This document shows, piece after piece, positions 1-64,000 of a stretch of 64,000 nt of DNA. Within the stretch, counting starts at the first letter, position 1. Each line of letters opens with the position of its first letter. A program made the position numbers and the translations under genes. The DNA comes from Phragmites australis (taxonomy: Eukaryota > Streptophyta > Magnoliopsida > Poales > Poaceae). Where the stretch lies: positions 12,469,501 through 12,533,500 of the forward strand of contig NC_084942.1 in NCBI RefSeq assembly GCF_958298935.1, read 5' to 3'. The notes under the pieces are model-generated. The model saw nothing but the letters and a program-made list of their open reading frames with translations. It searched no databases and was not told the DNA's origin.

Positions 1-1711
1 TCAACGGAGATGAGATGGGTGATGGCTGCGACGTGTTGTGGTTGGCAATGGTGTCCTAGTTGTGTCGCTACACAAACAAGGATGGGATCCTAGGGTCGCA
101 TAGAAAACTCGATGGGACATGCCGTGAAGTGGTTGGTGCATCCATACGACATTCAGATTGACGGGGAACGCGAATGCAAATCCAGTGCACGCAGAATGCG
201 TCTATAAATCAAACAGTGGGTATGTCGACCTTGATTTCGATGGTTTGGCTACTCTACTAGACGACCTTGTTGGTAAGGGTGTGGGGAACATCATGATACA
301 TGCAGCGTTGAAAGGGCTTGGTGATTTGACCTCTGGTTAGTCGGGAACATCGATGCCAATCGGCTATAGCGCAGCTGTCCGCGATGGCGACGATTGTGAC
401 GGTGTAGATCGGGTTTGGCCAAGGCTAGAGCTTGGCTAGGGACTTAGTATAATGCTAAAACAGTATTAAGGGATGAGAAGAAGGGATCCTCACCTTACTT
501 TGATGGTCGAGGAAGGAGGATTCGCGGAGAAGATGACGAGGTAGCGCATCACGGGCGGCGGCGATGGCGGCGAACATCAAACGGCGGCACACGGACAGGG
601 CAGCAGTGACTTCTAGGGTTTGGTGGTGTTGAATAGGGGTAGGAGAGGGCGTGCATCTCATATTTATAGGGCTAGGGGTAGCTGGTTGAGGTGGAGTCCA
701 AGCTGATCACGAATCGGATTCGAGTTCGAGTTGATTATGGTTTCTTTTTCGCAGCTCTCTATTCCGAGGATGATCTCTTCATCATCCAGCCTCTAAATTG
801 CAGTACCCGAAAATATCTACAACTTTTGTATTCATGGGAACTTCTGAAAATGCCATCTTGATTTCCAAAAATGCACCAAGAGTAAACTGTTTGAACTCAG
901 ACTTATCTGCACAGCATTGATTTTGGAGGCCATAACTCCTATCTCAATTATCCAAAAGGGGACTTCCAAAAGTTCAAATCGAAGCTCTCGATGAGACCTA
1001 CAACTTTGGTATTCTTAAGATTTGCATTTGAGGCTATTTTGAACTTCGAAACTTCATGAGAAGATGAGGTTGTCTAGTAGGACTCTGCGAAAAATTGCAG
1101 ATTTCGTGGATCTTTTGTTGGGCCATCTAGAAAACATGGCTAAGGGTTGAGCTCAAATACACTTTAGGTGTATCTAGGGTTTAGAAAAGGAACTTTTACA
1201 GAGAAATTTGAATATGGTTTGAATTTGAATTGAGCTTGGAGTGAATTTAAGAGAACAAAAAATGAGGTTGAACAAGAATAGGAGTAGATAAGGAAGAATT
1301 TGGATTTGGGTAGAATTTGAGAAATAGGAGAGGTTGATTTTAAACAAGGATTTGGATAATATTTGAATTGAACTGGAGAAGGATCAGGTATTATCAAGGA
1401 TTGAATAGATGATGAATTCAAAGACTTTGAATTCCAACCATTAAGATTCTTAAGTTATTCACTACTGAGTTTTGTAAAAAACATTTTCAAAATCTTTTTC
1501 ACTCAAAACACCAAAGAGAAAGAAAAAGAAAAAGAACTCTAATGCATTTACTTGGTTCCTAACAAAAATCAGAATGCAATGCACACAAAATAATAACCTA
1601 TATTGATTGATTGATTAAGAAAATAGGTTTTAAACCTATACTACAGGTGAAGCTATTCAATAATCTTGGAAAATTTTAGAAATTTGAGAATCTGAAAATC
1701 AGGGTGTTACA
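1..1711 (-). repeat. A1 3' LTR (partial; in minus-strand sense)
   Basis: It ends on the plus strand in GGGTGTTACA (1702-1711), the same terminus as the A2 LTRs, and is preceded by an AT-rich stretch like that at 30340-30430. The left part is outside the window. The short frames on both strands are not maintained in other LTR copies. Confidence 0.75.
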
Positions 1712-2286
1712 AGTGCATACCGGGAGAATTGAGTGAATTTAGTGACATACTCACTCACAGTCATTCATCCTTGCTTGAGTGATAGGAATTCCTTTATTTT
1801 GATTTTGATTCCTCCTTGGGGAACATGATGAGCACGGAATGCAATCTTGAACTCCTATGAGTTGATGCTATCATGTTCTTCATGAGCAGTGACATAGGCA
1901 TCCCACCAGTCTGTGGCAGGTCATATCAGTTGGTGTGAAGCAAACAAAACCGCCTCCCTGGTGTTGCACTGAGCGACTGAAAGTTTCTTCTCTATGACCT
2001 TGAGCTAGTCATCAACATCCATAGGTTCAATAGCATAGGAGAAGGTAGGTGGCTTAGTCCTTTGAAACTCTCCAAGCTTGTCACGGGGTTGTTGTGCCGG
2101 TGCAGGGGTGGCAACGATGTGATTTTGCTGCATTTGGGCCATTGTGTTGGCCACTCCTTGAAGAATCTGGGTTTGCACTGCCAGAAACTGCTCGAGGTAA
2201 GGTTGCGGTGGTGGAGGGGAATTGTCATTGCCTTGTCCATCACAAGCATTGCCATTAGTGTTGGCATTGTTCCTTAGGTTCACCAT
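1712..2286 (-). pseudogene. gag: A1 gag remnant (N-terminal half)
   Basis: The minus-strand frame starting at 2286 (MVNLRNN) aligns with A2 gag. It has a Pro/Gln-rich N-terminus, the segments QTQILQG and KLGEF-RTKPPTFS, and the retrotransposon-gag region with DWWDAYV and VSEYVTKFTQ. The first stop falls soon after the Asp-rich IEPMDVDD segment, with more stops downstream. The alignment ends at the SRYA block, where the sequence runs directly into the LTR terminus at 1711. The C-terminal gag half, the zinc knuckle, all of pol and the polypurine tract are absent. This is a dead capsid gene. Confidence 0.8.
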
Positions 2287-2577
2287 CTGACATAGGTGCA
2301 GGAAGATGAGGAAATATGGAAATAGACAGAACAATAGAAGCAAGAACAGACAGAAAAAAGAAAAGAGAAAGACTCCCAAACTAACTAATATATTATTATA
2401 AGGATGCATCTGTGAAGAAGCTCTTCACAATGCATCGACCACTCAAACAAAGATCCAAATCATTACAATGCACACCACCAACTCAATTCCCTAACTAACA
2501 CGCTACTCTAATGACTCAAAATATCTAAAGGGGTAACCTCCTAAATGAACTCATAACTCTACCGAAATCTCAGGGTG

Positions 2578-3314
2578 CTAGTGCTGGACGACGACAGCTT
2601 GAAGACGGTGTGGGGAGCACAGAGTCTCTTCTTCAGACTCGGAGTTAGGAGAAGAAGTCTCCCAACAATCTGAGTGATGACGCTTCTTGCTGTGTAGCTC
2701 ACTCTGTGCCTGAGCTAGCTTGCCTCTGACATACTGCAACTCCTCAGTGGTACAATCCAACTCATGACTCAGCTCCAAAGCTAGGGTGGTCTGCTATCCA
2801 CACCTGGTAGTGCCTTCTGCGATGATGAGTGTAGCGGTGATGTTGGTGTAGCCACTGACATACTGAGGATAATGGTTGAACTGAGTGAAGATTAGGTCGT
2901 TGTTGTGGCGATGACGAAGAACCAGAAGGGGTTGGTGTGCGGCGTCACGAATTCCAGCCTCGAAGGTAGCTCTTGGTGAGATGGCATAGTGGATGCTCGT
3001 CACTTTGTAGGCTCCATGCTTTGGTAGCGAGCCGTAGATAACCACTTCAACTTTCCACTCAGGAGGAGCATCGGCATACTCAGTCTTTACTCCTGCATAC
3101 TCAGGTGCCTTCTATGATCCCAGACTGTGAAGTATCTCCCAAAGCTTGGCAGGGAACCATCCTGCGCGGTGTCTATCGAAGTGGTAGACATGGCACCAAT
3201 GCTAAACATGAGGCGGCTATGGTCTTGCAAAAGCCATAACATGGGTCGACGTCAACGTTCGAGTAGGGAGACGACCACCAGTGCTCTTGGGTGCAGTTTG
3301 ACGGGTCCAGGCCA
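2578..3314 (-). pseudogene. orf0: A1 orf0 remnant with histone-H3-like N-terminus
   Basis: The minus-strand ATG at 3314 opens AWTRQTAPKSTGG after the Met. This matches histone H3 (ARTKQTARKSTGG) at 10 of 13 positions, and P16 and L20 of H3 also match further on. The frame hits a stop near 3217. Later segments in other frames (PEWKVEVVIYGS near 3050; ATFEAGIRDAAH near 2950) align with the middle domain of intact A2 orf0. The last block (2578-2778) keeps a coiled-coil-like stretch, a basic SKKRHH motif and an acidic Ser/Glu tail, as in A2. It is a pseudogene, but it independently supports the orf0 architecture and its H3-derived start. Confidence 0.8.
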
Positions 3315-3484
3315 TCTATAACATTTTGAAAAGGACAGGGAGAGTCAGTAACAGGGTTTAAATAGAATAAGCCAAGAAAAGCACAGAAAAGCCAAGGCAG
3401 GGTTTTTTGAAAATAGTTTTCTTAACAAAAAATAATCCTTAAGACTTGAACATTTTAACTAGGGTCGCATCCTACGATCAACAC

Positions 3485-3497
3485 GGCTCTGATACCA
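3485..3497 (-). other. A1 primer-binding site (initiator tRNA-Met type)
   Basis: The plus strand reads GGCTCTGATACCA. Its reverse complement TGGTATCAGAGCC pairs with the 3' end of initiator tRNA-Met. It lies four bases from the LTR at 3502, exactly as in A2, and fixes A1's minus-strand orientation. Confidence 0.85.
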
Positions 3498-3501
3498 CCT
3501 C

Positions 3502-6500
3502 TGCTGCAGCAAGTTTTATAAAGGGACAAAACAGAATGCAAACCACATGTATGCTAGGATCAAGTTTCATACATGCAGTGACTTCATTAGTGTAACACAC
3601 ACAATGCCATTATTACAACGTTTAACTTAAACAAATTACATAGGCCTCAAAGTCTTTAAGTAAAGCACAAAAATTAAACACAGCTAAGCTCCCATCTTCC
3701 ACAGGCAATTGACAGTGAGATCCACTAGCCTAGCAATCTTCATCTTCATCGATGTAGAAGTCTAGCTCTCCTTCAATGTCTCCATTGTCTGAGCAGTGGT
3801 TTGGTGCATATTTGGATGGAAATAGCAAGTGTGAGTACATATCGTTCTCCGCAAGTATGGAAAATATTTGACATGCAAGCTTGATTAAAGGAATAGGCTA
3901 TAACAAGTAAATTTGCATAAATGCCAACTATGCTATCGTAAAAAGAGAGTTATAAAAGCATCCTATTTAACTATGTGATTCATCACTAGACTTCCAACTC
4001 CTAGGAATATCTCCACATGATTCCCAACTACCTGAATTCCACATCAGGTTACCAAACCAACCAACTTGATACTCATCACAGGTAACCAAAAACCATCCAC
4101 TAACGTTTACCCCTCACAGGTAACCAAGCAAAACAACTAAACCAAACCAACTAATAATGTGAGGATCCAAGTCTCTTATGATTGTGAGCATGGCTGATAT
4201 ATCAGATTGTACACTCTGCAGAGGTTGTCCAGCTTTCCCCACAAGTCATGATTTTCTTGTTGCTATGCCGGCCAAGCACTTAACACACGCCAGTGGTGTG
4301 TCGCCCGGAGATCACTACAAGGCTGTTACAAAGGATGCTCCTAGCAAGAATAAGCCAGCTAAGGTTTCACCGCTGTCAAAGTGGAGTCACACCACCTGGA
4401 AGCCCCCTCATGCGCCTTGTAGCTCCAGAAAGAATCACTCTTCACTTACACTACACCAGCAGTGGCTATTCTATGCTGAGGATCTGCTAATTACTAAGCT
4501 AGGCCATACCCATATAAGCTTCATGGATGGACGATAATTCTTGGGTTGTTACTCCATGAACTGGTGCTTAGGACAACGAGCAAACACTACCACCCGCCGA
4601 AGTGTTTCACGCACTTGTGCCTCACGGACCATCATCAACTAACCTTCTGCTCGACATCCCTAAGTTCCATGTTTCCACACAAGTTACCATAATTCCCAAC
4701 TCATAGTTTCATAGTTCATTAATCATGTTTAAGTGATAACCCATGCACACCCTTGTGCAAAGCTAAGCATAAACTACCCATAAACCACTACTGACAGCTA
4801 GGCGATAAGGAATATATGGAACATGGTACTATAAGTAAATGAGATTCAAAATTAATAGCATGCATGTTTGAAATAAAGAACGCATTCAAAAACTGCGATC
4901 AAAATGTTCAAAGACACTTGCCTCTTCCAACTTGCTACTCAGACTCTTCAAATGCTTGGTCCTGGAGATTCTTGAACTGCTCTTCGTCTGCTCTCGGAAA
5001 ACACCAAAAAACACAAAAAAAACTAGCTAAGAATAGTACACCAAACAATAGCTAAAATCTAAAAAAAAGGGTACTAAAAGATAGTACACGCTGCTGTGAA
5101 CGTGAAAGCGCAAAAATCACCTAAAACGGAACTAAGACGAGAAAGTTATGCTAAAAACAAGTTTAGGATTAAATTTGCAAAAAGAAAAGGACCTATTTTG
5201 AGTTAAACAGAATGTTTAGGGGCCTTTTTGTAAAAATAGAGGGACCTATCTGTAATTATGGAAAAGTTTAGGGGCTAAGATGTAAAAAGATAGGGCTTTT
5301 TGGTGAATTCAAGAAAGTCCTGGGGCTTATTTGGAAACTGGGTTCTTTCCTGAATTAAAAACAAATAGAAGCTGACTGTATAAAGGCTTTGCTGATGTGG
5401 TGTGACACATAGGCGATTTTGCTAAGGTGGCCCGCTGACATGGCATGCTGAGGTGGCGCTGGTGCTTACTGGATTAAAGAAGCCATGTGTCATCATGGGA
5501 TTGGCTTGGGTGAAGGGGTATAAATAGATCTAATCTAGTCCTTCCATCTCGGATCCGACGGCTCAGAGATGAGGGAGGGGATTAACCGGTCGGCGGCAGG
5601 GAGAAGGCAACGGTGGGAGGGGAACCGCGGTGGCGGACTTGCTGGAGAGAGGCGGAGACCTCGTCGCCATGCACAGATGATGACAGCAAGCGGCGCAAAA
5701 GACTCGCGGGAGTGAGGGGTTTCCGTTTGATGACTTACCTAGGGTGGCGCGGTCCAGGAAGGTAGTCGGTGGCGAGAGGGGTGATGGTAGTACACGAGTA
5801 TTCATTGATGGTGGTGTTTCGGCGGCGGAGAGGTGACAAACATCTGCATAATCGACTCCTTGTAGGCACACAGTCACGGGGATGTGCTCAGATGCGACAA
5901 AAGGCAGCGGGTTTTAGCCGGCAGTGAGCTTGGCCGAGCGACATCAATGGCGGCGGTGGAGGATCGGTGCGGGGTGAAGATAGATGAAATGGGGTGGGGG
6001 GCACACACTTATATAGGTGGGAGAACATGTAGGATGTTCGGATTTTAGTGGGGTTCGATTGGGATGCGGGCTTGGGAGAGGCGATGCATGATGTCAGGTT
6101 CATCTCGGACTCGGTCGGTGCAGCGCGGGGAAGGAGATAGCGCACGCTGCCGTCTCACAGAGCGACAAAGCGGCTTTGGCCCAGAGCGTCTTTGGCTAGC
6201 GCAGACAGAGCAAAGATGGATCGAGACACGCGTGGCCCAGACGAATGGTGGGGAGAGGAAACAGGCTCGGCCCGAAGAGAGAAAAGGGAGGTGGGTCGCC
6301 GGAAAATGAAGAAAAGAAGAAAAGAAAAGAGTGAGGGAGAGATTTTTGAAAAAAAAAATTGATTTTTCTTTTATGAAACCTTTTCAATTTTTTTCAAAAA
6401 TCAAACGGCGTGCCTTAGGGTTTTGAAAAATTCTTTTTCACACCATAAAACCCTAATGCACCTATACTCAGCATGAATGCAACACAAAAATATAACCAAG

Positions 6501-6617
6501 GGCAAAACTCAATTTATTTTTTTGAAAATAGGCTTTCACCTATTCTGTTGATTTAAACCCTAACTAAATTCTAGCATAATTTAAGAGAATTAGATAATTA
6601 GAAACCAAGGTTTTACG
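3502..6617 (-). repeat. A1 5' LTR (in minus-strand sense)
   Basis: It starts next to the PBS. Its first few hundred bases align with the A2 LTR (tail-to-tail blocks around tatgctaggatcaagt and gacttcattagtgtaaca). A further conserved block lies near 4150-4400. A TATTTATA-like box reads on the minus strand at about 5518-5527. The last bases (near 6609-6617) are a decayed GGGTGTTACA. It lies about 35-40% further from A2 in sequence than A2's own LTRs do from each other, judged only by eye. Confidence 0.7.
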
Positions 6618-6873
6618 GTAAGAGCTTTCCTACAAAACAATTACTTAATTGATGTAATAATAGGTACTAACTTGAGGTTTCAAAGGTGTACACGGTGCTG
6701 ATGAAGAGAGTCCGCGAGGAGGCCAGGCGAGCGACCACCCAGGTGGCCATTTTTGAAAAAGATGCTGCCAAGCTACGCCAACAACTCTCCTAGGTGGCCC
6801 TTGATGACGACATGAGTGTACTCGTTCCTCATTGTTCATACTTTCTTTGTAAAGAGTAGGATACTACTAAGTT
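6618..6873 (+). other. Remnant of B-family internal 3' end plus unassigned flank
   Basis: From about 6810 to 6873 the sequence matches the stretch just upstream of the B4 LTR (ctttctttgtaaagag), so it is probably the 3' internal end of another B copy. From 6690 to 6790 a plus frame reads KRVREEARRATTQVAIFEK, which looks coiled-coil-like. I cannot assign this part. Confidence 0.45.
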
Positions 6874-7608
6874 TGTGTGTTATTTTGTTGCTCGGGATTT
6901 AGGAACATGAGAAAAGAACCACTACCTTACCTGGACGTCCTCACTCGAAGGCCAAGTCTACTCGGACTACTCAAAGTCAAGCACTAGTCGAACTCCAAAT
7001 TCTACTCGGAGTCCCAAGACATCACACTAGTAAAACGGGCATAACTCTCGTATACAAAGTCCGTTTGAGGTGTTCTTGGACTTGCTAGAAAGCTTATATT
7101 GAGAACTTTCCAATAGATCTACTCTCAACCAAATATGCCTTATAGCTTAATCAGATTCGATGAAATAAGGTGGTACATCAACATTTTGGGCCTTATCAGG
7201 TCTTGTAATTGTGTCGGGGTCAGAGTCTAGGTTGTGTGCCTCTATTCACGGCTGCACAACCCTAGGTCGACCTCCTCACATTCCCCTATATATATATATA
7301 TAGTAGCCATCGTAGTTTAGTCTCGGATTTTGCTTAGATTATTCTGTTTTAGACAATTCCTCCATATATCGGATTGTGGAACCCCAACTCTAGTACTTCA
7401 TTGGTAATCAGCAATATTTAGATTGAATCTACCTGTTATTTCTTGTATTCTCGATTCACTTGGTATGGTTGATAACTACGAAGTAGTGGTGTAGTGATTG
7501 CGATGGTTCTCGATCTGTTTTGGTCAGAGCCTTTCGATCATCAATGTTGAAGCTCCACAAAATTAACTTATCGTCTTACCTTTCGGAAGATCGGGAGCGC
7601 CCCCATCA
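6874..7608 (+). repeat. B1 LTR
   Basis: It starts TGTGTGTTATTTTG and ends CCCCATCA, directly before a PBS. It holds a TATATATA box at 7287-7302. It aligns throughout with the other three B LTRs, for example the block ggccaagtctactcggact and the block tacttcattggtaat. Confidence 0.85.
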
Positions 7609-7610
7609 AG

Positions 7611-7623
7611 TGGTATCGGAGCC
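7611..7623 (+). other. B1 primer-binding site
   Basis: TGGTATCGGAGCC, one base different from the initiator tRNA-Met complement TGGTATCAGAGCC, two bases after the LTR end. Confidence 0.8.
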
Positions 7624-8315
7624 ATAGAGATGCTTCAATTGTAGATTTGAGTATTGAGCGAAAGGTTACACCTACAGGATAGGTTCTGTATTACAGGCCA
7701 ATCCTACTCTACTAGTACCAATAGGTAGCATAGGGGAAAAAGCACTACACCTCGAAATAGGAATCAACAAGAGAAAAACTTTGTTAGAAATTAGCCCTTT
7801 CCTGATCGGTATCAGGGTTGGGAAGAATGGTTGGGATAACAAACAGCCATCAGGTTTGTGCCCGTTAGGTAATCTCATTTATCACCTTTGTTTCGCCATG
7901 TTCCATTACCTAGAGTCCATAAAATTGCCCTACAAAAAGGTTTAGATCTTAGTTTTTTTATTTCAGTTTTCCCGCTGTTGAGTTCGAGTCCAACGTCGGT
8001 GTCTTGTTTCTGGTCGCATCATCGTGTTCTAGTTTCTAGCGTCGAGTCTTTGTGATTTTAGTCATCGTGTATCTCGGCTTGCCCTTGTCTGCTACCACTG
8101 AGATTGTGTCACCAGTCACTTCAACCACTAGTCGAGTTCGACCATCAACTCGGGTTCAACCACTAGTCAGTTCAACCACCAACTCAGGTTTGACCACTAG
8201 GTGTGTTCGACCCCTACTTTGGTTCAACCACTAGTCATTTTGACCATCTAGTGGAATTTGTCCGCCCACTCAGATTCAACTTTACAATCTAGTCGAAGTC
8301 TACCTATTTCAGGTT
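7624..8315 (+). repeat. B1-B2 leader with minisatellite (about 8105-8295)
   Basis: Untranslated leader after the PBS. Near 8105-8295 there are imperfect repeats of about 30 bp built on the words CCACTAGTCGAGTTCGACC and CCAACTCAGGTTTGACC. The same leader and repeat recur at 9474-9995. No reading frame is maintained. Confidence 0.65.
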
Positions 8316-8549
8316 GCTCTCGGACACCACAAACTTCCATCATATCGAGTCTTCCGGACAAAGTCCGAGTAGAAATTCCATAGCCAAAACTGATGAGCCC
8401 ATGGCTCCTTCGGATACGATCAATACTGCCAATAATCCTCAAATCATACAAGGTCCAATTACAAGAGCACGTGCACGACAATTAGACCACGAGGTGCACT
8501 CGTTTCTCGCTATTCATGTTTCCTTAGATGGGTTAATACTAAATTATTA
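8316..8549 (+). pseudogene. pol: B pol 3'-end fragment
   Basis: A plus frame contains NPQIIQGPITRARARQLDHE followed by VHSFL. This is the low-complexity C-terminal end seen in some plant gypsy polyproteins, and it recurs, mutated, at 12590-12700 before the B3 LTR. The frame runs on into the LTR without a stop. Everything upstream (gag, protease, RT, RNase H, most of integrase) has been deleted between this fragment and the leader, so this B unit is essentially two LTRs plus ends. Confidence 0.6.
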
Positions 8550-9297
8550 TGATGTTTTATTGCTTAGAAAATTGGGAGAAGCAGCACAATCTTACACAGA
8601 CGTCACCCCTAGAAAGCCAAGTCTACTCGGACTCGAAGCTGAGCTCTGGTCGAAGTCATGGTCGAGTCTCAAGACAACACGTCAGTAAAATGGGCATAAC
8701 TCTCTCATACGAAGTCCGTTTTAGGCAATCTTGGACATTCTGGAAAGCTTACAGCGAACCCTTTCCAATGGATATGAGATAGACCAAATATTCCTTATGG
8801 TGTAGTCAGAGTAGAAGGAATAAGGTATTATGCCACCGTTTTGGACCTAGTTGGCTCTTTTAATCGTGTCAGAGTTGGAGTCTAGGTTGTGCACACCTCT
8901 TTCCATGGCTGCACAACCCTAGGTGGATCCCCTGATGTCCCCCTATAAATATACGGTAGCTATCATAGTTTAGGCCCGAGTTTAGCTTAGATTATTCTAG
9001 TTTAGACAGTTTCACCATTTGTCGGTTTGTTGAACCTCAAACTTGAGTACTTCATTGGTAATTAGTAATATTCAGATTGCATATACCTGTTCTTGTTTGT
9101 GTTCTCTATTCACTTGCAGGAAAAGCCTTCTTGGTGAGGTCAACCGTGTTTTGGCACGGTTGATAACCACAGAGTAGTGGTGTAGTGGTTGCGAGGGTTC
9201 TCGATCTGTTCTGTTCGGAGCCTTTGGATCATCAATGTCGAAACTCCACCAATTGACTTATCATATTACCTTCGGAAGATTGAGCAAACGTGCATCA
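8550..9297 (+). repeat. B2 LTR
   Basis: TG at 8550 follows the pol fragment. It ends TGCATCA before the PBS. A TATAAATATA box is at 8944-8953. It aligns along its full length with B1, B3 and B4. Confidence 0.85.
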
Positions 9298-9299
9298 AG

Positions 9300-9312
9300 T
9301 GGTATCAGAGCC
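9300..9312 (+). other. B2 primer-binding site
   Basis: TGGTATCAGAGCC, a perfect complement of the initiator tRNA-Met 3' end, two bases past the LTR. Confidence 0.9.
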
Positions 9313-10257
9313 TCGGTTGCCCGTTAGGTAATCTCAGTTATCCCCATTGTTTTGTTTTGTTCCAGTATCTAGAGTCTAGAAAAATTGCCCCACAAAAATA
9401 CTTAGATCACAAGTTTTCCGGTGTCCAAACCACTTTGAGATTTTCTCAATTTTGTTTTCAGTTTTTGCATTGTTGAGTTTGAGTCCATTGTCGGTGCCTT
9501 TGTTGCTGGTCGAGTTATCGTGTTCTAGTTTCTAGTGTCGAGTCTTTGCTGTCTTAGTTGTCGTGTATCTCGATTTGCCCTTGTCTGCTTTAGTCGAGAT
9601 TGTGTCAGAGGCCGTACCGACCACTAGTCAACTTCAACCATAAACTCGGGTTCAACAACTAGTCATGTTTGACCACCTACTCCGCTTTGACCACTAGTCA
9701 GGTTCCATCATGAACTCAGGTTTGACCACTAGTTGTGTTCTATCACCTACTTGAATTCGACAATCTACTTGGGTTCGACCACTAGTCGAGTTGACTATCT
9801 ACTCGGGTTCGACCACTAGTCACTTTGACAACCCACTCGAGGTTCCGACCAGTCACTCCGATCACCCACTCGGGGTCTGAGCAGGTACTCCGACCACCTA
9901 GTTGCTGCAACCACCTAGTCGGATTCGCCCACCTTCTCGGATCCAACCACTTAGTAAGAGTCGCCCACCTTCTCGAATCCGACCACCATAGCTGAAACAG
10001 AGGTAGCCTATGTTCAGAGAGAGAGAGAGAGAGAAGTCAATTAGTCACAGTCGCCCATCTTTTTTACCTTTATACCCCTACTCTCTGAAAAAAGTTTGTG
10101 ACCCATATACCTCTTTTGACTTAGAGAAGTTAGTAGAAGAGTTTTGAGTTTGTGTCACATTCTAAAAAAAAAGTAAGTAAGAAGCAAAGAGTGCCAAAAA
10201 AAAAAGAAAGCAAAGATTGCAAAAAGAGAGAAAAAAGAGAAAAATACTATAAGATAT
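9313..10257 (+). repeat. B2-B3 leader: minisatellite, GA run and purine-rich tract
   Basis: About 9610-9995 holds imperfect CGACCACTAGTC / CCACCTACTCGG repeats. A (GA)n run follows at about 10017-10037, then an A/G-rich tract (10150-10250). The same A/G-rich tract occurs at 21470-21575 in the B3-B4 unit, so it belongs to the family's leader. gag is missing: the leader runs directly into reverse transcriptase. Confidence 0.65.
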
Positions 10258-12540
10258 TGTCACCCTATCTCTAGGTTAGATGATATGCTTGATGAGTTGA
10301 GTGGTTCTATAATTTTCACTAAAATTGACTTGTGAAGTGGATACCACCAAATTAGGATGAAACTTGGAGATGAATGGAAAACTGCGTTTAAAACTAAGTT
10401 TCTCTTGTATGAGTGGTTAGTAATGCCTTTTTGGTTAACTAATGCACCTAGTACTTCATGCGATTGATGAACAAAGTTTTACATGCTTTCATTGGAAGAT
10501 TTGTGGTGGCACACTTTGATGATATCTTGATTTATAGCCAGTCACATGAGTCACACTTTGATCATCTACGTGCTGTTTTTAATGCTTTGAGAGATGCACT
10601 TTGTTCGGTAACCTCGAAAAGTGCATCTTTTGCACGGATCAAGTCTCTTTTCTTGGCTATGTTGTTACTGCACAGGGAATAGAAGTGGATGAAGCAAAAA
10701 TTGAAGCCATAAAGAACTATCCAACCCTTAATACTATTACTCAAGTGAGAAGCTTTCATGGTCTTGCGGGTTTCTATCGGCGCTTTGCGCAGGATTTCAG
10801 CACCATTACTACCCCATTGAATGAATTGACGAAGAAAGGAGTGGTTTTCAAATGGGGACCTACACAAGAAAAAGCATTCAAATTGTTGAAAGAGAAACTT
10901 ACCCATGCTCCTTTACTCCAACTCCCTGATTTTGGTAAGACCTTTGAGCTAGAGTGTGATGCTAGCAGGATTGGAATTGGTGGTGTGTTAATTCAAGAAG
11001 GTAAAATTGTTGCTTATTTCAGTGAGAAATTAAGTGGACCAAGTCTGAATTATTCTACCTATGATAAATAACTGTATGCTTTAGTTCGTGTGCTTGAAAC
11101 TTGGCAACATTATCTATGGCCCAAAGAATTTGTTATACATTCTGATCATAAATTGCTGAAACATATTAGAAGTCAAGCTAAATTGAATAAACGACATTCT
11201 AAATGAGTTGAATTTATTGAGTCTTTTCAATATATCATAAAACATAAGAAAGGAAAGGACAATGTGATTGCTAATGCGCTTTTTAGGAGTTATACCATGT
11301 TATCTCAACTTGATCATAAGATTTTTGGTTTAGAGACCATTAAGGACTTATATGCTACTGATTTGGATTTTAAAGAAGTGCTTGAACATTGTAAAGAAGG
11401 GAAAACATGGAATAAATATGTGCTGAATGAAGTATTGCTCTATCGTGCTAACAAGCTATGAATTCCAGCTAGCTCCGTTCATCTTTTGTTGTTACAGGAG
11501 GCGCATGGAGGAGGATTGATGGCACATTTTGGATCATAGAATAGTGAAGATGTGCTGGCCGCCCAATTCTTTCAGCCAAAGATGAGACGTGACATCGAGT
11601 GCTACGTTTTATGTTGTACGACTTGCAAGAAAGCTAAATCTTGCTTAAATCCACATGGTCTTTATATGCCTCTTCATGTTCCTAGTGCACCATGGGAGGA
11701 TATTTCTATGGATTTTGTTTTTGGATTGCCTAGGACAATGAGGGGGGAGGGATTGCAATTTTGTAGTGGTGGATAGATTTTCTAAAATGGCGTATTTTAT
11801 ACCTTGTCACAAGAGTGATGATGCTACAAACATAGCTGATTTGTTTTTCAGGGAAATCATTCACCTACATGGACTGCCTAATACTATCATCTCGGCTTGA
11901 GATACAAAGTTTTGGAGTCACTTTTGGAGATCACTTTAGAATAAATTGGGGACGAAACTGCTATTTTCTACTATGTGTCATCCCCAAATTGATGGTCAAA
12001 AAGAGGTCGTCAACCGCACATTATCGACCATGTTACAGGCAGTTCTAAAGAAGAATTTGAGGATGTTGTAAAAGTGTTTACCACATATTTAATTTGCTTA
12101 CAACAGGTCAGTACAATCCACCGCCAAGGTAAGTCCGTTCCATGTAGTGTATGGATTTAATCCCCGTGCTCCTATTGATTTACTACCTTTGCCTACTTTT
12201 GAAAGACTCAATTTAGACGCTAAGAAACATGTTGAATTTATTCTTAAGTTGCATGAAACCACTAAAAAGAATATAGAGAGCATGACTGAAAAGTATAGGA
12301 TTGCTGGAAGTAAAGGTAGGAAGGAAATAAGATTTGGACCGGGTGATTTAGTTTGGTGCATTTGAGGAAGGATAGGTTTCCAAACTAAAAAAACTCAAGG
12401 TTGATGTCTGAGCTGATGGCCATTTAAGATAATTGAGAAAATCAATGACAATGCATACGAATTGGACCTACCTGTAGACTTTGGGGTTAGTTCCACATTT
12501 AACATTTCAGATTTGAAGCCCTACTTGGGAGAAGGAGACT
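10258..12540 (+). pseudogene. pol: B pol remnant: RT, RNase H and integrase
   Basis: Frames in order give reverse transcriptase ([14 protein letters not shown]; catalytic block HFDDILIYS near 10515), the RT thumb ([16 protein letters not shown]), RNase H ([18 protein letters not shown] near 10950; SDHKLLKHI near 11140), integrase zinc-finger cysteines (CCTTCKKAK near 11615), the integrase core start (MDFVFGLPRT near 11710) and an integrase C-terminal part (GPGDLVW near 12345). At least eight stops or frameshifts break it, for example after the RNase H STYDK block at 11069 and in the integrase core near 11898. No chromodomain is visible; the end carries the ITRA-type tail near 12625. gag and protease are absent. 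This is a Ty3/gypsy polymerase of uncertain lineage, and it is dead. Confidence 0.85.
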
Positions 12541-12715
12541 AGCTTGAGTCGAGGATGACTCAGCTCATGGCTCCTTTGGATACGATTAATACCGTCAATA
12601 ATCCTCAAATCATACGATGTCCAATTACAAGAGCACATGCATGACAATTAGACCACCAGGTGAACTTATTTCTCACTGTTCATGTTTCCTTTGATGGATT
12701 ACTACTAACTTCTTA

Positions 12716-13309
12716 TGAATATGGAAGAAGTAGGACAACCTTACCCAGACGTCACCCCTCGAACGCCAAGTCTACTCGGACTCGAGGCTGAGCTCTGGTC
12801 GAAGTTGTGGTCGAGTCTCAATACAGTACGTCAGTAAAACGAGCATAACTCTCTCATACGAAGTCCATTTTAGGCAATCTTGGACATTCTGTAAAGCTTA
12901 CGACGAGCCCTTTCGAATGGATATGAGCTCAACCAAATATTCTATATGGTGTAGTTCGATTTGAAGAAATAAGGTGTTATACCTCCGTTTTGGACCTAGT
13001 TGGGTCTTGTAATCATGTCGGAGTTGGAGCCCAGGTTGTGCATGCCTCTTTCCATGGCTGCACAACCCTAGGTTGACCCCCTCATGTCACCCTATAAATA
13101 TATGGTAGCCGTCATAGTTTAGGCTCTGGTTTAGCTTAGATTATTCTGTTTCGATAGTTTCATCGTTTATTGGTTTGTTGAACCCCAAACTCGAGTACTT
13201 CATTGGTAATTAGTAATATTCAGATTGCATCTACCTGTTCTTACTTGTGTTCTCGATTCGCTTGAAAGAAAAGCCTTCTTGGCGAGGTCAACCGCGTCTT
13301 GGCATGGTT
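12716..13309 (+). repeat. B3 LTR, left part (split by element C)
   Basis: It starts TGAATATGG and aligns with B2 up to the word GCATGGTT, where element C is inserted. A TATAAATATA box is at 13093-13102. The rest of this LTR is at 21236-21371. Confidence 0.85.
13305..13309 (+). repeat. Target-site duplication of element C, left copy (TGGTT)
   Basis: TGGTT directly precedes TGTCACG. The same five bases follow the element's last CA at 21231-21235. Other B LTRs have a single uninterrupted CATGGTTGATAAC here. Confidence 0.9.
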
Positions 13310-16163
13310 TGTCACGTCCCAAATTCTGTAATCGTGTGGCTAAGCTTAATCATGCGTCATTAGCGTCATAATTAAATTCGAGGGGAATTATTTTGGCACA
13401 TTAGAGCAATTTGTTTTGGGTCAATTGGATGAGACAAAGAATTTGGGGAGAGAAAAGAATAGAATTCGTAGTTAAAACGGACCTTTTTCTCTTATACGTG
13501 GGACCCACCGGCCGGTCCCACACCTTACCTCTCTCCCTCTCACTTGGCTGCCCCCACCAGTAGCCCCACCTGCCCTCTCTCTCCTCCCTCACTCCCCACA
13601 CCCCCACCATGCAGCACAGCAGCTGCAACAACCCCCTCTCACTCTCCCCTCTCAAGCTATCTCACTCTCCCTTGGATTTCTCTCTCTAGGAGCAAGGCCA
13701 AGGTATGCATGTGTGGTACCAGTGCATTCTCTAGCTCATGAGCTGCTCATCTATCCAATCCATTTTTGTTTTCGTGGAAGAATAGAGTAGCTCTTGAGCT
13801 TTTGGAGCAAAAATGGTGTTTTGGACAAATATGAGCTCTAGAGTCGTGTTGCTAGGTGATGAGTAAGTTCCAAGACCCTTGGACTATCCCTAACATGTTC
13901 CCTTTAGGCTTGGAAAAGATCGCAACTCGAATCGACCAAAAATCCACTCGACAGCAGTTTCCTGGGCTGACCCAGATATTCCGGCCTCACCCGGATACTC
14001 CGGGTTCAGCAGAAGTCGTCCGTCGAATTCTGTTCAAAATTGGTTAGGGTTTAGAGTGCAAGATGAGTTTAGAATCCTTTGGATAGGGCATATACACGTT
14101 TGTGTAGCATAGATTGTAAAGTGAGTCGAATCGACCGAGGGAAAAGTTGTGGAAGAACCCAAGTCTATTTCACTCGGATAATCCGGGTACACACGGAGAC
14201 TCCGGGTAATTGCTTTAACAAATAACCGAGAGCCTCTCCTGGAGCCTCACCCAGAGTGTTCGACACATCCCGGATATTCTGGACCAGCCCAGAGGTTCCA
14301 GGTTAAGTTAGAATAGTGGCTAACCGAGCATCTTCACCGGAGGATGACCCGGAGGCTCCGGAACCTGGATATTCTAGATTCACCCGGATACTCTAGGTCA
14401 GACAAGCAAAAGGCAATAACCGATCAGGTTCACCCAGAGGGTCCAAACTTAGATACTCCGAACCAACCCGGATACTCTAGATGGCTCTTAGTTTCCATAT
14501 TTCATTTAGATCGTTTAGTGCTGCATTGATTCACATGTCTTGTGCTTCTAGCATGTTGTTGCGCATTGTGGCATACCTTGTTGCATTCATTCATGCTCAT
14601 CATTGCATGCATTCTTGTTTAGTGAACAAGGAGATGGAGTGGGAGACGACCGTGGTCGAAGATGACTCCAATGATTAGCGAGCCGGTGTCGGGTATAAAT
14701 GGGTAAATCCTATGTTGGTTGCATTAGCTCTACCTTGAGATATTGTTTACCCGCATCCTTGAAGCCTTGAGAGCATGTTGTCACCTAAGTACAATGTCGA
14801 CTAAAATGCTTAGCAATGCATAGGTTACTGGTAGAAGTCGAGCGATGGAAAGTTCCATTGTTCGCGAGTTATAGGTTAATTGTTGTTCACAATAATTTTA
14901 ACCTTGATTGGTTGCTGTTCATGGTTGGATGAGTGGTGAGTATGAGACGAGATGTGGGCGGTGCTAGGGGTGCTATCTGCTCTGGAGGGAAGTCCTGGGG
15001 GCAGGCTGGGAGAGGAACCTGGACACTATAGACTGCTTATGTTGTTTGAGCACTAATCGTCGGTGTAGTCGGCTTTAGCACTTACCGTACTCACCACATG
15101 CCAATCTAATGGTAAGGCGAGCTGAATATCTTTGTAGGTGTTGTCATTTGGGGTCTGAACATTGACGGTGTGAGCAGGCGGGCTTGTAGTGGTACTAGTT
15201 TGCTTCGGGAGTAGTTCTCGTACCGCCACGTTGAGCGATGCATGTTTCAAATGATCGGGGATTATTGGGAAAGGTTGATATGAGTACCTCCTTGTATGGA
15301 TCTGTGTGGTCATGCAAGCCATATGGTCCTCAAGTTGTGTGGGTATAGGAGTATCCCCCTGCAGTGTGTAAAAATATTTCAAAATGCCGTGCTCTTAGTC
15401 ATGAGCATGCTTCTGTTCATCTACATCGGTCGTAGAGTTTTCGGTTGTGGTTGATGGTTGGATATATGAGAGATCGTTGAGTTGGTCTTTGTTACATGTA
15501 TGTTCATAATGGTTCCCGTTATTTATGTTCCGTTGGTTATGGCAGGGTAGAATTTATGTTTTGTTGGTTAAGTTAGTTGCTCACACATATGTGTCTAGGT
15601 TGCTTACCGCTTATGTTTGACATAACCTTGTGGCTTTTTCTTACTAATGGCTCAATGCATAATCCTTGGAGTCGAGCTATGTATATGTGCTCTATATGGT
15701 TTTAGTCTTGTGTGTACCTTCGTACTCATGGCTGTGTTTTCAGGTGTTGCTGGTGAGGAAGAGCCGGTGTTTGGCTACTTCATGCTTGCCATTCAGGGTG
15801 GCGGGCAAGAGTAGTGCATCCTACTCTCGGAGGTCATACTTTTGGGGTGGAGCCTAAGGGCATGTGGCTCCACTCTCTTTTGTTGTATAGGTTTATGTTT
15901 TCTGCTGCGTAGTTTTTTTCTGCCTTTTGTTGTAAATTGTTGGAAATGGTTGCATGCTAAAGACTTGTAATATAAATGTTAATTACTTGCTCTCTCTCAA
16001 GCTATGTTGTCATTCTATTGGAAGGCATGTGTTCCGATCTTGGGCACAAAACACATGCCGGGACTGCCGGGATGTTATTCTGTTTAATCATCGAGGTTGT
16101 GATTATGAATAATGATCCTCCTGGTGATTAATTAGAATATTATTTGAAAGGTTCCCCGTAGCA
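13310..16163 (+). repeat. C 5' LTR
   Basis: It runs from TGTCACG to GTAGCA, next to the PBS. At 2854 bp it is about 1 kb longer than the 3' LTR. It keeps the 13520-14650 segment that the 3' LTR lacks. It lacks the block ccacctgagtagcaaggcaag that the 3' LTR has at about 19650. A GCTC-N8-GAGC inverted repeat is at 15391-15406. Confidence 0.85.
13960..14485 (+). repeat. CCGGATACTCCGG-type short repeats inside the C 5' LTR
   Basis: About a dozen imperfect copies of CACCCGGATACTCCGG or CCGGAGGCTCCGG occur, some clustered (13970-14010, 14165-14215, 14340-14400, 14425-14475). The core CCGGA...TCCGG is self-complementary. A weaker version of the same word is in the D LTRs near 52120-52215 and 58790-58880. 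Confidence 0.65.
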
Positions 16164-16176
16164 TGGTATCAGAGCC
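16164..16176 (+). other. C primer-binding site
   Basis: TGGTATCAGAGCC, complementary to initiator tRNA-Met, directly abuts the 5' LTR. Confidence 0.9.
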
Positions 16177-16196
16177 AGGTCTCGATCCTAGGATCT

Positions 16197-19100
16197 GTGG
16201 ATTATGGGTCCACCATGCTTATGGATTGTGCTCGACGGATCATCATTCTTAATGGCCTATCCAGCACTCAAGTTCATTTGAAGATTAAGGGTGTTAATCC
16301 TTGCCTTTATGTTCTAAAGGCTATCCCCACCACAGATCTGTTAAGCATTCCTGTGGCGTGTGAATTCCCGGATGTCTTTCAAGATGAGTTGCTAGGGATG
16401 CCACCCGACCGCACCGTGGAGTTCTCTGTTGATCTTGTGCCCGGAGCAGCCCTAGTTTTGAGGAAGTCGTATAAGATGTCGTCCATGGAGCTAGCTGAGT
16501 TGAAGAAGCAGATTTAGTTGTTGCTATCGAAGGGTTTCATACATCTGAGCTACTCACCTTGGGGATGGTCGGCACCGTTTGTGAAGAAGAAGGATGACAC
16601 TCTGTGGATGTGTGTTGATTACTGTCTATTGAATGAGGTGATGGTCAAGAACAAGTACCTGCTTCCTAGGATTGATATCCTGTTTGACCAGCTAACTGGT
16701 GCCTGACTTTTCTTGAAGATTGACTTGAGATTGGGCTATCATCAAATCAAGGTCTGACCAGAGGATATTCCATAAACGGCTTTCTCAACTAGTTTTGGTC
16801 TTTATGAGTTTACTGTCATATCCTTTGGCTTGACGAATGCCCTCGTGTTCTTCATGTACATGATGAACACGGTATTCATGGAGGAACTTGATAAGTTTGT
16901 TGTGGTTTTCATTTACAACATTCTTATATACTCCAAGACTGAAGATGAACATTCTGAGCACCTCCGTGTTGTTCTTGGCCAACTCCAAGATCACCAAATC
17001 TATGCCAAGTTCAGCAAATGCGAGTTTTGGCCCAAGAAGGTCGCTTTCCTAGGTCATGTCTTGTCAGAGAACGGTGTTGCAGTTGACCCGAGCAAGGTGC
17101 AGCATGTCCTTAACTGGGTTCAGCCCAAGAATGTTACCGACATCTGGAGTTTTCTCAGATTCGCAGGTTATTACCGCCGGTTCATTGAGAATTTCTCTAG
17201 AATTGCCAAGGCAATGATCGAGCTATTGAAGCAAGATAACGTGTTTGAGTGGTCTAGTGAATGTGAGTTAGCCTTCCAGACCTTGAAGAAGCCGCTCATG
17301 ATTTCTCCCGTTCTTGCTCAACCTAATGTGGGCAAGAGCTTTGATGTCTATTGCGATGCTTCTCGCATGGGCCTCGGATGTGTCCTTATGCAAGAGGGCA
17401 GAGTTGTCGCTTATGCCTCCCGCCAGTTGAAGTGCCATGAGGAGAACTACCCAACACATGACTTAGAGCTTGCCGCAATGGTGCACGCTTTTAAGATCTG
17501 GCACCATTACCTAATGGGAAACTTGTGCCGTATCTACATGGATCACAAAAGTATCAAATATATCTTCACTCAGGCGGATTTGAATATGAGGCAGCGAAGG
17601 TGGCTCGAGTTGATCAAAGACTATGAGTGGGAAGTTCATTATCACCCCGGTAAGGCAAATGTGATCGCCGATGCCTTGAGCCGAAGGGCTCATTGTCATT
17701 GTCTTAGAGTCGAGCCTGGGAATGCCACACTTTGTGATGATTTCCGCTAGCTTGGACTTGAAATGGTTTCGGATGGTTATCTTGCCAGTCTTGAGATCAG
17801 ATCCACACTCCTGGATGATATTAAGGCAGCTCAGAAGGGTGATAAGGGCATGACCAGAATCAGGGAGAAAATGAAGATCGACAAGGTCGTGTGCTTTTTT
17901 GAAGATGACCCGGGTATTCTGTGGTTCAGAAACCATTTAGTGGTTCCAAAGGTTGAGGCACTAAGGAAGAAGATATTGGATGAGGCTCATAACTCGTTGC
18001 TATCCATTCATCTAGGGAGCATGAAAATGTATCAAGACCTCAAGCCACGGTTTTGGTGGATTCACATGAAGCGAGAAATCACTCGATATGTTGCTGAGTG
18101 TGATGTTTGCCGAAGAGTGAAGGCTGACTATCTCAAGCCAGTCGGTACACTTCAACCTTTACCTATTCCCTCTTGGAAGTGGGAGGAGATCGGCATGGAT
18201 TTCATTACTGGATTGCCAAAGACCTCGCATGGCTATGACTTGATTTGGGTCATTGTGGATTGGTTGACAAAGTTCGCTCACTTCTTGCCCGTCAAGACCA
18301 CATTTTCAGCCAAGCAATATGCAGAGCTATACCTCACTCGGATTGTTTTCATGGGATTCTGAAGAAGATCATTTCTGATCGAGGCACTCAGTTAACTTCT
18401 CATTTCTGGAGGAGGCTTCATGAAGTCATGGAGACCGAGCTCTTCCATAGCACCGCATATCATCCTCAAACCGATGGTCAAACTGAGAGGGTGAATCAGA
18501 TTCTGGAGGATATGCTCCGGGCATGTATTCTTACTTATGGGAAGAGGTGGGACATTTGCTTGCCATTTTCCAAGTTCGCATATAACAATAGCTTCCAAAC
18601 GAGCATTGAAATGTCGCCATTTGAAGCTCTATATGGCCGACGATGCCGAACGCCGTTGAATTGGTCCGAATCCGGTGAAAGGGCTTTTCTAGGCCCAGAT
18701 TTGGTCAAAGAGGCTAAAGATCATGTTCTAGCTATTCAAAAGTGTCTTCTTATGGCACAATCACGGTAGAAGAGCTATGCGGAACGCTGCTACCGAGAAC
18801 TAGAGTTCTCAATTGGAGATTATGTGTATCTCAAGGTTTTGCCTGCCAAAGGTGTCTGACATTTCTAAGTGCGAGGCAAGCTGACGCCTCGCTATGAGGG
18901 GCCTTTTCAAATTGTTGGCCGGCGTTGAGATGTAGCCTATCAATTGGACTTTCCGTCGTCTCCCTCCGCCGTGCATGGTGTGTTCCACATGTTGGAACTG
19001 AAGAAGTGCCTCTGAGTTCCAACCGAGGTCGTTGATGTTGCACCTCAAGGGTTGCAACCGGATCTTACATATTGTGAGCGACTGATCCGGATATTGGACG

Positions 19101-19237
19101 TAGCGGAATGCAAAACTCGGCATCATTCCATAAAATTCATCAAAGTCCAATTGATCAACCATTCGGAAGCTGAAGCGACTTGGGAGCGTGAGCATAAAAT
19201 CCGCTCTGAGTATACCGAGCTTTTTGAGAGCTTGTAA
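16197..19237 (+). pseudogene. pol: C pol remnant: RT, RNase H, integrase, chromodomain
   Basis: The frame starts in the protease/RT linker ([20 protein letters not shown] near 16365). RT follows ([26 protein letters not shown]). At the catalytic site it reads [11 protein letters not shown] near 16910, where other elements here have FIDD or FDD, so both metal-binding aspartates are lost. RNase H ([46 protein letters not shown]) is well kept in the 306-codon frame 16830-17750. Integrase shows the cysteine pair (CDVCRRVKA), core blocks (GMDFITGLPKT; ISDRGTQLTS) and a frameshift near 18360. The C-terminus (IRILDVAECKT ... EATWEREHKI) is a chromodomain ending at 19237. Stops lie at 16515, near 16704, 16756 and 16771, and at 17748. 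No gag is present. Confidence 0.9.
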
Positions 19238-19412
19238 GCATTGTGTAAATTTTGCACAATTGGAACCCCTTGCATGTCTATGCTCGTTACTATGTTGAAT
19301 AAAAGTATTGCATTCGGTTCCGTATCTCACCGTGTGATATCTCTCACAGCATGGTTCCTAGACTCATCGTCTACCCCTCGACTCATACCGAATCTCGGGA
19401 CGAGATTCTTCT

Positions 19413-19426
19413 TAAGGGGGGGAGGT
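19413..19426 (+). other. C polypurine tract
   Basis: AAGGGGGGGAGG-type run just before the TGTTACG start of the 3' LTR. D has the same arrangement at 57956-57966. Confidence 0.85.
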
Positions 19427-19427
19427 T

Positions 19428-21230
19428 TGTTACGTCCCAAATTCTGTAATCATGTGGTTAAGCTTAATCATGTGTCATTAGCGTCATAATTAAATTTGAG
19501 GGGAATTATTTTGGCACATTAGAGCAATTCGTTTTGGGTCAATTGGATGAGAAAAAAGAATTTGGCAAGAGAAATGAATATAATTCGTAGTTAAAACAGA
19601 CCTTTTTCTCTTATACTTGGGACCCACCGGCCCAAGTATAGGTAGCCACCTGAGTAGCAAGGCAAGCAACTAAGCATACTGCACCCTTGTTCAGTTGAAT
19701 GAAGATTAAAGTTGATAAATTATGCTTATGTATATTGCATGATTAGCGAGTCAGTGTTGGGTGTAAATGGGTAGATCCTATGTTGGTTGCATTAGCTCTA
19801 CCTTGAGATATTGTTTACCCGCATCCTTGTAGCCTTGAGAGCATGTTGTCATCTAAGTACAATTTTAACTTAACTGCTTAGCAATGCATATGTTTCTGGT
19901 AGAAGTTGAGCGGTGGAAAGTTCCATCATTCACGAGTTGTAGGTTTAATTATTGTTCACAATAATTTTAACCTTGATGGGTTGTTGTTAATAGTTGGATG
20001 AGTGGTGAGTATGAGATGAGATGTGGGCGGTGCTAGGGATGTTATCTGCTCTGGAGGAAAGTCCTGGGGCAAGCCGGGAGAGGAACCCTTACACCGTAGA
20101 CTGTTTGCTTCGTTTAAGCACCGATCATCGGTGTAGTCGGCTTTAGCACTTACCGTACTCACCACATGCCGATCTAATGTTAAGGCGAAACGAATACCTT
20201 TGTAGCTGTTATTATTTGGGGCCTGAACATCGATGGTGTGAGCGGACGGGCTTGTAGTGGTAGTAGTTTGCTCCAGGAGTAGTTCTAGTACCGCCGCACT
20301 GAGCGATGCATGTTTCAAATGATCAGGGCTTATTGGGAAAGGTTGAAATGAGTACCACCTTTTGTGGATCTGTATGGTCATGCAAGCCGTATGGTCCTCA
20401 AGTCATGTGGGTAAAGGAGTATCCCCCTGCAGGGTGTAAAAACATTTCAAAATATCGCGCTCTCGATCATGAGCATGTTTCTGTCCATCTGCATCGGTCG
20501 TATAGTTTTTGCTTATGGTTGATGGTTGGATATGTGGGTGATGGTTGAGTTGGTATTTGTTACATGTATGTTCATAATGGTTCCTGTTATTTATGTTCCG
20601 TTGGTTATGGCATGGTAGAATTTATGTTTTATTGGTTAAGTTAGTTGCTTACACATATGTGCCTAGGTTGCTTACCGCTTATGTTTGACTTAACCATGTG
20701 GCTTTTCCTTGCTAATGGCTCAATGCATAATCCTTGGAGTTGAGCTATGTATATGTTTTCTATATAGTTTAAGTCTTGCGAGTACCTTCGTACTCATGCC
20801 TGCGTTTTTAGGTGCTGCTGGTGAGGAAGAGCTGGTGTTTGGCTACATCGTGCCTGCTGTTCAAGGTGGCTGGCAAGAGTAGTGCATCCTACTCTCCGAG
20901 GTCATGCTTTTGAGGTGGAGCCTAAGGGCATGTGGCTCCACTCTCTTTTGTTGTATAGGTTTATATTTCCGCTGCGTAGTTGTTGTTGCCTTCTGTTGTA
21001 AATTGTTGGAAATGGTTGCATGCTAAAGACTTGTAATATAAATGTTAATGACTTACTCTTTATTAAGCTATGTTGTGGTGCTAATTGTTGGAAGGCATGT
21101 GTTCCGATCTTGGGCACAAAATACGTGTCGGGAATACCGGGATGATATTCTGTTTAATCATCGAGGTTGTGATTATGAATGATAATCCTCCTGGTGATTA
21201 ATTAGAATATTATTTCGACGGTTCCCCTCA
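19428..21230 (+). repeat. C 3' LTR (internally deleted)
   Basis: It starts TGTTACGTCCC and ends CCCCTCA at the target duplication. It aligns with the 5' LTR except for about 1 kb missing after GACCCACCGGCC (near 19635). It keeps GCTC-N8-GAGC near 20460-20475. Confidence 0.85.
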
Positions 21231-21371
21231 TGGTTGATAACAACGGAGTAGTGGTGTAGTGGTTGCGAAGGTTTTCGATATATTCTATTCAGAGCCTTTG
21301 GATCATCAACGTTGAAACTCCACCAATCGACTTATCATATTACCTTCGGAAGATCAGACAAACACGCATCA
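21231..21371 (+). repeat. B3 LTR, right part, with C target-duplication copy (21231-21235)
   Basis: The B LTR resumes at TGGTTGATAAC and ends CGCATCA. The PBS expected immediately after is lost (AAAACAAAG instead). Confidence 0.85.
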
Positions 21372-21984
21372 AAAACAAAGCTTGCCAAACCCTGCTCTCC
21401 AAAAAAAAATTTGTGTCCCACTCACCTTGTTGGACCTAGAAAAGGTAGTAGAAGAGTTTTAAGTCTGTTTCACATTCGAAAAACAAAGCAAGAAGCAAAT
21501 ATTGCAAAAAAAAAGAGAAAGAAAGCAAGAAGTAAAGAGTGGCAAAAAAAATAATGAGAAAGAAAAAGAAAGAGAATTCAGTCTGCATTGCGAATTTTGT
21601 TCAATTGTACTTGTGTCTATTCTATTTTTGGCTTGCTTGAGCTAGTTGTAGGAACGTGTTCAGGCCAGCAACTATGACGACTACTGTGGACTTTTATTCA
21701 GCTTTGCTAATTTGATTTCAATTATTGCTATTCCTTGATAGTAAATATTGCTTGTTCGAGCTCCACCTTCTCTTGATCAGAACAATTCTGCCTTTTCAAC
21801 TACCTCATTCACACCTGATAAGGCATCACGAACCAGCCACCGGTTGTTCCAACTGCTGTAATTGGTAAGAACACTTGCAAGAGCGTGGTAAGACGCTTGA
21901 GAGTGTGTGACTCCACCTTCACCTCCACCACCTAGTAGTCAATAGGGATAATATGTAGTTTTTATCTCCAGTTTACTACTAACC
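21372..21984 (+). other. B3-B4 leader
   Basis: Non-coding. It includes an A/G-rich stretch (about 21470-21575) shared with the B2-B3 leader at 10150-10250. Nothing else is recognisable. Confidence 0.55.
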
Positions 21985-23603
21985 ATGACAGGTGAAGCAT
22001 CGGATGTGCAAGAATGTGTTTTGAGGGAAGAACTCGCAATGGTGTTTGATGAGAACGGCCATGCTATTAGTGATGACATTGATATGAAGCTTGTGGAAAC
22101 AATACTACAATGTAACAACCTAATGATAGTATTGCAATGCTCAATACATGCTTTGATAGGTTGGCTAATCAGGCACTGAACAATGGGCGTGAGGATCCTC
22201 ATGGTGCATCCCATGAGCAAGAGGAGTCCGTAGCAGATGATGAAATTTTGTGGCAAGAACAAGACATCTTTGATGCATGACAACGGAACCGATTGAACTT
22301 CAACCGTAAAGGTATGAAAGGTAATAATTTTCAGCAATATAAACCATGTGTTAATGATGACGCATTTGCTAAGGTTAAGTTCACTATAACATCTTTGACG
22401 GGTCCTTATGATACTAAAAAGTATTTAGATTCAGGGATGACAGTCGAACAGAAGTTTAATGCTCATTTGGTTCCTCAAGTGCATAGAGTTAGGCAAGCCA
22501 CTAGTGGATTTAAAGACTTTGCAATCATTTTGTGGAATAGAGTATGCATTGATGGATTAGCGTCTACTGCATGGAATGCTTTAAAAGTTGCTATGTGTAA
22601 CATATTTGTTCCACCCTCTTTTAAACGTGATTTGCGTAAGAAATTACAGCGCTTAAAACAAGGTGATAGATCTGTACAAGAATATTATCAAGATCTACAA
22701 ATCAGTATGTTGCATTGTGATATTATTGAGGATGAAGAGGACGCAATGGCATGCTTCTTATGGAGAGTTAAGGCATGGAATTTGGGACATAGTTGATTAC
22801 AAAGAATACGATAGTATTCCTGGATTATTCCAGCTTGCATGTTTGGCTAAAAAAGAGTTGCAGGGATGACAACAGAGGCCAAGGAATAATTTTGGAAGCT
22901 CGAGTACTTCAAAATCAATGCTAGGACAAATCAAATAGCCCCACGTTTAGCTACATGGTCTGCTGCCACCTTCTCGAGTAGGGCGCGTTCAGCAACACCT
23001 TTGACATCGTCACATGCTCCCGAGGTAAGCAAATATGCTAGTGTGCTAGCTCCAGCCAAGAGCTCTTCTTCGGTTTCTTCTACAAGCCGTTCTACTGGGA
23101 TTGTTTGCCACTGATGCAAGGGAATGGGCCAGGTCATGAAGGATTGCCCAAGTCATCCAGCGTACATTGCAACAAAAGATGGTGGATATGTAAGTGCTAG
23201 TGATGTTGATGAATATGTTCTAGCAGCTAACCATACAGGTGATGAGGACGAACATGAGATGGATATCAACCACAAAGAAGTGTTCAGTGCCTCTACCGTG
23301 GAGAATTAGGACCCTCATTGTGCAGCGAGTATAAAGCACTCAAATGGACCAAGCACAATTTATTTTAGATGTTCCTCATAGTTACGGATTACTGTGTTCA
23401 TGTCATTATTAATGGAGGAAGCTGTAACAACTTGGATAACGATGATGGATGAAGAGAAGAAGAACAAGGAGAAAGAGAAGACATTTGTTGCTCCATGCAT
23501 GTTTCAAAAAGGTACAAAGCTATGCATCTATATTAGCTAACGATGAGAACAAGGGTAATGAAAAAGGTGCTACACCGACGACGAATGCCTCGATTTCTCG
23601 TAC
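21985..23603 (+). pseudogene. gag: B gag and start of protease
   Basis: The ATG at 21985 (MTGEASDVQE) opens a gag frame with a frameshift near 22120. The retrotransposon-gag domain is clear in 22293-22796 (AHLVPQVHRVRQATSGFKDF; PPSFKRDLRKKLQRLKQGDR; VQEYYQDLQ). A further shift near 22780 leads to DIVDYKEYDSIPGLFQLACL. A zinc knuckle (CHQCKGMGQVMKDCP) is near 23108-23150, with His replaced by Gln in the CCHC pattern. A decayed protease start near 23405 reads INGGSCNNL; the catalytic Asp expected before GGS is Asn here. The gene ends where element G is inserted. It encodes capsid/nucleocapsid functions and is not expressible as it stands. Confidence 0.8.
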
Positions 23604-24114
23604 GGACATCCTGTCACATTAATAACCTAGACTCCTTTCGGCGCGTGACAGGGGCATGGGCACAAGACCCTAAATGACCCCACGCATTGTCTAGTCAGAA
23701 TGCGGCAGTGGCACGTCTCATCCTACCAGGAAAACGCGTAGGGTCCCCCAATCCTACACATAACATCTACTTTGGCGACCTCAAAAGGCAAGAAGAACCA
23801 TTACCAAAGGAATCCGGATAGCCTGTATCGGCCTCAGCACGGAACCTGGAGTACACCACGTCCATTGACGCCCCTCTAGCCCAGGGTCCCGACACCGTGC
23901 ATGCCAGCTCCGACAAACTCCGGAGCATATCGCCACCACCAGTACGCCATCACCCTTGGGCCTCGCCATCGACGCCCATGGTTCCCGATGAAAAAACTTC
24001 TTAAGGGCAGGGAATTGCCATTGGCCATCCTTGATACTATACTAGGCTGGGGTTGGTTTTCCTCTACATCCTCTCCCCCCTTCGAAATATCGGGGCCCGA
24101 GAATGAGGGGGTAC
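23604..24114 (+). repeat. Extra copy of the G interior 3' end, upstream of the left G LTR
   Basis: It matches 42270-42780, and both are 511 bp. They share GTCACATTAATAACC near the start and GAATGAGGGGGTA at the end. No coding domain is recognised in it. Having this copy outside the 5' LTR implies a tandem or recombinant G. Confidence 0.8.
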
Positions 24115-25044
24115 TGTTGGGGGAAAATAAACCAGCCTAAGGATGATGGTTGAAGATTACTATCCAAGTCCCTCCGGAGGCTTGATCTCCGGACCCTCAG
24201 CTAAAGGCTCGACCTCTGAAGCCATCAAGGCTCCTTCGTGCCATCTCTTCATACCTGCAAAGCCTTCCTTGGCTTAACACAGCCTGGCCTCCCGAAGGCT
24301 CAGGCTCCCAAAGCCTGGCCTCTCGAAGCCCACCCCCCCCAAAACCTCGGACTCCCGAAGCCCCGACCTTCTAGAGTCCTGCCTCCCAAAGCCTTCACCT
24401 CCCGGAGCCATGCTTCCCGACGGCCCAGTCTCCAGCTACTTGGGCCGGCTTCCTAGAGGCTACAAGGTGAGTCAGTAGGCCTGAGGAAAGATCTGCTGGA
24501 ACGGGAGCACCGGTCATGCTTTGCCTACAAGGAAGTGACTAGCATTAATCGCCTAGGCTGGTGGATGCTGCTCTGACACCTCGGCATAATGGAGGCTATC
24601 CTGACACCCCTGACAGTGCGGCACCAGGCCGCAATTGGTGATCGGCTCGCCGCACTTCAGGGGGCAGGCACCACGATAGTTAGCATGGTGGATATTTATC
24701 TCCCTGGTAGGGTAGAAAGTAGTTATCTGGGACAAGGCCTAGTAATTCGGTCAGATCCCAGATATTTATACATTGTGATAACTTGTACGCCAGGCTACGC
24801 ACGGCCCTATAAATAGGGGGCCATAGTTGCCTGGGCTAAGGACACGAGCTAGACAGCAGAAAGACACAGAGGTGAAAACACACCAGATCACGTTGTGATA
24901 CTCCTCCTAGATCGATCCATTTTTTCTATCATCAATATATTCATGGTGTTCCTTCCTCTTAAACTTCGTCTCCAAGCTTGATTGTCCTCCTTAGAAGAAA
25001 CTCTCACCGTACTTGCTGGGGCAAGACGAACTCTTGCTCCAACA
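24115..25044 (+). repeat. G left LTR
   Basis: TGTTGGGGGAAA to GCTCCAACA, with inverted termini TGTTGG/CCAACA. TATAAATA is at 24808-24815. At 24260-24430 it has short CTCCCGAAGCC-type repeats. Confidence 0.85.
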
Positions 25045-25075
25045 ACGCGTCGTCCGTGGGACTCGAACACAGAAG
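25045..25075 (+). other. G primer-binding region (degenerate, Tat-like)
   Basis: The sequence after the LTR reads ACGCGTCGTCCGTGGGACTC. It resembles the TGGCGCC-type PBS region of Tat elements, but the TGG is not intact. Assignment rests on recalled Tat examples. Confidence 0.4.
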
Positions 25076-25111
25076 TGCTAAGAGAGATAGGAATCCACCA
25101 GGAAAAATGCC

Positions 25112-25932
25112 ATGGTGCTAGCCAAAACTGCCATACCCACCATTGCAAGCATGCAACCATATGCATGGCCGTCTCAGACATGCACACCGTATGCATGCTC
25201 CAGCCCCGCTGCTGTGTGGGACATCATTCCTCCGACCTTGGCCAACCCAGAACCCTGGGTTGGTACAGGAACTCCAGGCAGCGCGGAGGCCTTCCAGCCT
25301 CTGCGCAATGAAGACCTTGCCGTCTCACGAGAGGACGCGGCCGAAGCCACAGCCAAGCAGGCCAGCTTCCAGTGGTTCTGGGCGGTCCAACACAGGAGTG
25401 TTCCTGGGCTTGGTCCCGAAGTATCCCCTTCGACAACACCTAAGATACCCCGAGCTAGCCAACATCTTCAGAAAGTCTATCCACCCAATGTCCTCCTTGG
25501 GCCCCTGAGGCAAAAGAGGGTTCCAAGGAGACGCAAGGCATAGTCAGAACCACTTCAGCTCCAAAAGACAGTTCACCGGACAGCCTCGACGGTCCCCAAA
25601 GGGGAAGGAGACCCTGGGGAAACCATAGGCTCCGGGACACACATCCTTCGGCAATGACCCCAATGACAACTCCAAGCTCCGTTGCCCCCGGGGCACACAT
25701 GTGCATCTTGCACGGACCAGGGCACGGCCATAACACCAATGACTGCCGCACCCTCATGACCTTCCGGATGGAATACCTTGGAAGGCAAGCAGAATATCTG
25801 GCCACAGAAGGAGCCAGCGAAGGACGACGCAGGGTTCAGAGCCTGGGGAAAACTCCTGGGCAAATCCCCGGTCGCTCAACCTTGCACCATCACTACCAAC
25901 CCTACTACCAACGGTACCAGATCCAGCAATGA
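25112..25932 (+). pseudogene. G gag-like remnant
   Basis: A 143-codon plus frame (25112-25543) starts 68 bp after the LTR and is Ala/Pro-rich without a known domain. A second frame (25654-25932) contains CILHGPGHGHNTNDCRTL. Its Cys, His and GHNTxDC spacing resembles the zinc-binding motif at the C-terminal side of Tat/Ogre-type gag. The two frames are not in register. No polymerase follows; the sequence passes into tandem repeats. The gag assignment is tentative and based on that motif and its position. Confidence 0.5.
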
Positions 25933-25934
25933 GA

Positions 25935-26150
25935 ACTGAGTCAGGGACACGCCGTCGCCAGGCTCCGGATGGAGTACCTCCAGAGCCGGGTAGCGGCTAA
26001 GGGCTAAGGCGATTGAGGACCGCCTCTCTCGACTAGCCTTCGACAACTCCTCCAACACGTCGTCGCTAGGCTCCGAACAGATTACCTCTGGAGCTAGGCA
26101 ACACCTAAGGGTTGAGAGGGTCAAGCACCGCCTCTTCCAACCTTACTGGT
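25935..26150 (+). repeat. 108-bp repeat, left block (about two units)
   Basis: Two degraded units (words such as CGCCAGGCTCCGGATGGAG and AGTACCTCCAGAGCC) match the regular array at 40536-41073. Confidence 0.7.
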
Positions 26151-26319
26151 AGAAGTCTTTTTGCAATAGATAGCCACTAGGTAGAAGCAGTAGAACTTAA
26201 CTTATATCCTCATTTAGTATGAATAGTTATATAACCTAGCTATGTCTTATACTACAATCAACTTCTTATTGCCAATAGTACACTGCAAAACTTAGCTAGT
26301 ATAACCATGCAAAATCCCT
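26151..26319 (+). other. Spacer in G, nothing recognised
   Basis: AT-rich, unassigned stretch between two repeat arrays. No coding potential seen. Confidence 0.4.
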
Positions 26320-27287
26320 ACACTCCCACAGACGCATCGTGCCTAGGTTACCTAGGTGGTGGGTCTGTCCAGGTTTTCTGGAAGGCATTGTGTGGCCTCG
26401 AAAGTGTAGTTGCCACGTATACAGGGATTTCCTTGATAGACAGTGTTGCGGCGCCACCTGTGGGACATCTTTGTGTGGCATGACAAGCCCACGTACCACG
26501 GACGTAGCATGCCTAGGTCACCTGGAAGGCAAGACTGCCTAGATTTCCTAGAAGGCATTGCGTAGTCTCGGTAGACAGTGAGGCCACACACCGCAGGCGC
26601 CGCTTATGCCTATGTCACCTGGAAGGCAGATTATGCCCTGGGTGCCCTGAAAGGCATTTGGATAGCCTTGGGTGTCGAAGCTACGCCCCGGGGGATGTCC
26701 TCGGCGGTGGAGATGCGGTGCTCTGAGGAATCCTATTACAAGGAATCCTTGTTGCACGACATGCCAACACACCGTAGGTGTAGCATGCCTAGGTCACCTG
26801 GAAGGTAAGACTTCCTAGGTTTCCTGGAAGGTATTGTATAGCCTCGATAGTGTGTGGATGCTGGTTATCAATGGACTTCCTTGGTAATGTAGTTGCAGCG
26901 CCCCCAGGGGATATCTCCGGAGGCATGACAAGCCCACACACAAGTAAGCATTGGTTGCCTAAACCCAAGGTCACCGAAAAAGGTTTCCCGGAGGGTAGGC
27001 TTTGCCTGGTAGGCAGTGGAGCCCACACACCGCGGGCGTAGCATGCCTTGGTCACCTGGAAGGCAAGACTACTTAGGTTTCCTGGAAGGTATTGTGTAGC
27101 CTCGATAGTGTGTGGACGCTACATATCAAGGGACTACCCTGATGTGAGGATGCGGTGCTCTGAGGAATGCTGTCGCAAGAAATCCTCGTTGCACGACATG
27201 CTTATATACCGCGGGTGCAGCATACCTAGGTCACTGCTAAGGCATCAAGTCTAGGTTTCTTGGAAGGTATTACATTGCTTCGGTCTT
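26320..27287 (+). repeat. Degenerate dispersed-tandem repeat of G (core GCATGCCTAGGTCACCTGG)
   Basis: A core of about 75 bp (GCATGCCTAGGTCACCTGG, then CTAGGTTTCCTGGAAGG, then TAGCCTCGATAGTGTG) recurs at about 26337, 26508, 26783, 27038 and 27216 with variable spacers, and once more at 39288 beyond A2. Short frames on both strands are by-products of the repeat. Confidence 0.7.
27283..27287 (+). repeat. Probable target-site duplication of A2 (GTCTT; partner GTCGT at 39184)
   Basis: The five bases before the left A2 LTR are GTCTT. The five after the right LTR are GTCGT. Four of five match, which fits an aged duplication. Confidence 0.55.
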
Positions 27288-30200
27288 TGTCACACCCAGT
27301 TTAAAGACCAAAACCAGATGTAAACTATATGTATGCCAGGATCAGTTATTCATACATATAGCGACTTCATTAGTGTAACAGACACAGTGTTTCTTATTAC
27401 AACGCTAAAATATTACAAAATGACCACCCACGGGTCTAAAGAAAAGAACACCACAGCGGAAAAAGGGAACGGCGCAGCTCCAAACCAACAGGCAGCCGAC
27501 CGAGAGGTTCCACAAGCCTAGAACTCGGCATCATCCTCGGGGAAGTCATCCTCAGGAAAATCTTCAAAGGCGTCACCTTCTGAAACAGCAAGCGTGAGTA
27601 TTTCCAACACTCAACAAGTGGGGGAAAACAAATGAATCTAATATGGTGGCTTGAGACAAGGTTTTCCTAATCTAGGGTTTCATTTGCATAAAAGCTGGTT
27701 TTTAGCCCTGAACTACGGAAACAAATTTTTATTTTAACCGAGAAAAGATGTACCAAAGATTTTCTTTAACCTCCGGGAATTCAACCCAATTCCCAGACCA
27801 AGAAAAACACCCACGCCGACTAATCATGCGAGGGTCCAGGCTGCTCATAACCGTGAGCACGGCTGAATATTCAGTTTGACACTCTGCAGAGTTTGTGCAC
27901 TTTACCCACGAGTCGTGATCTTCTCTGTTGCCGGCACCTGATGGTACCTTACACACTTCCGGGGTGTGCGCCAAGAGATCACTACGAGGCTTTTTCAGAG
28001 AGTCTCCCAGAATGCACTTGCCCACTGAGGTTTCACCGCCGTACATAAGTGGAGTAACCCTCCACCCCAGAGGCCCCCTCTTGTGCCGGGTAGAATCGGG
28101 AAGTAACCCTTCCTTATCTACACATCCGATTGGCTCATACAACCCTGGGAGAACATCTAATTACTAGGCCAAGCCGTACCATATTGGTCTCGTGGTTGCC
28201 TTGTTTGCCATGGGTGTTCGCTCCACGAACCGGTCCTTAAAATGGTCTGGGCAAGACCTCCAATAACCCCATAAGGGTATACTACCCAACAACCAAACAA
28301 CCAACCATGTCGGGAAAAGTAGCCCTTTCTTGCCCAGAACCCCAATTATCTTCGTTGTTAACTCCCTTAACAAAATTAATTTTCCATGATATTCTTCCTA
28401 TATCAATTTTTAGTTCATAACTCAAGATTCATCATCCTACACGCTACATGTTCATCTAAAGAATGGCTAAGCAAAAACATGATGATCTTGTATGGATAAA
28501 GCATCTATATCCAACACTAGTATTTGCTATACTACCCATTTTTGTAAAGCATCATGCATATTTTGAGAAAGACTACTTGATGTAAAACTGGGTTTGCAAC
28601 ATGGTCAAGACACTTGCCTTCGTTGAAGTGTTGCACAGGTCCCTTAAAATCTTCCTCTTGAAAGTTGCCGAACTCCTGGACCGAATCGTCTACACAAGCA
28701 CACAATCTAACATGAGAACAGTACACCAAACATTCCTAAAACTAGAGAAAAACCCTATAAACAGATTCTACACGTCGCTACGAGAATATGAGCGCAAAGA
28801 TCGCCTAAATCGGAGCTACGAGCAAAAAGTTATGAGCTTTTGAAGATATAGGGGCTATTATGCAAATTACTTGAATTTCCGAGAATTACCGAATTGTTTT
28901 TATACTGAAAATCCTATTTATAAAACAAATCCAGGGGTTTCTATAAAAGTACATAGCTTTTATGAGGTTACAGAGAAGTCTGGGGCTAAAGTGCAAAAGA
29001 TACCACTTTTCCCGAATTAAAACAAATATAAATCTGACTGGGTATATGGATGATGATGAGGCATCGCTACGCGGGCAAAAAGGCTGAGGTGGCCGGCTTA
29101 CAGGGGCGATGAGGTGGCGGTTCTTTGCCAACTAGGATTACATAACACACGTGTCGCAACGGAATTGGCTAGGCGAAGGGGTATTGGAGCATCTAATCTG
29201 GGCCATCCATCACGGATTCGAAGGTGGGAAACAGAGGGAGCTCGGACCGGTGGCGCAGACACGGCGGCGGCCGGCCGGCGGCGGCAGAATGGCCGGAACC
29301 GCACCGGAATCACACAAACGGCCACGAAATGCGACGGAATGACTTTCAAACGGAGGAGTAGCTCACGAGGAGTGCATACCGAGGCTTCACAGAGGCGGAG
29401 ATAATCCGGGTGATGGCCGGCGACGGGGAAGAACGGGCGGCGGCCTTGGAGCTCGGTGCGAAGGCGTTCGGCGGCGGGAGAGACACCGAGGAGCGTCGGG
29501 AAGCGTCGCCCGGTGTCCTGCGACACCAAAGAAGCGAAGACTAAAGTAAAAAAAAAAGGGTTCAGCACGGTGAAGCAAGGCGGCGGCGAGCTTCTCACCG
29601 GTGGCAATGGAGGAGACGGCGCCGGGTTCGAATCCGAGCGGAAGAAGAGGGGGAAACGGTTGCAAAAGCACGGAAAGTCACCAGGAAGATGATGGTCGAC
29701 TTAAATACAAGAGAGGGGGAGGGGATCGGCCGGAATTTGAAGAAAATGGCCGGCGGCCATGGCTCTGAATGGCGTCGGTTCCCTCGCATTCAATCGAGCT
29801 ATGGAGAGGGGAAACCGTCGGGGAAGAGGGAATAGGGGGCGTGGAACCCAGCAGCGGTGATTAATTGGCGAGGTAGTGCGCGGGGGCTCGAATTTGAATC
29901 GGCGGTGGTGGATTTTGGGAAAAACGGCCGGCGGCCGGAGGTGGGAGAAGCAGAGCCGCGGCTCGGGCGGAGCGGCTCGGCGCGGGCGGCTCAGCGCGGG
30001 CGGCTCAGTGCGGGGTCCACCCGACAGAGGGGGTCGGCGGAAGAGGCCGGCTGGGGGGCGGCTGTAGGCCGGCTCGGCCGATGGGCCGGCGCGGGGGAAG
30101 AGAAGACGGCCCACAAGAGAAGGAGAAGGGGAGGGAAAAATGGGCCGAGGGAGAAAGAATCGGCCTGAGGGCATTTTTCCTTTTAGAAATTCTTTTTCCA

Positions 30201-30440
30201 AATGAATTTCATCAAATGTTCCAATGGGGGTTTTAAAGCGGCGAAACCTAGCAAAATTTTGCAAACTTTTTCCACCCAATAAAACCTTATTGCATCTACA
30301 ACGGCATGAATGCAATCAAACAATTAACCTAGGCCTTGTTAATTTTAGAAATTAATTTCCTATTGAGCTAAGTTGCAACACCTGAGTTAAATCTAAGAAA
30401 GTTTTAAATTATTGCAAAAATTTGAATTTTGGGTGTTACA
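27288..30440 (-). repeat. A2 3' LTR (minus-strand sense)
   Basis: Plus strand TGTCACACCC to GGGTGTTACA, 3153 bp. A minus-strand TATTTAA box is at 29701-29707 and a GC-rich region upstream of it at 29860-30130. An inverted repeat GCTCA/TGAGC is at 27843-27858. A 137-codon minus frame (28142-27729) is shared with LTR E but shows no coding-type substitution pattern. Confidence 0.92.
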
Positions 30441-30457
30441 AACCTACCCCCCTTAGG
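30441..30457 (-). other. A2 polypurine tract
   Basis: The minus strand reads CCTAAGGGGGGTAGGTT directly before the 3' LTR. It overlaps the last codons of pol. Confidence 0.85.
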
Positions 30458-33400
30458 ATGAATCTCGCCCTCGAGATTCGGGTTGATCTTCAAATAACTG
30501 CGGGAATTCTGCCTTCAGATCATCTTCTCGCTCCCAGGTTGCCTCATCTTCCGAGTGATGACTCCATTGAACTTTGCACATTCTAATAGCCTTTCTTCTC
30601 GTTGTTCGCTCTACAGTGTCTAGAATTCTGATAGGATATTCTGCATAGGTCAGATCTTCTTTTGGGTCCACTTCTTCCAGGGGTAACTGTTCTTCTGGCA
30701 TTCTTAAACATTTCTTTAATTGAGATACATGAAATACATCATGCACGTCAGCCAGCGTAGATGGCAGTTCCAGCTGATAGGCTACCTCTCCACGTCTAGC
30801 GATTATCCTGAATGGTCCAATGTACCTGGGTGCCAATTTTCCTTTAACCTTGAACCTGCGGAGACCTCTGATAGGTGAGACTTTCAAATACACCATATCC
30901 CCCACTTCAAAGGTCAATCCTCTCCGTCGATTATCCGCATAGCTCTTTTGTCGGGACTGTGCGGCCTTCAAGTTTTCCCGTATGACCTGAACCTGTTCTT
31001 CTGCTCTTCTAAGAATTTCTGGCCCAAACACTTGGCTTTCTCCAGTTTTGTTCCAATACAGCGGAGTTCTGCACCTTCTACCATACAAAGCTTCATATGG
31101 AGACATTTTGAGGCTGGCTTGGTAGCTGTTATTGTAAGAAAACTCTGCATATGGTAAGCTTTTATCCCAACTCTGCTTGTACTTCAAGGCGCAGGCTCTT
31201 AACATATCTTCCAACACTTGGTTGGTCCTCTCTGTCTGTCCATCGGTTTGGGGGTGATATGCGGAACTGAAGTTCAGTTTAGTGTCCAAAGATTCGTGTA
31301 GTTTCTGCCAGAAGCGAGAGGTAAATTGGGTACCTCTGTCCGACACAATCTTTTTGGGTACCCCATGTAGACACATAATTCTTGACATATACAACTCGGC
31401 AAGTTTCGCACTTGAATATGTTGTCTTGACTGGGATAAAATGCGCAACCTTCGTTAAGCGATCCACCACTACCCAGATAGAATCGTAGCCTGCTTGAGTG
31501 CGGGGTAACCCGACGATGAAATCCATACCAATTTCTTCCCACTTCCACTCTGGAACTTTCAAGGGTTGCAATAATCCTGCTGGCCTTTGATGTTCTGCCT
31601 TTACTCTCTGACAGGTGTCGCACAAAGCCGCATATTCTGCAACATCTCTCTTCATACCATACCACCAATAATACTCTTTCAGATCCTGATACATCTTAGT
31701 GCTCCCGGGGTGAATGGAATGTGCAGAATCATGTGCTTCTCGCAAAATTAAATCCTTCAAAACTTTCTGGTTGGGTACACAAATCCTTTTCCCAAACCAC
31801 ACTGTTCCTTGATTATCTTCCGAGAAACCCGGTGCCTTATCTGTTTTTATGAGTTGTTTGATCTCCTTTATTTTCTCATCTTCCCATTGTCCTTTTCGGA
31901 TGTTTTGTTCCAATTGTGACTTCATTTCTATTACTGTTGCATCCATGTCGGCAATAAAACCTAAATTTAATCTCTCAAATTCCTTGCATAATTCCGGCTG
32001 ACTTCCTCGCAACATAGTCATATTGCAATATCCCTTCCTACTCAGGGCATCTGCCACAACGTTTGCTTTCCCAGGGTGGTAATGTATTCCCACATCATAA
32101 TCCTTGATTAGTTCCAACCATCTACGTTGCCGCAAATTAAGATCCGGTTGGGTGAAAATATATTTTAGGCTTTTATGATCCATATATATTTCACATCAGT
32201 TGCCAATGAGGTGGTGCCTCCAAATTTTCAGGGCGTGAACTACTGCAGCTAATTCCAAATCGTGGGTCGGATAATTTTCCTCATGTTTTCTTTACTGCCT
32301 AGATGCATATGCTACCACATGACCTTCCTGCATAAGCACACATCCCAACCCTTGTCGAGATGCATCACAATACACCGAGAACGACGTCTGGGTGTCTGGC
32401 ATGATAAGAACTGGCGCGGTGGTCAACTTTTTCTTCAATTCATTGAAACTGGCTTCTCGAGCGGCTATCCATTTGAATTCTGCTCCTTTTCCTAGTAGTT
32501 CTGTCATTGGTTTCGCTATCTTGGAAAAACCTTCTATAAATCGGCGGTAATACCCTGCTAAACCCAAGAAACTGCGGATCTCCGAAACATTCTGCGGGGT
32601 TTTCCAGTTTAGTACATCCCTTACTTTGGACGGATCTACGGACACACCTCCCGATGAAATAATATGACCAAGGAAGGGTACTTCCGTCAACCAGAACTCA
32701 CACTTACTCAATTTGGCATAAAGTTGGTTCTCCCTGAGTTTCTGTAATACCATCCTTAAGTGTTCCTTGTGTTCTTCCTTGCCCTTGGAGAAGACCAGGA
32801 TATCATCAATAAACATTACGACGAACTTGTCCAGAAACTTCATGAAGACTTTATTCATTAGGTACATGAAGTATGCTGGTGCATTTGTCAAGCCAAAAGA
32901 CATTACCGTGAACTCATAAAGGCCATATAGGGTGACGAACGCGGTCTTTGGAATATCCGAAGCGCGAATTTTCAACTGGTGGTATCCGGACCGAAGATCA
33001 ATCTTGGAGAAAATACACGCCCCTTTCAACTGATCAAACAGACCATCAATGTGAGCCAGTGGGTATTTGTTCTTGATAGTTACTTCATTGAGAGCCCAAT
33101 AGTCAATACACATCCTTTGCGTTCCATCTTTCTTGGGTACAAAGATGACCGGAGCTCCCCAGGGTGAAGAACTAGGGCGGATAAACCCTTTGTCTAACAG
33201 CTCTTGGATTTGCTCCTTGAGCTCTGCCAACTGATTGGCATCCATTCTATAAGGTCTCTTATATATAGGTGCAGTTCCTGGCACTAATTCAATCACAAAT
33301 TCTATTTCACGATCTGGCGGCATACCTAGAAGATCATCGGGAAATACGTCCGGGAATTCATTCACCACACTGATCTCTTCGATAGGAATACCCTTCATTT

Positions 33401-33855
33401 GATTTAGTGAGCCTTCCTCTGTCGAGGGTATAGCTGCAACAAACTCGACCTGCGTGCCTTCTTGCTTAGTCAGTTGAACTGCTCTTCTGGCGCAGTCTAT
33501 GATTCCCTTATATTTCGCCAGCCAGTCCATTCCCAGTATGACATCAATCCCATTGGATTCCAGAACTATAAGGTTGGCTAAGAAATCTACCCCCCTTATA
33601 CAAAGGCTTAGCTTTGAGCATATATACTTTGCCCTAATCTCTCCTCCAGGAGAGCTAATAATCATTTGCTGCTTCATATTTACAATTGGCAGATTATACT
33701 TTGCAACATATCTTGCAGTGATGAATGAATGTGATGCTCCTGAATCAAATAAAACTGATGCTGGGTTTGAGTTGACAAGGAACATACCAAGCACCACATC
33801 TTGCGCCCCTTGGACTTCTTCAGTAGTGACATGGTTGATTCGCCCACGCGCGTAA
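30453..33855 (-). pseudogene. pol: A2 pol: protease, RT, RNase H, integrase, chromodomain (three stops including the entry stop)
   Basis: This is one unshifted frame continuing from gag. Protease has FDSGASHSF (near 33745) with its catalytic Asp. RT has [28 protein letters not shown] and an intact FIDDILVFS (near 32800). RNase H has [28 protein letters not shown] and [17 protein letters not shown]. Integrase (from 32183) has H151/H155 and C188/C191 of the zinc finger and the triad D221, D282, E318 with D-35-E spacing, counted from the Met at 32183. The last 66 residues ([18 protein letters not shown] ... [14 protein letters not shown]) form a chromodomain. Breaks: TAG 33858-33860, TAA 32292-32294 and TGA 32196-32198. 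It would copy RNA into DNA and insert it, and the chromodomain is thought to guide insertion to heterochromatin. Confidence 0.93.
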
Positions 33856-34979
33856 TTCTATTGAGCCCGGTTGGTTGGAGCTGGTGCCGGGTTCCCATTG
33901 CGGCCTGGAGCTTGATGTTGTCCCTGCTTTGGAGCATTCCCATTGCCATACTGCACAGGAGAGTTGCTGGGTTTCTTCCTTGGGCATTTATTGGCATAGT
34001 GCCCTACTTCACCACAGACGAAACATGCCTTTCCGGTGGAAGGTGCCTGATCACCAAACTTCTGTTGAGGCGTCGGGGGTTGGGTCTGACGAGGGGCTTG
34101 GAAATTTGAGCGCTGAGCTTGCATCTGTAGCTTGTTCTGGTTCTGGTGCTGGTTCTATTGGCGGAACATGGGTCCTTGTTGAGGTGGGTTATAGCGGGGT
34201 CGGGAGCGACTGCTTGAGCCTTGGCCTTGAGAAGACATCTTTCTCTTATGCTCCATCTGGCGGCGTTTGTGTTCCACCACCAGGGCTTTATTTACCATAG
34301 CCTGGAAGCTTGCGAAATCTTGGGGAAGCAATGCATATTGGATACCATCATTCAGGCCCTCTAGGAAGTGTTCCTGCTTTTTCTCATCTGTATCGACATC
34401 CTCGGGGGCATACCTTGATAGTTGTGTGAACTTTGCCACATACTCACTTACAGACATAGCTCTCTGCTTAAGATCATGAAATTCCTTCTTTTTGAGTTTC
34501 ATTGCCCCAGCTGGTATATGGTGAGTGCGGAAACTGGTCTGAAACTCCGCCCATGTGATGGTTTGTGCGTCTTCATGGGCATTGACGTATGCGTCCCACC
34601 AATCAGCCGCGGGCCCGGAAAGTTGGTGTGAAGCAAACAAGACCTTTTCCCTGTCGTTGCACTGAGCTATTAGGAGCTTCTTCTCCGTGGCGTTCAACCA
34701 GTCATCGGCATCCTTTGGTTCCATAGCCTTTGAGAATACTGGGGGCTTGGTTCTCATAAACTCTCCCAACTTATTCTGCGGCGGAGGAGGAGGGGCTTGC
34801 ATGCGCACGGGGGCCTGCTGCATATTTGCCATAGTTTGAGCTAGTCCTTGAAGGATTTGCGTTTGCATGGCCATCATTTGCTCCATGTTCAATTGAGGTG
34901 GTGGAGGAGGAGGAGGCAGTTGCTGGTTGTTGTTGACTTCGTTGTTGCTGGCGCGGGGGTTTCTCTTGGTGTTCACCAT
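33856..34979 (-). pseudogene. gag: A2 gag (capsid and zinc knuckle; one internal stop)
   Basis: The start is MVNTKRN at 34979. An upstream in-frame Met at 35075 exists, but A1 gag aligns from MVN, so I chose the inner one. After a Pro/Gln-rich N-terminus (a PPPPPPP run) comes the retrotransposon-gag domain (DWLNATEKKLLIAQCNDRE; PAADWWDAYVNAHED; VSEYVAKFTQLSRYAPED). Then come a basic Gln/Arg/Ser-rich stretch and a CX2CX4HX4C zinc knuckle (CFVCGEVGHYANKC near 34020). TAG at 34155-34157 splits capsid from knuckle, and a second TAG at 33858 separates gag from protease. No frameshift occurs. It makes the virus-like particle and binds element RNA in the cytoplasm. Confidence 0.92.
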
Positions 34980-35244
34980 CTGCTGGTTGCCAAGGTATGA
35001 GCAGGGAACGGAGGAAAAAGCCAAGACGACAAGATATGACTGAGACAGGAAGAACAAGAGCAAAAAGACTCCCAACTATTTATTATAAGATAACTGATGC
35101 AATGTGGAGAAAGAGCATCCACCTTACATCGACAATCACAAAAAGATCCAACTCATAACATGATCACAAAACAGACACGACGACACCAGGACTAGACAAC
35201 ACAAACGGTTTAGACGACTTATTAAACTGGCTTCAGGTACTCTC

Positions 35245-36042
35245 CTAAGCATGCGACCCAGCAGATGGTTTGGCAGTTGACTGGTCGCCGTCCTCCGAAG
35301 ACTCCTCACTGGAAGGATCGCTGCGGCGTGGCCTCTTGGGAGAGGGCGAGCGAACGGACTGGTCCTCTAAGTCGGAAGAGCTGGACAACCCATTGAGGCT
35401 CTTCTGCAGCTCCCTGATCTGTGCTTCGGCATCACGAAGGCGCTTGTGGGTGTCCTGAAGTTCGTCCAAGGCTTCATCCAAGTCCTCGTGCAGTGTGGTG
35501 GCCAGCAGCACCAGCTCTCGAGCCACACCGCTGTGCTCGTGGGTGGTTGCCTTCACCTTGATGTCCCGGCTTCCACGCTCTAGACGAGGGAAGTAGTCAT
35601 AGGAGGTCCCCCTCAGAGCGCTCCTGTGGCGCTCACAGACCCGAGCCAGTGCCTGCCTTGCTGCGTCTCGGATCACCGCCTCGAAGCTTGCACGGACGGC
35701 CATGGCTTTGTGGATGCCCATGATCTCATAATTGTCGTCACCTTCCGGGGAACCGTAGAGGCACACCTCCACTGTCCACTCCTCACGTCCTGGATAAATC
35801 TGGCGAAGACCGTGGTAGACAGGCGCCTTGGTGTACCCTAGACGCTGCAGCATTTCCACCAGTATCATTGGTGCCTTTCCTGCTTCGAATCCCTTGGAAT
35901 GGTACAGCTTCTTGCTTCCGTTCTTAGGGATGGTGATTCCACGGCTAGGTCCAGCAGAGGCGTTGGGTGCAAAGGTGGCCGGGGCACGGGGAGGAACATA
36001 GCCGCCGGTGGTCTTGCGGGCAGTCTGCTTGACACGAGCCAT
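35245..36042 (-). CDS. orf0: orf0: intact retrotransposon protein with histone-H3-tail-like N-terminus
   Basis: 265 codons, uninterrupted, starting 159 bp after the PBS and ending 266 bp before the gag start in another frame. After the Met it reads ARVKQTARKTTGG, 11 of 13 identical to the H3 tail. Ungapped, 17 of H3 residues 1-29 match (also P16, A21, T22, A24, S28, A29). Lys4 and Lys9 contexts are kept; K14, K18, K23 and K27 are not. MA at the start should let Met be removed, exposing Ala1 as in H3. Residues about 50-165 form an unrecognised domain (YGSPEGDDNYEIMGIHKAM; ASFEAVIRDAARQAL). Residues about 175-217 look like a coiled coil. PKRPRR at 235-240 is a nuclear-localisation-type motif, followed by an acidic Ser/Glu tail. 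There is no histone fold, so it is not a histone. Function unknown; nuclear action on chromatin readers or writers is my inference. Decayed A1 has the same architecture. Confidence 0.9.
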   Translation of the reverse strand: MARVKQTARKTTGGYVPPRAPATFAPNASAGPSRGITIPKNGSKKLYHSKGFEAGKAPMILVEMLQRLGYTKAPVYHGLRQIYPGREEWTVEVCLYGSPEGDDNYEIMGIHKAMAVRASFEAVIRDAARQALARVCERHRSALRGTSYDYFPRLERGSRDIKVKATTHEHSGVARELVLLATTLHEDLDEALDELQDTHKRLRDAEAQIRELQKSLNGLSSSSDLEDQSVRSPSPKRPRRSDPSSEESSEDGDQSTAKPSAGSHA

Positions 36043-36200
36043 CTACAGTTTGGAAACAAGAGAGAATCAGAAAAACATTTTCAATAAAGCAGTAAAATGA
36101 AGCTCAAGGGTAAATGAAGATTTTGCAAATATAATTTTTTTATAAATTAATCCTTATTACGCGACCATTTCTAGCTAGGCTTGCGACCTACGGTCAACAC

Positions 36201-36213
36201 GGCTCTGATACCA
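36201..36213 (-). other. A2 primer-binding site
   Basis: GGCTCTGATACCA on the plus strand, a perfect initiator tRNA-Met complement on the minus strand, four bases from the 5' LTR. Confidence 0.92.
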
Positions 36214-36217
36214 CTTC

Positions 36218-39183
36218 TGTCACACCCGGTTTAAAGACCAAAACCAGATGTAAACTATATGTATGTCAGGATCAGTTATTCATACATATAGCGACTTCAT
36301 TAGTGTAACAGACACAGTGTTTCTTATTACAACGCTAAAATATTACAAAATGACCACCCACGGGTCTAAAGAAAAGAACACCACAGCGGAAAAAGGGAAC
36401 GGCGCAGCTCCAAACCAACAGGCAGCCGACCGAGAGGTTCCACAAGCCTAGAACTCGGCATCATCCTCGGGGAAGTCATCCTCAGGAAAATCTTCAAAGG
36501 CGTCACCTTCTGAAACAGCAAGCGTGAGTATTTCCAATACTCAACAAGTGGGGGAAAACAAATGAATCTAATATGGTGGCTTGAGACAAGGTTTTCCTAA
36601 TCTAGGGTTTCATTTGCATAAAAGCTGGTTTTTAGCCCTGAACTACGGAAACAAATTTTATTTTAACCGAGAAAAGATGTACCAAAGATTTTCTTTAACC
36701 TCCGGGAATTCAACCCAATTCCCAGACCAAGAAAAACACCCACCCCGACTAATCATGCGAGGGTCCAGGCTGCTCATAACCGTGAGCACGGCTGAATATT
36801 CAATTTGACACTCTGCAGAGTTTGTGCACTTTACCCATGAGTCGTGATCTTCTCTGTTGTCGGCACCTGATGGTACCTTACACACTTCCGGGGTGTGCGC
36901 CAAGAGATCACTACGAGGCTTTTTCAGAGAGTCTCCCAGAATGCACTTGCCCACTGAGGTTTCACCGCCGTACATAAGTGGAGTAACCCTCCACCCCAGA
37001 GGCCCCCTCTTGTGCCGGGTAGAATCGGGAAGTAACCCTTCCTTATCTACACATCCGATTGGCTCATACAACCCAGGGAGAACATCTAATTACTAGGCCA
37101 AGCCGTACCATATTGGTCTCGTGGTTGCCTTGTTTGCCATGGGTGTTCGCTCCATGAACCGGTCCTTAAAATGGTCTGGGCAAGACCTCCAATAACCCCA
37201 TAAGGGTATACTACCCAACAACCAAACAACCAACCATGTCGGGAGAAGTAGCCCTTTCTTGCCCAGAACCCCAATTATCTCTGTTGTTAACTCCCTTAAC
37301 AACATTAATTTTCCATGATATTCTTCCTATATCAATTTTTAGTTCATAACTCAAGATTCATCATCCTACACGCTACATGTTCATCTAAAGAATGGCTAAG
37401 CAAAAACATGATGATCTTGTATGGATAAAGCATCTATATCCAACACTAGTATTTGCTATACTACCCATTTTTGTAAAGCATCATGCATATTTTGAGAAAG
37501 ACTACTTGATGTAAAACTGGGTTTGCAACATGGTCAAGACACTTGCCTTCGTCGAAGTGTTGCACAGGTCCCTTAAAATCTTCCTCTTGAAAGTTGCCGA
37601 ACTCCTGGACTGAATCGTCTACACGAGCACACAATCTAACATGAGAACATTTTTATACTGAAAATCCTATTTATAAAACAAATCCAGGGGGTTTCTATAA
37701 AAGTACATAGCTTTTATGAGGTTACAGAGAAGTCTAGGGGCTAAAGTGCAAAAAATACCACTTTTCCCGAATTAAAACAAATATAAATCTGACTGGGTAT
37801 ATGGATGATGATGTGGCATTGCTACGCGGGCAAAAAGGCTGAGGTGGCCGGCTTACAGGGCGATGAGGTGGCGGTTCTTTGCCAACTGGGATTACATAAC
37901 ACACGTGTCGCAACGGAATTGGCTAGGCGAAGGGGTATTGGAGCATCTAATCTGGGCCATCCATCACGGATCCGAAGGTGGGAAACAGGGGGAGCTCGGA
38001 CCGGTGGCGCAGACACGGCGGCGGCCAGCCGGCGGCGGCGGAATGGCCGGAACCGCACCGGAATCACGCAAACGGCCACGAAATGCGACGGAATGACTTT
38101 CAAACGGAGGAGGAGCTCACGAGGAGTGCATACCGCGGCTTCACAGAGGCGGAGATAATCCGGGTGATGGCCGGCGACGGGGAAGAACAGGCGGCGGCCT
38201 TGGAGCTCGGTGCGAAGGCGTTCGGTGGCGGGAGAGACACCAAGGAGCGTCCGGAAGCGTCGCCCGGTGTCCTGCGACACCAAAGAAGCGAAGACTAAAG
38301 TAAAAAAAAAGGGTTCAGCACGGTGAAGCAAGGCGGCGGCGAGCTTCTCACCGGTGGAATGGAGGAGACGGCGCCGGGTTCGAATCCGAGCGGAAGAAGA
38401 GGGGGAAACGGTTGCAAAAGCACGGAAAGTCACCAGGAAGACGATGGTCGACTTAAATACGAGAGAGGGGGAGGGGATCGGCCGGAATTTGAAGAAAATG
38501 GCCGGCGGCCATGGCTTTGAATGGCGTCGGTTCCCTCGCATTCAATCGAGCTATGGAGAGGGGAAACCGTAGGGGAAGAGGGAATAGGGGGCGTGGAACC
38601 CAGCAGCGGTGATTAATTGGCGAGGTAGTGCGCGGGGGCTCGAATTTGAATCGGCGGTGGTGGATTTTGGGAAAAACGGCCGGCGGCCGGAGGGGAGGTG
38701 GGAGAAGCAGAGCCGCGGCTCGGGCGGAGCGGCTCGGCGCGGGCGGCTCAGTGCGGGGTCCACCCGACAGAGGGGGTCGGCGGAAGAGGCCGGCTGGGGG
38801 GCGGCTGTAGGCCGGCTCGGCCGATGGGCCGGCGCGGGGGAAGAGAAGACGGCCCACAAGAGAAGGAGAAGGGGAGGGAAAAATGGGCCGAGGGAGAAAG
38901 AATCGGCCCGAGGGCATTTTTCCTTTTAGAAATTCTTTTTCCAAATGAATTTCATCAAATGTTCCAATGGGGGTTTTAAAGCGGCGAAACCTAGCAAAAT
39001 TTTGCAAACTTTTTCCACCCAATAAAACCTTATTGCATCTACAACGGCATGAATGCAATCAAACAATTAACCTAGACCATGTTAATTTTAGAAATTAATT
39101 TCCTATTGAGCTAAGTTGCAACACCTGAGTTAAATCTAAGAAAGTTTTAAATTATTGCAAAAATTTGAATTTTGGGTGTTACA
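36218..39183 (-). repeat. A2 5' LTR (minus-strand sense)
   Basis: 2966 bp, the same termini as the 3' LTR. It lacks the segment equivalent to about 28710-28905 (junction near 37646) and one of the GGCTCAGCGCGGGC duplications. Inverted repeat GCTCA/TGAGC is at 36772-36787. Confidence 0.92.
38453..38459 (-). promoter_or_regulatory. Candidate TATA box of the A2 5' LTR promoter
   Basis: TATTTAA on the minus strand, between a GC-rich region (38610-38900) that would be upstream and the conserved downstream LTR half. It is the only TATA-like word suitably placed; inferred, not proven. Confidence 0.5.
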
Positions 39184-39370
39184 GTCGTATAAATGCCATG
39201 CGCCAGGGCACATCCTTGGTGGATAGTGTTGCGGTGCACCCCGAGTGTTTCCTCGAGAGCACGATAAGCCTACACATTGCGGACGTAGCATGCCTAGGTC
39301 ACCTGAAAGATAGGACTGCCTAGGTTTCCTGGAAGGTATTGCTTAGCTCTGATAGTGTGTAGGGTCTTCG
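39184..39370 (+). repeat. Continuation of the G core repeat beyond A2
   Basis: GCATGCCTAGGTCACCTG at about 39288 and TAGGTTTCCTGGAAGG at about 39320 match the units left of A2, showing that A2 split this array. Confidence 0.7.
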
Positions 39371-39399
39371 GCATTAATACATTACAAGGAGTCTTACAA

Positions 39400-40205
39400 A
39401 AGATCTGACAAAAATGGAGAGCATTACCAAACCTCCGCACAACGGAGTGTTTAACAAAACCTTCGACAAAAACGTAGATTCTTACAAAACCTCCAGCAAA
39501 AACGGAGAGCTTTACCAAATCTCGGCACAACGGAGAATTTTACAAAACCTCTGGGAAAAATGGAGAGCTTTACCAAAACCTCCTCACAACGGAGAGCTTT
39601 ACCAAACCTCAGCACAATGGAGAATTTTACAAAACCTCCTGCAAAAATGGAGAGCTTTACCTAAACCTCCTCACAACGGAGAGCTTTACCAAACCTCGGC
39701 ACAATGGAGAGTTTTACAAAACCTCCGGCAAAAATAGAGAGCTTTACCAAAACCTCTGCACAACGGAGAGCTTCACCAAACCTCCGCCAAAACGGAGAAA
39801 CTTCAAAAAATCTCCGCACAACGGAGAGTTTACCAAACCTCTGCCAAAAATAGAGAGACTTCAAAAAACCTCCGCACAACAGAGAGTTTACCAAACCTTT
39901 ACCAAAACAGAGAGACTTCCAAAAACCTTCGCACAACAGAGAATTTTACAAAACCTCCAGCAAAAATGGAGAGCCTTACCAAAACCTCCGCACCATGGAG
40001 ATTTTACCAAACCTCCCCCAAAATGGAGAGACTTCTAAAAACCTCCGCACAATGGAGAGTTTTACAAAACCTCTCGCAAAAATGGAGAGCTTTACCAGAA
40101 CCTCCGCACCACGGAGAATTTGCCAAACCTCTGCCAAAACGGAGAGACTTCCAAAACCCCTACAATGGGGATGTTTTTCGAAAACTCCGTTGGGCGGAAA
40201 GGTTC
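39400..40205 (+). repeat. About 30-bp tandem array with about 90-bp higher-order period
   Basis: Roughly 25 head-to-tail monomers of the type CGGAGAGCTTTACCAAACC followed by TCCGCACAA. In 39545-39740 three monomer variants alternate (endings CTCCTCACAA, CTCAGCACAA, CTCCTGCAAAA), giving a unit of about 90 bp. CTCCG-CACAA-CGGAG at monomer joints is a short inverted repeat. Repetitive frames are open on both strands; I see no evidence that they are genes. Confidence 0.85.
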
Positions 40206-40535
40206 TGAAAGGACCTAACAGGAAGATTACCTTGACATCTTGAAGGCAAATGCCTCTGTGCAAAAGGGGTACGAAACCTGCTGGCCTCCAAAGGGCACAT
40301 CACACAGATCAAAGGGGTACAAATATCCCCTTCCCTATAGGGAAAGGTATGACCCGCGTGACTAAAACACATATGGTAAAAGGTAAAATCATTACCCTAC
40401 CATCTCCTTTAAAGACACATTTCATACGTCATCTTGTGAAAATTATACTGATATTTAATAAAACCCACGCTGCATGACACGGGAAATAGAGTGGCACCCT
40501 CGACTATCCATTACAGAGGCTGCAAATTCATTGCG
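40206..40535 (+). other. G interior spacer, nothing recognised
   Basis: No coding domain or clear repeat between the two arrays. Confidence 0.4.
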
Positions 40536-41073
40536 GTAGCTAAGGGCCGAGGGGGTCGCAGACCACCTCTCCCGCCAAGCCTTCGGCTTTGCCTCCAACA
40601 AGGTGTTGCTAGGCTCTAGACGAAGTACCTCTGGAGCTGAGCAGTGGCTAAGGGCCGAGGGGGTCGTGGACCACCCCTCCCGCCTAGCCTTTGGCTTCGC
40701 CTCTAACACGCCATCGCCAGGCTCCGGACAGAGTACCTCCAGAGCCAGCTAGTGGCTAAGGGCCACGGGGGTCGCGGACCACCCCTCTCGCCTAGCCTTC
40801 GGCTTCGCCTCTCACACGCCATCACCAGGGTCCGGACGGAGTACCTACGGAGCCAGGCAGCAGCTAAGGGCCAAGGGGGTCGCGGACCACCTCTCCTGCC
40901 TAGCCTTCGGCTTTGCCTCCGACACACCGTCGCTAGTCTCAGGACAGACTACGTCCAGAGCGGGGCAGTGGTGAAGGGCCGAGGGGGTCGCAGACCACCT
41001 CTCCAATTTATCCTTCGGCTTCACCTCCAACACACTGTCGCCATGCTTTAAACATATCACCTTTGAAGCCGGC
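40536..41073 (+). repeat. 108-bp tandem array, five units
   Basis: Unit starts at 40536, 40644, 40752, 40860 and 40968 are spaced exactly 108 bp; the next partial start is at 41074 (106 bp). Key words are GTGGCTAAGGGCCGAGGGGG, CCTAGCCTTCGGCTTCGCC and GTACCTCCAGAGCC. Since 108 is 36 codons, frames stay open across units on both strands. Confidence 0.88.
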
Positions 41074-42269
41074 AGTGGCTATGGAACCCGAAGGGTCGAG
41101 GACCCCCTCCGGATCTTGTCTCCAAAGGTTCCAGATGGACTTCACTGGATCAAAAATCTGGAACAAATTTAGAAAAAGGCCCTACCAGTGCTGACCCGGA
41201 GGAGTACACAATAACCAGGAGTGACGAGGTCGCCACTGCTTCACCCGGCCCTCCTTAGTTACCCCACGTATCTACCACCACCAGATTCTTGAGGCCACCT
41301 CTCCGACAAAAGGAACGAAACCGGCACGATCTATGCTAAGGCTTGGTACCTCGATCATCCGAAAAACTAGCCATCGCCTACAAAGGGGATGAAGAAGCAC
41401 AACTCGAAGGAACGAAGGCACACACCCATACAAAAGCAACAGTACATAAATTGTTGTGAAGAAGATAGACCCTGACAGAGCAAAACAGGGTGACAAAGAG
41501 TACAAGGTGACTAAATCAAGCCATGGGCCTACAGTGAGGCCATGGTCGACTGCAAGACATGAATGCCTCACGACTTCACCAAGAACTCCCTCCAGGAGAC
41601 CACCTTCAGCTCTTACGGGTCCTGGCAGGGGCCACGCATGGGATGGCGTATGCGCCTCATCTGCGGCTTGCCACTGCAGAAGCCAATAGAGTAGCTGACA
41701 GCTGAGCTGTCGAAGGACGAAGAAGAGTCCAAGGAGGTCACCGGCGGGGCCTTCTCTCTTGCCTTCCCGGCCTCCTCCTTCACTGTCATCTCCGCAGATG
41801 CCTGCTCGCTCTCCCCCTTAGGAGATCCCAATCGATATCCTCATTTTCATCGGAGATATCGATGATCTTGACGGGCATGGCCTCCCAAGCCAAGGGTCGG
41901 GTCGGAGCGGCAGGCAGCTACCTCCCCTGCAGAGATGGAAGCGACATGGCCACCGGTGCCTCTATGAACGATCGAAACGGTCCAGCTCCTGAAGAAGCCA
42001 TCGAGGTCATCAACATCTCCAAAGAGGATAAGGAGGAAGATGACGCCATACTCAAGACAAGGTTAACTACTCACTTGTAGGGCTGTGGAGAATCCAGCTA
42101 GGTGACCCCAGCTTTATACCCGGGCCAAGCAGCCACGCAAGTTAGGAAGATGAAGCAGAATCGACGCAGCGGCGTCCCCCATTGAATGCCTGAGGGGACC
42201 GTGGCCATACCCCGGTCGTTCTGCCATCATGTGGTAGCGTTCCACGATGAATACCTTGTTTTCTAACAT
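41074..42269 (+). other. G interior, unassigned
   Basis: It begins with a partial 108-bp-type unit. After that only short frames on both strands occur, with no recognisable domain, including an acidic stretch KEDKEEDDAI near 42020. This may be a decayed gag or host-derived filler; I cannot tell. Confidence 0.35.
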
Positions 42270-42780
42270 GGACGTCCCGTCACATTAATAACCCAGACTA
42301 CTTTTGGCACGTGACAGGGGCGTGGGCACAAGACCCTAAACGACCCCTCGCATTGTCCAGTCAGAACACGACAATGGCATGTCTCATCCTACCAGGCAAA
42401 ACACGTAGGGTCCCCCAATCCTACACGTAACCTCTACTCTGGTGACCTCAAAAAGCAAGAATAACCATTACCGAAGGAATCCGGATAGCCTGTACTGGCC
42501 TTGGCATGGACCCTGGAGTACACCACCTCCATCGACGCCCCTCTGGCCCAGGGTCCCAACACCACGCATGCCAGCTCCAACAAACTCCAGAGCAGATCGC
42601 CACCACCAGTACGCCATCAGCCTTGGGCCTCGCCATCGATGCCCATGGTTCCCGATGAAAAAACTTCTTAAGGACAAGGAATTGCCATCAGGCATCCTTG
42701 AAACTATACCAGCTGGGGTTGGTTTTCCTCTACATCCTCTCCCCCGTTCGAAACATTGGGGCCCGAGAATGAGGGGGTAT
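42270..42780 (+). repeat. G interior 3' end with polypurine tract
   Basis: 511 bp matching 23604-24114. It ends GAATGAGGGGGTAT directly before the LTR. Confidence 0.8.
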
Positions 42781-43717
42781 TGTTGGGGGAAAATAAACCA
42801 GCCTAAGGATGATGGTTGAAGATTACTATCCAAGTCCCTCTGTAGCCTTGATCTCCGGACCCTCAGCTAAAGGCTCGATCTCCAAAGCCATCAAGGCTCC
42901 TTCGTGCCACCTCTTTGTACCTACGAAGCCTTCCCTTGGCTTAACCAGCCCAGCCTCCCAAAGGCTCCAACTCCCAAAGCCCAGCCTCCCGAAGCCCCCC
43001 CCCCCTCCCCCCTGAAACCTCGGTCTCCTGAAGCCCCAACATTCCGGAGTCCTGCCTCCCGAAGCCTTCGCCTCCCGGAGCCATCCCTCTCGAGACCCCC
43101 ATCTCCAGCTACTCAGGTCAACTTTCTGGAGGCTACAGGGTGAGTCAGCAGGCCTTAGGATAGATCTGCTAGAAGGGGAGCACCGATTATGCTTTGCCTG
43201 CAAGGAAGTGACCGGCATTAAACGTCTAGGCTTGTGGACGCCACTCTGACACCCTGGGGTAATGGAGGCTATCCTGACACCCCTGACAGTGCGACACCAG
43301 GTCGCAATTGGCAACCAGCTCACCGCACTTCAGGGGGCAGGCACCACAATAGTTACCATGGTGGATATTTATCCCCCAGGTAGGATAGAAAGTAGTTATC
43401 AAGGACAAGGCCCAGTAATTCTATCAGATCCCAGATATTTGTACATTGTGATAACTTGTACGCCAAGCTACCCACGGCCCTATAAATAGGGGGTCATGGT
43501 CGCCTAGGCTAAGGACACGAGCTAGACAGTAGAAAGACACATAGGTGAAAACACACCAGGTCACACTGTGATACTCCTCCCAGATGGATCCATTTTTTCT
43601 ACCATCAATACATTTGTGGTAATCCTTCCTCTTAAACTTCATCTCCAAGCTTGAGTCTCCTCCTTAGAAGAAACTCTCGCCGTACTTGCTGGGGCAAGAT
43701 GAATTCTTGCTCCAACA
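42781..43717 (+). repeat. G right LTR
   Basis: TGTTGGGGGAAA to GCTCCAACA, 937 bp, TATAAATA at 43481-43488. It differs from the left LTR clearly more often than the two A2 LTRs differ from each other, so G is older than A2. Confidence 0.88.
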
Positions 43718-44748
43718 TGGACCATATTGTTGTTTTATCTTTGTCACAAGATGATTTGCTTGTTGTTCCTTGTGATAATGAAGAGTTGTGTGGTAATGCT
43801 TTATTTATATCACAACCATAACTTGTTCATGAATGTGTTAATTCTGATTTACAAATGAATAGTTGTTCTAAAATTAAACATGTTCAATGCATTACTAGTG
43901 AGCAAGAAGAGCTGAAATTGCTATATTCTCTAAATACTTTAGGTTATATTGAATTTGATGTTCTTTGTGATCTAAATAGTTTAGAGGGGAATTTAAAACT
44001 TAAGTCTGACTTGCCATGCTTGTCACATAACACTTTTCATGTTATTGGCAAATACAATGATAAATTAGAGTATATGGTGCATTGAGTTTATATTTGTTTA
44101 GATATGAAGCCTTCTATTTTTGTACCACTAAGTGATCATTTAGAGGACATTAGTAGCACCATTAATGTTATGTCAAATTTTTCTAGTTATATTTGCAACC
44201 CACCGAATAGTTCACAAGAATGGAAGCGTTGTTGGCTGCTACCATACACCGCAACAATTGGTTCAACTTGTTTTGTACAAAAGATGCAAATTTATACCAA
44301 GTTAAGATACAATATCACTTCTTTTAAAGAAGGGGAGAAAGAAGTGACACGTGCAAATATTGTACCAATATTATCCACTATGGCCAATTATTATCAGGTA
44401 CAATCATTTCAAAGAGAATCACAATTGTTTGATAAAGAACTTATGATATTACATAGTGAGAGTTCATTGCGCATTTTGTTTTGTGTAGAAATTTACGGTC
44501 AAGATAATGATATATGCAAACCGAGGATGGTTTGTTGTGAAGAAGAGGAGTATGATGAGGACATGGCTTCTTTGGATACACACAAAATGAAGTCGTTCCT
44601 TTTTGTTCAAACTTTCTTTGTAAAGAATAAAATACTACTAAGTTTTTGTGTTGTTTTGCTGCTTCGGAACATAGGAAAAGCACCACAATCTTACCTGGAT
44701 GTCATCACTCAAAGGCCAAGTCTCCTCGGACTCAAGGTCAACCTCTAG
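43717..44748 (+). pseudogene. Unknown protein frame of the B3-B4 unit (two stops)
   Basis: A single register runs from the ATG overlapping the G/B junction to 44748, broken only by TAA near 43820 and TGA at 44083-44085. It gives about 340 residues. Visible pieces are VLSLSQDDLLVVPCDNEELC, LLYSLNTLGYIEFDVLCDLN, RCWLLPYTATIGSTCFVQKM and an acidic CCEEEEYDEDMASLD near the end. It lies where pol would be, but I see no RT, RNase H or integrase motif. The last 34 codons run into the B4 LTR. It may be a replacement gene of a non-autonomous element. I do not recognise it. Confidence 0.5.
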
Positions 44749-45402
44749 TTGAACTCCAACTTCTACTCCGTGTCCCAGGACATCACGTCAGTAAAACAGG
44801 CATAACTCTCACATACGAAGTCCGTTTGAGGTGTCTTGGACTTGCTGGAAAGCTTATGATGAGCCCTTTCTAATGGATCTATTCTCGACCAAATATACCT
44901 TATAGCTTAGTCAGAGTCGATGAAATAAGATGCTGCATCACCATTTTAGACCCTGTCGGGTCTTGTAATCCTGGCAGGGTCGGAGTCCAAGTTGTGTGTG
45001 CCTCTATCTGCGGCTGCACAACCCTAGGTTGACCTCCTCACGTTCTCCCTATATATATAGTAGCCATAATAGTTTAGGCTCATGTTTTGCTTAGATTATT
45101 ATGTTTTAGACAGTTCCGTTGTATATCGGTTTGTAGAACCCCAACTTGAGTACTTCATTGGTAATCTAGAATATTTAGATTGCATCTACCTGTTCTTTCT
45201 TGTGTTCTCAATTCGCTTGGAGGAAAAGCCTTCTTAGCGAGGTTAACCATGTCTTAGCATGGTTGATAACCATAGAATGGTGGTGTAGTGGTTGCGATGG
45301 TTCTCGATCTATTCTGGTTAGAGCCTTTGGATCATCAACATCAAAGCTCCACTAAATCAACTTATCATATTACCCTTTGAAAGATCGGGCATGCCCCCAT
45401 CA
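44647..45402 (+). repeat. B4 LTR
   Basis: TGTGTTG or nearby TG to CCCATCA, 756 bp, TATATATA at 45050-45059. It aligns with B1-B3. No PBS follows, so this is the right end of the array. Confidence 0.82.
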
Positions 45403-46504
45403 ACCATCGAGAAGGAAAGGGCAAACGACCACATGTAGACTCTTCAACGCCTATTGTCATGACCCCCACGGATAGTGCCAGTTGTCAATGATTTGAGAAT
45501 CACCGACCTAATGAACTTGTTGAAGAGGTAGGGGATGCTTCGAGTAGACGAATCATAGAAGAAAACATGGGGGTTTTTATACAAGTTCGAGCCTCCTTCA
45601 GGATAATAACCTATGTCATGTTTGTCTTGTTTTGATCTGAGCCTGTTACAAGGGGGGTATGTGTCTAGCCTAGATGGATCTAAACCTAGTTGACAATTTC
45701 CTTGCTCAGCTTCGGGTGTCTTCAGGCTTGCCGAAAGGTTTGAGCGGTTTCTTCGACTTCTAAAGGATCTTGTTCTCCACGGGGGCCCCAGGCTCTGTAT
45801 ATATATAGGGGTGTCGTACGTCCTCTGGAGTCTTCCTTCCCATTCTTGGAGATAAACCTTCCTGTTTACGAAATACCTTGGGTACTTACTGGTAGTTTCC
45901 TTTCATTGAGGGAACCCCTTCCTGGAGATAGAGATATGCCCCGAGAATTGCGGGAAACCCTGAGGTTCCCGGATATGGCAATTGTCCAGTATTCATTGTC
46001 AAGCCTCCCATCAGTACGTTAAATGAGGCTTCGACGGATGAAGTACATGGCTAGCAAAGATAATCTTTTTGTCCAGCCATGTTATCGAGTAAGATTCATG
46101 TCCCTAATTAGGATGAAGCATCTAACCGATTTCTCTGGGTTGTCAAATCACCTACTAGAGATTCCGAACACCTTCGAGTTCTCAGGTGAGTCCTCGAGAA
46201 GGTGTTCCATCTAAGTAGATTTTCTAATCAGCCTGTAAATGATTATCTCAGCCCCACAAGAGGACAGAGAGGAGAAAACTTATCACTGGTCGGTTTGAAA
46301 GTTAGATTGTCGCAGAGGAAATTTTGGGTAGTGGTGAGAATCTTTCACTTGGCAGGAAATCATGATTGCGGTGAGAAAACGTGCACGCTGTGTATTAAAT
46401 GCCTCGATTAAATGTGATGTGACGGGAATGCATGAGATCGTGGCCTCGAGTCATGACATGGCGTCAGTCGAGGAGACATCCTCGAGCTGTGTCATTGTGT
46501 ATAA
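45403..46504 (-). mobile_element. End of a minus-strand Tat-like element (leader, PBS, partial LTR)
   Basis: On the minus strand CTGGCACTATCCGTGGGGGT (about 45460-45480) resembles the TGGCGCC...GTGGGG PBS region of Tat elements. Right of it an LTR-like sequence starts TGTCAATGATT at 45483 and has a TATATATATA box at 45798-45807 reading on the minus strand. It stops where the Copia LTR begins at 46505, so the Copia element probably inserted into it. Confidence 0.6.
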
Positions 46505-47287
46505 TGTTGGGGAATGGGAGGGCTACTCTAGCACAATAAAAAATTGTCTATCGCATTCAACCAGGAAACCATACCAGTAGGAGATCATAGGTCGTTACCA
46601 CTCGATGCGTAGTGTAGCGGAAGAAGAGTTGGAGTGATCCAACGTGATATGCATCAATGTAGAGGAAGCATCTCTCCAGCCAGCTCTTCTCGACTAGCTC
46701 CAAGTGGGTACGTCTCACCCTCGACCAGCGCTGAGCAAGTACATCATGTCCCCGACTGGCTCCGAGCAGCGTTCTCATGATCCACGACCACAAGGGGGAA
46801 ACGTCAACCACGAAGAGGAAGTAGTCGATCTCGTCGACCACCTTGTTGATCAGGCACTCGCACTCCTTGAGCATCCCCAAGCGGGTGCGTCACGCCCCTT
46901 GACGATAGAGCACGACCAGTGCCATGATCAGAGAGCACGATTAGCACCATGATCTTCATGCCGAGGAGATCAGCGCTGCAATAGTAGCACTGCCTCTACG
47001 GTATCCATGCGTACAGGGATGTAACATCGTACGCCAGTGTGCTAGCACCGTGCGCCCGACTAGGGTTTCACAGGGAGTTCAGGAAAGAGATGGTGGCCAT
47101 GGCTTTGGTGGTCAAATCAACTCATTCGCCCATGGCCCCTGCCTCCTCTTATATAGAGTACACTAATGGGCCTTTAATCACATAAATTCCATCATGACTC
47201 TAAACCCTAATGGGTATTCAATCATATTAAATCCCATTTGCAGATCCAATCTGCATACGTTATTGTCTCTAGGGCATACCACCAACA
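46505..47287 (-). repeat. Copia 3' LTR
   Basis: 783 bp with TGTTGG/CCAACA ends. On the minus strand the bases before it (AGTGCAAGTGCGAGAT) are a plausible decayed polypurine tract. TGTTGGGGAA is a start I know from Angela-type grass Copia LTRs. Confidence 0.75.
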
Positions 47288-48440
47288 ATCTCGCACTTGC
47301 ACTAGAGTCAGTTCATGCAAGTTTTAAATTCCATGCCTTTAAGTGTGTGACCCGTTAGGTTCATGTGTAAATGGCTGTGACACGGAAACCCTTTCCATGT
47401 TGCAAGTCAATAGCTATACCTAGTAGCACATATTGACTCCTGAGCACTCATAAATATCATATCGGCTGAACCTTGATATACACATGCACCAATCCCTTTG
47501 CGACATACCAGTCAAGCTCAAGGTGAGATTCGTGCCACCCTTGTGATAGCTCAACCATTCACTCGAGGAAGTAGTGGATTCAATATGATTAACTCTATAA
47601 TCATATTGGCATGGCCATGCACTTTCTCAATCCAACTACCTCAAGGGGCCCAGAGATATCTCTCCTGTTATCTAGGATGGGCAAATTTCATCTTGATCGC
47701 TCACATCCCACGACATATTTCATAACATACCCGAAAGCAACCTTTATAACTAACTAGTTACAGAGTAGCGTTTGGAGGCCCCTAAGAGTGTTACTACACA
47801 TTCTGGAATCAATGAAATCTTAGGTCAAAGGATTATGTAGGTACACCATTCGAGACTACAGCTGATGGAACTTCACATAACTATCCCAATAATGTCTCAA
47901 GGTGGGTCTGTCCAACACCATGTTCACTAACATGTGTCCACATTATTAATTTGATATCTCCATATCAATGATTCATGAAACATGATCATCAATCAATATA
48001 TGTGCCAGTTTGTGAATCATCATTGTTCCATATGATGATGTGAAACCAGGGACTCTTTTAGAATGACATCAAACAATGAGTCTCATGAGCAAGTCATGTA
48101 CTTGTTGATCAATATCTGTAATGGTCATTCACGGAACAGAGTAACAAATTACTCGAGACAACACAAACATAGAAGTGATACAATCATTTCCATGATTGCC
48201 TTCATGGCATATCATGAAAACTTTCCTACCTGCACTAGATCCAGTCACATAGGTATCCAATACTTATTGCTCGATAGTGCACCTTCTTTCAGGTTGTAGG
48301 ATTAGATAAGCTAACAGATCCAATCCAATAGGTATCCAATACTCAATGCATGTATTTACATCACTTCTCCATTCAATTAAAAATTATGTATATATTACAA
48401 AGTACATCCTCGAAATTAAAGTGGTACTAATGGTCCCAAT
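47288..48440 (-). other. Copia region between pol and 3' LTR, no domain seen
   Basis: About 1.1 kb, AT-rich, with only short frames. Either an untranslated 3' region or too decayed to read. Confidence 0.45.
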
Positions 48441-48461
48441 GCTCGAGCAATAGGTCTACTA

Positions 48462-50830
48462 TCAACAATAGAGACCCATTGGACTAAACACATTGCAAAC
48501 CACACATAACTCATAAACTAATTTTCTGATCCAAGTAATCTCCAATGTGACTTCAAAAGTGGTGGTGTACTTAGCAATAGTTGTAGAGTAGTCAACGGTT
48601 CTTGCATGGAACAATTCTATCTCACCATTCCATCGTTTACATAAAACCAGATTCCACACCATGATTCCTTGTTGTTTTGGAATCTAGCATCGATGTAACT
48701 ATTTACAATGACCTTTTCTTTCCTCCAAAAACCATGGTCACATCCTCGTTCTTATCCAGTACTAGAGGATGATTTTTCCTAATGACTATCAATAGGATTT
48801 GTGATTGATATCAAGATTTTCCTGCTCATCAGGTGTCACAACACGCTAAGTCTCACAAAGACTGACGCTACATGGCATTGGCAAGAAAACTCACTTGGAG
48901 TCCTGCATATTGAACTATTTCAATACCTTGTTAATGTGTGTTCTTCGGCTTAATCTCATTAGCCTTTTCCAGGCATTTTATTCAGGATATCGTGCTCTTC
49001 AGGTGTCACCACACACTAATTCTTGCAAGTGCCAACACTTTGGCCTCCTTTTATCTATCTATATAGGTCTTTATGCCCTATTTACATTGTCTTTCCCACA
49101 ACTTCATCTTGAAACCATTTCTCAATGAAGATTTGAGAAACTTAATGCATTGGTTGTCATCCCGATCAATAATATGTCAGACATATTTATGATATTAGAA
49201 ATATAAATGTCCTCCCACTAGCCTTGTTGTAAACACAAGGTTCTTACTCACTCTTGATGGAGTCAAACTCCTTTGACCACCACATCAAAGTGAAAATTCC
49301 AACTCTGATATGCTTGCCTCAATCCATAGATGGACTATCGAAGCATGCATAGCTTCCTAGCATATTTCAAGATCATCAAAACCATTAGACAGTATCACAT
49401 ACATGCCTTAACTTAGATTTCAATAAAGGAACACCGTTTTGATGTCCATTTGCCATATCGCAATATGCAGCAATTGCTAGGATGATCCCAGTAGACTTTC
49501 AGCATTGCAACGAGCAATATGTTTCATCTTAATCAATACTTTGAATTACCATGAAACTTCTCACCACCAATTGTGCTATGCAGATGCGAACATTTCCATC
49601 AGTGTCTACCCATTTTCCTTCAAACCCATTTACACTCAATAGTTTCTACACCATTGGGTGCATCGACCAAGTTCCAAACTTGGTTTTCTCGCATGGATTC
49701 TAATTTGGATCTCAAGCCATCTCTTATAGTTTGGTCCCACCATTGCTTCCATATAGTACTTGGGCACATTATTATCCAATAATATCTCACGCTCCTCCAT
49801 GGTTAGGAACATAAGCATCTCAAGTGCACGACTGACCCTTTCAGACCGATGTGAGCCTGTTGTCTCCGCAACATGTTCCACAACATCTAGTTGTGGTTCA
49901 ATAGGAGCTGGAACTTTTCTGACGATTCTCGAATCACTTCAAGTTGCACCGTTCTCCCACTAACTTCCTTTGAGAGAAACTCTTTCTCCAGAAAAAACCA
50001 TTTCAGGCGACAAACACTTCTCCTTGTTCTCGGTTATACAAATAATATCCTTTGGTTTCCCTAGGATACCCCAAAAAGAAGCATTTGTCTGATTTGAGTG
50101 AGCTTATCAGACGTCAAATGTTTTACACAGGCCTCTCAACCCGAGACCTTAAGGAAAGACAATACAGGATGCTTCCCAGTTCATATCACATATGTTGTCT
50201 CCTCCATAGCTATAGGCGAAACTCCTTGTAACGTGAAAACAACAATTTCTAGAGCATACCCCAGAAAGACAATGGAAGATCAAATTGGCTCATCATACAC
50301 CGAACAATGTCCAATAAAGTACGGTTCATCCATTTAGACACCCATTTCATGGAGGCATGTCGTGCAGAGTCAACTGTGAAACAAGTCCAAATTGCTTTAG
50401 ATGGCCATCAAATCATGGATCAAGTATTCATCTCCACGATCCAATCGCTGGAATGTAATTATCTTGCCTGTATGATTTTGTACCTCATTCTGAAACTCCT
50501 TAAACGTTTTCAAAGGATTTACATTTGTACTAAGAACCACTTTAGCTATAGAGTTCCTGAGCATGCATACATCTGTATGTACAACAACTAATAACTCACT
50601 CACCCTTTCTCCTGATTGGTGAAAGACAACTTAGTCATCTTGCCAAGTAAACAAGATTCGCACATGTCAAATGATTCAAAATCAAATGAATCTTGAAGGC
50701 CATCCCTATGGAGCTTCTCCATGCGTCTCTTATTCATATGACACAAGCAATAGTGCCAAATAAAAGTGGGGCCAATCAATGTTATAGACTCACATATCCT
50801 CAAAATCCATTCACCAATGGATCATGACGG
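48462..50830 (-). pseudogene. pol: Copia pol remnant
   Basis: In minus-strand order: GAG-pre-integrase (WHYCLCHMNKRRMEKLH and CESCLLGKMTK, 50803-50600); integrase core pieces (TFKEFQNEVQNHTGK, 50603-50397); the linker before RT (SERVSRALEMLMFLT; YYMEAMVGPNYKRWLE, 49881-49636); RT (SIYGLRQA near 49310; a broken YVDD equivalent, SDILLIG, near 49170); RNase H end (about 48662-48462). Each piece is in a different frame with many stops. Domain order with integrase before RT proves Copia rather than gypsy. Dead. Confidence 0.82.
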
Positions 50831-51268
50831 ACCAAGTTGCTAGAAAGCTAAACAACATTTATCCACAATCCTCTACTTCTAAAGTAGATTTTATGGTCAT
50901 TGTCAATTTAAGATCAGAATAACTATTATTTCATTGAAAACAACAAGGGTAATAATGAAGCTACAATGCCAATCATCCAACACAACAACCATTTGCTATA
51001 TTGCCGATGCATATATCAACTTCACATTTTGCCAAAAACTCCAGTTTGATTCTAGTATCAACTACCCAGGAGTTACAAGAGAAAATGGCAAGATCCAAGT
51101 CTATATCATTGGTATCTAGGGTTATAATTCATACTTCCTTTCCTTTCTCTTGAGAACTTCCAAGTATTCCCGATTTCCCTTTGAACTAACATCGGATGAT
51201 TATGGCTCCTTAAGTTCTATATGCCCCACTTTCTGAACATGTACACAAGCGAGGCTTTCATGATCAAG
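50831..51268 (-). other. Copia internal sequence up to insertion D
   Basis: It should hold the protease or gag zinc-knuckle region by position. I could not identify residues with confidence. Confidence 0.4.
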
Positions 51269-54200
51269 TGTCACGTCCCAAATCCGTAATCACATAATTA
51301 AGCCTAATCATGCTTCTTAAGCATGATATTTAATTTTGAGTAAATTTGTTTCGGAACATTAGAGCACTTTGTTTGGAGTCAAGTAGATGAGCGAAGGAAT
51401 AGAATTTGCAGCTAAAATGGACTGTTCTCTAATACGTGGGCCCCACCGGGTGGGCCAACCACTTCTCTCCCTCTCCCTCACATGCATCCACCCACCCCTT
51501 GTCTCTCTCCCTCCCCACGTGCTCTCCCTCACTCCTCTTGTGCTCTACCTGAGTAGCATAGGAGAGGAGCTCCCCCACTCACTACCGTCTCAAGCTCTCT
51601 CTTCTCCCTTAGATTTCTCCCTCAAGAATCGAAGTCTAGGTATGCATGTGCTTATCCACATGTTCCCTAGCTCATGAGCTTCCCATCCATCCAATTCATT
51701 TTCATTTCCCCAAAGGATTTGAGCCGATTTTGATGTCTTTTGGTGTTCTTGGTTGAAGAACGAGGAGCACCGGCGTTCTTCCTTTTCCCTGAGTGATTTC
51801 TTCTGTTTCCTTTGTCATCCAGTGAACACCAACCTCAACAAGGACCCTTGGGTAAGTTCCCTAGGCATCCATGGCAAGAATCCATAGTTTGGATGGTTGG
51901 ATTTTGAATTTTGAGCTAGGGATGTGAAGTTCTTGAATTCTTGAACTTTAGAGAAATTGAGAAGATTCGATGAGATTTAAGTGAGGAATCGAGTTGCTAG
52001 GTAGTTGAATGAGTTCTACACTATATAAACTGTCTCAAACATATTCCCCTTTGGTTGGGAGAAGCTCGCAAATCAAATCGGTAATTTTTCCCAATGAAGA
52101 ACTGCTTTTTGCAGAAATTTGAAAAGTCCGGAGAGTTCGAATATATCCGAAGTGTCCAGAAGATTTTTTGGAGACTCTGTAGTCCTGAAAGTCCAGAGAA
52201 AAATGCAGAGACTCCAGAGTTACTGTTCATCAGTATTTTTCTTTTTTGCTCCTAGCTTGTAAATTTCATAATAAGTTCATACGAACTCTAAAAACCATAA
52301 AAGTTACGTTACTTCGTATGAGTATGAACTACATGTTAAAAGTGTTGGAAATCAACAAAATACTTTTTATAATTAATTAATTAATTAACTAAATATGTGT
52401 CGGCTTAATTAGATCACAGTTAATTAATACCATGTTTTAAAATTATGAAACCTCTTGGACAATTCATGTTATGATTAGTGCCATCTAGGAAATATGTTTC
52501 CATGTATTATAAAGCATAGTTTATGGAATTTCATCATATGCATATTGAGGCATACTTTGTTGCACTTCATTCATGCTCATCATTGCAAACATTTTTGTTT
52601 AGTGAACGAAGAACTGTTACATGACCCGACCATTGTTGAAGGCGATGCCGATCTACCGGAATTCTTTGAGTGTTGTGCGGGTAGCATCAGGTGGTCACCT
52701 GAGCAGCAAGGCAAGCATCTAAACATACTTCTCCTATTAATTTGGATCTATGCATCATATGTGATAAATTACGCTTTATGTATGTATGGATGAGTTCGAG
52801 TCGATGTCGGGTTTATGATGGGTAGAACCTATGTTAATGCACTAATTCTCCTATCTTGAATAATTGTTTATCTATATCCTTGTAGCCTGGGTTTAATATA
52901 ACTTAAAATGTCATTCGTGATGCTTAGCAAGTACTTAGGTCCTTGGTAGAAGTCGAGCGGTGAAATGTTTCATCATTCGCAAGCATAGACTTTAATTACT
53001 TACACAATGATCATAATGATGGGTTGATGGTGTGGGTTTAAAGAGTGGTGAGGATGAGATGAGATGTGGGCGGTGTTAGGAGTGTGTGTCCTGCCTGGAT
53101 GTGGAGTTCTCTTGGGTAGGTCGGGAGAGGGACCTGGACACCATAGATCGCTTGCATCGTTTAAGCACCGATCGTTGTTGCAGTTGGCTTTAGCACTTTC
53201 GGTGCCTACTACATGTTGCATATGGGAATGATAAGCCAATTTTCTTTGTAGATATGGGTTTTTGGCGTGTGTGTCGATAGTGTCGGGTATGAGGCTGGTT
53301 GGGGTATTAATTTTTCTCCGGGAGTAGTTCTGGACGATCCCGGCACCTATCGGCGCATGATTAAATAGTCGGGGCTTATTGGAAAAGGTTGACATGAGTA
53401 CCCCCTTGTATGGACCTGTGTGGTCATGCAAGCCTTATGATCCTCAAGTCGTGTAGGTAAAGGAGTACCCCCTTGTAGGGTGTAAAAACATTTAAAAATA
53501 CCACATTTTTAGTCATGAGTGTGCTTCTATCCATATGCAGTAGTCGTAGAGTTACGAATGTGGATTGAGCTGGTTGATGGGTTGAGATGGTGCTTTACAT
53601 ATATTATTCCTATGGTTCCTTTTACTTTATGTTCAGTTGATATTTATGGGATAGTATGTTACTTTGGTCAAGTATAGATGCTCACACATGTGTATGTCAA
53701 ATTTGCTTTCGCATATGAAATTTACTTAACCATGTGGCTGCATCCTTGCTAACATCCAAATACATAATCTTTGGAGTCGGGCTATTTATAAGTGCCTATT
53801 ATGGATTAAGTCTTGCGAGTACCTTCATATCCACGCTGCTATTTTAGGTACTACCAGCTAGGGGGAGTTGGTCTTTGGCTACTTCATGCCTGCCGAGGGT
53901 GGCGAGCGTGAGTAGGCAACAACTTGAAGGTCGTGCTTTTGTGATAGAGCCTAAGGGCATCTGGCTCCATCTTTTGTTGTACAGTCTTTAGTCTTCCGCT
54001 GTATAGTTTCTTTTTTTGGTTAGGAGTTGAGTCAGTTTTTATCTCCTCCTAGCTCTCTTTTGCTGTAAATTGTAATAACTTGGTAAATGCTTAAGAACTT
54101 GTAATTTAATGTTAACTACTCACTCATTATTAAGCTACTTTGTAATGATAAATGTTGGAAAGGCATGTGTTCTGATCTTGGACACAAAACACGTGCCAGG

Positions 54201-54299
54201 ACTACTAGAATAGTATTTAGTTAACTGTTGAAGTCATGATTAAGTAAATGATCGACTTAATAATTACTTAGAATACTGTTTGGATGGTTGCTCACAGCG
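51269..54299 (+). repeat. D 5' LTR
   Basis: TGTCACGTCCCAAATCC start; it ends near GCTCACAGCG before the PBS. It aligns with 57969-59822 closely. CCGGA/TCCGG-like short repeats are near 52120-52215. Confidence 0.82.
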
Positions 54300-54312
54300 T
54301 GGTATCAAGGCT
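54300..54312 (+). other. D primer-binding site (degenerate)
   Basis: TGGTATCAAGGCT, differing from the initiator-Met complement TGGTATCAGAGCC by a small rearrangement. It abuts the LTR. Confidence 0.7.
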
Positions 54313-54704
54313 TGGTTTAATTAAATAGCCTAAACAACGTCCTAAGAATTGTTTAGTACGTGTGTCAAACCCACTAAAGTTTCTTTCTACAGCTCATCAT
54401 GCTAATATGTATAAACTTGCTATATTATGTCCCTAAATGTAACACGTGCTTGGTTTGTTTGTTTATGCAATTGTGTTGTTTCTCATTATGTTGCATGAAC
54501 GCATCCTTGTAGCAGTAAGTATTGGGGGCTCAACTGGTGCGAGGTAGGGGGCCCGATGTTTTCCGTAGGGCGATGGTACATAAAGTGAATAGCTTAGCAA
54601 TAACGTATGAACATCCACTATAAAATGGTAGTTATATGTGGTCATCTACCCATGTGGCGATTATATGGGGTGTCTCGTAAGGCAAATGTACGGGAAGTGA
54701 GTAC
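54313..54704 (+). other. D leader or deletion scar where gag should be
   Basis: About 390 bp with no gag motif and no long frame. pol begins directly after it. Confidence 0.5.
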
Positions 54705-57700
54705 GTGGCAACCATGTATGAAACGTCGCTTGTGTGGCAAGTTGCACAAGCACCATTCGTGCGAATACTTATTCTTATCGAGGGAGTTCAGTTTCCTGCA
54801 AACGTAATCCTCCTTGACACTAGAGGAGTTCATGCTATATTAGGGATGAATTGCCTAACCAAATATGGTGCTCTGCTTGATTGTGCCAAGAGATTCGTTT
54901 CTCTCAAAGGTGCCTTAGGTGATCGGGTTTCTCTTCACCTTGGAGAGGGTGGTCTCCACTTGTGTGCTCTTACAGTGGTCGCAACCACTGATCTCCTATG
55001 TATTCCAATCATCTTTGAATTTCCTGATGTCTTCCCAGAAGAATTGTCAGGAATGCCACCTGACCGAACCGTGTAGTTCTCCATTGAGTTATTGCTCGGT
55101 ATGGCCCTGATTTCAAAGAGGTCTTATCAGATGCCACCAAACGAGTTAGCGGAATTGAAGAAACAAATTCAGGAATTACTTGCGAAGGATTTCATTCATC
55201 CGAGGCCCTCACCTTGCAGATGCCCGACACACTTTTTGAAGAAGAAGGACATCACCTTGCTGATGTGTGTTGATTATCGTCCATGTATCCACTCCCTCGG
55301 ATTTATATACTGTTTGATAAATTGACCGATGCCCAAGTGTTCCCAAAATTGACTTGAGGCTGGGTTACCACCAAATCAAGATCCGATCAAAAGATATTCC
55401 AAAGACGGCTTTCTCAACCCATTACAGGCTTTATGAGTTCACTATCATGTCCTTCGGCTTGACTAATGCACCATCATTCTCCATGTATCTGATGAACACA
55501 GTCTTCATGGAGGAACTCGACAGGTTTGTCGTGGCATTCATCGATGATACTCTCATCTACTCCAAGACTGAAGAAGAACATTATGAGCATCTCTGTGTTG
55601 TTCTTGGCCGCCTTCGAGATCACTAACTCTACACGAAGCTTAGCAAGTGTGAGTTCTGGCTCAAAGAATCTTCTTTTCTAGGTCATGTCTTGTCAGAGAA
55701 CAGTGTCGTTGTTGACCCGAGCAAGGTACAAGATGTGCTCAATTAAGGGCAGCCGAGAAGTGTCACTGACATCCGGAGTTTTCTCGGACTCGTCGGTTAT
55801 TACTGAGCTATTGAACTTCTCCAAGATTGCCAAAAGATGACTGAGTTGTTTAAGAAGAATGTCAAGTTTGAGTGGTCCGAGGAGTGTGAAGCGCCTTTCC
55901 AGACTTTGAAGTCTTGTCTCACCATGGCGCCAGTTCTAGCACAACTAGATGTTCACAAGAGCTTCGATGTCTATTGCGATGCCTCTCGCTTTGGACTCAG
56001 TTGTGTTCTCATGCAGGAAGGACGTGTGGTCACCTACGCTTCACGCCAATTGAATCCACATGAGGAAAGTTATCCCACACATGATCTAGAATGTGCAGCC
56101 ATAGTACACGCCCTGAAGATCTGGCATCACTATCTTCTTAGAAATGTGTGCAACATCTACACTGACCACAAGAGCCTCAAGTATATTTTCACCCAAGCTG
56201 ACCTCAACATGAGGGAAAGGAGGTGGCTCAAGTTGATCAAGGATTATGAGTTGGAAGTCCACTATCACCCGGGCAAGGCGAACATTGTTGCCGATGCCTT
56301 AAGCCGTAAGGGTTAGTGCAATTGCCTTATGGTTTCATCCGGAAATGCTACACTTTGTGATGAGTTCCGAAGGCTTAGGATTGAGATGGGTCCGGAGGGA
56401 TTTCTTGCATGTTTGGAGATTATATCCACCCTCTTGTATGAAATCAAGGAAGCTCAGAAGGGCAATAAGGGCATGGCCTGGATTTGAGACAAGATGAAAG
56501 TAGGCAAGGCCACATGTTTATCTGAAGATGAAGAAGAAGGTCATGGTCCCAAAGGTTGAGTCTTTGAGGAAGAAGATTCTTGATGAAGCTCATGACTCGT
56601 TACTGTCCATTTATCTAGGGAGCATGAAAATGTACCAAGACCTCAAACCCTGATGTTGGTGGACTCACATGAAGCTTGAAATTGCTCGATATTTTGATGA
56701 GTGTGATGTCTGCCGAAGGGTGAAGGCCGTGCACCTCAAGCCGGCCGGTACACTCCAGTCTTTACATATTCCCTCCTGGAAATGGATGGAAATCACTATG
56801 TATTTCATTACCAAATTGCCGGAGACTTCTAAAGGTATGACTCGATTTGGGTCATTGTGGAGCAATTGATAAAGTCCGCTCAATTCTTTCCTGTCAAGAC
56901 CATGTATTTGGTCAAGCAATATGCGGAGTTGTGCCTCACTAGGATTATTTCCCTCCAAGGAATTCTGAAGAACAAGGAATTCTGAAGAAAATCATCTCTG
57001 ATCGAGGCACTTAGTTCACTTCTCATTTCTGGAGGAGCCTTCATGAGGCAATGGGAACCGAGCTCTTCTAAAGCACCACATACCACCCTTTGATAGATGG
57101 CCAAACTGAGAGGGTGACTCAGATCTTAGAAGATATGTTACGGGCTTGTGTTCTCACATATGGCAAGAAGGGAGAAATTTGCTTGCCATTTGCAGAATTC
57201 TCCTAAAACAACAGTTATCAAGCAACCATTGAAATGTCGCCGTTCGAAACTCCCTATGGTCGAAGATGCTGAATGCCGTTGAATTGGTTCGAGTCTGGTG
57301 AATGACCTTTTCTAGTCCTAGATTTGGTCAAAGAGATAGAAGAACATGTCTTAACCATTTGCTAGGATCTACTAATAGCTCAATCTCATCAGAAGAGCTA
57401 TGCTGACCATCGTCGGCGTGAGCTGGAGTTCAAGATTGGAGATTTCGTCTATCTTAAGGTCTCTCCTCTCAGAGGAATGCAGTGTTTTCAGATGAAGGGA
57501 AAGTTAATGCCCCGTTATGTTGGGCCTTTTCGGATTATTGCTAAACGTGGTGAGGTGGCTTATCAGCTGGAGCTACCTTCGTTTCCGCCGTGCATGACGT
57601 CTTCCATGTCTTGCAATTGAAGAAATGCCTTCGAGTCCCAACCGAAGTCATTCAGGTCACAACCCAAGAATTGCAGGCAGATCTTTCTTATTGCGAGGAT

Positions 57701-57860
57701 GTGATTCGCATTCTTGATGAAGCCAAACGGAAGACATGATATCAAGCTATAAAATTCCTCAAGGTTCAATGGAGTAATCACTCCGAAGATTAGTGATGTG
57801 GGAACTTGAAGATTGGCTTTGTTCTGATTATCCTGAGTTCTTCTCCTACCTGTGAGTGCT
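54705..57860 (+). pseudogene. pol: D pol remnant: protease part, RT, RNase H, integrase, chromodomain
   Basis: It starts in the second half of protease (ANVILLDTRGVHAILGMNCL near 54795) and the linker (FPDVFPEELSGMPPDRTV). RT keeps [18 protein letters not shown] and an intact FIDDTLIYS near 55540. RNase H is clean in 55837-56316 ([47 protein letters not shown]). Integrase pieces follow (CDVCRRVKA near 56705; SDRGT near 57000; QTERV-type block near 57105), broken by many stops. A chromodomain remnant (IRILDEAKRKT near 57705) ends it. Breaks include TAG after PPDRTV (55072), TAA at 55626 and TAA near 55745. Non-functional. Confidence 0.85.
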
Positions 57861-57955
57861 ACTTTGGTATTATTCATTGCTGCGCAAATCATGAGGTTCC
57901 TAGAGTCACCATACTCTTCCCTGACTCGCACCGAATCTCAGGACGAGATTCTTAT

Positions 57956-57966
57956 AAGGGGGGAGG
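57956..57966 (+). other. D polypurine tract
   Basis: AAGGGGGGAGG before the 3' LTR, the same as in C. Confidence 0.85.
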
Positions 57967-57968
57967 TT

Positions 57969-59822
57969 TGTCACGTCCCAAATCCTTAATCATGTAATTA
58001 AGCCTAATCATGCTTCTTAAGAAAGATATTTAATTTTGAGTAAATTCGTTTCAAAACAATATAGCACTTTGTTTGGAGTCAAATAGATGAGCGAAGGAAA
58101 TTCGAGAGAAGAATATAATTCATAGCTAAAATGGATTGTTTTCTAACGCATGGGACCCACCATGTGGGCCAACCACTTCTCTCCCTCTCCCTCACATGCA
58201 GCCACCTACCCCCTCTCCCTCCCTCCCCACGTGCTCTCCCTCACTCCTCCCGTACCCCACCTGAGCAGCACAGGAGAGGAGCTCCCCCTCTCACTCCCCT
58301 CTCAAGCTCTCTCTTCTCCCTTGGTTTTCTCCCTCAAGAATCAAATTCGAGGTATGCATGTGCTGTCCACGCGTTCCCTAGCTCATGAGCTTCCCATCCA
58401 TCCAATTCATTTTTGTTTTCCCGAAGGATTCGAACCGATTTTGATGCCTTTTGGTGTTCTTGGTTGAAGAATGAGGAGCACCGACATTCTTCCTTTTCCC
58501 CGAGTAATTTCCTCCATTTCCTTCATCATCCGACGAACACCAACCTCGGCAAGGGCCCTTGGGTAAGTTCCCTAGGCATCCATCGCAAGAATCTGCAGTT
58601 TGGATGGTTAGATTTTGAATTTTGAGCTAGGGTTTTGAAGTTCTTGAATTCATGAGTTCTTGAGCTAGGGTTGTTGAATGAGTTCTAGACTATGTAAACT
58701 CTCTCAAACATGTTCCCCTTTTGTTGGGAGAGGCTCGCAAATCAAATCGGCAATTTTTCCCAGCGAAGAACTGCTTTTTGCAGAAATCCGTAAAGTCCTA
58801 AAAAATCCGGAGCATTGGAAGAATTTTTTGGAGACTCCGTAGTCCAGAAAGTCTTGAGAAAAATCCAGAGACTCTTGAGTTACTATTCATTAGGCCTATT
58901 CTTTTGTGCTGATAGCTTGTAAATTTCATAATTAGTTCATATGAACTCCATAAATCATGAACTAGTTGCGTTAGCTTCGTATGAGTATGAACTACATGTT
59001 AAAAATGTTGGAACTCAAAAAAATACTTTTTATAATTAATTAATTAAATGTGTTTTGGTTTAATTAGATCACAATTATTTAATACCATGTCCTAAAATTA
59101 TGAAACCTTTTGGACAATTCATGTTATGATTAGTGCCATCTAGGAAAGATGTTTTCTTGCATTATAAAGCATATTTATGGTATTTCATCATATACATATT
59201 GAGGCTTACTTTGTTGCACTTCATCCATGCTCATCATTGCACGCGTTCTTGTTTAGTGAACGAAGAATCAGCACGTGACCCAACCATGGTTGAAGGCGAT
59301 GCCAATCTACTAAAATTCTACGAGTGTTGTGCGGGTAGCATTAGGCGGTCACCTGAGCAGCAAGGCAAGCATCGAAGCATACTTCTATTAATTTGGATCA
59401 TATGCATCATATGTGATAAACTATGCTTTATGTATGTATGCATGAGTTCGATTCGATGTCGGGTTTATCATGGGTAGAACCAGTTGTTGCGCTAATTCTC
59501 CTATCTCAAATAATTGTTGATCCGTATCGTTGTAGCCTAGGTTTCATATGGTGTTATCTAACTTAAAATATCATTCGTGATGCTTAGCAAGTGCTTAGGT
59601 CCTCGGTACAAGTCGAGAGGTGAAATGTTTCATCGTTCGTGAGAATAGACTTTAATTACCTGCACAATGATCATAATGTTGGGTTCATGGTGTGGGTTGG
59701 AGGAGTGGTGAGGATGAGACAAGATGTGGGCGGTGTTAGGGGTGTCTGTCCTGCCCGGATGTGGAGTTCCCCGGGTAGGTCGGGAAATGGACTCGGACAC
59801 CGTAGACCACTTGCATCCTTTA
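57969..59822 (+). repeat. D 3' LTR (interrupted by E)
   Basis: It aligns with 51269-53165 of the 5' LTR up to GCATCCTTTA. There the sequence switches to TGTCACACCC of E. Confidence 0.85.
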
Positions 59823-61733
59823 TGTCACACCCGGTTTTAAGACCAAAACCAAATGTGAACCATATGTATGCCAGGATCAGTTTATGCACACATATAGCGA
59901 TGTCATTAGCGGATGACAGATATAATGCTCATTATTACAATGTTATTTAATACAAAATGACCACACGAGTCTAAAGAAAATTACACAATAGCAGAAAAGA
60001 AACACAACGCAGCTCCACACCACAGGCAGTCGACCGGAAGCTCCACAAACCTAGAACTCTGCACCGTCTTCAGGATATTCTTCAAAAGCTTCACATGGTG
60101 GCTTGAACCAAGATTTCCTATTCTCTACGGTTTGATTTGCATAAGAGCCATTTTTCGCCCTAAAGTATTGAAAAGTAGTTTTATTTTAAAAAGGAAAGAG
60201 GTGCAAAAAGATATCTTTTAACCTCCGAGAATTCAACCATTTCTTAACCATTGAAAATATCCACCTGACTAATCATGTGAGGGTCCATACCGCTCATAAC
60301 CATGAGTACGGCTAAATATTCAGTTTGACACTCTGTAGAGTTTGTACACTTTACCCACGAGTTGTAATCAGTTATTTTGCTGGTACCCGTCGGTACCTTA
60401 CACACTTCCGAAGTGTGCGCCAAGAGATCATTACAAGGCTTTTCCAAAGATTCTCCTAGTATGCATTTTCCCATTGAGGTTTTACCGTCGTACATAAGTG
60501 GAGTAACCCTCCACCGCAGAAGCCCCTTCTTCTGCCAGGTAGAATCGGGGAGTACCCCTTCCTTCTCTACACATCCAACTGGCTCATACACCACTGGGAG
60601 AATGTCTAATTACTTAGCCAAGCTGTATCATATAGGTCTCATGGTTGTTCTGTTCTCATGGGTGGTCGCTCCATGAACCGATCCTTAGTATGATCTGGGC
60701 AAAACTACCAACTACCCCACATGGGTAATCACCAAACATATCCATCCAAGATATCCATGCATGGAACACATCAACAGACACACACCAACATAACCCTTCT
60801 TGCCCAGAACCTAGATTACTTGTTGCTAATTACCTTAACAACAACAAATAACATAACATCCTTTCTACCTCAACTTTTAGTTTCAAAGCTCAGATTCATC
60901 ATCTACAAATTACATGATCATCTAAAAGCATGCTAAGCATAAACATGATATTACTAAGAAATAAGCATCTACAAGTGTAAAGCCTACATATAAATCTAGT
61001 GTTTGCTATACTACCCATTTCATCACAAAAACAGCATGCATGTTTTGTAAAGACTGACTTTATAATAAGATTGGGCTCGCAACATGGTCAAGACACGTTC
61101 CTTCGTTAAGGTGATGCATGGTTCCTTCGAAGTCTTCTCCCTGGAAATTCCCGAACTCCTGGACTGAATCGTCTACACAAGCACACAATCAAACATAAGA
61201 ACAATACACCATACAGCACTAAAACTGGATAAAAACATTATAAAAAGATTCTACACGTCGCCACAAGAATTTGAGCACAAAAATCACCTAAACCGGAGGT
61301 ACCAGCAAAACGTTATGAGCGTTTGAAGTTCCAGGGGTGTTTCTGCAAATTTTACTTATTAACAGAGAATAAACTAATTATTATTATATTGAAAAACTGG
61401 TTTATTGTACAATGATGACATCATAAATCTGAAAAGAATTATTTCTTAGAGGAAAAACCCGCGTGGACTGAGTCCACTAGGTGGTGAACCGAGAGGAGCT
61501 CCTCGGTCCACGGGTCCACCATGGACCTGTGGTGCTAGAGCCGCTCGACATGGCACCGGGCGACCGGAGAACGGCCGGAGGACAGCCAAAACCAAGCGAT
61601 GGTGGCTGGGATGCTCCACCGAGCGGCGAAAGATGGAGGGGAGGCGCCGGCGAACTCACCCTAAGAGATGAGGAGATCGGAGCAACGCTGGGGGGACCAG
61701 GCGATGGCGGACACGGTGGCGGCGGTTGGTGAC
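59823..61733 (-). repeat. LTR E (A family), interrupted by F
   Basis: It starts TGTCACACCCGG and aligns with the first half of the A2 LTRs, including the block at 60240-60600. The frame 60594-60244 (minus) corresponds to the A2 LTR frame. An inverted repeat near 60292-60307 is imperfect. It ends, for this window, where F begins. Orientation is taken from A2. Confidence 0.78.
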
Positions 61734-64000
61734 TGTCACACTCGATTTCAACAGACAAAACCAAGTGTGGCTTATGTGTTCCCAGGAAGTTTAACACACA
61801 TAAGCACGTCATAAGTGAAGTAACAAAAGCAATACTTTAACTTATAATCGTTCACTTCTTGCAATAAAGACTTCACCTAAACAACTTCAAAAGCTAAACG
61901 ACGGTAGCGGGACGAAAGCATTGGCGACCAAGCACTCCAAAGTTACCGACCAGAAGACACGCTCCTAGAACGCCAGGTCGTCATCTTGGAAATCTCCAAA
62001 GTCTTATGCTGAGCAGCATATGTTCTATAGGAGATAGCAAGGGTGAGCACATAGAGTACTCAGCAGTGTGGTAAAGTAATGAAATGCAGGCTTATATCAA
62101 GAATAGGCTAACACATGATATATTTGCGTAAATACGAGTAATGAAAACATATTTGGACCCAAAAAGCATTAAAAAATTATTAACTGAATGTAACCCAAAT
62201 AGTCCAACATCCAGCATACAAGACTCCCCACCTTACATACCACAATCGTCCAGTACTCCCTGTAATACAACAGAAACCATGACCAAACTCATAACCACAA
62301 CCCACTAATCATGTGAGAATCTAAGTCTCTCATAACCATGAGCACGGGTGTTACAACAGTTTTTACACTATCCAGAGGTTGTCCAGCTTTCCCCACGAGT
62401 CAGTGAATTACATGTTTCCGTGTTTGCGAAACACTTAACACACACCAGTGGTGTGCCACCAATAAATCAATGAATGCCATTTTTCCACTAACTAGAGACT
62501 AATCCAGTATACGTCTGTCCACTAGGTTTCACCGCCAGGATTTACGCAAGTTCAACTCCTGGCGGATTTACGCAAGTTCAACTCCTACCCAGAAGTTCCC
62601 TTTTGTACTAACACAACACACAATGGATAGACTCTAACTAGTATGTCATGCCTTACCCATATCAGTCTCATGGTTGGTACATTACTTTTTGGGTTGTCGC
62701 TCCACGAACAGGTCCTTACTTAGGTTACTTGAGCAAACAATAAACCAACATCATAACCATGACAACCATCAAAACCACTTTGCTCAAGGCCTAAGGTTCC
62801 ATGTTGCCAGACGATTAACAAATTAACCACCATTGTTGGATATGTTCATTAGTCAAGATTATGACACTTCCTGGTATCCCCAAAAGCATGGCTAAGCAAT
62901 CTACTCACCAAAGACACCTAACCATAAATCATCTAGGTTCCAAGGGATGATAAGGGAAAATCTAGGGAAAACCCTAACATAGGTGACTACCGGAAACCCT
63001 AACATAGGTTACTACCCATCATATTGACAGACACTGCATGCGATTTGTAAACCAAAACATTTAAAAACATAGATTCAAGATGACCAAGGACACTTGCCTT
63101 CTCCTTGTTGCTACTGAGTGTATTCTTGCTCCTGGCCTTGATGTTCCTCAAATTGATCTTGGGTGTTGTCAAGTAGTCGCACAATTATCGATAAAACACA
63201 CAAACAAAAAACACTAAGAACAAAACACAAAACAAAAAAAAACAAAAGCTAAAACCTATCTAGAAAGATAGATATTTGAAAAATGAATCTAACGACGCAA
63301 GAATCGCTTAAAACGGAGCTATGACGAAAAAGATATGCCAAAAACAAGACACACGACGGCTTCTGATTGGGTGCTGAACCGGTATGTTTTAGATCTAATC
63401 TGGGCCATAGGATCTAGACCTAACGGTGCAAGGCGAACAGCGGCTAGAGAGGAGCGGGGAATGGTGGTGGCGCCGAGGGCTCCACGATAGCGGACTCACC
63501 GAGAACTCGCCGGAATGGCGCTTAGGCGATCTAGGTGCTCCGGTGAGCAGCGGAACATGGCTAGACACACACGAGGAACGTGATGGAAGTCTTACCGAGG
63601 GCGGAAAGGCACCAGAAGGCGGTCGACGATGAAGAAGGGCGGTGGAGCTCACGAGATCTTCGGTAGCGAAGCTTCAGTGACCAAACGATGACGGCGAGCA
63701 CAGGAGAGTCTTCAATGTGAGCACGTGGTTCCGATGGAGGCTTCAGATGGCAGTGACAAGCTTTGGATTGGTGCAACGGTGAGCTTCACCTAGTAGCAAT
63801 GGTGGCGGTGACGAGGAGCTATGGATCTCGGCGGTTTACTTGGAACTCAACGAGATTGGGTTGGGGGAAAGATCGAGGGGGGTCATAGCCATTATATAGG
63901 AGGGCTCAGGGAGGGCTAGGGCTTAAGGCGGCGGCAAAAATCTAACTCGGACACGGCGGCACCGTCGAGTCCAACTCGGGGATGATAAAGCTGATAGACG
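61734..64000 (-). repeat. LTR F (A family, A1-like), truncated by the window
   Basis: TGTCACACTCG start in the middle of E. Blocks near 62330-62470 (CCAGAGGTTGTCCAGCTTTC) match A1 at about 4215-4295 better than A2. A minus-strand TATATAA-type box is near 63888-63895. No internal region is reached. Confidence 0.72.

Follow-up and report, generated by a model that had tools for sequence, protein, structure and literature searches.

ORF0, encoded by a separate frame between the primer binding site (PBS) and gag of a Ty3/gypsy retrotransposon of Phragmites australis, opens with a tail that resembles the N-terminus of histone H3. The tail itself, its recurrence across the ORF0 family and a constraint focused on T6, R8 and K9 are apparent from sequence comparison, and this evidence supports a histone mimic centred on K9.

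The H3-like start of ORF0 and its host element

Translation of 35245-36042(-) of the window, by which we mean the whole 64,000-nucleotide stretch analysed here, gives 265 residues and a stop, with the N-terminus MARVKQTARKTTGGYVPPRAPATF / MARVKQTARKTTGG, and confirms the intact 265-codon minus-strand frame claimed in the preliminary description of this DNA. The match counts given there were reproduced as well: after removal of the Met, 11 of 13 residues are identical to H3, and an ungapped hand count over the first 29 residues finds 17 identities. The likeness starts exactly at residue 1. As had also been claimed, K14, K18, K23 and K27 of H3 are missing and there is no sign of a histone fold, since none of the three Pfam families with E<=1 for the window ORF0 is a histone family and the predicted fold differs from that of histones. 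The features on which the argument draws are the following.

36218..39183, minus strand: 5' LTR, 2966 bp, ends TGTAACACCC...GGGTGTGACA
36201..36213, minus strand: PBS TGGTATCAGAGCC, read from the sequence, which we take to be of the tRNA-iMet type
36043..36072, minus strand: pyrimidine-rich stretch ending in TAG and abutting the orf0 ATG, 3' splice site-like (sequence, comparison of loci)
35245..36042, minus strand: orf0, 265 codons plus stop
35971..36039, minus strand: H3-like tail, codons 2-24, strongest in codons 2-14 (PDB-sequence search, alignment)
36013..36024, minus strand: codons 7-10, equivalent to T6-A7-R8-K9 of H3, the most constrained part (pN/pS 0.12 and 0.14)
35623..35880, minus strand: predicted dsRBD-like domain, residues 55-140, alpha-beta-beta-beta-alpha (fold prediction and fold search)
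35392..35532, minus strand: long helix, probable coiled coil, residues 171-217 (predicted structure, weak coiled-coil Pfam matches)
35323..35337, minus strand: KRPRR, read from the translation, presumably a candidate nuclear localisation signal
34155..34979, minus strand: gag frame, ATG at 34979 with CAG immediately 5'
32292..33797, minus strand: pol frame, protease and reverse transcriptase (ORF list, Pfam)
30453..32183, minus strand: pol frame, integrase (ORF list, Pfam)
30489..30584, minus strand: PF00385 chromodomain match at the integrase C-terminus, E 8.7e-5; its score of 22.8 bits falls short of the curated 25.1
27288..30440, minus strand: 3' LTR, 3153 bp; it carries ~180 bp of inserted sequence compared with the 5' LTR
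2839..3315, minus strand: decayed orf0 of another ORF0 family, with stops, start MAWTRQTAPKSTGG / MAWTRQTAPKSTGGRLPTR

The host element has LTRs of ~3 kb, and orf0 lies between PBS (36213-36201) and gag (ATG 34979), as the preliminary description had placed it. The two LTRs differ by a K2P distance of 0.013, which at an assumed rate of 1.3e-8 per site per year corresponds to an age of about 0.5 My; gag-pol is broken into several separate frames in this copy while orf0 remains open. Searches of the plant's own genome (848-Mb assembly, 28 contigs) gave at least 145 scored matches with orf0 and 144 with the relative P0006. The second, decayed element of the window has its own PBS and gag start alongside the orf0 remnant. 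Tandem arrays with 29/87-bp and 108-bp spacing occupy 39501-40179 and 40533-41073, just outside the 5' LTR.

As judged from the published descriptions, the element appears akin to Retrosat2, RIRE3 and RIRE8, with which it shares an extra frame between PBS and gag, LTRs of ~3 kb and, possibly, the type of LTR end (PMC3485330, text in part). Each of its ends, TGTAACACCC and GGGTGTGACA, agrees at 9 of 10 positions with the 10-bp ends TGTCACACCC-GGGCGTGACA given for RIRE8 and Retrosat2 in the available part of that paper, where ORF0 of grass elements is also said to diverge much faster than ORF1 and to have, in Retrosat2, RIRE3 and RIRE8, no obvious function beyond modelled enzyme classes. Our Pfam and fold searches gave no pointer to the enzyme function modelled there, which is no disproof of it. 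The word "histone" is absent from the available portions of PMC3485330 and of a review of extra ORFs (PMC7264820), and among the papers listed by our full-text searches none showed H3 mimicry by a retrotransposon, within a coverage that leaves most subscription journals and preprints outside.

Whole ORF0 compared with PDB sequences by phmmer retrieved H3 or H3-like chains in the best 60 of 128 matches (best E 0.0045); with a profile of three ORF0 sequences H3 occupied the best 60 of 140 matches (E 0.00045), and with one of twelve the best 60 of 138 (E 0.0002). At the level of sequence the H3 likeness of the ORF0 start is confirmed as real, and, judged by these searches together with the relatives found through the body of the protein, it is greater than chance would give.

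Recurrence of the tail and the residues under constraint

Protein searches yielded 30 relatives of ORF0 (P0002-P0031; P0013 and P0014 no better than E 0.007 and 0.03), the named hosts being Paspalum vaginatum (P0015, P0018, P0019) and Urochloa humidicola (P0020). In 13 of them the frame includes the N-terminus, and all 13 are H3-like to a variable degree, from starts such as P0003 MARTKNTARKSTGG, P0011 MARTKQTARKRACG, P0015 MARTKQTARKRTCG and P0008 MARTKCTPRKSTGG to the weakest, P0007 MTRKLTARKHV and P0021 MACIRCTARKSV; P0011 and P0015 are identical to H3 1-9 at 9 of 9 positions. The start of P0019 is an internal Met, and the other 16 (P0004, P0009, P0010, P0012, P0016, P0018, P0022-P0031) are uninformative, starting within the body of the relatives or, for P0004, looking chimeric. 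P0002, P0004 and P0005 are near-identical ORF0 proteins from metagenome-derived collections, probably from plant DNA; P0004 includes a bacterial PF00521 part and is probably a chimeric contig. No ORF0 relative was confirmed in viral or prokaryote contigs.

Because the query sequences included the tail, this set of 30 is biased toward it. In a body-only test, the own genome was searched with P0008, taking matches at residues 112-331, outside the tail, and the region upstream of each match was scored against histone H3 for loci outside the families already read. Among 39 loci hand-picked from 121 matches, mostly open frames outside those families, 34 scored above the maximum of 200 mononucleotide-shuffle controls; of the five below, L095, L100 and L123 have remnants of the tail and L105 and L110 none. 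Locus L102 also exceeded the controls and was left out of the count since it came from an orf0 search whose match extends into the tail. All 15 loci of the P0005 family begin with MARTKITPRKRV or a near variant, and a search with P0011 gave an H3-like start in 10 of 12 chosen loci (absent in L138 and L139). From the body-found loci and those of the P0005 family and the P0011 search it follows that several further ORF0 families in this genome begin like H3, among them, besides the P0005 family, family C (MARTRKTARKSTNG, resembled by the window's decayed second orf0 at 3315-2839), family D (MARTKQTPRKQVGG and MARTRLTARKQVGG) and family E (MVRQLLTARKSTGG). Among 83 distinct open frames of at least 195 codons that match the family profile, 72 have a tail-like start and 11 an internal Met. 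On the point that the preliminary description had singled out as decisive, coding-competent relatives mostly carry the tail and do not lack it, by the frame count as by the 34 of 39 loci. Near-identical intact 249-codon orf0 copies occur ~8.65 kb apart, as if in tandem elements, several of them near contig ends (C10:34239404, 34248056, 34256699; C21:22864879, 22873531; C3:399493, 408118).

The conservation of the tail is uneven. In 18 representative lineages T6, R8 and K9 are unchanged in 18 of 18, R2 in 17 and A1 in 16, whereas T3, K4, A7 and G13 are kept in 13 each, T11 in 10, S10 and G12 in seven each and Q5 in six; K4 is replaced by R in four lineages and by L in one, and A7 is P in four. 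This table holds one start per lineage, with P0007 placed with one gap; it omits the near-duplicates P0002, P0005, P0014 and P0019, the C/D starts L118 (TACK) and L111, L132 and L133 (TPCK-like or M in the K4 region), the decayed copy in the window and the 16 proteins whose start could not be read. A changed T6, R8 or K9 does occur in single copies inside families, e.g., L046 and L118. At the K4 position, the eight own-genome copies of sub3 that were read have R in six, K in one and M in one. In family E (L087, L092, L097, L134-L136) the K4 side is gone and H3 residues 6-13 are exact in most members; here the two halves of the mimic, K4 and K9, are naturally separated.

Among ten pairs of five deep families, one representative per family, the four codons of H3 6-9 show an amino-acid identity of 0.85 and a pN/pS of 0.12, with the limits that the pairs are non-independent and the stretch is only four codons long. 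In the same pairs pN/pS is 0.45 for H3 1-9, 0.81 for codons 11-24 and 0.63 for codons 25-265, and the best-kept large element of the ORF0 body, the second helix of the dsRBD-like domain, stands at 0.34. Synonymous differences at the H3 6-9 codons reach a pS of 0.59 per site, which makes constraint at the nucleotide level an unlikely reason. Eleven representative starts gave 0.14 at the H3 6-9 codons and 0.39 at codons 2-10. The absence of constraint on tail codons, which the preliminary description had held to speak against its reading, is accordingly not what the K9-side codons display between families.

Close copies were compared in a set of 53, the window copy and 52 others (L009-L060) out of at least 145 matches, near-full length and with stop-bearing copies included. 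In codons 15-265 N/S is 0.17 for variants present in at least four copies, 0.28 for those in at least two and 0.67 for singletons, so that ORF0 as a whole shows, in the window's own family, a sequence-level sign of a selected source. For codons 2-10 the corresponding values are 0.35, 0.88 and 1.40, with too few tail variants to judge. K4 and T6 are unchanged in all 53, K9 in 52, R2 in 51 and R8 in 47, and the remaining lysines of ORF0 are about equally constant; selection on the tail was not to be argued from close copies alone for these two reasons, and our claim of constraint rests on the deep comparison. That comparison indicates a conserved K9 module and not a conserved whole tail: conservation that includes K4 is ruled out by the R or L of five of the 18 lineages. 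The preliminary description had held the contexts of both Lys4 and Lys9 to be kept; its K9 side stands, and its K4 side does not, with T3 and Q5 drifting as well, so that its interpretation as a whole is partly supported. From the pattern of substitutions, we consider a selected H3K9-type mimic very probable.

The body of ORF0 and the origin of its start

Beyond the tail, ORF0 has a predicted domain that could not be seen in the preliminary description; its fold matches that of the plant dsRBDs of DRB and DCL proteins (DRB7.2, HYL1, DRB4, DCL4 dsRBD2) across the whole domain, and the distant P0011 has predicted fold elements in the same order. ORF0 differs from those plant domains in that Pfam gave no dsRBD family for P0001 or P0003, nor within the best 25 of 31 families for 24 members, and in that the KKxAK motif, the RNA-contact motif opening helix 2 of dsRBDs, is missing in 24 of 24 aligned ORF0 rows. 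Canonical dsRNA binding is not supported, given the absence of these lysines. A BFVD fold search returned nothing at E<=0.001 and one weak match to a DRBM protein; for the P0011 model, Foldseek had no dsRBD among its best 50 matches, and VIA listed dsRBDs within the Foldseek top 1000. On these models a dsRBD-like fold is likely.

As for the origin of the tail, ORF0 shares with H3/H3.3 the first 13 residues, at the identity given above, and the exon frame of codons 1-24; it differs in having no histone fold and in the loss of the modifiable lysines past K9. Five same-genome H3 genes split into exon-like pieces and have GT after codon 24 in 5/5, from which codons 1-24 probably form the first coding exon, and the H3 likeness of ORF0 fades by about residue 24. 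TAG immediately precedes the ATG in three of these five genes (H3.3) and abuts the orf0 ATG at 59 of the 60 loci compared within the family and at 31 of the 35 loci of other families that have a marked start. Over the first 42 bases, orf0 and the H3 genes share 29-34 nucleotides, an identity that fits old capture and amino-acid selection alike and leaves exon capture unproven. The most economical reading of these sequences, though no proof, is that the first exon of H3.3 was captured, possibly along with its splice acceptor; an H3.3 origin seems to us somewhat more probable than its opposite. One same-genome H3 gene start, L128, has Gly13 changed to Val (MARTKQTARKSTGVKAPRK).

CAG precedes the gag ATG in 46 of 53 copies (window 34980-35010, minus strand), which would allow ORF0 and Gag to use different acceptors; the TAG/orf0 and CAG/gag junctions resemble a pair of alternative 3' splice sites, and the choice between them would decide which of the two frames is translated. 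Of the 25 AG/ATG sites in the element, that of orf0 has a pyrimidine fraction of 0.73, a top value that it shares with a site occurring in each LTR, and that of gag an ordinary 0.59. No splice donor was found in the LTR or leader with simple patterns.

Possible roles of the mimic

That the tail is most faithful around K9 suggests that the element imitates its host's own silencing mark. ORF0 of this grass chromovirus lineage would be an element-encoded histone mimic, made of a disordered H3-like N-terminus (A1-R2-x-K/R4-x-T6-A/P7-R8-K9), a flexible linker, the dsRBD-like domain and the coiled coil, and the basic stretch near its end may direct it to the nucleus. In plants, SUVH4-6 methylate H3K9 in concert with CMT2 and CMT3; SHH1, which links to Pol IV, reads unmethylated K4 together with methylated K9, and ZMP reads unmethylated K4 (PMC7617993, text in part). 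The preliminary description had suggested that the protein might compete for, recruit or sequester chromatin factors. It is tempting to propose that the tail occupies the H3K9 site of SUVH4/KYP-type H3K9 methyltransferases or of readers such as SHH1, and that the dsRBD-like domain docks on Dicer/DRB-type partners and could deliver the decoy to the RNA branch of silencing, so that the two parts together would locally dampen silencing of the element both by small RNAs and by H3K9 methylation. Where K4 has become R or L no lysine methylation is possible at that position, and its loss beside a kept K9 fits a decoy or docking site for the H3K9 silencing machinery. The tail may derive from the H3.3 first coding exon, perhaps carrying a splice acceptor. 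We put silencing interference forward tentatively, at rather less than an even chance; the full combination of mimic, dsRBD-like and coiled-coil architecture, interference and H3.3 origin likewise stands somewhat below even. That a whole clade of grass retrotransposons encodes a pre-gag antagonist of this kind, with an H3.3-exon tail and a dsRBD-like domain intercepting both the H3K9-methylation and the Dicer/DRB arms, is rather unlikely.

A K9 tail methylated by the host could instead be bound by the chromodomain of the element's integrase or by heterochromatin readers of the host, and would steer integration complexes to or from heterochromatin while leaving silencing unsuppressed. The same element does encode a chromodomain, K9 is the kept lysine, and the chromodomain of fungal MAGGY reads H3K9me2/3 (PMC3350952, text in part). 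According to the same partial text, however, plant group II chromodomains, with whose description the TWE motif visible in our integrase-frame translation was compared, are missing the first cage residue and in most cases the third, and no partner is known for the Tekay-type chromodomain; with the Pfam match under its cut-off and A7 changed to P in four of 18 lineages, we hold such self-targeting to be improbable. No better placed is the idea that the element picked up the beginning of an H3.3 gene as a promoter-proximal start already equipped with splice acceptor and ATG, and that the tail persists only as a passenger or as an aid to translation start or protein stability: the TAG shared by H3.3 and orf0 starts and the drift of exon codons 11-24 accord with it, but a passive start would not single out T6, R8 and K9, constant in 18 of 18 lineages despite the synonymous divergence. 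A role chiefly in binding RNA or Dicer/DRB proteins (packaging, nuclear export, silencing suppression), with the tail an ordinary basic patch or a site of arginine/lysine modification outside the H3 machinery, would suit the dsRBD-like predicted fold and its well-kept second helix; the canonical RNA-contact lysines are absent, though, the sequence searches find the tail H3-specific and it is more constrained than the helix, which makes this role quite improbable. A chance likeness between H3 and a short basic start, for which the shortness of the stretch and the modest single-sequence E-value might plead, is rejected by the body-only test and sits badly with the 9/9 identity of P0011 and P0015.

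A K9-centred mimic would join the few viral and host proteins in which histone mimicry occurs. Influenza NS1, which also has an RNA-binding domain, bears a C-terminal histone-like motif of four residues. It is the closest functional precedent known to us, since like ORF0 it is of foreign origin and has a short motif resembling H3 (PMC3510240, text in part); in ORF0 the H3-like stretch is N-terminal, spans 9-14 residues, keeps K9 and belongs to a retrotransposon family. Compared with G9a-type host enzymes, whose ARKT site is that of the window tail, the site of ORF0 is N-terminal and in H3 register. Such host proteins, G9a being an example, have an internal H3-like ARKT or ARKS site. Histone mimics are non-histone proteins with a short histone-like motif under selection that histone writers or readers recognise or modify; on the comparisons above ORF0 has such a motif and is a candidate for such recognition. 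ORF0 itself was already known; against the literature searched, what is new here is that a retrotransposon would be the carrier of histone mimicry.

A transposon family that keeps an H3K9 site under selection would represent a direct counter-move against the plant transposon-silencing mark, and K9 mimicry gives an orphan grass ORF0 a testable function. The ORF0 family offers a natural mutagenesis series, with K9 kept and K4 lost in some lineages. If true, the reading of ORF0 as a silencing antagonist would assign it a role and go some way towards explaining why these elements are abundant; since grass genomes are largely built of them, an anti-silencing protein that acts in trans would have consequences for genome size and for epigenetic stability.
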